Assembly (NCBI GenBank): GCA_020722505.1
Contig: DYKR01000002.1
Location: forward strand, 27,921-91,920
DNA from: Caldisericum exile
GTDB taxonomy: Bacteria > Caldisericota > Caldisericia > Caldisericales > Caldisericaceae
Direction: 5' to 3'
DNA: 64,000 nt
Shown here: positions 1 through 64,000 of the stretch, piece after piece
Layout of the letters: each line of letters starts with the position of its first letter
Numbering within the stretch: position 1 is the stretch's first letter
Made by a program: the position numbers and the translations under genes
Notes under the pieces: model-generated
What the model was told of the DNA's origin: nothing
The model's database searches: none
What the model saw: only the letters and a program-made list of their open reading frames with translations

Positions 1-15
1 TAATAAAAAACAAAA

Positions 16-355
16 GACTTAAGTAAGGAATAAGCCAGATTCTGTATCTCCATAAGGAGATGGCAGCCATTTATCTAAGCGGCCAACCCAGTAGCATGAG
101 GTGGAGCTTCCTCTTCGCTACTCTATTTGGCCTTGCTCCGAGTGGGGTTTGCCTTGCGTAATGCTGTCACCAGCATTACCGGTGGTCTCTTACACCACCT
201 TTTCACCCTTACCTTAAAGCTAAGGCGGTCTATTTTCTGTGGCACTTTCCCTAGGGTCGCCCCCGCTTGGATTTCCCAAGCACTCTGCTCCAAGGAGTCC
301 GGACTTTCCTCAGAATAGTTCAAACTATTCTGAGGCTGCCTTCCTTACTTAAGTC
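16..355 (-). ncRNA. rnpB: RNase P RNA, bacterial class A
   Basis: Minus strand contains GAGGAAAGTCCGGACTCC, GGTGTAAGAGACCACCGG, AAGGCAAACCCC, AGATAAATGGCTGCC and ACAGAATCTGGCTTA conserved elements; ends form a 15-bp perfect P1 stem GACTTAAGTAAGGAA/TTCCTTACTTAAGTC (16-30 with 341-355). Confidence 0.95.
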
Positions 356-1068
356 AAATCTTCATCTATGTATAGAATTTTACCACAGATTTCGCATTGG
401 ATAATTTCATTTCCCTTTGTTTCCTGAAGCAAGGCAATGGTTTCAAGCGGTAATTTCACACCACAATTACCACAGAACCCATGGTCAACCTTTTCAATGG
501 CACCACCTGGGAAACTCTTTCTTATCTCTAAATATCTTGTTACAAAATCGTGAGGCAAAGAAGAAATAACCTCATCAAATTCTTTATTTAATAGAACTCT
601 TTCTTCTTTAAGTTCCTCTTCTAATTTTTCGTATTCTTCTCTAATTTTTTCACTTTTCTTTTTCAAGTTATCAATTGCTTTATCCAACTCTTCAATTTTT
701 GTATCTCTTTCTTTTAACTCATTTAGCACAAAGTTAAGATTTTTTTCATACTCTTCCATTTTGGCTAAAAGATTCTCTTCCGTTTTTTTTGCAATTTTAA
801 GTTCTTTTTGAGTTTTAAAGGTACTACTATCGATTGCATTTTTTATACTTTGTAGTTCTTTTTCTGCATCTTCTATTTCACGTTCAATCTCATTTTTTCT
901 GCTAACCAAACCTTTTTTAGAAAGGTCTAACTCTTCCTTCTCTGTTTCATAATTGCTAATCTGCTCTTCTATTTTTAATTCTTCTTCTATCTCTTTAACA
1001 CGTTTTTCTTTCTTTAAGGTCTGGGAAAGTTTCTTCTCGACTTCATAAACTTTGCTAATAAATGACAT
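349..1068 (-). CDS. Zinc-ribbon coiled-coil protein (C4-type zinc ribbon, DUF164-like)
   Basis: Long coiled coil followed by CGNCGVKLP...CEICGKILY C-terminal zinc ribbon; SD GGAGG upstream. Confidence 0.85.
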   Translation of the reverse strand: MSFISKVYEVEKKLSQTLKKEKRVKEIEEELKIEEQISNYETEKEELDLSKKGLVSRKNEIEREIEDAEKELQSIKNAIDSSTFKTQKELKIAKKTEENLLAKMEEYEKNLNFVLNELKERDTKIEELDKAIDNLKKKSEKIREEYEKLEEELKEERVLLNKEFDEVISSLPHDFVTRYLEIRKSFPGGAIEKVDHGFCGNCGVKLPLETIALLQETKGNEIIQCEICGKILYIDEDLT

Positions 1069-1086
1069 TATTAAAGCCTCCCTCTA

Positions 1087-1161
1087 TGGTGGGCCCGCTT
1101 GGATTCGAACCAAGAACCAATTGGTTATGAGCCAACCGCTCTGCCGTTGAGCTACGGGCCC
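1087..1161 (-). tRNA. tRNA with CAU anticodon (tRNA-Met or tRNA-Ile2), CCA encoded
   Basis: Minus strand GGGCCCGTAGCTCAACGGCAGAGCGGTTGGCTCATAACCAATTGGTTCTTGGTTCGAATCCAAGCGGGCCCACCA folds as a cloverleaf; GGTTCGAATCC T-loop. Confidence 0.95.
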
Positions 1162-1386
1162 TGTTACATATGCATAACTATTTTACATAAAAGTTTTTTT
1201 TAGTCAAGGGGAGAAATTATTAACATTAACCAAAACTTATTAATAGAACCTTTTAGGAGTAAGAATTTTAATAACGTATTACAACAGATTTTTGAACTAA
1301 AAGATATCTTGCAAATCCGAATACCCAAATAAGATTTTTGTAAATTTAACAAGACAGAGCCAAAGGATAAGAAAGATAAAACAAAA

Positions 1387-1407
1387 ATGGGGGATTTAAT
1401 CCCCCAT
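1387..1407 (-). terminator. Rho-independent terminator after opp operon
   Basis: ATGGGGGATTAAATCCCCCAT hairpin followed by TTTTTG on the minus strand, just downstream of the stop at 1429. Confidence 0.8.
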
Positions 1408-1428
1408 AAAGTTAATAAATATACTAAT

Positions 1429-2421
1429 TTATTTAGAGTATTCTACAACTTTGCCCTCTTTTACAAAGTGACATGCAACATAATGCCCAGAACCAACATC
1501 AACTAAAGGTGGTTCAGATTCTTTACAGATATCTTTTGCATATCGGCAACGGGTTCTAAATCTACAACCTGACGGTGGATTAATGGGTGAGGGGATATCT
1601 CCTTGAAGAAGAATTCTTTCTTTTTTTATCTCAGGATCTGGTATGGGTATTGCGGAAAGTAGAGCCTGTGTATAAGGATGAAGAGGATTCTTGAATAATT
1701 CTTTTGTTTCGGCAACTTCTACTAATTTACCAAGGTACATAACTCCTATCCTATCGGATACGTGCCTCACAACAGCAAGGTTATGCGCAACTAGTAAATA
1801 AGTAAGTGCAAGTTTTTGTTGAAGTTCAAGAAGAAGGTTCAACACCTGTGCTTGGATTGATGCATCAAGCGCCGAAACAGGCTCGTCTGCAACAATAAAT
1901 TTAGGATTAAGAACTACGGCTCTTGCGATACCTATTCTCTGTCTCTGTCCGCCAGAAAATTCATGCGGATATCTTCTTAAATATTCAGGTCTAAGACCTA
2001 CTAACTTCATGATCTCAACAACTCGTTCTTCCTGCTCTTTTTTATCACCAATATTATGGACCATTAAAGGTTCTTTTATAATCTCTCCAATCGGCATTCT
2101 CGGGTTCAAAGAGCCATAGGGGTCTTGGAAAATTATCTGCATTTCTCTTCTTAGAGGCCTAATTTTATTTTCTCCAAACTTTGTTATATCGATACCATTA
2201 AAAATAATTTGGCCTTTTGTAGGTTCAATTAACTTTATAATTGTTTTTCCTGCAGTTGTCTTTCCGCTTCCACTTTCTCCCACAAGACCAAAAGTTTCTC
2301 CTTCAAAAATATGGAAGGATATATCATCAACTGCCCTTACCCAGCCGATGGGTCTTGAGAAAACACCTCCAACAACAGGAAAATGCTTCACTAAATTATT
2401 TATCTCAAGAAGTTTTTTCAC
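1429..2421 (-). CDS. oppF: Oligopeptide/dipeptide ABC transporter ATP-binding protein (OppF/DppF family)
   Basis: Walker [10 protein letters not shown], signature LSGGQ-like [14 protein letters not shown], Walker [14 protein letters not shown]-terminal oligo_HPY CRFRTRC. Confidence 0.9.
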
Positions 2422-3422
2422 GATACAACCTCACTTTCATTAACTAAAACAGGATGGAAACATCTTACAAAATGGTTGTTTTCAATTTCAGCAAGTTCGG
2501 GCATTTCTTTCCTACACCTCTCTGTTGCAAATGGGCACCTTGGATTGAAATGACAACCAAGTGGCATATGGTAGGGGTTAGGCACCATTCCTTCTATTGC
2601 AGGAAGCGGAGTTTTTGTCTTCTCAGAAACTAAATTTGGAATAGAACTTAATAGCCCATAAGTATAAGGATGTCTCGGCCTTCTAAAAATAGATACCACA
2701 TCACCACTTTCTACAATTTTACCAGTATAGGCAACGTAAACACTATTTGCCATTTCTGCAACAAGGGCTAAGTCATGGGTAATAAATAAAACTGCCATAC
2801 CTGTTCTTTTTTGAAGGTCTTTCATAAGTTCAAGAATTTGTGCTTGAATTGTTACATCAAGAGCAGTAGTTGCTTCATCAGAAATAAGAAGGTCTGGATT
2901 ACAAGACATTGCCATTGCAATCATAACCCTTTGTCTCATGCCACCACTTAATTCATGAGGATATTGGTTAAATCTCCTTTCAGGCTCGGGAATACCAACA
3001 AGCCCGAGAAGTTCAATTGTCTTATTTTTGGCTTCTTCTTCACTTACATCTTGGTGGATTAGGATTGCTTCCATTATCTGGTCACCAATTGTAAACACAG
3101 GGTTTAAAGCACTCATCGGTTCTTGGAAAATCATTGAAATTTCAGCACCCCTTATTTTTCTTAGTTGCTCTGGTGTCTTTCCAACTAAATTTTCTCCTTT
3201 AAAAATAATTTCTCCACCGACAATTTTTCCAGGAACATCGATAAGGCCCAAAATTGACATTGCAGAAACACTTTTTCCACAACCACTTTCACCCACAAGC
3301 CCTAAAACTTCCCCTTTATGTATTGTATAACTCATTCCATCAACCGCTTTTACAACACCATCGTCTGTATAGAAATAAGTTTTTAAATCCTTTACTTCCA
3401 ATAATACTTCGCTTTTTTCCAT
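2418..3422 (-). CDS. oppD: Oligopeptide/dipeptide ABC transporter ATP-binding protein (OppD/DppD family)
   Basis: [35 protein letters not shown]; oligo_HPY C-terminus CHFNPRCP. Confidence 0.9.
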
Positions 3423-3429
3423 ATTTCAC

Positions 3430-4332
3430 CTACCTATATAACCTTGGGTCCATTGCATCTCTAAGTCCATCGCCAAGATAATTAAATGCAAGAACAGTTA
3501 TAAACATTGCAAGCCCAGGAGACCACACAAGCCATGGAGCAATAGCCATTGCATATTGAGCATTTTGAAGCATATTACCCCAAGATGGCGTAGGAGGCAT
3601 AACACCAAAGCCAAGATAGCTTAACGCAGCTTCGTATATTATATTTCCACCAACGCCAAGAGTAGCAGAAACAATAATAGGAGCAAGAGAATTTGGAAGA
3701 ATATGCCTCCATATAATTCTGCTATTTGATACGCCAACTGCTTTTGCAGCCTCTACATACTCATTTTCTCTTAAAGAAAGAAACATACCTCTTACAATTC
3801 TTGCATCGGTCATCCAACCAAAAATTGCTATTACCAAAACGATTTTCCAAACTCCTGCACCAGGGATAACTGAGGCAAGAACAATAAGAAGAGGTAACAC
3901 TGGAATTGAAAACATAATATCTGTAAATCTCATTAGAATGGTATCAAGAACTCCACCATAATAACCTGCATATGCACCAATGATTATGCCAACAATAAGC
4001 GCTGAAAAAACCGATGAAAAGCCAACAAGAAGAGAAACTCTACCACCATAAAATAATCGTGTAAGAACATCTCTTCCTAACTCATCTGTCCCAAGCCAGT
4101 GCCTTAAGCTTGGTGGTTGCAAAACTTCTTCTATGGAACCAAGTTCAGAAAATTTATAAGGAGAAATAAAAGGTCCTACAATACATATAGCAATTACAAG
4201 GATTAATACAACTAAAGAAAGCATGGCAAGTTTATGCTTTCTTAATCTTTTTCCAACAATACTCCAATAGGTTTCAATTCTTCCCGTTAAAGTTTCTTCT
4301 GAAGTAGTTATATCAATAGCCATATCAACCAA
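3430..4332 (-). CDS. oppC: Oligopeptide ABC transporter permease (OppC/DppC family)
   Basis: LGTDELGRDVLTRLFYGGRVSL and EYVEAAKAVGVSNSRIIWRHILPN EAA loop. Confidence 0.9.
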   Translation of the reverse strand: MVDMAIDITTSEETLTGRIETYWSIVGKRLRKHKLAMLSLVVLILVIAICIVGPFISPYKFSELGSIEEVLQPPSLRHWLGTDELGRDVLTRLFYGGRVSLLVGFSSVFSALIVGIIIGAYAGYYGGVLDTILMRFTDIMFSIPVLPLLIVLASVIPGAGVWKIVLVIAIFGWMTDARIVRGMFLSLRENEYVEAAKAVGVSNSRIIWRHILPNSLAPIIVSATLGVGGNIIYEAALSYLGFGVMPPTPSWGNMLQNAQYAMAIAPWLVWSPGLAMFITVLAFNYLGDGLRDAMDPRLYR

Positions 4333-4336
4333 CCTC

Positions 4337-5305
4337 CTAACTATACCGTATTCGTGGGTCGACTACGGCATATAGTAAATCTGCAATAAGATTACCCACA
4401 ATCAAAAGAGTTGACTCTAAAAGTAAACAGACCATTGCAACAGGATAGTCATTTGATAACATTGCATCTACGGTAAGCCTACCCATACCTGGGATACTAA
4501 ATACAGTTTCGGTAATTGTTGCACCAGAGATAATACCAGGTAGTGTGAGTCCTAAAAGGGTTACGATAGGAATCAATGCGTTACGTAAAGCATGTTTAAA
4601 TATTACTGTTCTTTCTGGAAGTCCTTTTGCTCTTGCAGTTCTTACATAATCTTGCCTTATAACTTCAAGCATAGAACTTCTTGCATATCTCATCCATGAA
4701 CCCATCCCAAAAAGAGAAAGAACAATTACTGGAAGAACCATATATTTTACTTGGTCAAGCATACGTGCAAAGAACGGAGCCGATTCCATTCCTGGAGTCA
4801 TAACGCCACCTATCGGAAGCCAATTTAATCTCAAACCAAATATCATCATCAAAATAAAACCAAACCAGAAAGTTGGCATAGACATTCCAAAAAAGGCAAA
4901 AAATGTAAACACATAATCAAATAGAGTGTATTGGTGTAAGGCTGAATATATGCCAATAGGAACGGCAATAACAAAAGCAAATATAAGAGAGGCAATTGAA
5001 AACCTTAACGTATAACTAATTGCTCTTGCTACAATTTCAACTACAGGTTTACCACCTGCAAAAATTGAAACACCCCAATTGCCTGTGATCATCGACCAAA
5101 ACCATTTAAAAAATCTAAGATACCAAGGAAGGTCAAAACCCCAAGCATGTTTTAATCTCTGTATATCCTCTGGTCTAATCCTTGGATTTATCGCCATTTG
5201 CGCAAAGGGATCACCAACTAAACTCAAAACAGCAAAGGTAACAATTGCAACCCCTAAAAACAGAGGAATCATCTGCAAAATTCTTCTTATTACATAGTTT
5301 CTCAC
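4337..5305 (-). CDS. oppB: Oligopeptide ABC transporter permease (OppB/DppB family)
   Basis: MRNYVIRRILQMIPLFLGVAIVTF N-terminus and DYVRTARAKGLPERTVIFKHALRNALIP EAA loop. Confidence 0.9.
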   Translation of the reverse strand: MRNYVIRRILQMIPLFLGVAIVTFAVLSLVGDPFAQMAINPRIRPEDIQRLKHAWGFDLPWYLRFFKWFWSMITGNWGVSIFAGGKPVVEIVARAISYTLRFSIASLIFAFVIAVPIGIYSALHQYTLFDYVFTFFAFFGMSMPTFWFGFILMMIFGLRLNWLPIGGVMTPGMESAPFFARMLDQVKYMVLPVIVLSLFGMGSWMRYARSSMLEVIRQDYVRTARAKGLPERTVIFKHALRNALIPIVTLLGLTLPGIISGATITETVFSIPGMGRLTVDAMLSNDYPVAMVCLLLESTLLIVGNLIADLLYAVVDPRIRYS

Positions 5306-5330
5306 CTTTTCCTAAACCTCCTTATCCTTT

Positions 5331-5360
5331 AAAAAAGGGGACCTCTTTGCGGAGGTCCCC
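5331..5360 (-). terminator. Intra-operon hairpin with T-tract between substrate-binding protein and permease genes (attenuator/processing site)
   Basis: Minus strand GGGGACCTC-CGCAAA-GAGGTCCCC followed by TTTTTT. Confidence 0.8.
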
Positions 5361-5382
5361 GCAAATTTTAACTAACTAAACC

Positions 5383-7605
5383 TTATTTCTTTTCCCAATA
5401 CCAGAGTTCTGAATTGTATGTGTAACCAATAGAAGAAGAAACCACATAATCAAAGCCTGCCATAGCAAGATTTGCTTTTGGTGTATAGATATCAGTCCAT
5501 AAAACTAATCCAATTTGTGGCACAAGGTCTGCAATCCTTTGATCTGCAATATAGTAGTTCTTTTGACGAACTACTGGGTCAACTTCGTGAGTTGCCTTGT
5601 AAATTGCTTCACTAAGGGTAGGATCAGAAATGCCGGTGTAGTTTTGTCCTTCCCATTCATTTGCTTCGGTTGGAATTTGGTCGGAAGAATAAAGTGTATA
5701 TCCACCTGGGTCAAGTGGATCTCCACCCCAAGCAAACATTGCTAACTGGAACATCCTGTGGGTTGTATAAGTGCCAAAGAAGTAAGCTGCTGATAGGAAT
5801 TTTGTTTGAATATCAACGCCAATTTTCTTAAGTTGAGCTTGTAAGACTACAGCTTCGTCTTTTCTATCTTGTCGTGTTGTTGTCGAGAGTTCAATGGTTA
5901 ACTTCTTTCCATCTTTGTATCTGAAGCCATCAGAACCCATCTTCCAACCTGCTTCATCAAGAAGTTTATTTGCCATTGCAGGATCGTATTTTGGTGTAGT
6001 TGCTTTTGGATTTCTATAGAATTCGTTAAAGAGTGCAATATAAGGATAGTAGCTAACTCTTCTTTGACCTAAGAATACACGCTTGCTCAAATCATCGCAA
6101 TCAATACCATAGGCAAGTGCTTTACGAACTTTTACATCAGAAAGGATTGGATCGGTTGTATTAACTTCTAGATGTTCCCAGAAGGTTGAAAGAACCTTTT
6201 GAACTTTAATGGTTTTAATTTTTTCTGCCTGTTGAGCCTCTTTCTCTCCAAGTCCTATGAGAGTTAAATCAACCTTTCCTGCAAGAACATTCATCAACAT
6301 GGTATTTGTATCAGGTATCCACTGATACACAAACTCCTGGACAAGTGGCTTTGAGCCGGCCCAACCAAACCAGTTAGGATTTGGTTCAAGAGAAATATAT
6401 GCCCCTTCAACCCAATCTTTAATCTTGTATGGACCTGCATGGACAGGTTTCTTTGCAAGGGCTGAAGATGTAATTTGTTCTAATGGAACCTGGCTATAGA
6501 AGTGTTTAGGATACATTGGAAGACCAAGGTTTGCATATGGTGTTGTATCATTCCAGGTTACAACCATTGTGTATGGGTTGGGGAATTCAATTTTTTCAAT
6601 CTTATCATAAGGATCGGTTGTAGGTATCTGCTCGATTTTTCCAGAAAGATAAATGTCAAATACACCAAATTTAATATCTTCTTCGTAATTTACAGGAACG
6701 CCATCAGACCATTTAACACCTTTTCTAAGGTAGTAAGTTGTCTTCATATAGGTCTTGTCATTTACCTTATAAGTTGTCCAGGTGCCATCTTTAAAGTTTG
6801 GAACATTAAGTGCCATCCTTGGTGCTACTACTCCATTAGGGAATGCCATAATTAAACCATCTTCATACTGCATAGCGATATTACGCTGTGCCATCATTGA
6901 AGTTGCAAAACTCATTAACGCATCAGGTTCCTGTGTTTGTGCAATAACTACTCTCCCACCAACCTGTGGGGGCACAACAATCTTATAGATTGTATATGCA
7001 CACTCTGACCTTGTTGCTGCCATTGTTGGGTCAACAGTTGCTTCTTTTGTATGGTAAGTAAGAATCTGGATATCAGGTCTGTAGGCAAGTGTAACTGCTC
7101 CCACTGCCCAAGAAGCAATCTTTTTCCAATCGTTTGCCCAAACAATTGGTTCACCCTTGAATGCCTGTGCTTCTTTTTCTTTGCCAAGCACTCTTACTCC
7201 AAGGACTGCAAGCTCTTGTCTTGTGATGGAATTTTCTGGTTTAAAGGTTCCATCAGGATAACCTTTAATGTAACCAGCTTTTACCGCTGCTTCTACATAA
7301 CCAAATGACCAACGAGATGCACTTACATCCTTAAATGTTGGTGTTGCAGGTTTATACTCTTTGAGCCCTTTTGCAATGCAAATCATTTTTGCAAATTGTT
7401 CTCTTGTTACAGGGCTCTCTGGCTTGAATGTTCCATCAGGAAAACCTGCAATTACGCCTTTTGAAACCAAATAATCAATTTGGTCTTTTGCCCAATAATC
7501 AGCGGGAAGATCTTTAAAACCTGCACCCAAAACACTTAAGGGCCTAACTGCAAAAAGCGTTAAAACCATTACAACTGCAAGAAATACAACTAATACTTTC
7601 TTCAT
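5383..7605 (-). CDS. SLH-domain-fused extracellular solute-binding protein family 5
   Basis: Signal peptide, then SLH repeats (FKDLPADYWAKDQIDYLVSKGVIAGFPDGTFKPESPVTREQFAKM; FKDVSASRWSFGYVEAAVKAGYIKGYPDGTFKPENSITRQELA) and an SBP_bac_5 domain. Start moved to ATG 7605 (MKKVLVVF), which has SD AGGAGG; the ORF track start at 7662 lies upstream of this SD. Confidence 0.9.
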   Translation of the reverse strand: MKKVLVVFLAVVMVLTLFAVRPLSVLGAGFKDLPADYWAKDQIDYLVSKGVIAGFPDGTFKPESPVTREQFAKMICIAKGLKEYKPATPTFKDVSASRWSFGYVEAAVKAGYIKGYPDGTFKPENSITRQELAVLGVRVLGKEKEAQAFKGEPIVWANDWKKIASWAVGAVTLAYRPDIQILTYHTKEATVDPTMAATRSECAYTIYKIVVPPQVGGRVVIAQTQEPDALMSFATSMMAQRNIAMQYEDGLIMAFPNGVVAPRMALNVPNFKDGTWTTYKVNDKTYMKTTYYLRKGVKWSDGVPVNYEEDIKFGVFDIYLSGKIEQIPTTDPYDKIEKIEFPNPYTMVVTWNDTTPYANLGLPMYPKHFYSQVPLEQITSSALAKKPVHAGPYKIKDWVEGAYISLEPNPNWFGWAGSKPLVQEFVYQWIPDTNTMLMNVLAGKVDLTLIGLGEKEAQQAEKIKTIKVQKVLSTFWEHLEVNTTDPILSDVKVRKALAYGIDCDDLSKRVFLGQRRVSYYPYIALFNEFYRNPKATTPKYDPAMANKLLDEAGWKMGSDGFRYKDGKKLTIELSTTTRQDRKDEAVVLQAQLKKIGVDIQTKFLSAAYFFGTYTTHRMFQLAMFAWGGDPLDPGGYTLYSSDQIPTEANEWEGQNYTGISDPTLSEAIYKATHEVDPVVRQKNYYIADQRIADLVPQIGLVLWTDIYTPKANLAMAGFDYVVSSSIGYTYNSELWYWEKK

Positions 7606-7676
7606 ACTTTTACCTCCTTCTTCTTTGTTTTTTAAAAACCACTTTTCGAAAATTTTTTGCAACTTCTCACCTCCTT

Positions 7677-8105
7677 TTAACGTAGAGTTTGCATCACAGG
7701 TAAAACAAAATTACCTATATAATTATACAGAAATTGATGGGATTGCAAATATAAAGAAGATTTTATATTTCTAAAATCAGTGTAAGCGTAATCGCTTATA
7801 TTTGGTTTAGAGCGAGTCTCAAAATTATAGGGATAGTAATCAAAAATTAAAAAAAGAAAATTTAACAGAAATCCTAAAAAATTGATCTCGTCTTTCTTTT
7901 TATTAATGCCTACTTCTTCTCTATAGGTTCCTAAAGTGCTGCTAAAAACTTTTTCCTTTGCTATTTTAGAATCAGCCTTATCTTTCTTAAGTAAAATTGC
8001 AATTTCAAATATATCTTTCAATTCATCTGAAATATCAGCAAAATCAATTTCTTTTTCATCTAAAAAATTTTCAATAACGTCGTTAAGTTTATCTTCTCTA
8101 TCCAT
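7677..8105 (-). CDS. Uncharacterised protein overlapping an ECF sigma factor; candidate anti-sigma partner
   Basis: Overlaps the sigma gene by 8 nt; acidic helical N-terminus then hydrophobic stretch FLGFLLNFLFLIF. No cysteine anti-sigma zinc motif. Confidence 0.5.
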   Translation of the reverse strand: MDREDKLNDVIENFLDEKEIDFADISDELKDIFEIAILLKKDKADSKIAKEKVFSSTLGTYREEVGINKKKDEINFLGFLLNFLFLIFDYYPYNFETRSKPNISDYAYTDFRNIKSSLYLQSHQFLYNYIGNFVLPVMQTLR

Positions 8106-8652
8106 TTAATAACTCCTCTATAATCTCCTTTAATCTCTTCAATCCTCTAAATTGCGTTATCTTCACAGCACTTTCCGTTTTACCCAAAGTTAAAGCAATT
8201 TCCTTAACGGACTTTCTTTCGTAGAATCTCATTAATAGCACCGATCTATAATCCTCTGGAAGTTTATTTAAGGCCAATTTAACAATTTGGTCAACATCTT
8301 CAACGGTAAAACTACCGTAAACATCGTAAAGGATAGGATGATAAGTTTTTTCAAATTTTTCTTCAAGAGGAAGCACATCATGGCCGAGGTTCTGTCTAAA
8401 CCAATCTCTTATGTTATTCCTTGCAATTGCATACATCCAGGTATCAAGATGGTATCCCTCTTTAATTTCAAAATTTTTCAAACTCTTAATAAACTTCAAA
8501 AAAGTTTCAGAAGTCAAATCTTCAGCAACTTCTCTCATCTTCACCCTTTTGTAAACATAGTTAAAGATCCTGTCAAAATAGTAGTTAAAAAACTCAACGA
8601 ATGCCTTCTCGTCACCATCTTTTAGCTTCTTTACAATTTCAAATTCGTCCAA
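8098..8652 (-). CDS. ECF-type RNA polymerase sigma-70 factor
   Basis: Region 2 (FDRIFNYVYKRVKMREVAEDLTSETFLKF...WMYAIARNNIRDWFR) and region 4 (LPEDYRSVLLMRFYERKSVKEIALTLGKTESAVKITQFRGLKRLK). TTG start. Confidence 0.9.
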   Translation of the reverse strand: MDEFEIVKKLKDGDEKAFVEFFNYYFDRIFNYVYKRVKMREVAEDLTSETFLKFIKSLKNFEIKEGYHLDTWMYAIARNNIRDWFRQNLGHDVLPLEEKFEKTYHPILYDVYGSFTVEDVDQIVKLALNKLPEDYRSVLLMRFYERKSVKEIALTLGKTESAVKITQFRGLKRLKEIIEELLNG

Positions 8653-8693
8653 TCCTTCACCTATATATACGTAAATTAAACAAAAAAGTTACA

Positions 8694-9551
8694 CTAAAAA
8701 TTACCCACAACCTCACCAACTTTAAACAAATATGGAGTTCTAACTACAATAAATGAATTAAAACCCAAAAGGTTTTTGTCAAGAAAACTCGCAACCACAT
8801 AATCGTTTTCCACACCTTCAAACTTTATTTCCGCTTTTTGGATTATATTACCATTTACTATATACACATATTTTTTACCGGCATCAGCTATTACACTACT
8901 TCTTGGAACCTTTATACCATAAACAACATCTACAAGAATTGTAACAGAAGTTTTTTCCTTTAGAAATTCATAGAGATAACAAGAAAATTCATAAAAACAA
9001 TACTCATTGTTTTCGTAAATCTTCTTTCCAGAAGTAACTAAAAACTCGTCAAGTAAAACTTTTAAAGAATTATAAGAATAGATATCTTTTTTGATACCTA
9101 CAAAGAAATTGTTATTACTCACTATACAACCAATGGGTTCACCAACGGAAAAATTTTTTTTATTCAGGTGAACAAAACTAAAATTTTGGGTATCGTTAAA
9201 AAAGTAAGATTTGTTATTATTCCCAAAACCAAATAAAAAAATCCCTTCTTCAGTTGCATAAATGCCTTGGACACTTTCTTTTGAGTAAAGTTTTGCAATA
9301 AGTTCATCTTTTTTCACATAGTCAAAATTTGACTTTAAATATTCTATGCTTCCATTACCAGGGGTAATTACATTAATACAAGGAAGAAATAAAACAAACG
9401 GGACTTCTTTAGTTATCTTGTAGTAAGATACATTCACAACTTCAAATTTGGACAAATTTTTCTTTAAGAAGCCCCTTATATCTTTAATAGAATTTAAAAC
9501 CAATACCAAAAACAAAACGAAAATAAGGATATAAACAAGTTTTTTTTGCAT
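8694..9551 (-). CDS. HlyD-like membrane-anchored protein downstream of ftsZ
   Basis: Single N-terminal TM, then TPGNGSIEYLKSNFDYVKKDELIAKLYS biotinyl-lipoyl-like motif. Confidence 0.55.
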   Translation of the reverse strand: MQKKLVYILIFVLFLVLVLNSIKDIRGFLKKNLSKFEVVNVSYYKITKEVPFVLFLPCINVITPGNGSIEYLKSNFDYVKKDELIAKLYSKESVQGIYATEEGIFLFGFGNNNKSYFFNDTQNFSFVHLNKKNFSVGEPIGCIVSNNNFFVGIKKDIYSYNSLKVLLDEFLVTSGKKIYENNEYCFYEFSCYLYEFLKEKTSVTILVDVVYGIKVPRSSVIADAGKKYVYIVNGNIIQKAEIKFEGVENDYVVASFLDKNLLGFNSFIVVRTPYLFKVGEVVGNF

Positions 9552-9561
9552 TTAGTGAACA

Positions 9562-10614
9562 CTATTTTTTCTTACGCAAGAATGCTGGAATTTCAAAATC
9601 TCCCTGGTCAATTGATTCTTCAATTTTTATCAGTTTCTCTTTTGGTCTTGCCTCTTTAGACTTATCAAATCCTGCTGCAATAAGCGAGATTCTTACTTCA
9701 TCTTCAAGATCCTCTTGAAAGACGGTTCCGAAAATTAAATTCGAATCATTTACCACCGTTTCCTTTACAAAAGTAGCAGCCTCGTTCACCTCAAAGAGGG
9801 TAAGATTCTTAGGGCTTCCTGTGATATTCAAAAGGACCCTTGTTGCGCCTTCTATAGAATACTCAAGTAATGGACTTGAAATAGCCTGTTTTGCTGCATC
9901 AACTGCTCTATTTTCGCCCCTTCCAACTCCTATACCAAACCAAGCGTTTCCAGCTCCTGCTAAGGTTGTTCTTACATCTGCAAAATCAACATTAACAAGA
10001 CCTGGTTTAGTAATAATTTCTGAAATTCCTTTAACAGCGTAGAAAAGCACGTTGTCAGCAACTCTAAAAGCTTCATTAATAGGAGTTTTTTTATCTATTA
10101 TTTTAAGTAATTTGTCATTTGAAATAAGAATAAGTGTATCAACGAACTCATTTAGTTGCCTTATACCTTCTTCTGCTTGCTCAATTCTCTTTTTACCTTC
10201 AAAAGTAAAAGGCTTTGTAACAACTCCAACAGTTAGAATACCGAGTTCCTTAGTGATAGAAGCAATAACTGGAGATGCACCAGTGCCAGTGCCACCACCC
10301 ATGCCTGCCGTTATAAACACAAGGTCTGCACCTTCTATGATCTTCCTAAGTTCATCTTTACTTTCTTCAGCAGACTTTCTTCCAATTTCTGGGAAACTCC
10401 CAGCACCAAGGCCTCCTGTTGTCCTTGGACCAATCTGGACTTTCTTTTCTGCTTTGTTAAGTGATAGGACTTGAACATCAGTATTTATTGCAATAAACTC
10501 AACTCCGTTAATTCCCTCATCTATCATCCTGTTTATTGCATTTCCTCCCCCGCCGCCAACTCCTAAAACCTTTATTCTTGCTGCACTTATCTTCCAAGGA
10601 TCCATATCAAACAT
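9562..10614 (-). CDS. ftsZ: Cell division protein FtsZ
   Basis: [27 protein letters not shown]-terminal IPAFLRKKK. Confidence 0.98.
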
Positions 10615-10625
10615 AAAAGCACCTC

Positions 10626-11831
10626 CTATTCAAAAATATCCTTAAGCCAGGAAAAAGAAGAAAAGATTGATTTCTTCTTTGAATGGGTTGTGTCTTCATT
10701 CAGGGCATAAAGGATTAGTCCGATAGAAGTAGAATATTCTGGTGCATTCAAAATATCAGAAAAAGAAAATTCGCCCTTCGGAAAACCAACTCTTACTGGC
10801 AATTCTAAAATCTCATTTGCTCTTTTCGCAATGTTTTTAAGTTTAGCAGTGCCACCAGTTATAACAACCCCAGAATGAAGAGATCCCCAATACCCTGACT
10901 TAATTAACTCGAGTTTAATAGTTTGTAATATCTCATCAACCCTTGCTGTAATCACTTCAGATAAATAATCCAAGTTAACCTTTAATTTCTCATCTGTGCC
11001 AATCTGAGTTGCTTCAATTTCAACACCTTCAGTAGTGCTATCATCACACTTTGCAAATCCGTATTCTTTTTTTATACGCTCTGCCTCTTCAAGAGAAATC
11101 CTCAAAGCATAGGCAATATCTTTTGTTATGTATTCACCACCAATAGGAAGAACAGAGGTATGTGCAATACTTCCATTTGTGTAAACTGCAAGATCTCCAG
11201 TGCCTGCCCCAATATCAACAAGTGCAACGCCTAATTCCTTTTCCTGATCCCTAAGAACGGAAATAGAAGAAGCAAGTGCTTGTAAAACAAACGCTTCTTT
11301 TTGAAGGCCAACCATTGAAATTACTTTTTCAATATTGTAAAGAACTGTGGAAGAACCAGTTATTATATGAACTTCTTCTTCAAGTTTAATCCCGGACATA
11401 CCAATAGGGTTTCTTATTCCACCTTGACCATCAATTATAAACTGCCTTGGTATGGAGTGAATGACCTTTTGATTTGCTTGAAGTAAAAGAACTCTTGAGG
11501 CTTCTTCAACTCTTCTAATATCGTCTTTTGAAATCTCTCTTCCCTCTCTTGAGACGACTACACTTCCTTTGTTATTTAAAGAAAACACGTGTGTGCCAGA
11601 AACGGAAACATAAACACTGTTTGTCTTTTTATAAGCCATGGTTTCTGCAATTTTTTTTGCTTCGGATACTGCTTCAGAAGCCTTATTCAAATCAATTACA
11701 ACACCCTTATTAATACTTTTGGAAGGAACGGAGCCTACCCCAATTATTGAAGCATTACCATCCTCAATTTCTGCAATCAAATATTTAATTGTTTGGCTCC
11801 CTAAATCGAGTGCTGCAACTACCCTATCCAT
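10626..11831 (-). CDS. ftsA: Cell division protein FtsA
   Basis: [43 protein letters not shown]. Confidence 0.95.
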
Positions 11832-12429
11832 TCTCCCTCCATTCGATAATTGCTTGCATATTAAATCTTAAATCTATTGATTCGACCTGTTTTAAGTTAT
11901 TTTTTAAAAATTCAACTGTTTTACTGTATTCTTCAATTTTTTTCACATAATCCCCCAGTCCTACTAATACAATGATATTATTTTTGTCAATAAATACAAT
12001 ACCCCTATTTTGAAAATCAACATATTTGACCAAATTTAAAAAGCCCATTTTTTTCAAACTAAAAAGAAAATTTTTTATTTCTAAATTATATAAATTAGAA
12101 TTAAAATTACAAATTACATCAAAGACTCCATTATCACTTTTTGCTAAGTATCCCCTTTCGGTAATATCAAAAACACCGTCTTTAAATTTCACTTTCAAAA
12201 TAGTTTTCTCCACATAAAAGACTTCAATAGAAAAGTGGTTTCTTTCAATTTTTACATCTTTTTTAGGTAAGAGCGTTAAGTAAACAGGACCTAAATGATT
12301 TAAAAGAAAGGAGGGTTCAATTGGAACATTAGAATTTATTTTAATTTTACTTTCTAAAACAAAAATGGAATAGTAAAAGGGAATGAATACTAACAAAATA
12401 ACTATAAAAATTGTTAAGAGTTTTTTCAC
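11824..12429 (-). CDS. ftsQ: FtsQ/DivIB-like cell division protein
   Basis: N-terminal TM, POTRA-like region, C-terminal [17 protein letters not shown]; synteny between ddl and ftsA. Confidence 0.75.
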   Translation of the reverse strand: MKKLLTIFIVILLVFIPFYYSIFVLESKIKINSNVPIEPSFLLNHLGPVYLTLLPKKDVKIERNHFSIEVFYVEKTILKVKFKDGVFDITERGYLAKSDNGVFDVICNFNSNLYNLEIKNFLFSLKKMGFLNLVKYVDFQNRGIVFIDKNNIIVLVGLGDYVKKIEEYSKTVEFLKNNLKQVESIDLRFNMQAIIEWRENG

Positions 12430-13355
12430 CTTTTTCTTTGAAGTGCTTCTTGTAAGATAAAGTCAACAAGGTCCTCGAAACTTATATTTTCTGCTTTTGC
12501 CGCATCTGGCACGAGACTTGTCTCAGTAAAACCAGGAATCGTATTTACCTCAAGCACATAGACATCATCTTTATTTGCTATCATATCGATTCTTGCAAAA
12601 TCTCTTAGTCCAAACTCTTTATAGATACGCCTTCCGTATTCTTCGGCGAGATTCTTCTGATAAGAGTTAATCCTTGCAGGTATTATATGCTTTGACATCA
12701 AAGGTGTATATTTAGATTCGTAATCATAAAATTCATGGGCAGGAACAATCTCAATAATTGGAAGGACATGGATATCAGGATAGTTGCCAATAATTGCAAC
12801 TGTAATTTCTGTCCCCTTTATGTAGTCCTCGACTAAAACCATTTCACTTAATTCAAATGCCTTAGCCAAGCCCAAATTGTATGAGTTCTCATCTTCTACT
12901 ATTGTAACGCCAATCGTAGAGCCTTGATCATTTGGTTTAACTACAAGTGTTTTATTTCCCAAAAGTTCTGAAGCATAGGAATAAGAAAGGGCATTGTCCT
13001 TCTTAAAATAAGTAAATGATGGTGTTTTAACGTCAATTTCTCTAAACATAAATTTGGTAAAGAGTTTATTCATACAGAGTGCACTTGCAAAAAATGAAGA
13101 ACCTGTATAGGGAATTCCGTAGAGTTCAAGAACAGCCTGCACTGTCCCATCTTCACCAAATTTCCCGTGAAGAGCAATAAACACAACGTCAGGTAAAGTT
13201 TTTTTAATAATACTTTCGAGTTCATTCTGAAAATCGTGTTCAACTACATCATATCCCTTACTTCTTAACGCTGAAGCAATTGCTTTTCCACTTCTTATCG
13301 AGACTTCTCTTTCGGTGGATTTTCCACCATACAATACCAAAACTCTTATACTCAT
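12426..13355 (-). CDS. ddl: D-alanine--D-alanine ligase
   Basis: LYGGKSTEREVSIRSG, HGKFGEDGTVQ, VLEVNTIPGFTETSLVP. Confidence 0.95.
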   Translation of the reverse strand: MSIRVLVLYGGKSTEREVSIRSGKAIASALRSKGYDVVEHDFQNELESIIKKTLPDVVFIALHGKFGEDGTVQAVLELYGIPYTGSSFFASALCMNKLFTKFMFREIDVKTPSFTYFKKDNALSYSYASELLGNKTLVVKPNDQGSTIGVTIVEDENSYNLGLAKAFELSEMVLVEDYIKGTEITVAIIGNYPDIHVLPIIEIVPAHEFYDYESKYTPLMSKHIIPARINSYQKNLAEEYGRRIYKEFGLRDFARIDMIANKDDVYVLEVNTIPGFTETSLVPDAAKAENISFEDLVDFILQEALQRKR

Positions 13356-14284
13356 TTCTTCCTTTCAATAAGCCCAAGATTTTTAAAATCACCTAAAAGT
13401 TTAATCTCGAGTTCCAACACAAGGTCTTTATTCTTATAAACTCTCGATTGAGCTTCCCTAATTAAGTTTACCACATCATCTGCTGTTGCGTTGCCGAGAT
13501 TTACAATAAAATTTGCATGCTTATCAGAAATAATTGCATCTCCAAAATGCAAACCCTTACACCCTGACTCTTCCAAAACCTTACCGGCATAGGTAGTGGG
13601 AGGATTTTTAAAAACACTGCCCGCACATGGAAAATCAAGTGGCTGCTTATCATAACGTACTCTCAGATTCATCTCTTTTGCTTTAACAATTTCCTTTTCA
13701 TCTTTTTCTTCCATGGCGATTACAGCATTTAACAAAATTAGTCTTTCGTCTTGCAAAATCGAATACCTATAATCAAAGTGAAAATCATCGTGTTTGAATC
13801 GATAAATTTTACCATTTAAATCCATTACATCCCCATATAAAACTTTAGTGCTTATGTAGTGGGAATTAGTTCCTGCATTCATCGCAATTGCACCACCAAT
13901 TGCACCAGGAATACCAAAAGCAAACTCTAAGCCACCAAGATTGTGCCTCATAGATTGTTCAATAAAAAATTGTAAAGAGGCACCAGCCTCAATAAAGGCA
14001 ATATTTTGAGAAAACGTAAATTTACCAAACTTATTTCCAAGTTTAATTACAATGCCTCTAATGCCTTCATCTGCAACAAGGATGTTTGTTCCATTTCCTA
14101 TAACTGTAACTTCGAGATTGTTTTGTTTTGCAAATTTAATGACTTTCTCAAGATCATCTACACAAGAAGGTTCCACGAAAATTTCAGCAGGACCTCCAAT
14201 CTTAAAAGAAGTGTGTTTAGAAAGAGGCTCTTCAAAAAGCACAGTCCCTTTAGTCAAATTTCTTATTTTCTCTATAGTTTTCAT
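13352..14284 (-). CDS. murB: UDP-N-acetylenolpyruvoylglucosamine reductase
   Basis: KHTSFKIGGPAEIFVEP, GIPGAIGGAIAMNAG, PCAGSVFKNPP. Confidence 0.95.
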   Translation of the reverse strand: MKTIEKIRNLTKGTVLFEEPLSKHTSFKIGGPAEIFVEPSCVDDLEKVIKFAKQNNLEVTVIGNGTNILVADEGIRGIVIKLGNKFGKFTFSQNIAFIEAGASLQFFIEQSMRHNLGGLEFAFGIPGAIGGAIAMNAGTNSHYISTKVLYGDVMDLNGKIYRFKHDDFHFDYRYSILQDERLILLNAVIAMEEKDEKEIVKAKEMNLRVRYDKQPLDFPCAGSVFKNPPTTYAGKVLEESGCKGLHFGDAIISDKHANFIVNLGNATADDVVNLIREAQSRVYKNKDLVLELEIKLLGDFKNLGLIERKK

Positions 14285-15633
14285 ATCCCACCTGATTTTA
14301 GCAAAATTTTTTCTAAAACAAAATTTACTTTGGATGGTCCAAGGGTTATAACTAAATCATCTTTTTTCAACAATTTTAAAACAATGTCTGCTGCTTCATC
14401 GTAGTTAGATGCTTTAATTACGATTTTTTGAGGGTTTGTTTCTTTTATCCAATTAAATACTTGTTCATCGTTAATCCCATCAATTGGAGCTTCAAAAGCA
14501 GAAGCAATCGGTAAAACAACCACTACGTTAGATAGATAAAACGGCCGTCCAATCTCACTACCGAGGGTGTAAACTCTTGTGTATCTATGTGGTTCAAAAA
14601 TTGCTATGATTCTATTGTTTTGAAAATGTTTTTTTAAAGCAGAAAGAGAGGCTTCAACTTCTGTCGGATGATCCGCATGGTCATCAAAAAAATACGCATC
14701 GTAATATTTACCAATAAATTCTAACCTTCTTTTAGGCAAACTAAAACTACCCAACACTTCAGAAAATCTACTAAAATCAGCACCAAGAAGTTTTGCAACC
14801 AGCAATGAACCAATGGTGTTTAATAAGTATTTCTCACCGAACATATTAACAAAAATTTCAGACAAAGTTTCCCCTAAAATGTTTGCTTGAAACAATATAC
14901 CGTTTTTGAGAAATTTAACACTATCCACATAGGCATCAAGTTCTCTATTCCAAAGACCATAAAAAAATTTATTTTTAGGTATATGTTTGGAAACTTCAAC
15001 AACATTTTTATCTTCACCATTCAAAACCAAAGTCTCACTATTAAGCATGAATCCTCTAAAGGCATTTTTAAGATTCTCAAAACTAAAATTGTAGGCGTTA
15101 AGATGGTCTTTATCGATACTTGTAACAACTCCAATATAAGGTTTAAATAAAAGGAAGGTGCGATCACTTTCATCTGATTCAATAACGAAGTATTCGGCAT
15201 CTTTTAAGAAAGTGCTATTCTCAGGATGTTTACCACCAATGTATGCATTTACCGACAAGTTAGAAGATAGTAAGGTAGAAATTATTGAAGTTGTAGACGT
15301 TTTACCATGAGTCCCTGCAACAACTATACTTTTGTAGTTTTTTGCAATTTCTGATAGAGCCTCTCCTCTTTTTACTATTGGTATATCTAAAGATTTAGCT
15401 TTTTTAAGTAATTCATTATTTTCTGGAATAGCTGAAGAGATAATAACTTTTTTAAAAGACTTATCAACCACAAAGTCCTTATCAATGAACTTAATTCCTA
15501 AATTTTCTAAATGTTGTTTTGCACTGCCTGAATTAACATCAAAACCGTATATGTCGTAGCCAAGGCTATTGTAAATCTCGGCAAGCCTCCTCATGCCAAC
15601 GCCTAAAATACCAAGCATTAATATTTTATCCAT
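14281..15633 (-). CDS. murC: UDP-N-acetylmuramate--L-alanine ligase
   Basis: VVAGTHGKTSTTSII, DDHADHPTEV; Mur ligase fold with synteny. Confidence 0.95.
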   Translation of the reverse strand: MDKILMLGILGVGMRRLAEIYNSLGYDIYGFDVNSGSAKQHLENLGIKFIDKDFVVDKSFKKVIISSAIPENNELLKKAKSLDIPIVKRGEALSEIAKNYKSIVVAGTHGKTSTTSIISTLLSSNLSVNAYIGGKHPENSTFLKDAEYFVIESDESDRTFLLFKPYIGVVTSIDKDHLNAYNFSFENLKNAFRGFMLNSETLVLNGEDKNVVEVSKHIPKNKFFYGLWNRELDAYVDSVKFLKNGILFQANILGETLSEIFVNMFGEKYLLNTIGSLLVAKLLGADFSRFSEVLGSFSLPKRRLEFIGKYYDAYFFDDHADHPTEVEASLSALKKHFQNNRIIAIFEPHRYTRVYTLGSEIGRPFYLSNVVVVLPIASAFEAPIDGINDEQVFNWIKETNPQKIVIKASNYDEAADIVLKLLKKDDLVITLGPSKVNFVLEKILLKSGGI

Positions 15634-16690
15634 GTTTATTTATAATTTCCTCAATTGTATCAACAATCTTTACCTCGCTATCTTTTGGGTATAAACTACT
15701 ACAACCCATTTTTATTATACGTAATTTTCCCTTTAATTCTAAAATCCTATTTAAAAGCAATTTTTCATTTAGGGCATTTTCTTCAATTACTTCAACACAG
15801 CCTAAAGATTCAAAGTACTTTGCGTTAAAATATTGGTGGTTATCTCTTGCATAAGGAAAAGGGATAACCATTGAATAAACCCCATTTAATACAAGTTCAG
15901 AAAGAGTCATTGCTCCACCTCTTGTAATGGCAAGGTGAGAAACTGCATAAGCATAACCCATATGGTCAAGATAAGGAAACATTCTCAAATTCTTATGAAC
16001 AATTTTGTCTTTAAAGTCTTTATAAAACTTCTTCCCAGTTATAAAAATGATCTGCATGTCAAATTTAAGAAGCTCCTCAATGATAGAGAAAACAGTTTTA
16101 TTAAGTTTATACGCACCACCAGAGCCTCCAAATACAAGAAGGGTAAATTTATCCTCAAAATTAAAAAAATCCAAACCAACTCTCTTTTCAACTCCAATAA
16201 CTTCTTTTCTTACTGGATTGCCAACAAACATACCTTTTTCTTTAAAAATATTGTTTACATCAGGAAATCCAAGAAAAATTTTTAAAGCAAACCTTTTAAA
16301 TAGCAAATTTGTCCTTCCAGGGATGATGTTTTGTTCGTAGATAAAGATTGGGACCTTCGTTAAAACAGAAGCAATAAGAACAGGAAGCGAAACATAACCA
16401 CCACCACCCAATACAGCATCAGGCTTATGTTTTTTGATAATTCTAAAAGATTCAGTGACACCCTTAAAAAAGTTAAAGATAAATAAAAAGATTGTTTTAA
16501 TATTGAAATCAAATTGAGATGCACTCACAAATTCCATATCAAAACCGTAGGAAGCAAAAATCCTATCTTCAATTCCCCCTTTTCTTCCTACAAATACCAC
16601 ATCAAAATTTCTTTTTTTAAGCTCTTTTCCTATGGGCACAAGAGGATAAACATGTCCTCCAGTTCCACCACCTGCTATAATTACTTTCAT
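15626..16690 (-). CDS. murG: UDP-N-acetylglucosamine--N-acetylmuramyl-(pentapeptide) pyrophosphoryl-undecaprenol GlcNAc transferase
   Basis: IIAGGGTGGHVYPLVPIGKEL, GGGYVSLPVLIAS, RGGAMTLSEL. Confidence 0.95.
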   Translation of the reverse strand: MKVIIAGGGTGGHVYPLVPIGKELKKRNFDVVFVGRKGGIEDRIFASYGFDMEFVSASQFDFNIKTIFLFIFNFFKGVTESFRIIKKHKPDAVLGGGGYVSLPVLIASVLTKVPIFIYEQNIIPGRTNLLFKRFALKIFLGFPDVNNIFKEKGMFVGNPVRKEVIGVEKRVGLDFFNFEDKFTLLVFGGSGGAYKLNKTVFSIIEELLKFDMQIIFITGKKFYKDFKDKIVHKNLRMFPYLDHMGYAYAVSHLAITRGGAMTLSELVLNGVYSMVIPFPYARDNHQYFNAKYFESLGCVEVIEENALNEKLLLNRILELKGKLRIIKMGCSSLYPKDSEVKIVDTIEEIINKHG

Positions 16691-17748
16691 TCGGCAACCT
16701 CTTTTCTTGAAATATTGATAAGTATACCTACAGATATAAAATTAGCAACCATATTGTTAAACCCCATACTTATAAACGGCAAAGGCACCCCTGTTACTGG
16801 CATTAAACCCAAATTCACTGCAAAATTAATTGTTGCAAACATACAAATCCCCAAAGTAAGACCAATCGCAAGAATCCTAGAAAAAAGAGATTGTGCTGCA
16901 CTTGCAATCTTAAAGCCCGTATACAAAAGCCCCAAGTAGGAAGCTGCAATTATAATGATAACAACCCCTCCTAATTCTTCTCCAATGACTGGTAAAATGA
17001 AGTCTGAAACTGATACAGGTAAAACTTGAGGATACTTAAAAATACCCTTTAGAAAACCGACACCGTTAATACCACCTCTTGCAAATGCTTTAAGAGATTG
17101 TAGCGTTTGAAGCGCATCTGAAGTTGCATATGCTTCTGGGTTCAAAAAGGCTTCTATTCTTCTTCTCCATTCCTCACTAAAGCCAAGTAGAAGTAAAAAC
17201 GAAACTATACTGAAAGTAGAAAACGCAAAAATATGGATAAGAGGTATACCAATAATTACAAGGGTTAAAAAGCACGTCAAAAATAACTGTGCAGCTGAAC
17301 CCATATCTGGTTCTAAAGTAATGAGCAAAGAAAAAACCCCAATCGCCGCAAGAGAAACAAGAAAAACCTTTGGAAGTTCATCATCCTTTATCTTGTTAGA
17401 AAAAATTTTTGCAATAAGTAAAGATAAAACTATGTATGCAAACTGAGAAGGCTGAAAATTAAAGATCCCAAAGCTAATGAATCTTGAAACACCCCCTTGA
17501 AAAAGAAGGTAGATGAGTAATAAAAACAATATGAAGGTGCTAATCTTAGCAAGTTTTCGTAAGATGTGGTGGTCAAAAAATGCAAAAAAGATCATCAACA
17601 AATATCCTATAGCAACTGAAATTAATTGTCTTATATACGTATTTGGGTAAACTACACTAAGACTAACACTTGATATGATACCAATAATGGATAATAAGGT
17701 TACAAAGAAAATAAGAGAAATGGAATACGGGTTTAAAATCTTTTTCAT
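16687..17748 (-). CDS. ftsW: FtsW/RodA/SpoVE family peptidoglycan polymerase
   Basis: Multi-TM; QPSQFAYIVLSL, LEPDMGSAAQL, DFILPVIGEELG, GVPLPFISMG. Confidence 0.93.
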   Translation of the reverse strand: MKKILNPYSISLIFFVTLLSIIGIISSVSLSVVYPNTYIRQLISVAIGYLLMIFFAFFDHHILRKLAKISTFILFLLLIYLLFQGGVSRFISFGIFNFQPSQFAYIVLSLLIAKIFSNKIKDDELPKVFLVSLAAIGVFSLLITLEPDMGSAAQLFLTCFLTLVIIGIPLIHIFAFSTFSIVSFLLLLGFSEEWRRRIEAFLNPEAYATSDALQTLQSLKAFARGGINGVGFLKGIFKYPQVLPVSVSDFILPVIGEELGGVVIIIIAASYLGLLYTGFKIASAAQSLFSRILAIGLTLGICMFATINFAVNLGLMPVTGVPLPFISMGFNNMVANFISVGILINISRKEVAE

Positions 17749-19109
17749 AACGAATTTACGATTTCCTTAAATCGATCGCCTCTATCTTCAAAATCCCTAA
17801 ACATGTCAAAGCTTGCACAAGCAGGTGATAATAAAACTACATCAAAACGACCTGCTTTTGATTTTGCAAGAAGAATTGCATCTTTTAAGCTTTCTACAAC
17901 TGAAAAGTTATTAAAATTTGCTTTTATTGCGGCCTCCTTTACTTCATTTGCTGTTTGCCCTATAAGTATAAGGTATTTAACTTTTCGTGGAAACATTTTA
18001 CCCAAATTTGTAAAATCGTTATTCTTTGAGCTTCCTCCTGCAATAAGAATTACTTTCCTATCAAAAGATTCAAGTGCCTTAATTGTAGAATCAGGTGTTG
18101 TAGACTTTGAATCATTTATGAACGTTATGCCATCAACTTCCCTTACAAATTCAAGCCTATGGGGAAGACCTTTAAAAGTTTTAATTGATTTAGCAATCGT
18201 ATCCACATCAACACCAATTAACATTGAGGCAGTAATCGAAGCAAGTGTATTTTCAACGTTGTGAAGTCCCAAAAGGGGGATATCGCTTCTATTTATAATC
18301 TTTATGGGTTCAGAGGTTGTAGCAAACCTAAAATAAATTTCATCACCCAAAAGATAGGCACCTCTATCAACTTTACCCTTTAAAGAGAAAAAATAGACCG
18401 TGGGTCTTAATTCTTTTGCAAGTTCTCTTGAGGTGCTGTCGTCAAAATGCAAAACGGCAAAGTCAGATTCAGTCTGGTTTAAAAAAATCCTTCTCTTTGC
18501 GTTTAAATAATTTTCCATGGTGCCATACCTATCAAGGTGGTCTTCTGTAAAGTTTAAAAATACAGATACCTTTGGGTGGTATTGTTCGATTGTCTCAAGT
18601 TGAAAACAACTCGTTTCAAGAATAGCAAACTGTGGATTTGGATTCTCTAAAAGAAGAAAAGAATAAGGAGTGCCTAAATTACCACCAAAAACAGAGGAGG
18701 GATAAAAGTCTTTAATGATATGGTAAGTAAGGGCTGTTGTAGTGCTCTTACCATTGGTGCCTGTAATTGCAACAACTTTGGTATTTGAAGCAAACATATT
18801 TGCAAATTCCAATTCTCCTATAATTTTTTTACCGTGTTCTTCAAGATATCTTACAACTGGCGCATTCAAAGGTATGCCAGGAGACAAAACAACGAGGTCA
18901 AAATCTTTAAATTTATCAAAACTATGCTTACCTATCTCATAAGGGATGTTGTGTTCTTTAAGAAGTGGTTCAAACAAACGTGTTTCATGGTTATCGTTTA
19001 GTTCAGATACAAATACACTAAAGCCTTTACTTTTTGCAAGGATACTTGCATAAACACCGGATTTACGAGCTCCCAACACAAGAACTTTCACATTATACCT
19101 CCTAACCAA
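17745..19109 (-). CDS. murD: UDP-N-acetylmuramoyl-L-alanine--D-glutamate ligase
   Basis: VVAITGTNGKSTTTALTYH, FINDSKSTTPDSTIKAL, LSPACASFDMFRDFEDRGDRFKEIV. Confidence 0.95.
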   Translation of the reverse strand: MVRRYNVKVLVLGARKSGVYASILAKSKGFSVFVSELNDNHETRLFEPLLKEHNIPYEIGKHSFDKFKDFDLVVLSPGIPLNAPVVRYLEEHGKKIIGELEFANMFASNTKVVAITGTNGKSTTTALTYHIIKDFYPSSVFGGNLGTPYSFLLLENPNPQFAILETSCFQLETIEQYHPKVSVFLNFTEDHLDRYGTMENYLNAKRRIFLNQTESDFAVLHFDDSTSRELAKELRPTVYFFSLKGKVDRGAYLLGDEIYFRFATTSEPIKIINRSDIPLLGLHNVENTLASITASMLIGVDVDTIAKSIKTFKGLPHRLEFVREVDGITFINDSKSTTPDSTIKALESFDRKVILIAGGSSKNNDFTNLGKMFPRKVKYLILIGQTANEVKEAAIKANFNNFSVVESLKDAILLAKSKAGRFDVVLLSPACASFDMFRDFEDRGDRFKEIVNSL

Positions 19110-20070
19110 AATACAACTTTAAAAAGAAGACAACAATAGATGCTACCAATGTTATAATAGAAAACCTAAAATCAATCTGTGCTTCACTAAGTCCAGATAA
19201 CTCAAAATGGTGATGGATGGGCGTCATTTTAAATATTCTCTTACCGTGAGTCCTTTTAAAATATGTAATCTGGATAAAAATTGAAAGAGCTTCAATAACA
19301 GGAATAATAGCAATAATTGGAAGATACAACTCTATTTTTAAAATAATCGAAAGGGAAGCAACAAGTGCACCTAAAGCACCCGATCCAACATCCCCCATAA
19401 AAATTGAAGCCTTTGGGCTATTGAACCATAAAAAGGCAAGAATTGCAATAATAAAAACAAGTATCAAATACAAATGAGAAGTGTTTCCAAAGGTATTTGC
19501 AATTAAAGATAGTAAAAGAAGCATGGTAACAGTAACACTTCCAAGAAGCCCGTCTACTCCATCTGTCAGGTTAAAAGCATTAGCAGAGCCAATAAACATC
19601 GTTAAGAAAAGTATAAAATAAATAAACCAACCCAAATTTAAATCGAAAGATAAAAATTTAACATTGAAAGAAAAAATATCCTTAAAAATCACAAACAGAA
19701 TAAGAGTTGCAAGAAAATGTAAAATAAGTTTATTTCTAACGGAAAGTCCATCTGAAGAGTGCTTTTTAAAAGTAAGAACATCATCAATAAGCCCAATTAT
19801 ACCAAATAAGAGCACTGAAGATGCAACAAAGAGTGCAACTTTCGAATGATTAAAGGGAAGAAAAAAGATAGGTGCAAGAAGAAATACTATTCCGCCACCT
19901 CTTGGTGTGCCTTCCTTTATTTTGTAAATATCGCCCATTTCATCACGCACAAATTGGACTGCGTGCCGTTTCTTAAGATATAAAATGAGAAATTTTTCAA
20001 AATACAACAATAAAAAAAATTCAATTAAGATAACAAAAGCAAAGATAATGTTTGAGACGTTCTTATCCAT
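19102..20070 (-). CDS. mraY: Phospho-N-acetylmuramoyl-pentapeptide transferase
   Basis: GTPRGGGIVFLLAP, ANAFNLTDGVDGLLGS, FMGDVGSGALGA, MTPIHHHFELSG. Confidence 0.95.
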   Translation of the reverse strand: MDKNVSNIIFAFVILIEFFLLLYFEKFLILYLKKRHAVQFVRDEMGDIYKIKEGTPRGGGIVFLLAPIFFLPFNHSKVALFVASSVLLFGIIGLIDDVLTFKKHSSDGLSVRNKLILHFLATLILFVIFKDIFSFNVKFLSFDLNLGWFIYFILFLTMFIGSANAFNLTDGVDGLLGSVTVTMLLLLSLIANTFGNTSHLYLILVFIIAILAFLWFNSPKASIFMGDVGSGALGALVASLSIILKIELYLPIIAIIPVIEALSIFIQITYFKRTHGKRIFKMTPIHHHFELSGLSEAQIDFRFSIITLVASIVVFFLKLYFG

Positions 20071-21418
20071 CTTTAAACCTTCCTTTCAAAACTTCAACAA
20101 AACTTTCCATCTTCATGCCGCGTGATCCTTTTAAAAAAATTAAAGAACCTTTTTTAAAATCAAATTCCTCTAAAAACTCCTTTAGGGCATCTGAATCGGT
20201 AAAATGAAATTTTAAAGCAGTCGAAGCATTTTCGTATATAGATTTTGTAAAATCCCCGTAAGTTATAAGTAGGTAGGGATCCACTTCTTCAATTAAAGAG
20301 ACAAAACTTTTATGAATCTCATAAGCATCCTTACCAAGTTCAAGCATATCTCCGAGTATTATAACCTTTGGTTTATTAACATCCAAAAGGGATTTTAAGG
20401 CAAAAGTAAGAGAAACTGGATTTGAGTTATAAGTATCATCCAATATGGACATCTTTGAAAAATTTATAATCTCTCCTCTTCCTTTGAATGGTTTAAATTC
20501 TTTTAAAGAGGAAACTATTAAATCAGGATCAACTCCAAAATGGAAGGCAATTGCAAAAGTAAAAGCCAAAGTGTAAACAAACTGATAACCGTAAAAAGGC
20601 AGGGAAAAGGAAAATTTTCGATCGGCAAAACTCAAATTCACCCTCTTAACATCTTCTTTAGTTAATAAATCAATTACTACATCGTTTCTCTTATTAAAAC
20701 CTATAAGGACTCTATTTTTAAGATTATGCGAGGCTTCAAACAACAAATCATCATCACCATTTAAAAAGGCAATACCATCATTATCAACGTATTTAGCGAG
20801 TTTAAATTTCTCATTCAATACCCCTTCTTTTGATTGTAGGTATTCAATGTGAGAGTCGCCAATATTTGTAATAACTCCGTAGTGTGGTTGAGTTAACTCA
20901 AGAAGGTAATCCATATCATGAGGTTTTTGAACACCTAATTCCACAACAATAAAATCTTCTCTTAAATTAACTTCATTTGCAAAAAATAACGGTAAAGAAA
21001 CATCTGTATTGAGGTTACCTTCTGTCTTTAAAACGGAAAATTTTTTTGATAAGGCATTAGCAACAGATTCCTTGAGAGTAGTTTTACCAGCGCTTCCTGT
21101 AATACCTAACACACAACCTAAAGCATGCTTTCTTCCAACTAACCCGATGTGTTTAATGAAATCTTTGGTAGAATTTACAACAAATTCAAAAGTATCATTT
21201 AGAGGGAACTCTTTTTCAACAACAACACCTAAAGCACCTTTTTGAATTGCATCTTTTACAAAATCATGCCCATCATACTTTGAACCTTTTAAAGCAATAA
21301 AAATATCTCCTTTTTCAACAGTTCTTGAATCTATCTTGAACTTATTAAAAGTCTCAGGTATTCTATTTATACTAATCCCATCAAAGCCATTAAGAAACTC
21401 TTCCAATTTAAAGTTCAT
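20063..21418 (-). CDS. murF: UDP-N-acetylmuramoyl-tripeptide--D-alanyl-D-alanine ligase
   Basis: FKIDSRTVEKGDIFIALKG, GITGSAGKTTLKE, ILDDTYNSNPVSLTFAL, LGDMLELG. Confidence 0.95.
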   Translation of the reverse strand: MNFKLEEFLNGFDGISINRIPETFNKFKIDSRTVEKGDIFIALKGSKYDGHDFVKDAIQKGALGVVVEKEFPLNDTFEFVVNSTKDFIKHIGLVGRKHALGCVLGITGSAGKTTLKESVANALSKKFSVLKTEGNLNTDVSLPLFFANEVNLREDFIVVELGVQKPHDMDYLLELTQPHYGVITNIGDSHIEYLQSKEGVLNEKFKLAKYVDNDGIAFLNGDDDLLFEASHNLKNRVLIGFNKRNDVVIDLLTKEDVKRVNLSFADRKFSFSLPFYGYQFVYTLAFTFAIAFHFGVDPDLIVSSLKEFKPFKGRGEIINFSKMSILDDTYNSNPVSLTFALKSLLDVNKPKVIILGDMLELGKDAYEIHKSFVSLIEEVDPYLLITYGDFTKSIYENASTALKFHFTDSDALKEFLEEFDFKKGSLIFLKGSRGMKMESFVEVLKGRFKDG

Positions 21419-22850
21419 AAACTGTCTCCTCTACAACATCTAAGTCTCTAAAATTTACTATACGTCCACCTTTAAGATGCATTTTACTTTCAACGCCTCT
21501 ACCCAAAATTGCAATTGTATCGTTAGGTTTCGACTTCAATACTGCTTCTTTAATTGCAAGGCGCCTGTCTTCTAACACTTTGTGGTCAATTGAAACACCT
21601 TTTAAAATGTCATCGATGATCTTTTTTTCATCAAATCCTCTTGAATCATCGGAAGTTACATAACAAAAATCCGCAAAATTACTTACAACTCTCCCCATCT
21701 CTATCCTCTTCTCTGTATTAGATGTGCCAACTGCTCCGAAAACCACTATAAGTCGCCCCTTTTTATTCAAACTAAGGTTTTCAAGAACACTCCTAATTTC
21801 AGAAGGATTGTGTGCATAATCTACTACTATTACTCTATCAGAGACTTTTCTTATTTCCATCCTTCCAGGGATAGAAACAGTTTTTCCAAATTCTCTAATT
21901 ACGCTAAAAGGGATACCTTCAACCATCGCAAAAGAAGTAGCAGCAAGAAAATTAACAATATTGAACTTAGACACCAAAGGAATTTTAACTTCGCCAACTA
22001 AACTGCCCTTTTTAAAAACATTAAACAAAAGCAGTATATCTTGTGAGTTTATAAATTCGTATGAAAAATCAAAAGATGGATTTTCGCCGTAAAGTAAGGG
22101 GTCTTTAGAAACTTCCAAAAACCTTTCAATATATAAACTTTCACCATTTAAAATGGGGGAAAAAGCATCAACAAAAAATGAAACCTTAGTATCTAAATAA
22201 TCTTCAAGTGTTTTATGAAAATCAAGATGGTCCACCCCCATCGTTGAGAGAATCTTTTTATAGAAATCAATGCCAAAGACTCTTTTATCTTTAATAGCAT
22301 GGGAAGTTACTTCCATAAATACGTATTTAACGTTGTTATCTTTCATTAAACTCAAATACTTATTCAATTCAAAAGGGAATGGTGTTGTAGGAGGCTCAAG
22401 GTCTTTTAACTCGAAGTCATCTTTTATGCCAATACCAATAGTGCCAATAAAAGAAGAAGGAATTGAAGCGTAATTAAAAAGCCTGTAAAGTATATAAGCA
22501 ATAGTTGTTTTACCCATGGTTCCAGTTATACCAACTATTTTTAATTGGGAGGATGGGTTGTTAAACATATGGGCTGATAAAATTGCATAGGCAACTTTAC
22601 TATCATCTACTTTAATAAGAGGGATGGCAAAAGTTTTCGTAGTTTCCTTTTCTATAATAGCACCCACTGCTCCATTTTTTATTGCATCTTCAATAAAATT
22701 GTGTCCGTCGTTATTTTGCCCACTTATTGCAACAAACAGATCGCCTTTTCTAATCTTTCTTGAATCGTGTTGTAATGACAAAAACTCAACTTCATGGTTG
22801 CCGTAAATCTTACAATCTTTTAAAACCTTTCCTATATCTTCTATTTTCAT
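21408..22850 (-). CDS. murE: UDP-N-acetylmuramoyl-tripeptide synthetase (MurE)
   Basis: HDSRKIRKGDLFVAISG, VGITGTMGKTTIAY, VDYAHNPSEI, FGAVGTSNTEKRIEMG, TSDDSRGFD. Confidence 0.95.
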   Translation of the reverse strand: MKIEDIGKVLKDCKIYGNHEVEFLSLQHDSRKIRKGDLFVAISGQNNDGHNFIEDAIKNGAVGAIIEKETTKTFAIPLIKVDDSKVAYAILSAHMFNNPSSQLKIVGITGTMGKTTIAYILYRLFNYASIPSSFIGTIGIGIKDDFELKDLEPPTTPFPFELNKYLSLMKDNNVKYVFMEVTSHAIKDKRVFGIDFYKKILSTMGVDHLDFHKTLEDYLDTKVSFFVDAFSPILNGESLYIERFLEVSKDPLLYGENPSFDFSYEFINSQDILLLFNVFKKGSLVGEVKIPLVSKFNIVNFLAATSFAMVEGIPFSVIREFGKTVSIPGRMEIRKVSDRVIVVDYAHNPSEIRSVLENLSLNKKGRLIVVFGAVGTSNTEKRIEMGRVVSNFADFCYVTSDDSRGFDEKKIIDDILKGVSIDHKVLEDRRLAIKEAVLKSKPNDTIAILGRGVESKMHLKGGRIVNFRDLDVVEETVYEL

Positions 22851-24556
22851 GGTTCAATCCTTAGATATTTTACAAGAAAATTACCAATCTTTGCAAATAG
22901 CGGTGCTGCTACCGTTGTAGAATACTGAGGATATTTCGTCTCATCTATAGAAACTATTACCGAAAATTCTGGATCAGGGTAGGGAACGGCTCCATAAAAA
23001 CTGTATATCAACTTAGCATGAGAATAACTTTTTGTGATTGGATCAATCTTTTGTGCTGTGCCTGTTTTACCCATAACCTTATACCCTTCTATTTTTGCTT
23101 TTGGAGCACCAACCTCAACAACATCAACCATTGCACTTTTCACCAAATTAAGATTATCAACTGAACCAACAACATTTTTTAGAATGGAGTAGGATTCATA
23201 AATTACATTGCCTGAATCTTCTATCTTTTTAATAATATGAGGTGTATATAGTTTACCGCCATTAACAATGGCATTTAATGCAGTAACCATTTGTAATTGA
23301 GTAACAGCAACTCCTTGACCAAAGCCCATTGTAGCAGTTTCAACATCGTTAATATTTTCTAATTTAGGTATGATTCCTTTTTCTTCTGCAGCAATTTCCA
23401 AACCAGTCTTTTCACCAAAACCAAATAAATTAAAATACTTTAAAAGATTTTCCTTTCCTAAACCGAGAGCAACTTTGGCAAACGCAACATCGCAAGAATT
23501 CACAAGGATATCTCTAACTCCATGCTCTTCCCCATGTTTTTTCCAACAGGAAATTACGGTATCTTTTACCTTAATCGAACCACTACAATAAAACTCATCG
23601 TTTTCTTTAAGCGTTCCTTCTTCAAGCGCAGCAAAGGCAACAATAGGTTTCATAACCGAACCAGGTTCATAATTATAACTGATTGGCAAGTTAGGTTTGA
23701 TGCTATCAATATTTTGTGGGTTAAAAGATGGATAACTCACCATTGCAAGAATTTTATTGGTTTTTGGCTCTGTTACTATAGCAAAACCCTGCTTTGCGTT
23801 GTATTTCTCAACAGTTTCTTTCACTAAAGCGTATAGTTTTGCCTGTATATTTATATCGATTGTTAACTGAACTGTACTACCCTTTTTAGGATAAATCATA
23901 TAAGTAGGTTTACCTAGTATTTCTGGCTCGTTAAAATTGTATGTTCTAAAGGCTCTACCTTTTTTTCCTTTTAAAAAATCATTAAAATAAAGTTCTATAC
24001 CACTCAAACCATCATTATCAAGACCAACAACTCCAATAAGAGGCGCTACTATTTCACCATACGGATAAACTCTTTTGTAAGTCTTAGTAAATACAACTCC
24101 GTTATTAATTTCTAATTTATCGATTTCTTTTTTTAGGCTTTCGGTGACTGAAGTTGAAACAACAGTATAAGCGTTATATGAAAAAATGCTTTTTAAATCT
24201 GATGAAGATAACTTGAGATATTTACTCAGTATTTCTTTTAAAGGTTCTACTTTGGATTTTTCAATGAGTGTTGGATTTATATCAAGTTGATAAGTAATTT
24301 CATTTGTTGCAAGCTTATTTCCATTTCTATCGATTATCTCTCCTCTTTCAGCGCGCAATACATCATAAGTAGGCACAACCTGTGGAGCAAACTCTGCAAG
24401 CAATCTATTTCTTTCGAAGACATCAATTTGAATTACCCTAAAAATAAAAGAAAAAAAGATAACAAAAAATAACAAAAAAACAGCAATAATTCTTTTCTTA
24501 AAAACATCTTCTCTACTTTGCTTCAAGTTCGACCACATAGAATTTCTTAACCTCAA
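22847..24556 (-). CDS. ftsI: Class B penicillin-binding protein (FtsI/PBP2 family)
   Basis: N-terminal TM; AERGEIIDRNGNKLA, YEPGSVMKPI (SxxK), SCDVA (SxN-like), GKTGTAQKI (KTG). Confidence 0.93.
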   Translation of the reverse strand: MRLRNSMWSNLKQSREDVFKKRIIAVFLLFFVIFFSFIFRVIQIDVFERNRLLAEFAPQVVPTYDVLRAERGEIIDRNGNKLATNEITYQLDINPTLIEKSKVEPLKEILSKYLKLSSSDLKSIFSYNAYTVVSTSVTESLKKEIDKLEINNGVVFTKTYKRVYPYGEIVAPLIGVVGLDNDGLSGIELYFNDFLKGKKGRAFRTYNFNEPEILGKPTYMIYPKKGSTVQLTIDINIQAKLYALVKETVEKYNAKQGFAIVTEPKTNKILAMVSYPSFNPQNIDSIKPNLPISYNYEPGSVMKPIVAFAALEEGTLKENDEFYCSGSIKVKDTVISCWKKHGEEHGVRDILVNSCDVAFAKVALGLGKENLLKYFNLFGFGEKTGLEIAAEEKGIIPKLENINDVETATMGFGQGVAVTQLQMVTALNAIVNGGKLYTPHIIKKIEDSGNVIYESYSILKNVVGSVDNLNLVKSAMVDVVEVGAPKAKIEGYKVMGKTGTAQKIDPITKSYSHAKLIYSFYGAVPYPDPEFSVIVSIDETKYPQYSTTVAAPLFAKIGNFLVKYLRIEP

Positions 24557-24788
24557 CCATCTTTAATTTCTCTTTAGCTAACTTTTCAATTCTTAAAGGA
24601 TTAATCAAATTATAATAAGTAGATGATAGTTTTGAGGTGTCTGCCTTTAAAATATCAATTTCTCTTTCTAAATCAGCAACCTTCTTTTTCAAGCCAAGGG
24701 TAGCGAAAAAAAACACCGAATTCAAAACAACCACAACAACTAAAACAAATATAAGCAATTTATTGCTAACTCTACCCAATCTCCTCAT
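24513..24788 (-). CDS. ftsL: FtsL-like septum formation initiator protein
   Basis: Small bitopic coiled-coil protein between rsmH and the PBP gene. Confidence 0.7.
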   Translation of the reverse strand: MRRLGRVSNKLLIFVLVVVVVLNSVFFFATLGLKKKVADLEREIDILKADTSKLSSTYYNLINPLRIEKLAKEKLKMVEVKKFYVVELEAK

Positions 24789-25647
24789 AAACCCTCAATT
24801 TTGCACTTCTACTCCGTCGGTTAATGGATATCTCTTCTTTGGTTGGTTTAACTACGTGTTTTACTACAGGTTTTAAAGAAACATTTTCTTTAAAAGTTTT
24901 TTTAACGAGCCTATCCTCAAGTGAGTGGTACGTGATTATTGCGATTCTCCCTTTTGGAAGTAAAACTAAAGGCGCATCTTCTAAAAATTTTTTTAGGTTA
25001 TCGAGTTCTCTATTAACAAAAATTCTCAACGCTTGGAAGGTTTTTGTTGCAGGATGAATCCGATAATAACCTTTAGGATAAACACTTCTTACAATGTCTG
25101 CAAGCTCTAAAGTCGTTGAAATTGGCATTTTCTTTCTTTCAGAAACGATTTTTCTTGCAATCCTCTCTGCAAAAGGGTCTTCACCGTAAGTGTAAATAAT
25201 GTCTCTCAACTCTTCAAAAGAAAAAGTGTTAACCACGTCATAGGCAGAATACCGAGTGCAAGGTTTACACATCCTCATATCGAGAGGTCCTTCCTTCATG
25301 AAGGAAAAACCGCGTTCAGCTTCTTCCAATTGAAGTGAAGAAACACCAAGATCGGCAAGAATTTGGGTTGCACCTTGAGCGTTCGATAACACAATAGCCC
25401 TAATTTCTTTAAAATTTGAGGGCACGAGAACAAAGTTATCTCCAACCTCTTTTAAACGCTCTTCTGCTTTTTTAATTGCTTCTTCATCGAGATCTATACC
25501 TATTAATAAGCCCTTGGGAATTCTTTTTAAAATCTCAACAGAATGCCCACCTTCTCCAAGAGTTGCATCAACAACAATCGAATCTTCTTTTAAATTAAGC
25601 AAATCCAATACTTCTTTTAATAAAACCGGTGTATGATAGATTTCCAT
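24772..25647 (-). CDS. rsmH: 16S rRNA (cytosine1402-N4)-methyltransferase
   Basis: YHTPVLLKEVLDLL, VDATLGEGGHSVEIL, GPLDMRM, TYHSLEDRLVKKTF. Confidence 0.95.
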   Translation of the reverse strand: MEIYHTPVLLKEVLDLLNLKEDSIVVDATLGEGGHSVEILKRIPKGLLIGIDLDEEAIKKAEERLKEVGDNFVLVPSNFKEIRAIVLSNAQGATQILADLGVSSLQLEEAERGFSFMKEGPLDMRMCKPCTRYSAYDVVNTFSFEELRDIIYTYGEDPFAERIARKIVSERKKMPISTTLELADIVRSVYPKGYYRIHPATKTFQALRIFVNRELDNLKKFLEDAPLVLLPKGRIAIITYHSLEDRLVKKTFKENVSLKPVVKHVVKPTKEEISINRRSRSAKLRVYEEIG

Positions 25648-25670
25648 CAAGAGATATTATACAGATATAG

Positions 25671-26369
25671 TTATTTAAGTAAAATTTGAGAACTTGATGT
25701 GTAGATATTAAAGCGATTACCTCTTAAAAATCCTATGAGAGCAATATCGTTATCTTTAGCCTCATTTATTGCAAGAGTAGAAACTGCTGATTGAGACACG
25801 ATAAGAGGTATATGTGCCTGTTTTGCAATTTCAACAATATTAAAATTTATCCTCCCAGAGGTTAAAAGTATAACTTTTTCTTTTATTTCCCTGTCAATAA
25901 TGAAACCTACATTTTTTAAAGTTGCCGAAAGCCGTGAGATATCTTCAAAATAACTCATCACTCCTTCTCCGTTTGCAATCCCAACGATATGAGTCCCTCC
26001 TGTGATAGCAAATACCTTTGAGTATGAAAGAAGTTCCTTCATTAAAGAGAATAATCTATTACTATCAATGGAAATAGGCTTTCCATCATCAAAAAAAGAG
26101 CTACTATTTTTTTCAACCTCAAAGTAATAATTTTTTGAAAATTCGTTTCCGACATACTTAAAGCCCTTAATATCACCTTTATGCATTATTATGCCGTTTA
26201 CAAAAAGAAACCCTAAGGATAAAAGAAATTCTTCTCCGTTAGAGTAGAAAATAGAATCCACGAATTCATCATTTACGAATATATTTAGAAGATTTTCTTC
26301 TACAACATAATCTTCTAATCTTATGATATTTCCGTTTTCGAATCTAAATATCGGATATCTTTTCATCAT
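25671..26369 (-). CDS. fdhD: FdhD-like sulfurtransferase / formate dehydrogenase accessory protein (cysteine-free)
   Basis: TGGTHIVGIANGEG, LLTSGRINFNIVEIAKQAHIPLIVSQSAVSTLAINEA and GFLRGNRFNIYT match the FdhD family; start chosen at MMKRYPIF. Confidence 0.88.
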   Translation of the reverse strand: MMKRYPIFRFENGNIIRLEDYVVEENLLNIFVNDEFVDSIFYSNGEEFLLSLGFLFVNGIIMHKGDIKGFKYVGNEFSKNYYFEVEKNSSSFFDDGKPISIDSNRLFSLMKELLSYSKVFAITGGTHIVGIANGEGVMSYFEDISRLSATLKNVGFIIDREIKEKVILLTSGRINFNIVEIAKQAHIPLIVSQSAVSTLAINEAKDNDIALIGFLRGNRFNIYTSSSQILLK

Positions 26370-26949
26370 AAGAGAGTATATCCATAATTTTATAATAATC
26401 ACTCTTCGTATTTATGTTCAAAAAGGTGTAAAACTCAGGGTCGAATTTATTTATTTCATTAGGACTAAGATACTGTGTTTTACTCTCTTCAATTAAATAG
26501 CTCAACTTAAACATACCTTTGCCTATGTTCTCTTCAATTTTTGGTAAGAGTCTTCTACTATAAAAGGCAAAAAGTGGCTCTATGTATCCATTACTTAGTT
26601 TCGGAATGTATACTTCTTTAGAATAATCCAAATTATTAAACATGTATAAGAGAAGTTCTCTTTTAATAAACGGCATATCGCATGCAACAAGAAATACATA
26701 ATCACAACTAAAAATTTTTAATGCCGTGTAAAGTCCGCCAATTGGACCAATATTTGGGATAAGATCAGGGTAAAATTCGTAATGAGGCATTAAAGAGAGC
26801 CTGCCTACAAAAACAGGCTCTTCCACAAATACAGATTTTAAGATAGTATAGGTCCTTTTAAAAATTGTATTTCCTTTAACCTTTAGGAAAAATTTATCGC
26901 TTCCAAATCTTCTACTTTTTCCGCCAACAAGAATAATTGGTTTAACCAT
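26344..26949 (-). CDS. mobA: Molybdenum cofactor guanylyltransferase
   Basis: IILVGGKSRRFGSDKFFLKVKG and CDYVFLVACDMPFI; next to FdhD/FDH. Confidence 0.9.
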   Translation of the reverse strand: MVKPIILVGGKSRRFGSDKFFLKVKGNTIFKRTYTILKSVFVEEPVFVGRLSLMPHYEFYPDLIPNIGPIGGLYTALKIFSCDYVFLVACDMPFIKRELLLYMFNNLDYSKEVYIPKLSNGYIEPLFAFYSRRLLPKIEENIGKGMFKLSYLIEESKTQYLSPNEINKFDPEFYTFLNINTKSDYYKIMDILSYDEKISDI

Positions 26950-27778
26950 TTTTATTCATTAAATAAACTAACCAGTAAACAAACCCCACAAAGAAAGCAC
27001 CGCCAACTAAATTGCCAAGTGTAACGGGAATTAGATTTGCAGTTATGAAGCTACCGAAATTTAGCGAAGCAAAATCTGAAAGTGTTTTACCTGTTGCTTG
27101 GACTACTTCTGGAATGCTCTTTAAGAAAATTCCATAAGGGATAAAGAACATGTTTGCAACAGAGTGTTCAAAACCAGATGCAACAAAAGCCATAATCGGG
27201 AAGTATATTGCAAAGAGTTTGCCGATGATATCCTTTGATGACATTGCCATCCATACGGCTAAACACACCAACCAGTTGCAGAGGATACCTCTAAAAAACG
27301 CCTGACCAAAGGTAAGCGTTGTTTTAGAAAGAGCAACCTTAAGGCTATTTGCACCAACAAGGTTACCATTAAATGCCCAAGTGCCACCCCAGAATAAAAA
27401 CGCCGCAATGAGAATTGAACCTACAAAATTCCCTATATATACAACAACCCAATTCTTAAGAAGCTCACTCCACTTAGCCCTTTTATCAAGGGCAGCAATC
27501 AACACAAGGTTGTTCCCCGTAAATAGTTCTGCTCCAGCAACAACTACTAACATAAGTCCTACGGTAAAGACACTTGCCGATAAAAATCTTGTAAAGCCGA
27601 AACCAAGTGTAGTGTCAGAGCTAACAAGTAATGATAACTGTGCACCAAAGGCAATATAAACCCCGGCAAGAATTGCAAGGACAAACATCTTTAAGATAGG
27701 TAGTTTACATTTTGAAATACCAGTTTCACATAATTTCTGTGCAACTTCTTTTGGTGGAAAGAAATTAACTTCGTTCAT
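26942..27778 (-). CDS. focA: Formate/nitrite transporter (FocA family)
   Basis: AGVYIAFGAQ, AGAELFTGNN, FVASGFEHSVANMFFIP FNT signatures. Confidence 0.93.
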   Translation of the reverse strand: MNEVNFFPPKEVAQKLCETGISKCKLPILKMFVLAILAGVYIAFGAQLSLLVSSDTTLGFGFTRFLSASVFTVGLMLVVVAGAELFTGNNLVLIAALDKRAKWSELLKNWVVVYIGNFVGSILIAAFLFWGGTWAFNGNLVGANSLKVALSKTTLTFGQAFFRGILCNWLVCLAVWMAMSSKDIIGKLFAIYFPIMAFVASGFEHSVANMFFIPYGIFLKSIPEVVQATGKTLSDFASLNFGSFITANLIPVTLGNLVGGAFFVGFVYWLVYLMNKNG

Positions 27779-27795
27779 TTTTTACCCCCTTTTAT

Positions 27796-30510
27796 TTAAA
27801 TTTTTTTAATTGAACACGCACATGCTTTAAATTCAGGAATTTTTGCAATTGGATCAATGGCATTTATCGTAAGAACATTTGCGTTTGCCTCGGAAAAATG
27901 GAAGCTAATAAACGCAATGCCTTTCTTTGGTTTTGTTGAAATTTTTGCTTTTACATTTACACTTCCTCTTCTTGTTTTAATCTCCACCTTATCACCATTT
28001 TTAATACCAAGCTCTTCAGCATCTTTTGGATTAATCTCAACATAGTTTTCTGGAACAAAAGATTCTAAAACTTTAACCCTTCTTGTTTCATTTCTTGAAT
28101 GATAATGGAACAGTATTCTACCTGTTGTTAAAATGAAAGGATACTCTTCATCGGGGGTCTCAACGGGAGGTTCATATTTTACACCAGTAATAAGAGCCTT
28201 TCCATTAGGTCTTTTAAAGTTTCCCCCGTAATGTAAAATACTTGTCCCAGGGTATGTTTCTTCTGGACAAGGCCATTGCAATGATTGTTCTTTAAGTCTT
28301 TCATAATTTACTCCCTTAAACGTAGGAGTAAGCTCTCTTATTTCGTTCCAGATATCTTCGGATGATTGATAATCCATATTATAGCCCATTCTCTTTGCAA
28401 CTTCTAAAACAATTTCCCAATCGTCCTTAATACCGTATGGAACTTCTCTTGCAGGATGTAATAACTGTATCCTACGTTCCGTATTTGTAAATGTACCATG
28501 CTTTTCATATGCAGCCTTAGAAGGAAAAACAACATCTGCAAGCTGAGCAGTTTCTGAAAGGAAAATTTCCTGAACTGCAAGGAATTCTAACTTTTCAAAT
28601 CCTTCTTTAACATGTTTTACATCTGCCTCTGTTACTAACGGGTTTTCACCCATTGCATAGACTGCTTTAATCTTCCCATTGAGAGCAAGATCTCCAAATT
28701 GGGTAACTGCATATCCAACTTCAGTTGGAAGATTAACCCCATAGAACTCCTCAAATTTTTTACGTGCGGTTTCATCAGTTACTTTTTGATAACCTGTGAA
28801 CACATCAGGAAGCACACCAACATCGCAAGCACCCTGAACATTTGCCTGGCCTCTTAGTGGATTTATTCCATTACCTTCTCTCCCAATATGGCCTGTAATA
28901 AGAGCAAGATTTGCTATTGAAAGCACGTTATCTGTGCCTATGCGGTGTTGGGTAATACCCATTGTATAGAAAATCAATGAATTTGGACCTTTTGCATACA
29001 TCACTGCCGCATCTTCAATGAGCTTCTTTTCAACTCCGGTAATTTTAGAAACTTCATCAAGATCAACTTCTTCAAGGACCTTTAAGAGATTCTCAAAACC
29101 TTCTGTATGGCTTTCAATAAATTCTTTATTCAAAAGACCTTTTTCAACAATGACTTTCATCATGCCATTCAAAAGGGCAACGTCACTTCCAGGATAGTGT
29201 TGTATGAAAATATCTGCATCCTTTGCAAGATCTATATTTCTTGGGTCACATACTATGAGTTTTGCACCCTTTTTCTTTTTATTTTCTTTAATGAACTGCG
29301 CAATTACTGGATGTGTTTCGGTTGTATTAGAACCAATAACAAACATTACGTCAGCATTCTTTATATCGTCTATTGGGTTTGTCGCAGCAGCAGCTCCTAA
29401 AGCTTTACCTAAACCAGCAATAGTTGAAGCATGACAAAGTCTTGCACAGTTATCAACGTTATTGGTGCCTATCACGGCTCTTGCAAATTTCTGGATTAAA
29501 TAGTTGTCTTCATTTGTGCATCGAGAAGAACCTAAAACACCAATAGCATCAGGTCCATATTTATTTTTTATTTCTAACAATTTTTTTGCCGTATAGTCAA
29601 GGGCTTCTTCCCAGGTTGCTTCTCTAAAAACACCGTTTTCTTTTATAAGAGGTTTTGTTAATCTCTCGTTGGAGTTAACGTATTCATATCCATAACGTCC
29701 TTTAACACAAAGTCTTCCTTTGTTGGGCTTAACGTCTTTTGATTTTGCCATAACAAGCTCATTTTTCTTATTACGGTAGAGAGTAATATTACATCCCACT
29801 CCGCAGTATGCACAGACAGTATCAGTTGCTTCTAATTGGAAAATCTTACCTTTACCAACTCTCGTTTTTTCAATTAGAGCACTAGTTGGACAGGCTTGGA
29901 CGCATTCCGCACAAAATTGACAATCCGTTTGTTCAAGAGGCAAATTAAACGGAGTTGAGACGATTGATTTATACCCTCTCATAGCAATCCCAATTGCCTC
30001 AACAATTGCTTGGTTTTCGCAGGCATCAACACAGCGTCTACATAGAATACATTTTTGGGGATCAAATTGAATGAACGGATTCGTATCCCAGGGAGTTTCC
30101 TTTGGATATTCAAATGCTTCTTTCTCATCAAGAAATTGACTCTTTTTTATCCCAAATTCATATGCAAGACCTTGCAAGATGCAATCTCCGTCTTTATCAC
30201 AGGTCATACAATCCAAAGGGTGATGTGCAAGGGCAAGTTCAAGATTCATTCTTCTTGCTTCTTCAACGATCTGAGAATTTGTAGTTATTTCCATTCCTTC
30301 GGCTATTTCTGTAATACATGCTCTTTGAAGAGTTTTAGAGCCTTTAACTTCCACTACGCACATTCCACAAGAACCCTCTTCAGCAATACCCTCAAGATAA
30401 CAAAGGGTAGGGATTTCAATTCCTACATCTTTACACGCATCAAGAATTCTTTTTCCTCTTGGAAATTGATAACTTTTACCATTAATTTTAACGTTTACTA
30501 AATCACTCAT
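27796..30510 (-). CDS. fdhA: Formate dehydrogenase catalytic (alpha) subunit, cysteine type, with NuoG-like N-terminal Fe-S domains
   Basis: N-terminal [2Fe-2S], HHPLDCMTCDKDGDC, two [4Fe-4S] motifs, CAYCGVGC, then NCARLCHASTIAGL; molydopterin oxidoreductase body and dinucleotide-binding C-terminus. Confidence 0.93.
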   Translation of the reverse strand: MSDLVNVKINGKSYQFPRGKRILDACKDVGIEIPTLCYLEGIAEEGSCGMCVVEVKGSKTLQRACITEIAEGMEITTNSQIVEEARRMNLELALAHHPLDCMTCDKDGDCILQGLAYEFGIKKSQFLDEKEAFEYPKETPWDTNPFIQFDPQKCILCRRCVDACENQAIVEAIGIAMRGYKSIVSTPFNLPLEQTDCQFCAECVQACPTSALIEKTRVGKGKIFQLEATDTVCAYCGVGCNITLYRNKKNELVMAKSKDVKPNKGRLCVKGRYGYEYVNSNERLTKPLIKENGVFREATWEEALDYTAKKLLEIKNKYGPDAIGVLGSSRCTNEDNYLIQKFARAVIGTNNVDNCARLCHASTIAGLGKALGAAAATNPIDDIKNADVMFVIGSNTTETHPVIAQFIKENKKKKGAKLIVCDPRNIDLAKDADIFIQHYPGSDVALLNGMMKVIVEKGLLNKEFIESHTEGFENLLKVLEEVDLDEVSKITGVEKKLIEDAAVMYAKGPNSLIFYTMGITQHRIGTDNVLSIANLALITGHIGREGNGINPLRGQANVQGACDVGVLPDVFTGYQKVTDETARKKFEEFYGVNLPTEVGYAVTQFGDLALNGKIKAVYAMGENPLVTEADVKHVKEGFEKLEFLAVQEIFLSETAQLADVVFPSKAAYEKHGTFTNTERRIQLLHPAREVPYGIKDDWEIVLEVAKRMGYNMDYQSSEDIWNEIRELTPTFKGVNYERLKEQSLQWPCPEETYPGTSILHYGGNFKRPNGKALITGVKYEPPVETPDEEYPFILTTGRILFHYHSRNETRRVKVLESFVPENYVEINPKDAEELGIKNGDKVEIKTRRGSVNVKAKISTKPKKGIAFISFHFSEANANVLTINAIDPIAKIPEFKACACSIKKI

Positions 30511-32146
30511 TTATGACCTCCTCTTTTATTGGTTCAAATTGGCAAATATTTGAAGGGCATTTTCTTTCATCAATATGTGCAAGCCACTCTTCTTTAAATT
30601 TTGTGAGAGACTGCAACAAGATATTTGGTGTTGTTTGCCCTAAGCCACAAAAAGATGTTAGTTTCATTGCGTTTGATAATTTTTCGAGTTTCACTAAATC
30701 TTCTCTTTGCCCATTCCCTTTTGATACGTTATCAACTATCCTATAAATTACATCCGTTCCAACTCTACAGGGAGTGCACTTACCACAAGATTCATGCCTA
30801 AAGAAATAAGCGATGTTTTTGACAACATCAACAATACAGCGATCTTCGCTTAAGACAACAATCGATCCCGAACCAGGGCCTGCCTCAATTTTTGCAAGGG
30901 AATTAAAATCAACTTCCGTATCAATTTCTTCTTTTGAAATAAGGCTGCCTGAAACACCACCTAAAATTACTACTTTAAGATTTTTACCACCCTTAACTCC
31001 AAAACCTACTTCTTCTATTATCTCTCTTAGTTTTACGCCAAATGGTATTTCGATTACTCCTTTGTAATTTACATCGCCCATCAAACTAAACAGTTTTGTT
31101 CCATACGACCCAGGAACTCCTATTTGTTTAAACCAGTTAGAACCATTTACCAGTATTGGAGGTATGTTTGCAAGTGTTTCAACATTGTTTATTACTGTGG
31201 GTCTCTTAAATAAGCCAGATGTTGGAGGATACGGAGGTTTTTTCCTTGGTTCGCCGCGTTTCCCTTCGATTGACTCTAAAAGAGCGGTTTCTTCACCACA
31301 GACGTATGCACCTGCACCTTTTTTGATCTCTATATCAAAGTCAAAACCTGAGCCTAAAATATCTTTACCGAGAAAACCATAATCATATGCTTGCTCTATT
31401 GCTTTAGAAAGCCTTTTGATAGAAAGTTCGTATTCCCCTCTTATGTAGATATACCCATAGGTTGCTCCCGTTGCAAAACCTGCTAAAATCATCCCTTCAA
31501 TAATAGAATGGGGATCACCTTCCATGAGGACTCTGTCTTTAAAAGTTCCAGGTTCTCCCTCGTCCGCATTACAGATGACAAATTTAACATCACTTTTTGC
31601 CATTGCAGTAAATTCCCACTTCTTTCCTGTTGGAAAACCTGCTCCACCTCTGCCTCTCAATTCTGAATTCTTCACCTCATTCAAAACCCATTCACTTCCA
31701 TTTTCAAAAGCCTTTTCAAGTGCAAGATAACCATCCTCTGCAATGTATTCTTCAATTGATTCAGGATTAATACTCCCAACTCTTCTTAATAACACCTTCT
31801 TCTGCACTGATAAAACTTTTTCTGCCTTACTTATACCAAGTGAAACATCCTTTTTACCAATTTCATGGGAGATATTAGATAAAATCCTACCTTTAAGAAA
31901 ATGCTCCTTTACAATTAAAGGCACATCTTTTGGTGTAACAGGAGCATATATAATGCCTTCAGGATAAACGGCAATTGCAACACCAATATCTTCGTATCCA
32001 AGGCTTCCTGTTGGCGTAATAAGGATTTCCTTTTCAAGTCCAAGGTTTCTTATTTCTCTTAAAAGTAATTCCTCAATTTCTTTTGCTCCTTTTGAAAGGC
32101 TTTTTGAGTCCTCTGCAACTAGCACATGAGTTCTATAAAATTTCAT
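30503..32146 (-). CDS. NuoF/HydB-like NADH-binding subunit (paralog 2); N-terminal ferredoxin-like domain lacks Cys
   Basis: LRGRGGAGFPTGKKW, NADEGEPGTFKDR, CGEETALLESIEGKRGEPRKKPP, ESCGKCTPCR...CGLGQ. Confidence 0.92.
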   Translation of the reverse strand: MKFYRTHVLVAEDSKSLSKGAKEIEELLLREIRNLGLEKEILITPTGSLGYEDIGVAIAVYPEGIIYAPVTPKDVPLIVKEHFLKGRILSNISHEIGKKDVSLGISKAEKVLSVQKKVLLRRVGSINPESIEEYIAEDGYLALEKAFENGSEWVLNEVKNSELRGRGGAGFPTGKKWEFTAMAKSDVKFVICNADEGEPGTFKDRVLMEGDPHSIIEGMILAGFATGATYGYIYIRGEYELSIKRLSKAIEQAYDYGFLGKDILGSGFDFDIEIKKGAGAYVCGEETALLESIEGKRGEPRKKPPYPPTSGLFKRPTVINNVETLANIPPILVNGSNWFKQIGVPGSYGTKLFSLMGDVNYKGVIEIPFGVKLREIIEEVGFGVKGGKNLKVVILGGVSGSLISKEEIDTEVDFNSLAKIEAGPGSGSIVVLSEDRCIVDVVKNIAYFFRHESCGKCTPCRVGTDVIYRIVDNVSKGNGQREDLVKLEKLSNAMKLTSFCGLGQTTPNILLQSLTKFKEEWLAHIDERKCPSNICQFEPIKEEVINE

Positions 32147-32571
32147 AACGCCCCCTCCTTAAACTTCTTTATAATACCTTCAATATCTTCTTCTTTAAGA
32201 TTACCAAAAGGAACATCATCTATCATCATTGAAGGGGCAATTGAGCACATACCAAGACAACTAGATTCTTCTAATGTAAACTCGCCGTCTGATGTAGTTT
32301 CTCCGATATCTATTCCAAGGACTTCTTTAAGTTTGTTTAAAATAGACTCTCCATTTGCAAGATGACAAGATAAACTCCTACAAACCCTTATAATGTGCTT
32401 TCCCCTTTGAGTAACCGAAAACATCGTATAAAAGGTTGCAACGCCGTAAACTTTTGAAAGAGAAAGATTAGAGGTTTCTGCAACTTTTTTGGCTAAATCT
32501 TTAGATACGTAATTTTTAGGGTTACTTTCCTGAACGTCATGAAGAAGATCTATTAAAGACTTTTCTTTCAT
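32143..32571 (-). CDS. NuoE-like [2Fe-2S] subunit (paralog 2)
   Basis: VYGVATFYTMF, CRSLSC, CLGMCSIAPSMMIDD. Confidence 0.92.
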   Translation of the reverse strand: MKEKSLIDLLHDVQESNPKNYVSKDLAKKVAETSNLSLSKVYGVATFYTMFSVTQRGKHIIRVCRSLSCHLANGESILNKLKEVLGIDIGETTSDGEFTLEESSCLGMCSIAPSMMIDDVPFGNLKEEDIEGIIKKFKEGAL

Positions 32572-34195
32572 TTTTTACCTCCGAAGAAAGTTTACAAACA
32601 TTTGAGGGACACTTCTTATCCTTTATGTGAGCTATGTATTCATCTCTAAAGTATCTTAATGTTGTAAGAACTGGGTTAGGAGCAGTTTGTCCTAAACCAC
32701 ACAAAGAAGCAAGTTTTATTGTATTTCCAAGCTTTTCAAGCAATTCTAAATCTTCCATTTGACCTTTTCCAGAGGTAATCCTTTCAAGGATATTGAGCAT
32801 CTGACGAGTTCCTTCCCTACAAGGAGTGCATTTACCACAAGATTCATCAACTGTAAACTTTAGGAAGAACTTTGCTACATCAACCATGCAACTTGTTTCA
32901 TCCATTACAATTAAACCACCCGAACCCATAATTGCACCTAAAGATGTAAGGCTTTCGTAATCCATTGGAACATCGATATACTGAGAGGGAATTACACCGC
33001 CTGAAGGTCCTCCAGTTTGAGCTGCTTTAAAAGAATGTCCTTCTGGAATCCCTCCACCGATATCGTAAATTATTGTCCTTAAAGGTGTGCCAAGAGGCAC
33101 TTCTACCAAGCCTGTTATGTTGACTTTACCTGCAAGTGCGAAAACTTTTGTGCCAGGACTTTTTTCTGTCCCAAAGCTTCTGAAGAATTTAGCACCCTTT
33201 TCTATAATAACGGGAATGTTAGCGAGCGTTTCCACGTTATTTATTACAGTAGGAAAGCCGAATACACCTTTTTGAACTGGGAATGGTGGCTTCTTTCTTG
33301 GTTCACCACGTTTACCTTCAATAGAATTAATTAAAGCAGTTTCTTCACCACAAACAAAAGCACCTGCACCTATTCTTAATTCAATATCAAATGAAAAATT
33401 AGTTCCCAATATGTTCTTTCCTAATAAGCCTGCCTGCTTTGCTTGTTTTATTGCAATTTCTAATCTTTTTACCGCAAGAGGATACTCAGCACGGACATAA
33501 ATAAACCCTTTCTGAGCACCTATTGCATAACCTGCTATAGTCATACCTTCCAAAACAGAATGTGGATCACCCTCTAAGACTGATCTATTCATATAGGCAC
33601 CAGGATCACCTTCATCGGCATTGCATACAATATATTTGATAGGGGAGTCCTGTTCATAGGCAAGTTGCCACTTCTTTCCTGTTGGAAAACCAGCACCACC
33701 TCTGCCTCTTAAGCCAGAATCTTTTACAACTTGAATAACGTCTTCTCGTGTCATTTCTGTTAATGCTTTACCAAGTGCTTCATAACCACCTTGAGCGATA
33801 TATTCGTTAATATCCTCAGGATTTATAATTCCACAGTTTCTTAAAACAATTTTCGTCTGTTTTGCAAAAAATGGGATTTCACTTAAAGATGGGAGGACAG
33901 TCTCTTTTTCCTTCCACATCAATCTCTTCACAGCTCTTCCTTTTAAGAAATGTTCTTCTACTATTTCTTTAGCATCTTCCGGTTTTAGTTTTGTATAAAT
34001 AACCCCCTCAGGATAAACAGCCATGAGTGGTCCAAGTTGACACGAACCCATGCATCCTGTTTCTATAATGTTTACCTCTTTAAGCAGTTCGTGCTTTTTA
34101 AGTTCGTCTTTTAAGGCATCTTCAAAACCATTTCCACCTGCAGCAATGCATTGAGCACCAGCACAAATTAATGCATGAATCCTATAGATTTTCAT
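32537..34195 (-). CDS. NuoF/HydB-like NADH-binding subunit (paralog 1) with intact N-terminal [2Fe-2S] domain
   Basis: CAGAQC...GCMGSC N-terminal domain; LRGRGGAGFPTGKKW, NADEGDPGAYMNR, CGEETALINSIEGKRGEPRKKPP, ESCGKCTPCR...CGLGQ. Confidence 0.93.
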   Translation of the reverse strand: MKIYRIHALICAGAQCIAAGGNGFEDALKDELKKHELLKEVNIIETGCMGSCQLGPLMAVYPEGVIYTKLKPEDAKEIVEEHFLKGRAVKRLMWKEKETVLPSLSEIPFFAKQTKIVLRNCGIINPEDINEYIAQGGYEALGKALTEMTREDVIQVVKDSGLRGRGGAGFPTGKKWQLAYEQDSPIKYIVCNADEGDPGAYMNRSVLEGDPHSVLEGMTIAGYAIGAQKGFIYVRAEYPLAVKRLEIAIKQAKQAGLLGKNILGTNFSFDIELRIGAGAFVCGEETALINSIEGKRGEPRKKPPFPVQKGVFGFPTVINNVETLANIPVIIEKGAKFFRSFGTEKSPGTKVFALAGKVNITGLVEVPLGTPLRTIIYDIGGGIPEGHSFKAAQTGGPSGGVIPSQYIDVPMDYESLTSLGAIMGSGGLIVMDETSCMVDVAKFFLKFTVDESCGKCTPCREGTRQMLNILERITSGKGQMEDLELLEKLGNTIKLASLCGLGQTAPNPVLTTLRYFRDEYIAHIKDKKCPSNVCKLSSEVKNERKVFNRSSS

Positions 34196-34198
34196 GTA

Positions 34199-34567
34199 CT
34201 ACTCCTTTGCAATAACCCAATCACTAATAATCTGTCCATTGATTACATGGGATGCTACAATTTGCCTTGCCATCTCCGGAGCAACATGCCCATAGTAAAC
34301 TACAACCCCATCTCTATCAACTCCCACAACAGGTTCTTCAACATCCAACCCCATGGAACCCCTTTCAATAATCTGAACATCTGTAAAATTTCTTTTTTGA
34401 AGTTCATCTAATATTGCCAAAAGGACATCTCTTGACCCTGCTGCAATACCAACAGTTCCCATGCTAATGTAAATTTTTACTTTTACTTCTCCTTGCCTTG
34501 TTCTTAAAAATGCTTTTGCTTGTTCTCTCAATTTTCTCAAGTCTTCAATCGACTTAATTTTGTCCAT
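34199..34567 (-). CDS. Thioredoxin-like ferredoxin-fold subunit of the hyd/fdh operon, cysteine-free
   Basis: KIKSIEDLRKLREQAK...YISMGTVGIAAGSRDVLLAILDELQKRN...IIERGSMGLDVEEPVVGVDRDGVVVYYGHVAPEMARQIVASHVINGQIISDWVI matches the stand-alone (2Fe-2S) ferredoxin-domain family of hydrogenase operons. Confidence 0.8.
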   Translation of the reverse strand: MDKIKSIEDLRKLREQAKAFLRTRQGEVKVKIYISMGTVGIAAGSRDVLLAILDELQKRNFTDVQIIERGSMGLDVEEPVVGVDRDGVVVYYGHVAPEMARQIVASHVINGQIISDWVIAKE

Positions 34568-35113
34568 TTAAACACCTCCATGTAGTTCTTTTATTTTTTC
34601 TTCTAAAAAAGTTTTGATACTACTCAATAAAAATGGAGTGCAAAGTGATTCCTCACACGTTTTCCTCAGATCCTCTGTTGAAATCTCAAAAGTTTTGTTA
34701 TTTACAACATGTTTGAACTTCAAATTCACTTCAGGATGCGTTGCAATGATACTAACAATGGTTGCAGGTAAATCCCCCAAAGGTGGCACATCAATATGAG
34801 ACTTTTTAAAGCATACCTTTACAATCATCCCTAAACCCTTTTTACTTTCAATAAATACACCCCCATCACATGATTCTGCCTCAAGTTTCAATAACGGAAG
34901 CCCTAAACCAACCTTTTTGTTTTTAGATGTAGTCATGAATGGGTCAAAGACTTCTTTTAATAAGGTTTCATCCATTCCAACTCCATCGTCTTTTACTTCA
35001 ATTAAAAGTAGGTCTTTCGAATCATCTTCAATGATTGTAAGTTCAATATTTTTTGCCTTTGCTTTAAGTGAATTTTCAATTATATCAAGAATATTTAAGG
35101 AAAGTTCTTTCAT
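34568..35113 (-). CDS. HATPase_c-domain ATP-binding protein of the hyd/fdh operon
   Basis: LNILDIIENSLKA (N box), VKDDGVGMDETLLKEVFDPF (G1), KKVGLGLPLLKLEAES (G2). Confidence 0.88.
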   Translation of the reverse strand: MKELSLNILDIIENSLKAKAKNIELTIIEDDSKDLLLIEVKDDGVGMDETLLKEVFDPFMTTSKNKKVGLGLPLLKLEAESCDGGVFIESKKGLGMIVKVCFKKSHIDVPPLGDLPATIVSIIATHPEVNLKFKHVVNNKTFEISTEDLRKTCEESLCTPFLLSSIKTFLEEKIKELHGGV

Positions 35114-35593
35114 TTAAGAATATTTTGTAAGGATTTCTAATACTTTTTCTTTGGTCACTTTTCCATAAACATCTTTCCCGTCAACCATAATAGCAGGAGC
35201 AAGACCACAACACCCAAGACATCTAACAATTCTCACAGCAAATCTTCCATCTTTTGTAATTTCGTTTGGTTTAATACCCAAATGATTACAGATAACATCT
35301 AAAATATTTTCCGAGCCTTTTACATAGCAAGCCGTCCCCATACAAACCATAATTACATGTCCAGCATCTTTTTTAAGTTTAAAAAAATTGTAAAAAGTCA
35401 CAACTCCATAGATTTTAGAAAGGGGCACGTTAAGTTTCTCTGAAATGTAAGTAAGCACCTCTTCAGGTAGATACCCAAGGCTTTCTTGAGTGCCATGCAG
35501 CACCTGTATAAGGGATTCTGGTTTTGCACCCCATTTCCTGATTTCCATATCAACTGCAGGGAATGTTTTTACCTCCATCGTTCCTCCTTTCAT
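35114..35593 (-). CDS. NuoE-like [2Fe-2S] subunit (paralog 1)
   Basis: LIQVLHGTQESLGYLPEEVLTYIS, YGVVTFYNFF, CMGTAC, CLGCCGLAPAIMVDG. Confidence 0.93.
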   Translation of the reverse strand: MKGGTMEVKTFPAVDMEIRKWGAKPESLIQVLHGTQESLGYLPEEVLTYISEKLNVPLSKIYGVVTFYNFFKLKKDAGHVIMVCMGTACYVKGSENILDVICNHLGIKPNEITKDGRFAVRIVRCLGCCGLAPAIMVDGKDVYGKVTKEKVLEILTKYS

Positions 35594-35919
35594 AGTGTTT
35601 TTTCTATTTTAATCTTTTTTAAATATAAATCACTAATCTTTTCAATAATTTCCCTGTACTCATCTTTTGCTATTTTGTAATAAACATTTTTCCCAACACG
35701 CCTTCTTGAAAGCCAACCTGCTCTGTAGAGCCTAAACAGATTAAGAGACACAGTGGGTTGAGAAATTTTAAGTTTATCAACAATTTCGTTAACAGATCTC
35801 TCCCCAGTTGTTAGATAACAGATAATACCAATTCTTACAGGATTGCTTATAGCAGATAGAAATTCTGATACTTGAACACATTTTTTAAAATTATCACATA
35901 GTTGTTGCCGCTTTCTCAT
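35590..35919 (-). CDS. ArsR/SmtB-family transcriptional regulator
   Basis: ALHALSNPVR-like AISNPVRIGIICYL, VNEIVDKLKISQPTVSLNLFRLYRAGWLSRRRVGKNVYYKI wHTH. Confidence 0.9.
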   Translation of the reverse strand: MRKRQQLCDNFKKCVQVSEFLSAISNPVRIGIICYLTTGERSVNEIVDKLKISQPTVSLNLFRLYRAGWLSRRRVGKNVYYKIAKDEYREIIEKISDLYLKKIKIEKTL

Positions 35920-35924
35920 CACTT

Positions 35925-36033
35925 AATTATAACAAAAAATTTAAATTTTGCAAAGTATGTGATATTATTCACTTTTTTGTTATAATTATAATGCAACATT
36001 ACAAAAATTGTAAAATATATTTTTTTGTTATAA
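35925..36033. promoter_or_regulatory. Divergent intergenic region with repeated TTTTTTGTTATAA motifs and a GTGA-N6-TCAC palindrome
   Basis: AATTATAACAAAAAA (35925-35939), its exact reverse complement TTTTTTGTTATAATT (35973-35987), a third TTTTTTGTTATAA (36021-36033), GTGATATTATTCAC (35959-35972). Confidence 0.65.
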
Positions 36034-36077
36034 AAAGCACTATTCTAAAAATTTTTTTATGTTAAAATATATAAAAG

Positions 36078-36446
36078 ATGAAGGTAGTAGAAATTATTAA
36101 AATTGTAGATGCAGTAGTCTTACAAGAAGAAGGCAACTGGGATGTAAACATCAAATACGGATTTGCGGCTGACCTTCTCTCAGATACATTGTTTGTTATC
36201 AGTAGAGAAGAAGAACCAGTTCTCCTTATAACTGGTGTGACAAACCCATCTGTAGTAAAAACCGCAAAAATTCTAGATATACCAGTGGTGCTTATTGCAA
36301 GAGGAAAGCCAATTGAAGCATCAACCATAGAATTAGCAAAAAAAGAAAACATTATTCTATTACGCACTAAATATATTGTTTTTGTAACATGCGGACTGCT
36401 TTACGAAGCAGGACTCAAAGGAGCTCCATGGAAGATACAATATTAG
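36078..36446 (+). CDS. DRTGG-domain protein
   Basis: MKVVEIIKIVDAVVLQEEGN...ADLLSDTLFV...PVVLIARGKPIEASTIELAKKENIILLRTKY. Confidence 0.75.
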   Translation: MKVVEIIKIVDAVVLQEEGNWDVNIKYGFAADLLSDTLFVISREEEPVLLITGVTNPSVVKTAKILDIPVVLIARGKPIEASTIELAKKENIILLRTKYIVFVTCGLLYEAGLKGAPWKIQY

Positions 36447-37255
36447 TTTTAGAATTCCCGATTTTTGGAGAAGACTTTGATCATCTTGGAGATGCAACTT
36501 TAAGAATAAGGGAGTCACTTCTAAAAGCACTTAATACACCCATTTTAAATGCGAGCAAAAGTAGAGAAAAAGAAATTGTAAGAAAATCTGGCATCTGCCT
36601 CTATGAAGCCGAAGCAAATATAGTGATACACGCAAAGTTTGGTTTTATTAAAACAATACTATACAAGCAAAAAATTGTCTCAATTGCAAAAGACATAGGA
36701 CCAGGGATAAAAAACCTCATTCTTGCTTTAAAACCTGGTTATTCAACGGCATCGGAAAAAGCAAGAATGCTTGGGTTTGGTGCAGGTATGGGCCTTAAGA
36801 ATATCGAAAAAATTTCTGATTTTTTCTTCTTAATCTCCACATTTGGAAAAGGGACATACCTTCTTTTCGAAGTTTGGAGAAACAATACTACTCTTGGAGG
36901 TGTCAAAATGAAAATAAGAAAGTTAATAGAAGAATTAAAACTTGAAGTGCTTACAAATTTCACCGAAAAAGATTTAGATAAAATAGTAGAAGAAGCTTAC
37001 ACTTGCGATTTACTGAGCAATGTTCTTTCAAAGGCTGAAGAAGAAACTACTTGGATAACTGTTCAATCTAACATCAATGTAGTAGGTGTTGCAACAATTA
37101 AGAGGATACCGATTATTATAGTTACTGAGAGTAATACCCCTGAAGAAGAAACTTTAAAAAAGGCTGAGTTAAACTCAATCATCATCGCAAGAACTAAACT
37201 ATCATCTTTTGAGATATCTGGACAACTATACAACTTACTTAAAAAACAGAATTAA
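36428..37255 (+). CDS. RsbT-like HATPase fused in frame to a C-terminal DRTGG domain
   Basis: YEAEANIVIHA, KDIGPGI, GYSTASEKARMLGFGAGMGLKNIEKIS; C-terminal KIRKLIEELKLEVL...DLLSNVLSKAEEETTWITVQSNINVVGVA...TPEEETLKKAELNSIIIARTKLSSFEISGQL. Confidence 0.8.
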   Translation: MEDTILVLEFPIFGEDFDHLGDATLRIRESLLKALNTPILNASKSREKEIVRKSGICLYEAEANIVIHAKFGFIKTILYKQKIVSIAKDIGPGIKNLILALKPGYSTASEKARMLGFGAGMGLKNIEKISDFFFLISTFGKGTYLLFEVWRNNTTLGGVKMKIRKLIEELKLEVLTNFTEKDLDKIVEEAYTCDLLSNVLSKAEEETTWITVQSNINVVGVATIKRIPIIIVTESNTPEEETLKKAELNSIIIARTKLSSFEISGQLYNLLKKQN

Positions 37256-40032
37256 ATCATTTCTTCTATTGAAATAATCCTTGTGTTTTGATAATTTTTT
37301 ATTTTTGGATTATCATCAACAACAACATCAGAAACTCGAATCTTCTTAGCAATTAAAATATTGAAGGCTGTTGTAATATTACTTCCAATTCTCTTTGCAA
37401 TATCCTCTGCAAGCCTTTCTTCAATCTGCGAGAGAGCAATAACAGCAGGCTTATAACCACCTTCTAAAATAATGTCGTTAATCTTGGCTTTTTCTGAAGC
37501 AGCAACAAATGCCCTATTTAAAATATTATCTTTTTCGGATTTGCTTAATTTATCGTTTTCAAAAATCTTTCTAAAAGAGGCTGCATCGATAACGAATCTA
37601 TCTTTAAGTTCAATTTTAACATGCGGTTCACTTATTAACTTTTCTTCTTTTGCTTTACTGACATCTTCTTTTATAGGTTCGGCAGCTTCTTTCTTTTCGG
37701 TTTGCTCTTGCTTTTCCTTCTCTAACTTAGACAAAAGCTCATCAAAAGTAGATCTAAATTGTTCCTTTTGGGAAGACTCCTTCTTTTCCTCCGCTACCTC
37801 TTCTACCTTTTTTACTTCTTCAGTTTTTTTCAAAGTTTCAGTATCTTCAGGAGGTTGCGCAAAATCTGCAAAAGAAACTTCTTCAACTGCTTCTACAGGC
37901 TTAGTTTGAGGGACTTCCTCTTTTTCTTTTACTTCTTCTACTTTTATAATAGGCTTTTCTTCCTTTTTCTCTGAAGGTTTAATAATCTTTGTAGGTTCAA
38001 TAATAGGTTTTTCGCCAAATCTTTTCTGCGGGATTGGTCTAAGGATTTTCTCTTCTTTAACTATTTGCTCCTCTGCTATTTTTTTACCCTCTTTAACAGG
38101 GGCTTTTTCTTCAGGCTTTAATTTTATAACAGGAACTTCAGCTTTTTCTTCAACAGGTTTTGCTCCCTCAACTGGTTTTTCAATTTCCCTTATTTCGATA
38201 TCTTTAACATCAAAAACAATGGGTTTCTTTTTTATTTCTTTAAAAGAAACTTCTTTTATTTTTTTATTATGCCTTTTAGGGAATAAAATTACTAAAAGAA
38301 TTAATAAAACTGCTAAGGATATAATAGAGGAAATTAAGTCTGGAGTTAAATTTGGAAGATAATTTTTTGTGTAATTGTAAATCTGTAAAGATAAAGGCTT
38401 AAGAAATTCAAGGATTTTTAGTGAAATATTTTTAAAAAAAGAAGCAATAATGCTGAATGTATAAGCTACATCAAAACCACTAAACGTATTTTTAAAGAAT
38501 TCCATTATTTTCCCCACTATTGATAGTATAGTACCTTTTACCTTTTCTAATAAACTTTTTTCCTGGGTAGACTCGTTATCTGAAGGACTAGGGTTATTTA
38601 CAGTGTTATTTCCACTCTCTTGAGATGGGGCAACAGTTGAGATTTTTATAAACTCAGAAGTTTTATAGGGAATAAGAGTGCTAAATATCTCTCTATTTTT
38701 TGCAATACCAAGGTCAAATACCACAATTTGCTTGTTGGATGATATATCAACTCTTGAAAAACTTTCATTAAACAAGAACTCTTTTTTCTCATATGCGCCT
38801 TGCGTATATTTTGACCCATTGGCATAAAAAGAAGTATCGTCGCTTACTGGAATGACAACAACTCTTCTTTTTCTCTCACCATAGATGTTTGTAACCTTAC
38901 CAGCCCTAAAATCATACTTAGTAAAATTGTTAAACCCTGGTAACTGTTCTGCATCCGTATTACCATAAACACCGTAAGTATAAATCACAACAGATTTTGA
39001 AGCATTTACCTTTACCGGAACCATCTTTAATGGGTTATTCCCAGTTTTATCTAACTGTGTTTCAAAATACTCAAAATCATTAACATCCTTAAGAGTAAAA
39101 GTTTTCTTTACGCCACCAAATTCAACGCTAATTTCTGTATCTTTAAATATAGATGATACTCCAAACCCTCCAAAAGATTCAAATTCTAAATTTCCAAGTC
39201 CCAAAATAGTTGCAAAAACATTATCTGAAGCATAACCATATTCAACCAAAACAGGCTTATCAGAGGAAATAATGTAAAAACCTTCTTTTAGGTTAGTATT
39301 CATGTAGAAAGAACCTTCAGCAATGTCGCTTTCGGTTACAATTTTGCCTTCACTATCTTCAACTCTTATATGGGCATTATCTTGAGTAAAAATAAAAAGA
39401 AACTTCGGGATATAAATTCCAAAATACGCACCATAGAGAGAAGAAATATCGTCAGAAGAATTCTTATCAAAAGGAGCAGTTAAAGTCGAAATACTTACTA
39501 AAACAGGTCTATTAGAGACTAATTCATAGACTCCGTCTTCCAATAATTTAATGGTTTTAAAACCCTTCTCATTAAGAATAATATCAAAATAAATTTTATT
39601 AGTATCTTTCTTTATAATTTTTACGTTGTTATCGGAAGAAGGGGAGAAAACATTCACGTTACATGAAGTGGGTATAATAAAATGAGTTCCATAGTAATCG
39701 GGAACGAAAAATTCAACATACTGAGGGTTTGAAACACCATAGGCAAGTTTTAAGTTTTTCTTCTCTAAAGGACTAAAATTCAAATAAGTTTTAAAAATTA
39801 TTGTATTTCCTTTTTCTGTAAAGGAAAGGGGAAGTCTATTTTGACCATCTAAAAGTTCAAAACCCGTTAGTCCATTAAAAACCGACTTATCAATACTAAA
39901 GGAAACAGTTTTTGCAACCTTTATGTTCAATGTATTTTCAAAGACAATATTAACTACAGATTGAGATCGTGATGTATGCACGTAACCAAAAACTAATACA
40001 CAAATAAGAGCAAAAATAATAAACTTTTTCAT
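37252..40032 (-). CDS. Large uncharacterised single-pass membrane protein (beta-rich extracytoplasmic region, TM, long charged linker, C-terminal globular domain)
   Basis: Signal peptide; TM ISSIISLAVLLILLVILF followed by KRHNKK; E/K/P-rich linker; C-terminal RFVIDAASFRKIFENDK...NTRIISIEEMI. Confidence 0.75.
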   Translation of the reverse strand: MKKFIIFALICVLVFGYVHTSRSQSVVNIVFENTLNIKVAKTVSFSIDKSVFNGLTGFELLDGQNRLPLSFTEKGNTIIFKTYLNFSPLEKKNLKLAYGVSNPQYVEFFVPDYYGTHFIIPTSCNVNVFSPSSDNNVKIIKKDTNKIYFDIILNEKGFKTIKLLEDGVYELVSNRPVLVSISTLTAPFDKNSSDDISSLYGAYFGIYIPKFLFIFTQDNAHIRVEDSEGKIVTESDIAEGSFYMNTNLKEGFYIISSDKPVLVEYGYASDNVFATILGLGNLEFESFGGFGVSSIFKDTEISVEFGGVKKTFTLKDVNDFEYFETQLDKTGNNPLKMVPVKVNASKSVVIYTYGVYGNTDAEQLPGFNNFTKYDFRAGKVTNIYGERKRRVVVIPVSDDTSFYANGSKYTQGAYEKKEFLFNESFSRVDISSNKQIVVFDLGIAKNREIFSTLIPYKTSEFIKISTVAPSQESGNNTVNNPSPSDNESTQEKSLLEKVKGTILSIVGKIMEFFKNTFSGFDVAYTFSIIASFFKNISLKILEFLKPLSLQIYNYTKNYLPNLTPDLISSIISLAVLLILLVILFPKRHNKKIKEVSFKEIKKKPIVFDVKDIEIREIEKPVEGAKPVEEKAEVPVIKLKPEEKAPVKEGKKIAEEQIVKEEKILRPIPQKRFGEKPIIEPTKIIKPSEKKEEKPIIKVEEVKEKEEVPQTKPVEAVEEVSFADFAQPPEDTETLKKTEEVKKVEEVAEEKKESSQKEQFRSTFDELLSKLEKEKQEQTEKKEAAEPIKEDVSKAKEEKLISEPHVKIELKDRFVIDAASFRKIFENDKLSKSEKDNILNRAFVAASEKAKINDIILEGGYKPAVIALSQIEERLAEDIAKRIGSNITTAFNILIAKKIRVSDVVVDDNPKIKNYQNTRIISIEEMI

Positions 40033-40069
40033 TACTTCCCCTTTTTTATTTTACTATGAAAAATAAAAA

Positions 40070-40363
40070 TTAGGAAGGAGATTTTTCTGCTTCCTCCATA
40101 ATCGCCTTAACTTTATCTGCCACCTCTTTTCCACCCACAGAACAAGCATCGTAGGGAGCTCTTTTTTCAGCAATTGCTTCGGCACAAGGATGACAACCAG
40201 GAAATCCGCAGGCTCCGCATTCTCCATGTGGTAACACCTCATAAATTGCGGAGACTAAAGGACTTTCTTCAACTTTAAATTTTTCTGCAAATACTCCAAT
40301 TAACGCTCCAAACAAAGCTCCTAACACACCTAAAGTGCCTACAGAAACCAACAAATCTTTCAT
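40070..40363 (-). CDS. rnfB: RnfB-like subunit, truncated to TM plus single Fe-S (4Fe-4S_ASC) domain
   Basis: N-terminal TM, LPHGECGACGFPGCHPCAEAIAEKRAPYDACSVGG; stops after 97 aa. Confidence 0.88.
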   Translation of the reverse strand: MKDLLVSVGTLGVLGALFGALIGVFAEKFKVEESPLVSAIYEVLPHGECGACGFPGCHPCAEAIAEKRAPYDACSVGGKEVADKVKAIMEEAEKSPS

Positions 40364-40372
40364 ACTACACCT

Positions 40373-40963
40373 CTATTTTATTATCCCGCTAAAGCCTAAA
40401 AATGCAAGGGAAAGAATACCAGAAATCATAAAGGCGATTGCCTTCCCTTTAAAAAACGAAGGTAAATCAGAATTCCTTAATCTTTCCCTAATGCCTGCAA
40501 GAAGTAACATGGCAATTGCATAACCAGTTGCTATACCAAAGCCAGAAACAATTGATTCAACAAAATCGTATTTGGTCATTGAGTTGATAAATGTTACACC
40601 AAGTATAAGACAGTTTGTTGCAATAAGTGGAAGGTAAATACCCATTGCTTTATATAGATTTGGAGAAGCCTTTTTAATGTATAGCTCAACAAGTCCAACA
40701 AAAGAACCAATCACAAGAATAAATGCTGTAATTTGAAGAGCTGGTTGAAGCCCTGTAGGTATAAGAATCCAGTTATCAATCATCCAGGCAAGAATCGAAG
40801 AAGAAACCGTTACAAAAATTACTGCAAAGCTCATTCCAATTGAAGATGAAAGGTTATCGGTTAATCCTATGTAAGAACACAAACCAAGAAACTGAATAAG
40901 AATTATGTTATTAATTATGCTTGAAGAAATAAATATCTTTATAAGATTTTCTAAATAACTCAT
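40373..40963 (-). CDS. rnfA: Electron transport complex subunit RnfA
   Basis: NNIILIQFLGLCSYIGLTDNLSSSIGMSFAVIFV, LIATNCLILG. Confidence 0.92.
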   Translation of the reverse strand: MSYLENLIKIFISSSIINNIILIQFLGLCSYIGLTDNLSSSIGMSFAVIFVTVSSSILAWMIDNWILIPTGLQPALQITAFILVIGSFVGLVELYIKKASPNLYKAMGIYLPLIATNCLILGVTFINSMTKYDFVESIVSGFGIATGYAIAMLLLAGIRERLRNSDLPSFFKGKAIAFMISGILSLAFLGFSGIIK

Positions 40964-41562
40964 TTCTTACCTCCCTTTTGCTTGAGGTATGTTTCAATTG
41001 CACCAGTTAAAATTCCAACAAAAATAAAACCTGCTGGCGGAAGAATCATAAGAAGCATAGGTTGATAACTTTCGGGCATTATTTGGATACCTGCAAGAGT
41101 TCCTTTTCCAATTAGTTCCCTTCCTATAGCAATAGTAACAAGCACCAAACCATAACCAATAGTGTTCCCTATTCCATCAAGAAGCGAATCAAAAATACCA
41201 TTTTTATAGGCAAAAGCTTCGGCTCTTCCAATGATAATACAGTTTACAACTACAAGAAGAATGTAGAGTTTAATGACCTGGTATATTGGATTAAAAAACG
41301 CCCGAGATAACAAAGCCGCAATAGTTGTAAAAGCAGCAATTACGCTTACAAAGATGGGGACTCTTAATTCGTTAGGAATAATTTTTCTCATGGCTGAGAT
41401 TAAAACGTTTGATGGAATCTGCACTAATGCAAAAACAAAAGTCATAAGAAGTGCACTTTTAACGGAGTTAGAAACCGCAATAACCGAACACAAACCTATC
41501 GAAATTATAAGAACAGGGTTATTTGGTATTATTGCATCCCAAATGATTTTTAATTTTTTCAT
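40960..41562 (-). CDS. rnfE: Electron transport complex subunit RnfE
   Basis: NPVLIISIGLCSVIAVSNSVKSALLM, VVNCIIIGRAEAFA. Confidence 0.92.
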   Translation of the reverse strand: MKKLKIIWDAIIPNNPVLIISIGLCSVIAVSNSVKSALLMTFVFALVQIPSNVLISAMRKIIPNELRVPIFVSVIAAFTTIAALLSRAFFNPIYQVIKLYILLVVVNCIIIGRAEAFAYKNGIFDSLLDGIGNTIGYGLVLVTIAIGRELIGKGTLAGIQIMPESYQPMLLMILPPAGFIFVGILTGAIETYLKQKGGKK

Positions 41563-42158
41563 TGGTGAGCCTCCTTTAAATATTGAAGAAACGACTCCCC
41601 TGCAACTTTAGCACCTGTAGATATCGCCTTAGAAGTAATTGTTGCACCAGTTATCGCAATTATATCTTCTTTTGGGATTAATTTTTCTTTTTCAACATTC
41701 TTACCCTTGAATTGACCTAAAAATGTTATCTTGTTTTTCTTATCAACATAGTAAGAAGGGTTATCAGCGTTAGCGCCCAAGCCAGCCGTCTCCTGAATTG
41801 ATAAAATCGTTATTCCAGAAATTGTTCCGTCTTTTTTAACTCCCACAAGCATCTTAATGGGTGCTTGAGACCCTGCAACTGCAACTGTTAAAACCCCTCC
41901 TTCAATCGAATTAGAGTTTTTATCCTTCACAAGAAATGTATCAAGAATCTGAACAGAAGAATCCAATGATTGGATGGGATCTTTAAGTTTTACAAATTCA
42001 TAATTACCACTAAATACGTTTTGCAATCCTTCCTGCAGTGCTCTCTCATCTTGAAGTTTAATAATAGGATCCGTTATTTGAAAAACTACCGCTAAAGCTA
42101 AACCAATAATTGCAGCGATTATACCAAAATTCAAAGCGAACTTAAGCACATTTTTCAT
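41559..42158 (-). CDS. rnfG: Electron transport complex subunit RnfG
   Basis: ILSIQETAGLGANADN and flavinylation-type AITGATITSKA. Confidence 0.9.
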   Translation of the reverse strand: MKNVLKFALNFGIIAAIIGLALAVVFQITDPIIKLQDERALQEGLQNVFSGNYEFVKLKDPIQSLDSSVQILDTFLVKDKNSNSIEGGVLTVAVAGSQAPIKMLVGVKKDGTISGITILSIQETAGLGANADNPSYYVDKKNKITFLGQFKGKNVEKEKLIPKEDIIAITGATITSKAISTGAKVAGESFLQYLKEAHQ

Positions 42159-43159
42159 TTTGACACCTCTTTTTTAGGAAAAACACCATAAACTCTTGGC
42201 ATAACCTTATCAAAATACGGAACTAAAGCATTACCTAAAAGAATTGAAAACATTACACCTTCTGGGTAAGCAGCAAACTGACGGATTATAACGGTCAAAA
42301 TGCCAAGAAATATGCCATAATAAACCTTACCAAGTGGTGTTATTGGAGATGAACTATAGTCAGTTGCCATGAAAAATGCGCCGAGAAATAGACCACCAGC
42401 AAAGATTGAAAACACTGGGTCTCTACCAAAAATAAATGACAAAACGAAAACAGTTGTGATATAAAAAGTAGGAATTTTCCAATCAATGACTTTTCTTATA
42501 AATAGATAAATAGCTCCTATTAAAAGAAGAAGTGCTGAAGTTTCTCCAATACTACCACCCACAGTGCCAAAGAAAAGAGAAGTATACAAGTTTAGTTTGC
42601 TGCCAAATTCAGAAATAAGTTGAGAATAACTTTGTAATTGAACTACATTCAAAGGAGTTGCCGATGTAACGGTATCGAGGTTTAAAATTCTGAAAGGAAA
42701 TCCTATGAAAAACCGTGGTTTATCCCATGTAGTCATATAGGTAGGCCAAGAAACCATTAGAACAGCTCTTCCTACAAGAGCAGGGTTGAATGGGTTTGAG
42801 CCAATTCCACCAAAAATCATCTTTCCAAGTAAAATTCCTGAAAATGCCCCTACTACAACCATCCACCATGGAGAGCTCGGCGGTAGAGTCATCGCAAATA
42901 AAACACCAGTCACAACCGCAGAAAAATCTTTTAGTGATGACTTTTTATGAAATAGAAGATTGCCCACATATTCTGCAAGAATTGAAGAAACTATCGAAAC
43001 CAAATAAACAACAATTACTTTCCCACCAAAAATAAAAACACTTCCAACCACTGCTGGGATTAAAGCTAAAACAACATCTCTCATGATGGAGGAAGTATTC
43101 ACCTTATCCCTTATGTGAGGGGCAGCATTAACAACAAGATCGATATCATAGTTAGCCAT
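42155..43159 (-). CDS. rnfD: Electron transport complex subunit RnfD
   Basis: Multi-TM; FMN site SATPLN; start moved to MANYDIDLVV with SD AGGAGG. Confidence 0.92.
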   Translation of the reverse strand: MANYDIDLVVNAAPHIRDKVNTSSIMRDVVLALIPAVVGSVFIFGGKVIVVYLVSIVSSILAEYVGNLLFHKKSSLKDFSAVVTGVLFAMTLPPSSPWWMVVVGAFSGILLGKMIFGGIGSNPFNPALVGRAVLMVSWPTYMTTWDKPRFFIGFPFRILNLDTVTSATPLNVVQLQSYSQLISEFGSKLNLYTSLFFGTVGGSIGETSALLLLIGAIYLFIRKVIDWKIPTFYITTVFVLSFIFGRDPVFSIFAGGLFLGAFFMATDYSSSPITPLGKVYYGIFLGILTVIIRQFAAYPEGVMFSILLGNALVPYFDKVMPRVYGVFPKKEVSK

Positions 43160-44564
43160 TTTTTTCCTCCTTCTGAGACATTTCCTTTTCTTTTTGTCGT
43201 TGTTGCTTGAGTTTCTCAAAGGCAGCTTGTTTTGCAGCTTCAATTTTCTTCTGCTTAATAATTGCTTGTTTTACACTCTTAATGTTTTCGGTCAAATGTC
43301 TTTTTGAAGGACAAACATAGGAACAAACTCCACATTCTATGCAATCAAGAGCACGGAGCCTTTCTGCTTCTTGCAAATCTTTTCTTCTTGAAGCATGGTC
43401 AATAAGAACAGGCATAAGTCCCATAGGGCAACTATCAACACAACTTGCACATCTTATACAAGACAATTCTTCCTGCGGAGCCATTTCCAAGGCTTTCTCA
43501 CCAAACATAAGAATACCTGAAGTTCCTTTAATTACAGGCACATCGACAGATGCCTGGGCAATTCCCGTCATTGGGCCACCAAATATGAGTTTTCTTAATT
43601 TCCTATTGAGCCCAAGAGTATCAATGATAAAACTTGCAGGCGTTCCAATACGCACTATAAAATTACCCTTTTTCTCAACAGCATCACCTGAAACGGTAAT
43701 GCCTCTTCCAATTACAGGTTTATCTTCCAATATAGCCTCAGTTATTGCCTTCAAAGTCTGGACATTCTGCACAACAACACCAACATTCAAAGGCAACCCT
43801 CCCGAAGGAACTTCTCTATTAAGCACTGCTTTTATGAGTTGCTTTTCGCCTCCTTGAGGATATTTTGTTTTAACAAGAACAACCTCAATATTTGATAAAC
43901 CCATTTCTTGCACTTTCTTATGAAGAAGTAAAGCTGCACCTTCTTTATTTTCTTCGACTGCTATAATACCCCTTTTTGCACCAGTAATCTGCATCTCGAT
44001 GAGAATACCTTTGATGATTTTTTCAGGGTATTCAAGCATAACCCTATTGTCAACAGTTAAATAAGGCTCGCATTCTGCTCCATTTCCAATGATCGTATCA
44101 ATTACTTTATTTGGTGGAGGAGAGAGTTTTACTGCTGTAGGAAAAGCTGCTCCTCCCAATCCCACGATACCTTTGTCTCTAATGATTTTTAAAATCTCTT
44201 CCTTTGGTAAATCATTAAAAGAGTCTCTTTTACTAAGTTCAACCCATTCGTCTTTGTAGTCGTTTTCAATTACAACACATTTTCCTTTTGTGCCGTTAGG
44301 CAAAAGTCTATCCTCAATTGCTAAAACTTTTCCAGATACCGAAGCATGCACTGGAGCTGCAACAAACTGGTTAGTATCACCAATTTTTTGACCAACCTTT
44401 ACGTAATCCCCAACTGAAACAAGGGGATTATTTGGTGCACCTGTATGTTGTTGCAAAGGAATAACAACAACCGGAGGAGACTTAAATACTTCAAACGGAA
44501 AGTCTTTTGTAATTTTACTTTCATCGGGGTGAACACCACCCGGAGAGTAAGTAAATACTTTCAT
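43152..44564 (-). CDS. rnfC: Electron transport complex subunit RnfC
   Basis: GGVHPDESK, GLGGAAFPTAVKL, CIRCASCVDSCP and CIECGVCSYVCP. Confidence 0.95.
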   Translation of the reverse strand: MKVFTYSPGGVHPDESKITKDFPFEVFKSPPVVVIPLQQHTGAPNNPLVSVGDYVKVGQKIGDTNQFVAAPVHASVSGKVLAIEDRLLPNGTKGKCVVIENDYKDEWVELSKRDSFNDLPKEEILKIIRDKGIVGLGGAAFPTAVKLSPPPNKVIDTIIGNGAECEPYLTVDNRVMLEYPEKIIKGILIEMQITGAKRGIIAVEENKEGAALLLHKKVQEMGLSNIEVVLVKTKYPQGGEKQLIKAVLNREVPSGGLPLNVGVVVQNVQTLKAITEAILEDKPVIGRGITVSGDAVEKKGNFIVRIGTPASFIIDTLGLNRKLRKLIFGGPMTGIAQASVDVPVIKGTSGILMFGEKALEMAPQEELSCIRCASCVDSCPMGLMPVLIDHASRRKDLQEAERLRALDCIECGVCSYVCPSKRHLTENIKSVKQAIIKQKKIEAAKQAAFEKLKQQRQKEKEMSQKEEKNG

Positions 44565-44567
44565 ACA

Positions 44568-45044
44568 TCACTCCTTCCCTTCAAAGATAAAGCCGCAGTA
44601 AGGGCAAATTTTTGCATCTTTTTCAATTATTGCTCCACATTTAGGACATTTCTTTCTTAATTGGGTAAAACAATGCGGACAAAATAAATAGTCACTTTTT
44701 ACCTCTTCCCCACAAATAGGACACTTATAAACTTCTTTACTAATCATTAACTGATAATATTTTTTCTGTAGCGATAAAACCTCCTTTCTTTCATTATCTT
44801 CTCTTATTTCATCAAGAGTATAAGGACTCCTTACCATTAGATAAAAAATAAGCGGAATAATGCCTCCCAAAAGGATTGAGGAAATAACCCATCCTATACT
44901 TTTTCCACCACGGTTTTTACTATCGTTATAGATGAAAAGTGCAATTGCAAAGTTAAGGATTACAAATGCTAAAACAATTAAATAGATCTCTGTTTTTGAC
45001 AGAACAGGCAAAAAAATTGAAAGGCTATCTAATATTTTACCCAT
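44568..45044 (-). CDS. Membrane protein with double zinc ribbon
   Basis: Two TM segments then CPICGEEVKSDYLFCPHC...CPKCGAIIEKDAKICPYCG. Confidence 0.8.
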   Translation of the reverse strand: MGKILDSLSIFLPVLSKTEIYLIVLAFVILNFAIALFIYNDSKNRGGKSIGWVISSILLGGIIPLIFYLMVRSPYTLDEIREDNERKEVLSLQKKYYQLMISKEVYKCPICGEEVKSDYLFCPHCFTQLRKKCPKCGAIIEKDAKICPYCGFIFEGKE

Positions 45045-45050
45045 ACATTC

Positions 45051-46379
45051 TTAGTATACCAATTTTGAGCCAAAAGTGAAAATATTTTCAAGAGAACGAA
45101 CAAATCCAACAAGATAAAGAGAACCAGTTATAAGAAGGATATCATCTTCTTTAAGAGAATCTTTGGTATCAAAATAGGCTTTTCTCGGGTTTTCTATTAC
45201 ATCAATCATGCTTTCTTTAAAAAACAACCTTGCGGTATTGTAAATTTCATATGGATTCAACGCTCTTGAATAGGAGTTTGGGACGGTGGTAATCACAAGT
45301 TTATCAACAATATCTTTTATATTCGATAAAAAAGAAAAGACGTTTTTATCACTTAACATCGAAAATAATAGCGTTATTTTTTTATCCGTTAAGTTTTTAA
45401 TAGTATCACTCAAAATTTTTGAAGAGGCATCGTTATGAGCACCATCAATTATCACAAGAGGGTTTTTATGGATAACTTCAAATCTTCCAGGCCAAAAACT
45501 CGATTCAATGCCCATTAGAATATCATCTTTTGAGATATTTACATTGCTTACCAAAATCGACTGAATGGCAATTGAAGCATCAATAATCTCAAAATATCCT
45601 AAATTATGTAGTTTTATTTCATTTAGCCTAAAACCATGTGAAAGTGAAACAAAATCAAACACTTGGAAATCATTGTAAACTTTAATATTTCTAAATTCAA
45701 AATCCTTTCCCAAAATAAAATACGGAGATTTGTTAATTTTTGCCTCATTTAGTATAACTTCTTTTGCTTCTTCGTCTTTTACACCAATTACAACTGGGCG
45801 GTTTTCTTTTATGATCTTTGACTTTTCAAAGGCGATTTCTTTAAGTGTATTCCCAAGATATTTTTGGTGATCAAAACTTATATCAGTAATAACACTTACA
45901 AGAGGTGATTTTATAACATTTGTAGCATCAAGCCGACCTCCAAGGCCAACCTCAATCACACCGAAATCAACACTATTTTTAAGAAAATACAAAAATGCTA
46001 TGATGGTAAAAGTTTCAAAAGTAGAAGGAAGTTTTTCTCTATCAAGATTTTTCAATATTTCCCAAAGAGCCTCCCAGATTAAAACAAATTCTTTAGGAGA
46101 AATGAGTTCACCGTTAATATTAATCCTTTCAAGGGTTGAAAATAGCGATGGAGAGACATACATTCCAACTTTATAACCATGCCTTTTCAATATTGAAGTA
46201 ATAAAATTCGTTGTAGAGCCTTTGCCTTTTGTTCCAGTTACATGAAAATAGGGTACTTTGCTCTCTGGATTACCAAGCGCATCAAGTACCCCTTTTATAT
46301 TTTCCAATCCATACTTAGCAGGTTGGTTTAACCTGCCTCCTAACTTAAAGATTTCGTCTAAACTCTCCTTGAGCCTCAC
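45051..46379 (-). CDS. folC: Folylpolyglutamate synthase/dihydrofolate synthase
   Basis: VTGTKGKGSTTNFITSIL, VIEVGLGGRLDATNV, IDGAHNDASSKIL. Confidence 0.93.
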   Translation of the reverse strand: MRLKESLDEIFKLGGRLNQPAKYGLENIKGVLDALGNPESKVPYFHVTGTKGKGSTTNFITSILKRHGYKVGMYVSPSLFSTLERININGELISPKEFVLIWEALWEILKNLDREKLPSTFETFTIIAFLYFLKNSVDFGVIEVGLGGRLDATNVIKSPLVSVITDISFDHQKYLGNTLKEIAFEKSKIIKENRPVVIGVKDEEAKEVILNEAKINKSPYFILGKDFEFRNIKVYNDFQVFDFVSLSHGFRLNEIKLHNLGYFEIIDASIAIQSILVSNVNISKDDILMGIESSFWPGRFEVIHKNPLVIIDGAHNDASSKILSDTIKNLTDKKITLLFSMLSDKNVFSFLSNIKDIVDKLVITTVPNSYSRALNPYEIYNTARLFFKESMIDVIENPRKAYFDTKDSLKEDDILLITGSLYLVGFVRSLENIFTFGSKLVY

Positions 46380-49015
46380 TTGCCCCCTAAGTCTTCTATA
46401 TGGTTTAGTAAAACCAATTTAGTCTTTTCAAGTTCCAAGGCAAGTCTTTTATCTTTTTCTATAACATCTTTTGACGCTTTTTCAAGATAGCTAGGGTTAA
46501 GTAATCGTGAATTTATAGCCTTTAGTTCCTTATCTACACTTTCAAGCTTTTTAATGAACTTCTCTTTTTCCTTTTCTAAATCAAATTCAAATGGTAGTTC
46601 AACGTATACGGTTGTTCCTAAGATAACACTTCTTAAAGCTCTATCCGGTTTCTCTTCTACAAAAGATAAGTCTTTAACTTTTGTGATCTTCATAACCTTA
46701 TCTTTTTCTTGTTCAATAAGACTTTTTTCATCCTCCGAAAGTGAGAAGTAGCTTGCATTAAGTTCAGTTATAAGTGGTAAGCCAAGCTCTGCTTTTATAC
46801 TTCTAATACCTTTTATAACTTGGAAAATAAAATCAGCCTTACGCTCGACTTCGTCGTTAATGTAAGCCTCTTCAACCTGCGGAAATGGAGCTTTTATAAG
46901 TGGCTTATCAACATTGGGAATATAAGAATAAATTTCTTCTGTTACAAAGGGTATATATGGGTGTAACATCTTTAAAATACTTATAAGTGACTTCCAAAGC
47001 AAAAATTGTGCCGTTTTCTTTTTACTAACATTATCACTATAAAGCCTCAATTTAGAAAGTTCAATATACCAATCACAAAACTCACCCCAAACAAACTCGT
47101 ACAACTTCCTTGCCGCTTCACCTACATCGTAATCTTTAAGATACTCAACTTCCGTTTTTATATGTTTATTAAGCCTACTTAAAAACCATTTGTCTTCAAT
47201 TTCAAGTTCTAATTCATCTTCCTTTATTTCGTTTGGGTTAAAATCTTCAAGATTCATAAGAACAAACCTCGAAGCATTCCATATCTTGTTAATAAAGTTT
47301 CTTGATGCTTTTAGTCTCTCTTTAGAAAGGTTAATATCCTGACCTCCTAATGTGCTAAGAGAGGCAAGAGTAAATCTTAGAGCATCAGCACCGTATTCTT
47401 CGATGAGGTTAAGCGGATCGACGATATTTTTAAGGGATTTACTCATCTTTCTACCCTTCTCATCTCTTACAAGACCGTGGAGCATAACTACTTTAAATGG
47501 TTCTTCTTTCATAAAGTGCATTCCGCTCCACACCATTCTTGCAACCCAGAAGAAAAGTATATCGTAACCAGTGATAAGAAGTGAAGTAGGATAATAGTAG
47601 CCTAACTCAGGTGTTTTCTCTGGCCAACCTAATGTAGCAAAAGGCCATAGCGCAGAAGAAAACCATGTGTCAAGAACATCTCCGTCTTGGTGTATATTTT
47701 TACTTCCACATTTTGGACACTGCTCAGGCTTCTCTTTTGAAACAACCACTTCTCCACAATCATCACAGTAGTATGCAGGAATTCTATGTCCCCACCACAG
47801 TTGCCTTGAAACACACCAATCTCTTATGTTATCAAGCCAGTTAAAATATACTTTAACCCATTTATCAGGGATAATTTTAACTTTTCCGCTCTTTACAGCC
47901 TCTTTAGCCTCTTTGGCAAGAGTTTCCATAGATAAAAACCACTGTTTTGAAACTAAAGGCTCAATAACTGTGCCACAGCGCTGGCAATGGCCTACAGAGT
48001 GTGTATAGTCCTCGATACGTTCAACTAAACCATCTTTACTCAAATCCTCTATGATCTTTTCTCTTGCTTCTAATGTTGTTAGACCAAGATAACATTCAGG
48101 AACATTAACCATTTTTGCAACATCGTTTATTACGGTTATAATCTCAAGGTTGTGTCGTTTACCGATTTCAAAATCCTCTACTGAATGAGCAGGCGTAACT
48201 TTTACTGCTCCTGTTCCAAAATTTGGATCACAGGAAGGGTCTGCTATAATTGGTATTCTTCTATTGACAAGAGGAAGGATCACAAACTTACCTACATACT
48301 TTTTATACCTCTCATCATCTGGGTTTACTGCAACTGCTGTGTCCCCAAGCATCGTCTCTGGTCTTGTAGTTGCAACAACAATGTAATCTCCTCCATCTTC
48401 AAGTGGATACTTTAAATAGTAGAGTTTTGACTTCTCTTCAAAGTATTCAACTTCAATATCTGAAATCGCCGTATGGCAATGAGGACACCAATTAATAATT
48501 CGTTCACTTCGGTAGAGTAAACCTTCTTCGTAATATTTAACAAACGCTTCAAGAACGGCATCTACGTATTTGTCATCAAGAGTAAAACGCAGACGTCTCC
48601 AATCGGCAGAGACACCAAGCTTTTTTGATTGCTCAATAATTATATTACCGTATTTTTCTTTCCAACTCCATACTTCTTCTAAGAATTTTTCTCTTCCTAA
48701 TTCATCCTTTTTTATACCCCTTGAAAGAAGTTCTTTTTCAACAACAGATTGCGTTGCTATACCTGCATGGTCAATACCCGGTAAGAATAGAGTTTCTAAA
48801 CCAAACAACCTATTAAACCTTACGAAGATATCTTGTAAGGTAAAATTTAGTGCATGTCCAATATGCAATCTTCCTGTAACATTTGGGGGTGGCATTACTA
48901 TTACAAACTTATCTCTCTTGGGATTAATTTCTGAATTAAAATAACCATTTTCTTCCCATGCCTTATATATTTTTTCTTCAACTAATTTTGGATCGTATTC
49001 TTTTGACAATTCCAT
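46376..49015 (-). CDS. valS: Valyl-tRNA synthetase
   Basis: PPPNVTGRLHIGHALN, GRKMSKSLKNIVDPL (KMSKS), ARKLYEFVWGEFCDWYIEL. Confidence 0.97.
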   Translation of the reverse strand: MELSKEYDPKLVEEKIYKAWEENGYFNSEINPKRDKFVIVMPPPNVTGRLHIGHALNFTLQDIFVRFNRLFGLETLFLPGIDHAGIATQSVVEKELLSRGIKKDELGREKFLEEVWSWKEKYGNIIIEQSKKLGVSADWRRLRFTLDDKYVDAVLEAFVKYYEEGLLYRSERIINWCPHCHTAISDIEVEYFEEKSKLYYLKYPLEDGGDYIVVATTRPETMLGDTAVAVNPDDERYKKYVGKFVILPLVNRRIPIIADPSCDPNFGTGAVKVTPAHSVEDFEIGKRHNLEIITVINDVAKMVNVPECYLGLTTLEAREKIIEDLSKDGLVERIEDYTHSVGHCQRCGTVIEPLVSKQWFLSMETLAKEAKEAVKSGKVKIIPDKWVKVYFNWLDNIRDWCVSRQLWWGHRIPAYYCDDCGEVVVSKEKPEQCPKCGSKNIHQDGDVLDTWFSSALWPFATLGWPEKTPELGYYYPTSLLITGYDILFFWVARMVWSGMHFMKEEPFKVVMLHGLVRDEKGRKMSKSLKNIVDPLNLIEEYGADALRFTLASLSTLGGQDINLSKERLKASRNFINKIWNASRFVLMNLEDFNPNEIKEDELELEIEDKWFLSRLNKHIKTEVEYLKDYDVGEAARKLYEFVWGEFCDWYIELSKLRLYSDNVSKKKTAQFLLWKSLISILKMLHPYIPFVTEEIYSYIPNVDKPLIKAPFPQVEEAYINDEVERKADFIFQVIKGIRSIKAELGLPLITELNASYFSLSEDEKSLIEQEKDKVMKITKVKDLSFVEEKPDRALRSVILGTTVYVELPFEFDLEKEKEKFIKKLESVDKELKAINSRLLNPSYLEKASKDVIEKDKRLALELEKTKLVLLNHIEDLGGK

Positions 49016-49035
49016 AATTTCACCCTTTAAAAGTT

Positions 49036-49455
49036 TTATGCAGGATATAATCCCTTTAGGCCGGTTTTCTCATCCTTCCTCAAAAGGGTTATGTTGTGCA
49101 ATCTCTCTATGAAAATTTCTCCATTAAAGAGTGTACCATTTATAAGATGACCACCTACCACTGTGTAATCGTGAAGGCCAATTGCAGTATGCACATGGAT
49201 AACAACATCTCCTTCGGATTCTGTAACACTAATACTTCCCTTAAGAGAAATAATTTCACTAAGACCTTCGAACGTTTTCTTTACGTATTCTTTTCCATTA
49301 AAGTATCCAAGTTCTACGTTTCTAAACATTCCAATGCCTGAAATGGTGGCACTATCAATTTTGTAATTTTTGCATACAATTTTGATTGATTCCATAAAGT
49401 CTTCGCCATCAAACATACGAATTGCTATAGTACTATTACCTTCTTTAATAATCAT
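49036..49455 (-). CDS. PPC (DUF296) domain DNA-binding-type protein
   Basis: TISGIGMFRNVELGYF, VHVHTAIGLHDYTVVGGHLINGTLF; start moved to MIIKEGN with SD GGAGG. Confidence 0.85.
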   Translation of the reverse strand: MIIKEGNSTIAIRMFDGEDFMESIKIVCKNYKIDSATISGIGMFRNVELGYFNGKEYVKKTFEGLSEIISLKGSISVTESEGDVVIHVHTAIGLHDYTVVGGHLINGTLFNGEIFIERLHNITLLRKDEKTGLKGLYPA

Positions 49456-49569
49456 AAAATTACCTCCTATGCTCAATACAGATTTAGTTATACAGAGTAT
49501 ATTATATATTGTATAGACATAAAACAAAATTTACTTTCAAAATTTTAATGAATTGAGTAAAATTTACCT

Positions 49570-50013
49570 ATGAACAAAAAAGATTTGTATTTTTTTGGAA
49601 TTGCATTCTTTGTAATGGTAGTAGACCAATTAACAAAATTCGTTGTAAGAAAATACGTTCCAATTGGAGAGGAAATTACTTTAATTCCACATGTATTTTC
49701 TATTACCTATGTTAAAAATACAGGCGCTCTTTTTGGCTTATTTAAAGATTCAAGCACCATAATTGCTATGATAAGCGTAATTGTAATGGGTGGTATTATC
49801 ATCTTGGAAAAAAGTATTAATTTACCATTTAAAGAAATTTACCTTGGGCTTATTTTAGGAGGCATTGGAGGTAATTTTATAGACAGAGTATTCTTGAAAT
49901 ATGTTACAGATTTTCTCTACCTCCACCATTGGCCTGTTTTTAACATCGCCGATGCCTCAATTGACATTGGATTAGCACTATTCATATTCACTTATCTTAA
50001 GTATGGAGAATAG
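49570..50013 (+). CDS. lspA: Lipoprotein signal peptidase (signal peptidase II)
   Basis: VDQLTKFVV, VKNTGALFGLF, GGIGGNFIDR, FNIADASIDIG. Confidence 0.95.
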   Translation: MNKKDLYFFGIAFFVMVVDQLTKFVVRKYVPIGEEITLIPHVFSITYVKNTGALFGLFKDSSTIIAMISVIVMGGIIILEKSINLPFKEIYLGLILGGIGGNFIDRVFLKYVTDFLYLHHWPVFNIADASIDIGLALFIFTYLKYGE

Positions 50014-50911
50014 ATTCAAGGTTGATGAAGCAGGAAGACTCGACAAGGTTATTGAGTCAAAATCAGAATACAGCAGGAACTATTTACAAACACTTATTAA
50101 AGAAGGTCTTGTTTCTGTAAATGGTAAACAAGTCCTAAAACCGTCTTTTAAAGTTAAACCAGGAGATGAAATTGTAATAAAAGAGAAAGAAAAAGAAGCT
50201 CCTGAAATTACCTACGAAAACAAAGATTTAAAAATAGTTTACGAGGACCAATACCTTGTTATTATTGACAAAGAAGCGCACCTAACGGTGCATCCCGTTG
50301 GAAGTAAAACAAAGGATACACTTGTTAATAGACTCCTCTACCATATCAAAGATTTATCAACAATAGGTGGAACTTTAAGGCCTGGAATTGTCCATAGACT
50401 CGATAGAGATACCTCTGGACTCATGATTGTTGCAAAGGACGATACAACCCATAGACTTTTAAGCGATATGCTCAAAAATCACGAAATTGAGAAAAAATAC
50501 ATATGCCTAGTAAAAGGCAATTTAAAAGAAAAATGGGGAACGATAAACCTTCCAATTAAAAGAATATCAGGAACAACAAAAATGAAAATTTCAGTATATG
50601 GAAGACCTGCAATCACCCACTATAAGTTAATTGAAACCATAGGACCGTACAGTTTACTCTCTGTAAAAATTGAAACAGGAAGAACACACCAAATAAGAGT
50701 CCATATGGCGCATATTGGACACCCAGTTGTTGGAGACACACTGTATGGCAAAGCCGATAAGAACATAAAAATAGACAGACAATTTCTCCACTCTTATGAA
50801 ATTTCATTTAAACATCCTATAATAAATAAGAACATGCGATTTTTTTCGGTGCTACCAGAAGAATTAAAAGTTGTTTTAGACGATTTGAGGATGAAATGGA
50901 AGAAAAAGTAA
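50003..50911 (+). CDS. rluD: RluD-family 23S rRNA pseudouridine synthase
   Basis: S4 domain, RPGIVHRLDRDTSGLMIVAK, ETGRTHQIRVHMAHIGHPVVGD. Confidence 0.93.
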   Translation: MENRFKVDEAGRLDKVIESKSEYSRNYLQTLIKEGLVSVNGKQVLKPSFKVKPGDEIVIKEKEKEAPEITYENKDLKIVYEDQYLVIIDKEAHLTVHPVGSKTKDTLVNRLLYHIKDLSTIGGTLRPGIVHRLDRDTSGLMIVAKDDTTHRLLSDMLKNHEIEKKYICLVKGNLKEKWGTINLPIKRISGTTKMKISVYGRPAITHYKLIETIGPYSLLSVKIETGRTHQIRVHMAHIGHPVVGDTLYGKADKNIKIDRQFLHSYEISFKHPIINKNMRFFSVLPEELKVVLDDLRMKWKKK

Positions 50912-51330
50912 TTGCAACAAACAAAAAGATTTTAAGGGATTTTGAAATCATCGATAAATTAGAAGTAGGTATAGAATTAAAGGGTTTTGAGGTGAAATCT
51001 ATAAGAGAGGGTAAAGTGAGTTTAGATGGTACATATGTTAAGGAAGCAAACAACGAATTTTTCATATACAAAATGTTCATCCAAATGCCGCCATCTCTGC
51101 ATGCTAACACAAGTGAAAAAAGGAGAAGAAAACTACTACTACACAAAAATGAAATCATTCGTTGGAGCACGAAAGTGAAAGAAAAAGGACTTACAATACT
51201 CCCTTTAGATGTTCATACGAATAACAACAGGATTAAACTTACAATTGCGCTTGTTAAAAAGAAGAAACTCTACGGTAATAAGAAAAAAATCGAAGAGAAA
51301 ATTGCAAAAAGAGAAATGAGGAATCTATGA
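50896..51330 (+). CDS. smpB: SsrA-binding protein
   Basis: IATNKKILRDFEIIDKLEVGIELKGFEVKSIREGKVSLDGTYV; KKKLYGNKKKIEEKIAKRE. Confidence 0.96.
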   Translation: MEEKVIATNKKILRDFEIIDKLEVGIELKGFEVKSIREGKVSLDGTYVKEANNEFFIYKMFIQMPPSLHANTSEKRRRKLLLHKNEIIRWSTKVKEKGLTILPLDVHTNNNRIKLTIALVKKKKLYGNKKKIEEKIAKREMRNL

Positions 51331-53759
51331 TGAAAAAATATTTTATCATTTTATCTATTATAGTAATGCTATTTGAATTTATCGTAATAGATTCCTCTTT
51401 TGGTTTGCCTTCATACGAACTACTAAAAACAAACACCTACGATGTAAATTTTCGAAGTGGACCTTCTACTTCCTACTCAATTATTTCAACGCTCCCAAAA
51501 GATACGTATCTTTTAAAATTAGGTTCAACAAAAGACCAAAACGGCACTCTTTGGTTCAAGGTCTACGATTTTAACAGAAATAAAACTGGTTATATAGCAT
51601 CGTATTTATTAACTAACAGTGGTATTACTTTTACTTCAGAAGATGCAAATTTTACCGTTTTAGTGAGTGTAGACTATTTAAATGTAAGAAGTGGCCCAGG
51701 AACTGTATTTAACCTTGTTAAAAGAATCCAAAAGGACACAAAATTAAATGTAATTAAAATCATAAAAAGAAACGATGGAGAAGTTTGGTATAAATACGAA
51801 GAAAATGGCAGGTATCTTTTTGTTGCATCTTGGTATACAAAAAAGGTAGAAGAAACTACAAAACCACCCGACAACTCACAAACCAATAAAAACGAAACAT
51901 CTAATACAACAAATCCTACCAAAATCAAAGTAACTGCAACCGATTTTATCAATTTAAGAAGAGGACCTTCAACTGATTATGAGAAAATAGACTTAATAAA
52001 TAGAGGCGACCAAGTTGAAATTAGCGGATTTGCAAAAAACCACTTAGGAGAACTATGGATTGAGGTTGTATACAAAGGAAAAACAGGGTATGCAATAAGT
52101 GATTACTTTACCTTTGCCAAAGATAAGGTTAATCTCGATATTACCCTCATTGGAAATCATTGTAAAACTCTATACCCTACTAATTTAAGAGAGGGTCCAA
52201 GCACGCAGTATAAAGTTGGATACCTTGTTCCCAAAGATACCGTTCTTTCAATAGTTGGGGTAGCAACCAATAAAGAAAAGTGGTTCGAGGTAAAATACAA
52301 TAACAAATTTTACTGGTTAAGAGAAGATACGGTTACCACTCCAAAAGAGGAAAAATCCACAATAAATAGCGTTACATGGCGCATCTCAGAAGTAGGAATT
52401 GACATAAAAATAGAAGGAAGTGCCCTTAAAGAACCATCTATTACTCTGTTAGAAGACCCAATAAGACTTGTTTTAACCTACAAAAATACAAACCTTCTTA
52501 CCTCCACGACCCAAAGCGAAGTGTCAATATTTCCACTCACAAGATACGCTATAGCATCTTCAAACGGTTCAACACTCCTAACCTTATATCTTTTAACAAA
52601 AACTCCTTACGAATTAGAAAAAGGGCAAACTAACCAAATTTTACATCTTAAATTACCAAAAGTTAACGAAGAACTCCTTGAAATTAGTGGAAGGATTGTA
52701 TTTACAAGGGTAAATACGGTAGATAATGAACTCTACATTAACTTAGAAGATCTTTTAAACGGCTTTAATTTGAAAATGACTGGTTCTTCTATAAACTTCT
52801 ATGGAAAAACAATTAATTTTAAAGATTCAGTTTTAAAAACAATCGATAACGAAAACTATATTGCTTTATCAAAAATAAGTGATTTATTACCTGTCTCTGT
52901 AACAAAAATACAGAATAAAATTTTCATAGACCCAAATCTTGAATCAATTGAAAAAAATGATAACTCAATTATCCTTACATTCTCTTTCCCAACAAATATA
53001 ACAAAAACAGAAATAAACGGTAAAGAATTTTTCGTTTTTAATGCAGAAACAATTGATAAAATCGAGTTCGACTATTCCCATAGATCCTCTTCTACACCGC
53101 CTAAAATCTTTATACCAGCAAATAACTATTCAATCGAAGTAAAAGATAACATTGTTAAACTTTCAGTAGCTTATAACACCAATCTCTCACTTTCAAATAA
53201 AATTATCGTAATTGATCCAGGACACGGTAGTTATTCAGGCCAATACCTCGATGTTGGGGCAATAGGTTTCTCAGGCTCAAAAGAAGCCTACCTTGTGCTT
53301 GATATTGCTTTAAAATTAAAAGAACTCCTTGAAAAACAAGGGGCAAAGGTAATTTTAACACATACAACAGTAGATGATCCAAACAATCCAAATTTACAGG
53401 GGAGAGTCACCATTGCAAACATATCTTCAGGAGATTTATTTATCTCAATACACCTCAATTCTTCCACAAATAAAGATGCAAAGGGAACAGAAACTTACTA
53501 TTGGTATGAAACATCAAAAGCCCTTGCTCAAGCTGTACAAAATGCTCTTGTAAGTAAATTAAGCACATTAGATAGAGGTATCAAAAAAAGCCCCCTTTAT
53601 GTAGTTAAAAACGTTACCACAATGCCTGCAATATTAACTGAGATAGGTTTTATTTCAAATCCACAGGAAGAAAGCCTTTTAAAAGACCCTAATTTCCAAA
53701 ACAAAGTAGCAGAAGCACTTCTTGAAGGGATAGAAAGGTTTTTCAATGTTCAACCATAG
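51327..53759 (+). CDS. N-acetylmuramoyl-L-alanine amidase with four SH3b domains, AMIN-like and Cu-amine-oxidase-N-like domains
   Basis: Repeated NVRSGPGT/FRSGPST/LRRGPST/LREGPST SH3b motifs; Amidase_3 IIVIDPGHGSYSG, SIHLNSSTN, PAILTEIGFISNPQEE. Confidence 0.93.
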   Translation: MMKKYFIILSIIVMLFEFIVIDSSFGLPSYELLKTNTYDVNFRSGPSTSYSIISTLPKDTYLLKLGSTKDQNGTLWFKVYDFNRNKTGYIASYLLTNSGITFTSEDANFTVLVSVDYLNVRSGPGTVFNLVKRIQKDTKLNVIKIIKRNDGEVWYKYEENGRYLFVASWYTKKVEETTKPPDNSQTNKNETSNTTNPTKIKVTATDFINLRRGPSTDYEKIDLINRGDQVEISGFAKNHLGELWIEVVYKGKTGYAISDYFTFAKDKVNLDITLIGNHCKTLYPTNLREGPSTQYKVGYLVPKDTVLSIVGVATNKEKWFEVKYNNKFYWLREDTVTTPKEEKSTINSVTWRISEVGIDIKIEGSALKEPSITLLEDPIRLVLTYKNTNLLTSTTQSEVSIFPLTRYAIASSNGSTLLTLYLLTKTPYELEKGQTNQILHLKLPKVNEELLEISGRIVFTRVNTVDNELYINLEDLLNGFNLKMTGSSINFYGKTINFKDSVLKTIDNENYIALSKISDLLPVSVTKIQNKIFIDPNLESIEKNDNSIILTFSFPTNITKTEINGKEFFVFNAETIDKIEFDYSHRSSSTPPKIFIPANNYSIEVKDNIVKLSVAYNTNLSLSNKIIVIDPGHGSYSGQYLDVGAIGFSGSKEAYLVLDIALKLKELLEKQGAKVILTHTTVDDPNNPNLQGRVTIANISSGDLFISIHLNSSTNKDAKGTETYYWYETSKALAQAVQNALVSKLSTLDRGIKKSPLYVVKNVTTMPAILTEIGFISNPQEESLLKDPNFQNKVAEALLEGIERFFNVQP

Positions 53760-54540
53760 ACCTATTGGCGTTTTCGATTCTGGTGTAGGTGGATTGAGTG
53801 TCGTAAGAGTTCTAAGGAAAAACTTTAAAGAAGAAGATATCATCTACGTAGGAGATTTAAAACACTTTCCCTATGGGACAAAAACTGAAGAAGAAGTAAA
53901 AAATCGCGCAAGAGCCATAACAAAATTTTTGCTAAATAAGGAAGTTAAACTCATTATCGTTGCTTGCAATACTGTCTCATCAATTGCAATAGACGACCTT
54001 ACAGAGTTAGCAAAACCGATAAAAGTTATTGGAATGATACAAGCTGGAGCAAGATACGCAGTAAATACTACCAGAAACAAAAAGATAGGTGTAATTTCAA
54101 CACCATTAACTGCAAAAAAGCATGCATATAAAAAAGAAATTGAAAGGATTGATAAAAATATCGAAGTCTACGAGGTTGGGTCCCAAGAACTTGTAAACTT
54201 AGTTGAAGATGGAATAAGTTATAATGATTATGCCTGTTCCCTTGCAAGAGAAAAATTGGCTCCTTTACTTAGAGCCTCAGTTGATACACTTGTCCTAGGA
54301 TGCACACATTTTCCTTTCCTTTACAAAGTAGTAAAAAACGTTGTAGGAGATAATGTTGAAGCCATAGACCCTGCAGACTATGTAGTATACGAAACTCAAA
54401 AATACTTAGAAGAAGTAGGAAAAAATAACAAAATAGGAGAAATAACCTACTACACAACATTTGACAAGGCTTCCTTTGAGAAAAAAATTTCGATTTTCCT
54501 TGAAGAAGACAATGCCTCTGTTTTTGAAGTTGACATCTAA
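53746..54540 (+). CDS. murI: Glutamate racemase
   Basis: IGVFDSGVGGLSVV, IIVACNTVSS, LVLGCTHFPFL. Confidence 0.96.
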   Translation: MFNHRPIGVFDSGVGGLSVVRVLRKNFKEEDIIYVGDLKHFPYGTKTEEEVKNRARAITKFLLNKEVKLIIVACNTVSSIAIDDLTELAKPIKVIGMIQAGARYAVNTTRNKKIGVISTPLTAKKHAYKKEIERIDKNIEVYEVGSQELVNLVEDGISYNDYACSLAREKLAPLLRASVDTLVLGCTHFPFLYKVVKNVVGDNVEAIDPADYVVYETQKYLEEVGKNNKIGEITYYTTFDKASFEKKISIFLEEDNASVFEVDI

Positions 54541-54578
54541 TAATTTAAATTCCAATTGCAAAAGGGTATCTTTTAATT

Positions 54579-55586
54579 TTACAGTTCAAGTCTTGAGACT
54601 GCATCAAGCGTAAGAGGAGAAACCTCATTTTTTAATGTGTAATGAAAATAACCTGTTAATCCAATCATTGAAGCGTTATCTGTTGAAAGTTGTTTTGGTG
54701 GAAAGTATACTTCAATTGGTGATTTACTTAAAAAAGTCTCTCTAAGTCTTTTGTTTGCCGAAACACCTCCAACAACACCAATACCTTTTACATTAAAATC
54801 TTTTGCCGCTTTAATAGTCCTTTCAACAAGTATCTTCACTAACGCATTCTCAAAACTTGCACAAAGCGAAGAAAGGTCACTTTTTACAACGTCGGGATTT
54901 TTTTGAATAAAGTAAATACCTGCGGTTTTTAAACCACTAAAACTGAATTCATAAGAGGAACCTTTAAATGAAAGCCCAGGAAAAGGATATTTATCCGGGT
55001 TACCATCAGCCCCCAACTTTTCGATTATAGGTCCTCCAGGATAACCGTATCCAAGAAAACGTGCAAATTTATCTATTGCTTCTCCTGCAGCATCATCTCT
55101 TGTTCTACCAAGAACCCTATAGGAAAGAAAATCTTCCATTAAAACAAGTTCTGTATGCCCTCCGGATACAATGAGAATGAGAAACGGAAAAACACTTTTA
55201 GCTTGATATAGAGGTGCACCTTCTAAAAAAAGTGAGTATATATGCCCCTCAAGATGGTTAACGCCAATTAGTGGTTTATCTAATGCAAAAGAGAGTGATT
55301 TTGCAGCCTCGATTCCAACAAGTAGTGAACCAACCAAACCAGGACCTTTTGTTACAGAAACAAGGTCAATATCTTTAAGTTCTTTTTTTGCAAGTTTTAA
55401 AGCCTCAACAATCGTATAACCTATGAGTTCTGCATGTTTTCGTGAAGCAATTTCGGGCACTATACCACCAAAATCCCTATGAAAAACATCTTGGGAAGTT
55501 AAAACATTACTAAGAATTTTCCCATCATTTTCTATAAGTGCAACTGCTGTATCATCACAAGAAGTTTCTATTCCTAAAGTTATCAT
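54579..55586 (-). CDS. tsaD: tRNA N6-adenosine threonylcarbamoyltransferase
   Basis: GIETSCDDTAVALIE, GVNHLEGHIYS, LIVSGGHTELVL, VGGVSANKRLR. Confidence 0.96.
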   Translation of the reverse strand: MITLGIETSCDDTAVALIENDGKILSNVLTSQDVFHRDFGGIVPEIASRKHAELIGYTIVEALKLAKKELKDIDLVSVTKGPGLVGSLLVGIEAAKSLSFALDKPLIGVNHLEGHIYSLFLEGAPLYQAKSVFPFLILIVSGGHTELVLMEDFLSYRVLGRTRDDAAGEAIDKFARFLGYGYPGGPIIEKLGADGNPDKYPFPGLSFKGSSYEFSFSGLKTAGIYFIQKNPDVVKSDLSSLCASFENALVKILVERTIKAAKDFNVKGIGVVGGVSANKRLRETFLSKSPIEVYFPPKQLSTDNASMIGLTGYFHYTLKNEVSPLTLDAVSRLEL

Positions 55587-56043
55587 CGCTTTTACTCCTT
55601 AGTATTTTCTCCATACGAATACCATTTTCTCCATCTTGGTAATACGCTTTTAATTCTTCTACTTCTTTAAAGCCAAGTTTTTTATACAGATTTTGAGCAA
55701 TAACATTCGATTTTCTTGCTTCAAGATATACAAGATCAAAACCTTTCTGTACGCCAAGATTAATAGCAAACTCAAGGAGCATGGTGCCGACACCCTGCCC
55801 TCTTGATTCAGGATCAACAGCAACATTTATAATGTGTAACTTTTCCCCCTCATACCATAACCCTATAAACCCGAGTACTTTTCCATGACTTTTGGCAACA
55901 AAATAGTCTGAAGAAGAGTTAAACATATAGTCTATTATAAAAACATCTCTCGGCCAAGGGTCTTTATACGATTTTTCTTCAATTTCGATTATCTTTTTTA
56001 CATCCGTTATTTTTGCTTTTACAATTTCAATTTCGCCAATCAT
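55555..56043 (-). CDS. rimI: GNAT acetyltransferase, RimI family
   Basis: VAVDPESRGQGVGTMLLEFAI acetyl-CoA motif; within tsa cluster. Confidence 0.88.
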   Translation of the reverse strand: MIGEIEIVKAKITDVKKIIEIEEKSYKDPWPRDVFIIDYMFNSSSDYFVAKSHGKVLGFIGLWYEGEKLHIINVAVDPESRGQGVGTMLLEFAINLGVQKGFDLVYLEARKSNVIAQNLYKKLGFKEVEELKAYYQDGENGIRMEKILRSKSDDNFRNRNFL

Positions 56044-56657
56044 CTTATCTTTTTAAAAAGTTTTTCTTCTGCTCTTAAATAAAGCGGTTCCAAAGAAAGG
56101 GGGTCTTCAATAAGCTGCTTCTTTAAAACCAAATTTAAACAAAATTTCCTTATCACTTCAACATCCGGAAAAATCTGTTTGTATGATTTAAAATTCTCCA
56201 ACTTCTCAAATGAGACAAAAGTTTTATCTTCATTTACAATTTTTTCAAGATCAACAATTTCAACATCGGATATTCTTTTTCCATCTTCAAAATCTGCAAC
56301 AAAAAATTCATTTCTTGAGGCAGAAAGAATGGTAGAGACTTTTCCACTAACATGAGCAGCAGTAAGTTCAAGTGAATTAATAGGATAAAGTGGAACTGAT
56401 AAGGAATATGCAAGGATTTTTGCATCAACAACAGAAATACGAGTTCCAGTAAAACTACCAGGGCCATAAACTACAAAAATACCGCCAGGGTCTTTTTTAT
56501 CAATCTTTAAAACGTCAAACATGGTTTTTGTTACAAAAATAAGGTTATTAGGGTATTGTTCATTTGGGTATTGGATAACAGAATATATGAGAGATTCATT
56601 AGAAAATAGCAAACTCATCGTAGGATAAAAAGATTGACTAAGTAAAAGATAGTTCAT
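56040..56657 (-). CDS. tsaB: tRNA threonylcarbamoyladenosine biosynthesis protein TsaB
   Basis: VVYGPGSFTGTRISVVDAKILAYSL; tsa cluster. Confidence 0.88.
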   Translation of the reverse strand: MNYLLLSQSFYPTMSLLFSNESLIYSVIQYPNEQYPNNLIFVTKTMFDVLKIDKKDPGGIFVVYGPGSFTGTRISVVDAKILAYSLSVPLYPINSLELTAAHVSGKVSTILSASRNEFFVADFEDGKRISDVEIVDLEKIVNEDKTFVSFEKLENFKSYKQIFPDVEVIRKFCLNLVLKKQLIEDPLSLEPLYLRAEEKLFKKIR

Positions 56658-57102
56658 CTATAATATGCTCCAATCTAAAAAATTTAAAATGCACTTCTCT
56701 TGAAGATTCATCAAGTATCTTAAAATATATTTCAAGATCAAAGTCCAATAGGTCTTTTAATTTTTCACCCCATTCAAAAAGATGAAAACCTTTTTTTGAA
56801 ACCATATCAAAGATGCCTAAATCGTCAATATCTTTAACTTCATCAACGCGATACATATCGTAATGATAAACTGGAACACTTGCCTTATAAATATTCAAAA
56901 ATACAAATGTTGGGCTTTCAACATAGTTTTCTACACCCAAACCAAGCGAAAAACCCTTGATAAAAGTTGTTTTACCTGCACCAAGTAGCCCCGAAAGAGA
57001 AATAATGAAATTATCCGTTGCACTATAAAGAGCCTTTGCAAGTCTTTTGCCAAGTTCTATGGTTTCATCTTCAGAGTATAATTTCAAAAACAACTCTTTC
57101 AC
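56638..57102 (-). CDS. tsaE: tRNA threonylcarbamoyladenosine biosynthesis ATPase TsaE
   Basis: LSGLLGAGKTTFIKGFSLGLGV, VESPTFVFLNIY, HYDMYRV; probable GTG start at 57102. Confidence 0.9.
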   Translation of the reverse strand: MKELFLKLYSEDETIELGKRLAKALYSATDNFIISLSGLLGAGKTTFIKGFSLGLGVENYVESPTFVFLNIYKASVPVYHYDMYRVDEVKDIDDLGIFDMVSKKGFHLFEWGEKLKDLLDFDLEIYFKILDESSREVHFKFFRLEHIIDELSFT

Positions 57103-57471
57103 AACTAATAATATAATAAATTTGTCTAATTTATACAAATTTTTACATTTAACAAATAGTTCTTTTGCCTACACAAAAAATTCTTAAGAAGGAAAACATA
57201 GAAAGATTTCTTTGCTCCATTTAAAAAACTTTTTCCTGAGTAAAATGATACCTTGAAATGAGTTTAAGAATTATGCTGAGAAAACTCCACAAAAACCTTA
57301 AAAAGCTAAGATTCCTCTATAATTTAGGGGGATACTCTCTCAAAACTCCCCCGAATTCAAAAACTACAAAAAAGTAAGACTGATCCTCCATATGACCTAA
57401 AAAAATTGCAAAAAATCGCCCAATTATGGAATTTTTAAAGTATTCGTTATAATAACTTGTAGGTTGAAAAA

Positions 57472-57669
57472 ATGAAAAAGTTTTTACTTATGGTAAATTT
57501 TTCTAATGAAGAGATTGCTAAAATTATACAGAGTCTCAAAGAATCTATTGAACTAAAAGATGTAATCTTTGCTACCAACACTCCTACTACTATGGAATGG
57601 AAAGTAAAAGAATGGCTTGAAGAGTTAGAAAAAGAGGACAAATACTTCAAAGAGCAAAAAAACATCTAA
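57472..57669 (+). CDS. Small protein, DUF3783-like
   Basis: MKKFLLMVNFSNEEIAKIIQSLKE...VIFATNTPTTMEWKVKEWLEELEKEDKYF. Confidence 0.55.
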   Translation: MKKFLLMVNFSNEEIAKIIQSLKESIELKDVIFATNTPTTMEWKVKEWLEELEKEDKYFKEQKNI

Positions 57670-57713
57670 AAACTAATTCTTCTTAAAATTTTGTCATTTT
57701 TTATTACAACCTC

Positions 57714-57741
57714 TTGACATAAATCCTAAAGTTTATATAAT
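57714..57741 (+). promoter_or_regulatory. Sigma-70/A promoter of groESL
   Basis: TTGACA (57714-57719), 16-nt spacer, TATAAT (57736-57741). Confidence 0.8.
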
Positions 57742-57744
57742 TAT

Positions 57745-57771
57745 TTAGCACTCGAATAAATAAAGTGCTAA
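57745..57771 (+). promoter_or_regulatory. CIRCE operator (HrcA binding)
   Basis: TTAGCACTC-N9-AAGTGCTAA, one mismatch from TTAGCACTC-N9-GAGTGCTAA. Confidence 0.92.
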
Positions 57772-57806
57772 ATAATAACAAAAAAATATGAAGGGAGGTT
57801 GTTTTT

Positions 57807-59722
<1,916 letters not shown>

Positions 59723-59747
59723 TAATTGAGTTTTATCTAAAAATTAT

Positions 59748-59767
59748 AGCCCTCCATTTGGAGGGCT
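59748..59767 (+). terminator. Terminator after groEL
   Basis: AGCCCTCC-ATTT-GGAGGGCT perfect 8-bp hairpin; weak T-rich tail. Confidence 0.65.
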
Positions 59768-59875
59768 AATTTATTATAAGCAGGAAATCAAATAAAAATT
59801 TGGGGTCTTTAAGTTTTTGTTTTTTAGTGATTTTCGTTAAAATATTAGTGATAGTTTAAAAGGGGAGTGGTAAAA

Positions 59876-60853
59876 ATGGAACAAAAGAATGAAGTAAGCA
59901 CAAAGAAAATTTCGTTTCTTTTAAAAAGAAAAGGGTTAGTGTTATTTATACTTGTTTTAGTTGGATTCTTTACCCTATCTACAATAGTTCCTGTATTTGG
60001 AAAATATAGAACTTTGCTACAAGTCATTTCTAATAACAAAGTAAAGGATCTAGCAAATAACCCCAAAGGTATATTGGCAATTGCAAGTAAAAGCACAGAT
60101 ATAGTTCAAACAGATAAAACTTCAGAAACTTTCAATAATACTGTAACTACCCAAAACCAAGAACAGGAAACCGAGCAAACCAGCACACAAGTTGAAACAA
60201 GCACTTCATCTAAAGAACAAAATAGCGAAAAGACAAACAAGCAAAACGAAAATAAGATTGTAGTTATTAAAGGCACAGTAAACAGTGTCCAAGATAATGA
60301 AATTGTAATTGATGACACACACGTAATAGTTGATGAAAACACCCCAATAAAATTCGAAGGGAAACCAATAACAATAAGTGAAATAGTTGTTGGTTCAACA
60401 GCAATTGTGCATGCAAAGATAGATAATGAAAGTTATATTGCAAGAGATATCACTATTTTAAAAGAAGACAAAGACACCGAAGAAAAGAACCAAGAACAAG
60501 AACAGAATAAAGAAGAAGAAAAGAATGAGGAGCAAGAACAAACCCAGAATTCCCAAAAAGAATTTGAAATAAGATCAACCATTACCTCAATTACGGATAA
60601 TACCATTACTCTAACAGATTTCGAACATCCTGTTAATATTTTAGATACTACAAAGATCGAAGAAAACGGGATAGGAAGAACAACAAAAGAAGCTCTAAAG
60701 GAAGGATTAGAAGTGCAAATTCATATTAGATACGATGGCACAAACTATAACGCAACAAACATCGTTATTAAGACTCCTGTAGAAGATGAAAACCAAGATA
60801 AAACTCCTCCAAATAACAAAGATAAGGCAAAAGAAAAGAATAAAAAGCCGTAA
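59876..60853 (+). CDS. Membrane-anchored protein with two DUF5666-like domains separated by an E/Q-rich linker
   Basis: N-terminal TM; IKGTVNSVQDNEIVIDDTHVIVDENTPIKFEGKPI...VVGSTAIVHAKIDNESYIARDITI and a second ITSITDNTITLTD...YNATNIVI unit; SD AGGGGAG before ATG 59876. Confidence 0.6.
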   Translation: MEQKNEVSTKKISFLLKRKGLVLFILVLVGFFTLSTIVPVFGKYRTLLQVISNNKVKDLANNPKGILAIASKSTDIVQTDKTSETFNNTVTTQNQEQETEQTSTQVETSTSSKEQNSEKTNKQNENKIVVIKGTVNSVQDNEIVIDDTHVIVDENTPIKFEGKPITISEIVVGSTAIVHAKIDNESYIARDITILKEDKDTEEKNQEQEQNKEEEKNEEQEQTQNSQKEFEIRSTITSITDNTITLTDFEHPVNILDTTKIEENGIGRTTKEALKEGLEVQIHIRYDGTNYNATNIVIKTPVEDENQDKTPPNNKDKAKEKNKKP

Positions 60854-60862
60854 AGAAAAATT

Positions 60863-62119
60863 TTAATTTTGAGTAAATCTTAAAATAACAAAAGGTGTAG
60901 TTTCATCCTCATTGCCTGCAGGGTTATCTATTAGGATTTTTTCTATTTTTTCTTTTTCAATACCACTGGTTGCTCCTATTACCCATGAAGCACCAAGATC
61001 ATTCACATCAACGATTGCAACATCAAAACCTATTTTTTCTTTTATCCTTGAAGCAAACTCTTCAGAGTCTTTTGGCCCAAGGATTACATAGTAATCATAA
61101 GGTGGAATAGAAGCAGGCGGATCATCCAAAATTGCAGATTGTTGCCCTGTAAATTTGTAAAACCATCCGTCAAAACCAAGAATTTTCCCAATTACTCCCA
61201 TTGTTAAACCAAACATAACCTTCAAAAGCCCATACTCAAAAATTAATACCTGCATTGAATAAGGATTTGCAAGTGGTGCGGCACCTCCAAAAGGAACACT
61301 CTTTTGGTTTATAAACTTTGAAAGAATTTTTGCAAATGGACTAACCTTAATTGAGTCTGGAGAATAAATTCTTCCCTCAGAGATTCCAGCAACAGTTGAA
61401 GCAATAGTCAATACATCACCCTCTTTAAGTAAGGGTAGAACATACTTTTCTACAATTGGAATGATGTCTTCATCTTCTTTTATTAAACTTGTTTTAACAA
61501 GTATTCTAATAACATTTTCTGTATCAATACTCTCTTTTCTTTTTTCTACCTTGAAACCGAAATGTTCCCTTGCAAATTCAACTAAGTGCATATCTTTAGG
61601 GTGCGTTTTAATACCGACCTTTACAACCTCTTCGGCTTCTTTAACTTGCCCAAAGGAAAGAAGTATTTCTGCATATTTTATAAAATCGGATGCATAGAAA
61701 TCGGATGGTTCTATTCTAAAAAATTTTTCAAAAATGGTAAGTGCAGAGTCAAAATCTTTTTTATCGTAAGCAATTGCCGTAAGCCTTTTTAAAACGTACC
61801 TATAGGGAGACATTGTGCTTTTTTCTTCTTTATCAAACTTATCTAAAATACTTCTATATACACGCTCTGCCTTGTTCTTATCACCAAGAGTATAAAAATA
61901 AAAGTCACCCAAATAGAGTTGAAGCCAGAGATTACTTGGGTTATTTTTAATGCCATTCAATAAAACTTCTTCTGCCTTTTGAAAATTATTGTTAAGTGAA
62001 TAAAGATGTGATAAATACCTATATGCTCCTACTCCATCTTTTGGATGTTTTTGAAGAAAATCATTTAAAATTTCAATCTGCACATCCTTCGGAATATCTT
62101 TAATTTTTTGAATAAACAT
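60863..62119 (-). CDS. TPR protein fused to a CofE-like (F420-0:gamma-glutamyl ligase-like) domain
   Basis: N-terminal TPRs; C-terminal ILVKTSLIKEDEDIIPIVEKYVLPLLKEGDVLTIASTVAGISEGR...DNPAGNEDETTPFVILR. Confidence 0.65.
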   Translation of the reverse strand: MFIQKIKDIPKDVQIEILNDFLQKHPKDGVGAYRYLSHLYSLNNNFQKAEEVLLNGIKNNPSNLWLQLYLGDFYFYTLGDKNKAERVYRSILDKFDKEEKSTMSPYRYVLKRLTAIAYDKKDFDSALTIFEKFFRIEPSDFYASDFIKYAEILLSFGQVKEAEEVVKVGIKTHPKDMHLVEFAREHFGFKVEKRKESIDTENVIRILVKTSLIKEDEDIIPIVEKYVLPLLKEGDVLTIASTVAGISEGRIYSPDSIKVSPFAKILSKFINQKSVPFGGAAPLANPYSMQVLIFEYGLLKVMFGLTMGVIGKILGFDGWFYKFTGQQSAILDDPPASIPPYDYYVILGPKDSEEFASRIKEKIGFDVAIVDVNDLGASWVIGATSGIEKEKIEKILIDNPAGNEDETTPFVILRFTQN

Positions 62120-62121
62120 AA

Positions 62122-62664
62122 CTACAAACCTAAGTCCTTTTTGATTCTTTTCATTCCTGAAAGGCCTATTGCTATAAACTCTTCAAGGGTAAAGCCTAAG
62201 TCTTTGCACTCTAAAATCTGCTCTCTATTAACCCCGGCTGCAAATCGCTTTTCCTTAAATCTTTTTAATACAAATTCAACATCAACATTATCAAGATCTT
62301 TCCCTTTTACAAGGGCACAGGCAGTGATCAACCCAGAAAGAGGGTCTGCTGCATAAAGTGCCTTTTCAATAGGCATAATTCTTTTAAGTTTATGCATGGG
62401 GTTGTGCTTTCTTATTGCTTCTACTATGCTTTCATCTACATCCAAACTTTTTACAAATTCTGCTCCTACTATACTATGCAAATGAGGTTTATCTTTCGTT
62501 GTGTCAAGATCTATATCATGCAAAAGCCCTGCTAAAGCAAACTTTTCTTTATCCTCATTTAGGTAGGTTGCAAGTTCCTCCATTATTGCTGAAACTGCTA
62601 AAGAGTGTTTATACAAATTCTCATCGAGTTTTGATTTTACAATTTCTCTAAATTTATTTTCCAT
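62122..62664 (-). CDS. HD-domain hydrolase
   Basis: KHSLAVSAIMEELA, AGLLHDIDLDTTKDKPHLHSIVGAE. Confidence 0.88.
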   Translation of the reverse strand: MENKFREIVKSKLDENLYKHSLAVSAIMEELATYLNEDKEKFALAGLLHDIDLDTTKDKPHLHSIVGAEFVKSLDVDESIVEAIRKHNPMHKLKRIMPIEKALYAADPLSGLITACALVKGKDLDNVDVEFVLKRFKEKRFAAGVNREQILECKDLGFTLEEFIAIGLSGMKRIKKDLGL

Positions 62665-62784
62665 AACGAAAGATTATATAAAAAGATTAGATATTTGCAA
62701 AACGTTTTCAATTTAGGGTAGTTTATTTAAACATTAATAAAACTCTAATCAAACGATTTTTTAGAAATCTTTTATAATTATTGT

Positions 62785-63492
62785 ATGGCAATATTTTTTA
62801 TAAGGGACAATAGAATTGTAGAAAATAAAATAATCGTTTCTAACGAACTTTTTCACCATCTAAAAAATGTATCAAGACTAAAAAAGGGAGAGAAAATATC
62901 ACTTTTTGATGAAAGATACGTATACGAAGGCTTCGTTGAGGAGATTACAAGAAACAGTCTCTTAATAAAGATTGACAGCAAAAAAAAGATAAAAAAGTGC
63001 ACGTTTAACTTTGAAGTTTTACAGGCAGTGATAGATAAAAATGAACTTGAAATAGCAATAAGGCTTCTTATATCGGTATATGTAAAAAAAATTTATCTAT
63101 TTAAGTCCGAAAGAAGTAATATAGATATAAAAGAAAAATACCTCGATAGACTTAAAGAAATAGCGATAAATACCGCAGAGCAAAGCGAAGTCTGTTTTGT
63201 CCCACAGATTTCTTATTTTGAAAACTTAGAAAATCTACCGAAAGAAATAATAACAAATTCAATCGTATTACACCCAAAAGGAGAAAACACCTTAAAAGAC
63301 TTACAACAAATAGTTTCAATTAACAAACCTGTAAGATTTTTTATAGGTCCTGAAGGCGGTTTTTCAAATAGAGAATTAAACTACTTTAAAGAACAAGGAA
63401 TTCCTCTTGTAAAACTTACTTCAGGTATAGTTAGATCACAATTTGTGGGTGCTGTTGCCGTGCTTACTGCTCTTGAGTTGATGACTTTGTAA
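62785..63492 (+). CDS. rsmE: 16S rRNA (uracil1498-N3)-methyltransferase RsmE
   Basis: HHLKNVSRLKKGEKISLFD, FIGPEGGFSNRELNYFKEQGIPLVKLTSGIVRSQ; catalytic-region knot motif. Confidence 0.93.
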   Translation: MAIFFIRDNRIVENKIIVSNELFHHLKNVSRLKKGEKISLFDERYVYEGFVEEITRNSLLIKIDSKKKIKKCTFNFEVLQAVIDKNELEIAIRLLISVYVKKIYLFKSERSNIDIKEKYLDRLKEIAINTAEQSEVCFVPQISYFENLENLPKEIITNSIVLHPKGENTLKDLQQIVSINKPVRFFIGPEGGFSNRELNYFKEQGIPLVKLTSGIVRSQFVGAVAVLTALELMTL

Positions 63493-64000
63493 AGTCAAGA
63501 GCCTCTTTCAATCTTAATTTAACCTCATCTTTTCCAAGGATAAGAAATAATTTGTAAAGTTCTGGGCCATTCTTTGAGTAAAACAAAGCAACACGAAGCG
63601 GGTGATATATCTTTTTTGAAGGTAGTTCGATTTTTTCTCTTAAACTCTCTAAAAAATTCTCAACTGCAGTCTTCTTCAATTCCAAATTCTCAATATTTCT
63701 CAAAACGTAATCAAAAGTCTTAATAACATCAGCATTACTTAGCAACTTACCTTCAGGAGAGTTCTTGTCAAATTTTTTTCTTTCAAAAAATGGATTAAGT
63801 AAATCTTTAACATCTTTTGTAAAATTCATATTACCTTTAACAGCATCTACCATCAAGACAGTTTTTTCATTACATTCACTTATTCCATATGATTCTTTTA
63901 TATACTGGATAACTTCCTCACACAGCTCTTTTGAATCTTTTTCCAAAATATACTTGTGGTTCATCCATTTGAGTTTTTCGAAGTCAAATACAGCGGGGGC
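63464..64000 (-). CDS. gltX: Glutamyl-tRNA synthetase, C-terminal part (5' end outside window)
   Basis: Open frame to the window edge reads APAVFDFEKLKWMNHKYI, the conserved GluRS FD.eKL.WmN motif, then anticodon-binding domain. Confidence 0.88.
   Translation of the reverse strand, partial: APAVFDFEKLKWMNHKYILEKDSKELCEEVIQYIKESYGISECNEKTVLMVDAVKGNMNFTKDVKDLLNPFFERKKFDKNSPEGKLLSNADVIKTFDYVLRNIENLELKKTAVENFLESLREKIELPSKKIYHPLRVALFYSKNGPELYKLFLILGKDEVKLRLKEALDFTKSSTQEQ

What the first reader, a model, noticed from the sequence alone, without database searches (positions are those of the whole stretch)
40070..40363. RnfB reduced to 97 aa: no ferredoxin domains
In the Rnf operon C-D-G-E-A-B, RnfB keeps the TM helix and the four-cysteine cluster (GECGACGFPGC...DAC) but ends immediately after. 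It lacks the C-terminal [4Fe-4S] ferredoxin domains found in other RnfBs. The next gene starts 37 nt downstream and is not Fe-S related. Alternative frames in this stretch show no CxxCxxCxxxC motif, so this is not a frameshift. The ferredoxin-interacting module must be absent, supplied in trans, or replaced by RnfC's own clusters.
Basis: partly seen in the sequence, partly recalled or inferred. Interest (0 to 1): 0.65.

Follow-up and report, generated by a model that had tools for sequence, protein, structure and literature searches.

The report
Ferredoxin-less short RnfB in Caldisericaceae
A membrane pump that turns ferredoxin electrons into an ion gradient has, in this bacterial family, lost the large docking arm of its electron-entry subunit; the loss is real and old, but the same short form is already known to work in Thermotoga maritima.

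Summary
Window 40070-40363 (-) encodes a 97-aa RnfB: one TM helix plus the single [4Fe-4S] domain (FdI, PF04060), then a stop. It is no frameshift. All 17 complete copies from the family (Caldisericaceae, 9 genera) are 95-103 aa and under purifying selection. Sister families of the same phylum carry full-length RnfB (271-288 aa) in the same valS-folC-rnfCDGEAB neighbourhood, so the C-terminal ferredoxin module was lost in this lineage. A complete relative (G003, 1.56 Mb) has no second RnfB and no displaced four-cluster module.

The kind is already known. T. maritima RnfB is about 10.6 kDa with one predicted cluster in the same gene order, and its enriched Rnf oxidises ferredoxin, reduces NAD+ and pumps Na+ (PMC7414866). 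I find short RnfB in 83 of 99 Thermotogota genomes with a match. The best reading is that ferredoxin donates directly to FdI, with no trans subunit needed; substitution by RnfC's clusters is implausible. The rnfACDE tree rejects a Caldisericaceae-Thermotogota union, so the loss was probably independent. Specific to Caldisericaceae are a fifth invariant cysteine (C60), an LPHG(E/D)C motif and a basic RnfC tail, absent from the Thermotogota examined.

The parts
40070..40363 (-). rnfB, short form: 97 aa, TM helix + FdI [4Fe-4S] domain only
   Evidence: (TIGR01944 76.9 bits, above cut-off 68.7); PF04060
40280..40360 (-). TM helix of RnfB (residues 2-28)
   Evidence: AlphaFold2 model, helix 2-28; aligned to TM1 of solved RnfBs
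40142..40219 (-). FdI cluster motif C49, C52, C57, C74 plus the family-specific C60 (codon 40184-40186)
   Evidence: invariant in 17 of 17 family members; C60 not seen in full-length or Thermotogota RnfBs compared
40373..40963 (-). rnfA, with conserved cysteines for the membrane [2Fe-2S] cluster
   Evidence: TIGR01943 match; alignment
40960..41562 (-). rnfE, with conserved cysteines
   Evidence: TIGR01948 / RsxE match; alignment
41559..42158 (-). rnfG, with TGAT flavinylation motif
   Evidence: TIGR01947 match; alignment
42155..43162 (-). rnfD
   Evidence: TIGR01946, 327.6 bits
43152..44564 (-). rnfC, 470 aa, two [4Fe-4S] motifs
   Evidence: TIGR01945, 516.6 bits
43152..43277 (-). basic C-terminal tail of RnfC (KIEAAKQAAFEKLK...), about 30 aa longer than in sister families
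   Evidence: alignment; calculated pI 9.9
37252..40032 (-). next gene downstream: 926-aa protein with an apparent N-terminal signal sequence, no Fe-S motif; homologues also follow full-length rnfB in sister families, so not a replacement module

Best explanation
This is an intact Rnf complex (ferredoxin:NAD+ oxidoreductase, ion pump) whose RnfB has been cut down, in the ancestor of Caldisericaceae, to its membrane helix and the mobile FdI [4Fe-4S] domain. Reduced soluble ferredoxin most likely hands its electron directly to FdI. FdI then swings to the RnfA/E [2Fe-2S] cluster, and the electron passes via RnfG and RnfD to RnfC and NAD+. Shown here: the short protein, its conservation, the lineage-specific loss, the retained core cofactor sites, and no detectable relocated module in a complete relative. 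Inferred: direct ferredoxin docking, by analogy with T. maritima. More speculative: that the basic RnfC tail helps recruit acidic ferredoxin.
For: Short RnfB in 17 of 17 complete copies, 9 genera; pairwise dN about 0.01-0.16, and in every pair with an estimable dS, dS is several-fold to tens-fold larger. Full-length orthologues with three CxxCxxC motifs in the same gene neighbourhood in sister families f2, f3, f5. RnfA/C/D/E/G all present with cofactor motifs; ApbE homologue in G003. No second RnfB and no matching polyferredoxin in complete G003. T. maritima: RnfB 10.56 kDa, one predicted 4Fe-4S centre, order rnfCDGEAB, Fd:NAD activity and Na+ transport by the enriched complex (PMC7414866). 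Vitt et al. state that T. maritima RnfB is FdI only (PMC9588780). G886/G888 carry an RnfG whose C-terminal 103 aa match T. maritima 3dcz at all but the first residue of the fragment, together with a 100-aa RnfB.
Against: No biochemistry was found for a Caldisericaceae Rnf. In the T. maritima work only RnfC, D and G were identified by mass spectrometry, and the authors say the cluster number remains to be established (PMC7414866). An unrelated trans partner cannot be excluded by sequence. The physiological direction (Fd to NAD+ or reverse) is not known.
Confidence: 0.82

Rival explanations
1. The ferredoxin module is supplied in trans: a separate polyferredoxin or the ferredoxin domain of a partner enzyme (for example the HydABC-type hydrogenase encoded nearby) docks on FdI as an input subunit.
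For: A split arrangement exists elsewhere: G575 has a 94-aa RnfB followed directly by a 249-aa polyferredoxin. Hydrogenase-type subunits lie a few kb downstream in this window.
Against: In complete G003 no protein carries the module's cluster array. The best hits are a 129-aa two-cluster protein in a NifX/DUF134-like cluster and enzyme-associated ferredoxins. The gene after rnfB in the family members read is the same non-Fe-S secreted protein. T. maritima works with a heterologous clostridial ferredoxin (PMC7414866).
Confidence: 0.12
2. The short RnfB is a pseudogene, frameshift or assembly error.
For: The window's own assembly is a 57% complete draft.
Against: Same length in 17 genomes, including a single-contig complete chromosome; purifying selection; no ferredoxin motif in any frame downstream.
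Confidence: 0.01
3. RnfC's own two clusters take over the ferredoxin-accepting role.
For: RnfC keeps two [4Fe-4S] motifs and has an extended tail.
Against: RnfC is the NADH end; published RnfB-RnfC cluster distances are 25 to more than 30 A, and direct transfer would bypass the pump (PMC9588780, PMC11889175).
Confidence: 0.03
4. Caldisericaceae obtained the short rnfB by transfer from Thermotogota rather than by their own truncation.
For: The RnfB-only tree (93 columns) cannot reject it: p-AU 0.33.
Against: Concatenated RnfA/E/D/C rejects a Caldisericaceae + Thermotogota clade (p-AU 8e-7). The locus is syntenic with sister families. The LPHG(E/D)C and C60 features are absent from the 30 sampled Thermotogota RnfBs.
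Confidence: 0.15

Closest known systems
Short RnfB of Thermotoga maritima / Thermotogota (Kuhns et al. 2020, PMC7414866; Vitt et al. 2022, PMC9588780)
   Same: TM helix + FdI only, about 10-11 kDa, gene order rnfCDGEAB, no polyferredoxin next to it in the operon read; 83 of 99 phylum genomes with a match have frames of 136 aa or less
   Different: Thermotogota have the usual LPGxNC...GCxx(Y/F) core. Caldisericaceae have LPHG(E/D)C and an extra C60, and a longer basic RnfC tail that the two Thermotogota operons read lack. Probably independent loss.
Full-length RnfB of C. tetanomorphum (7zc6), A. woodii (9eri), A. vinelandii (8ahx)
   Same: TM helix and FdI domain align over residues 1-90 or so
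   Different: Those carry C-terminal ferredoxin domains with two to seven clusters (PMC12174285); absent here
NqrF of Na+-NQR
   Same: TM helix + small mobile Fe-S domain that reduces the membrane [2Fe-2S] (PMC12174285)
   Different: NqrF is unrelated in sequence and carries an FAD/NADH module as its input; here there is no input module
Split RnfB of G575 (L225)
   Same: Separate short TM + FdI protein of 94 aa
   Different: The ferredoxin module is retained as an adjacent 249-aa gene

Membership tests
Rnf complex (RnfABCDEG) | All six subunits encoded together | tested here: met
   NCBIfam matches for C, D, G, E, A, B in one operon
Rnf complex (RnfABCDEG) | Cofactor sites: RnfA/E cysteines, RnfG flavinylation threonine, RnfC clusters | tested here: met
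   alignments
Rnf complex (RnfABCDEG) | Fd:NAD+ oxidoreductase activity and ion transport | not testable with these tools
   needs membranes or purified complex
RnfB (TIGR01944) | N-terminal TM helix plus FdI four-cysteine domain | tested here: met
   76.9 bits against cut-off 68.7; profile positions 4-90 of 190; model
RnfB (TIGR01944) | C-terminal ferredoxin domain(s) | tested here: not met
   no CxxCxxC in protein or downstream frames; the T. maritima precedent shows that members can lack it
Short (FdI-only) RnfB, T. maritima type | RnfB ends after FdI; six-gene rnfCDGEAB operon; no separate module adjacent | tested here: met
   PMC7414866
Short (FdI-only) RnfB, T. maritima type | Shared descent with the Thermotogota form | tested here: inconclusive
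   RnfB tree unresolved (p-AU 0.33); operon tree rejects it

The most novel reading that the evidence does not exclude
In Caldisericaceae the FdI domain has been remodelled to be both shuttle and ferredoxin receptor: the invariant C60 beside the third cluster ligand and the acidic residue before the first ligand tune or expose the cluster, while a basic RnfC tail captures acidic ferredoxin in place of the lost module. This would be a second, independently evolved solution distinct from that of Thermotogota.
Probability: 0.3. Interest if true: 0.45.

Novelty: new member of a known kind. Interest (0 to 1): 0.3.

Why it matters
It shows that the ferredoxin module of RnfB, usually drawn as the entry point of the pump, appears dispensable and was probably lost at least twice. 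That supports FdI plus the membrane core as the minimal machine. It also gives a natural comparison for how NQR could have swapped its input subunit. It corrects the impression that short RnfB is a Thermotoga oddity.

Tried and rejected
Second PF04060 hits in several family members looked like a second RnfB. Those checked in genus g7 are FeS domains at the C-terminus of Fur-like regulators, those in g2, g5 and g6 lie in small genes next to a Fur-like gene, and the G007 hit is in a hydrogenase-like protein. The large secreted downstream protein was considered as a replacement module, but homologues sit next to full-length rnfB too. The best profile hit to the lost module in G003 (129-aa two-cluster protein) lies in a NifX/DUF134-like cluster and matches only part of the module. 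The RnfB-only tree is too short to settle origin. The structure model has moderate confidence (mean pLDDT 78.5) and its PDB matches (9eri, CFeSP; none with E below 0.001) add little beyond the sequence match. A search for papers joining Caldisericum and Rnf gave nothing relevant.

Full report
Observation. The ORF at 40070-40363 on the minus strand encodes 97 aa. It is the last gene of rnfCDGEAB; all six subunits match their NCBIfam models. The protein aligns with the TM helix and FdI domain of the three solved RnfBs, and ends where their ferredoxin domains begin. There is no ferredoxin motif in any frame down to 37000. The next gene starts 37 nt on and has no Fe-S family match.

Is it real? 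A search of 61 genomes found orthologues in every genome of the same family. Seventeen complete copies from nine genera are 95-103 aa; the eighteenth is cut by a contig end. One copy lies on a single-contig genome of 1,558,103 bp (G003), which was read in full. Pairwise dN is about 0.01-0.16. In every pair with an estimable dS, dS is several-fold to tens-fold larger, as in rnfA. The protein is therefore under purifying selection.

Naming the family. The genomes carry codes, not names. Public contigs with 64-78% identical short RnfBs are titled Caldisericum exile, Caldisericaceae or Caldiserica/Caldisericota, so I take family f1 to be Caldisericaceae.

Where did the module go? Families f2, f3 and f5 of the same phylum have RnfB of 271-288 aa with three CxxCxxC motifs. 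In f3 and f5 the locus reads valS-folC-small membrane protein-rnfCDGEAB-large secreted protein, as here; f2 shares valS, folC and the rnf operon. The downstream secreted protein is homologous in both groups, so it is not a replacement. A profile of the lost C-terminal part, run with all filters off over 5136 G003 ORFs, found only generic ferredoxins and Fe-S enzymes. No second RnfB is present in G003. The window's own genome is only 57% complete, so the trans test rests on G003 and near-complete relatives.

Is it known? Yes. Kuhns et al. 2020 (PMC7414866) report that T. maritima RnfB is only 10.56 kDa with one predicted 4Fe-4S centre, in the order rnfCDGEAB. The enriched complex catalyses Fd:NAD+ oxidoreduction with clostridial ferredoxin and transports Na+. 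Vitt et al. 2022 (PMC9588780) state that this RnfB consists only of FdI. I surveyed the phylum of G662. Its members G886/G888 carry an RnfG whose C-terminal 103 aa match T. maritima 3dcz at all but the first residue of the fragment, so I take the phylum to be Thermotogota. Of 99 genomes with a match, 83 have a frame of 136 aa or less, and 16 (one family) have a 231-240 aa frame with two FdI hits. Elsewhere, RnfB frames in the broad searches are almost all 230 aa or more. The exceptions seen are a two-cluster 184-aa form (G753), G492 (an orphan of 120 aa outside an rnf operon), a contig-cut copy in G775, and G575, where a 94-aa RnfB is followed by a separate 249-aa polyferredoxin. Several large phyla, Pseudomonadota among them, were not surveyed as such.

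One loss or two? In a concatenated RnfA/E/D/C tree Caldisericaceae fall among the other Caldisericota families (the exact union with them is weakly supported), and a union with Thermotogota is rejected (p-AU 8e-7). The RnfB domain alone is too short to decide (p-AU 0.33). With the shared synteny, an independent truncation is favoured; transfer of rnfB alone is not excluded.

What is specific here? All 17 family members have C60, three residues after the third cluster ligand. The full-length RnfBs compared and the 30 Thermotogota RnfBs read have Y, F or another residue there. They also have LPHG(E/D)C (once LPHSDC) where the compared full-length and Thermotogota proteins mostly have LPGxNC. RnfC has a basic tail about 30 aa longer than in sister families; the two Thermotogota operons read lack it. 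In A. woodii a basic C-terminal region of RnfB was proposed as a ferredoxin 'fishing hook' (PMC11889175). The RnfC tail could play that part here, but this is inference.

Mechanism. The best-supported path is soluble ferredoxin to FdI, FdI to the RnfA/E [2Fe-2S] cluster, then RnfG, RnfD, RnfC and NAD+. FdI is already proposed to shuttle between the module and RnfA/E in the published structures (PMC9588780, PMC11889175), so the change is only that ferredoxin takes the module's place. RnfC's clusters are too far away (25 to more than 30 A) and at the other end of the chain.

Verdict. The feature is a second lineage of a published variant, so interest is modest. The family-specific C60 and RnfC tail are the parts worth testing.

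Noticed in passing
L230:7133-7834 (-), and 16 genomes of Thermotogota family f302: RnfB of 231-240 aa with two tandem FdI (PF04060) domains and no CxxCxxC ferredoxin motif in the one read in full: a third RnfB architecture.
   Followed up: partly
L225:8475-9510 (G575): RnfB apparently split into a 94-aa TM + FdI protein and an adjacent 249-aa polyferredoxin; could be a true gene split.
   Followed up: partly
L118:3364-4161, L120:5375-6193: Fur-family-like regulators in Caldisericaceae that carry a C-terminal FeS (PF04060-like) domain, suggesting a cluster-sensing repressor.
   Followed up: no
G003:C1:393438-403453 (loci L059-L060): Operon of Mrp-antiporter-like and complex-I-like subunits with a 609-aa protein joining a NuoI-like ferredoxin part to an FAD/NAD(P) oxidoreductase part: a possible second ferredoxin-linked ion pump.
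   Followed up: no
window 27796-35593 (-): HydA-like (904 aa), NuoF/HydB-like (552 aa) and NuoE-like subunits of a probable electron-bifurcating hydrogenase downstream of the rnf operon.
   Followed up: no
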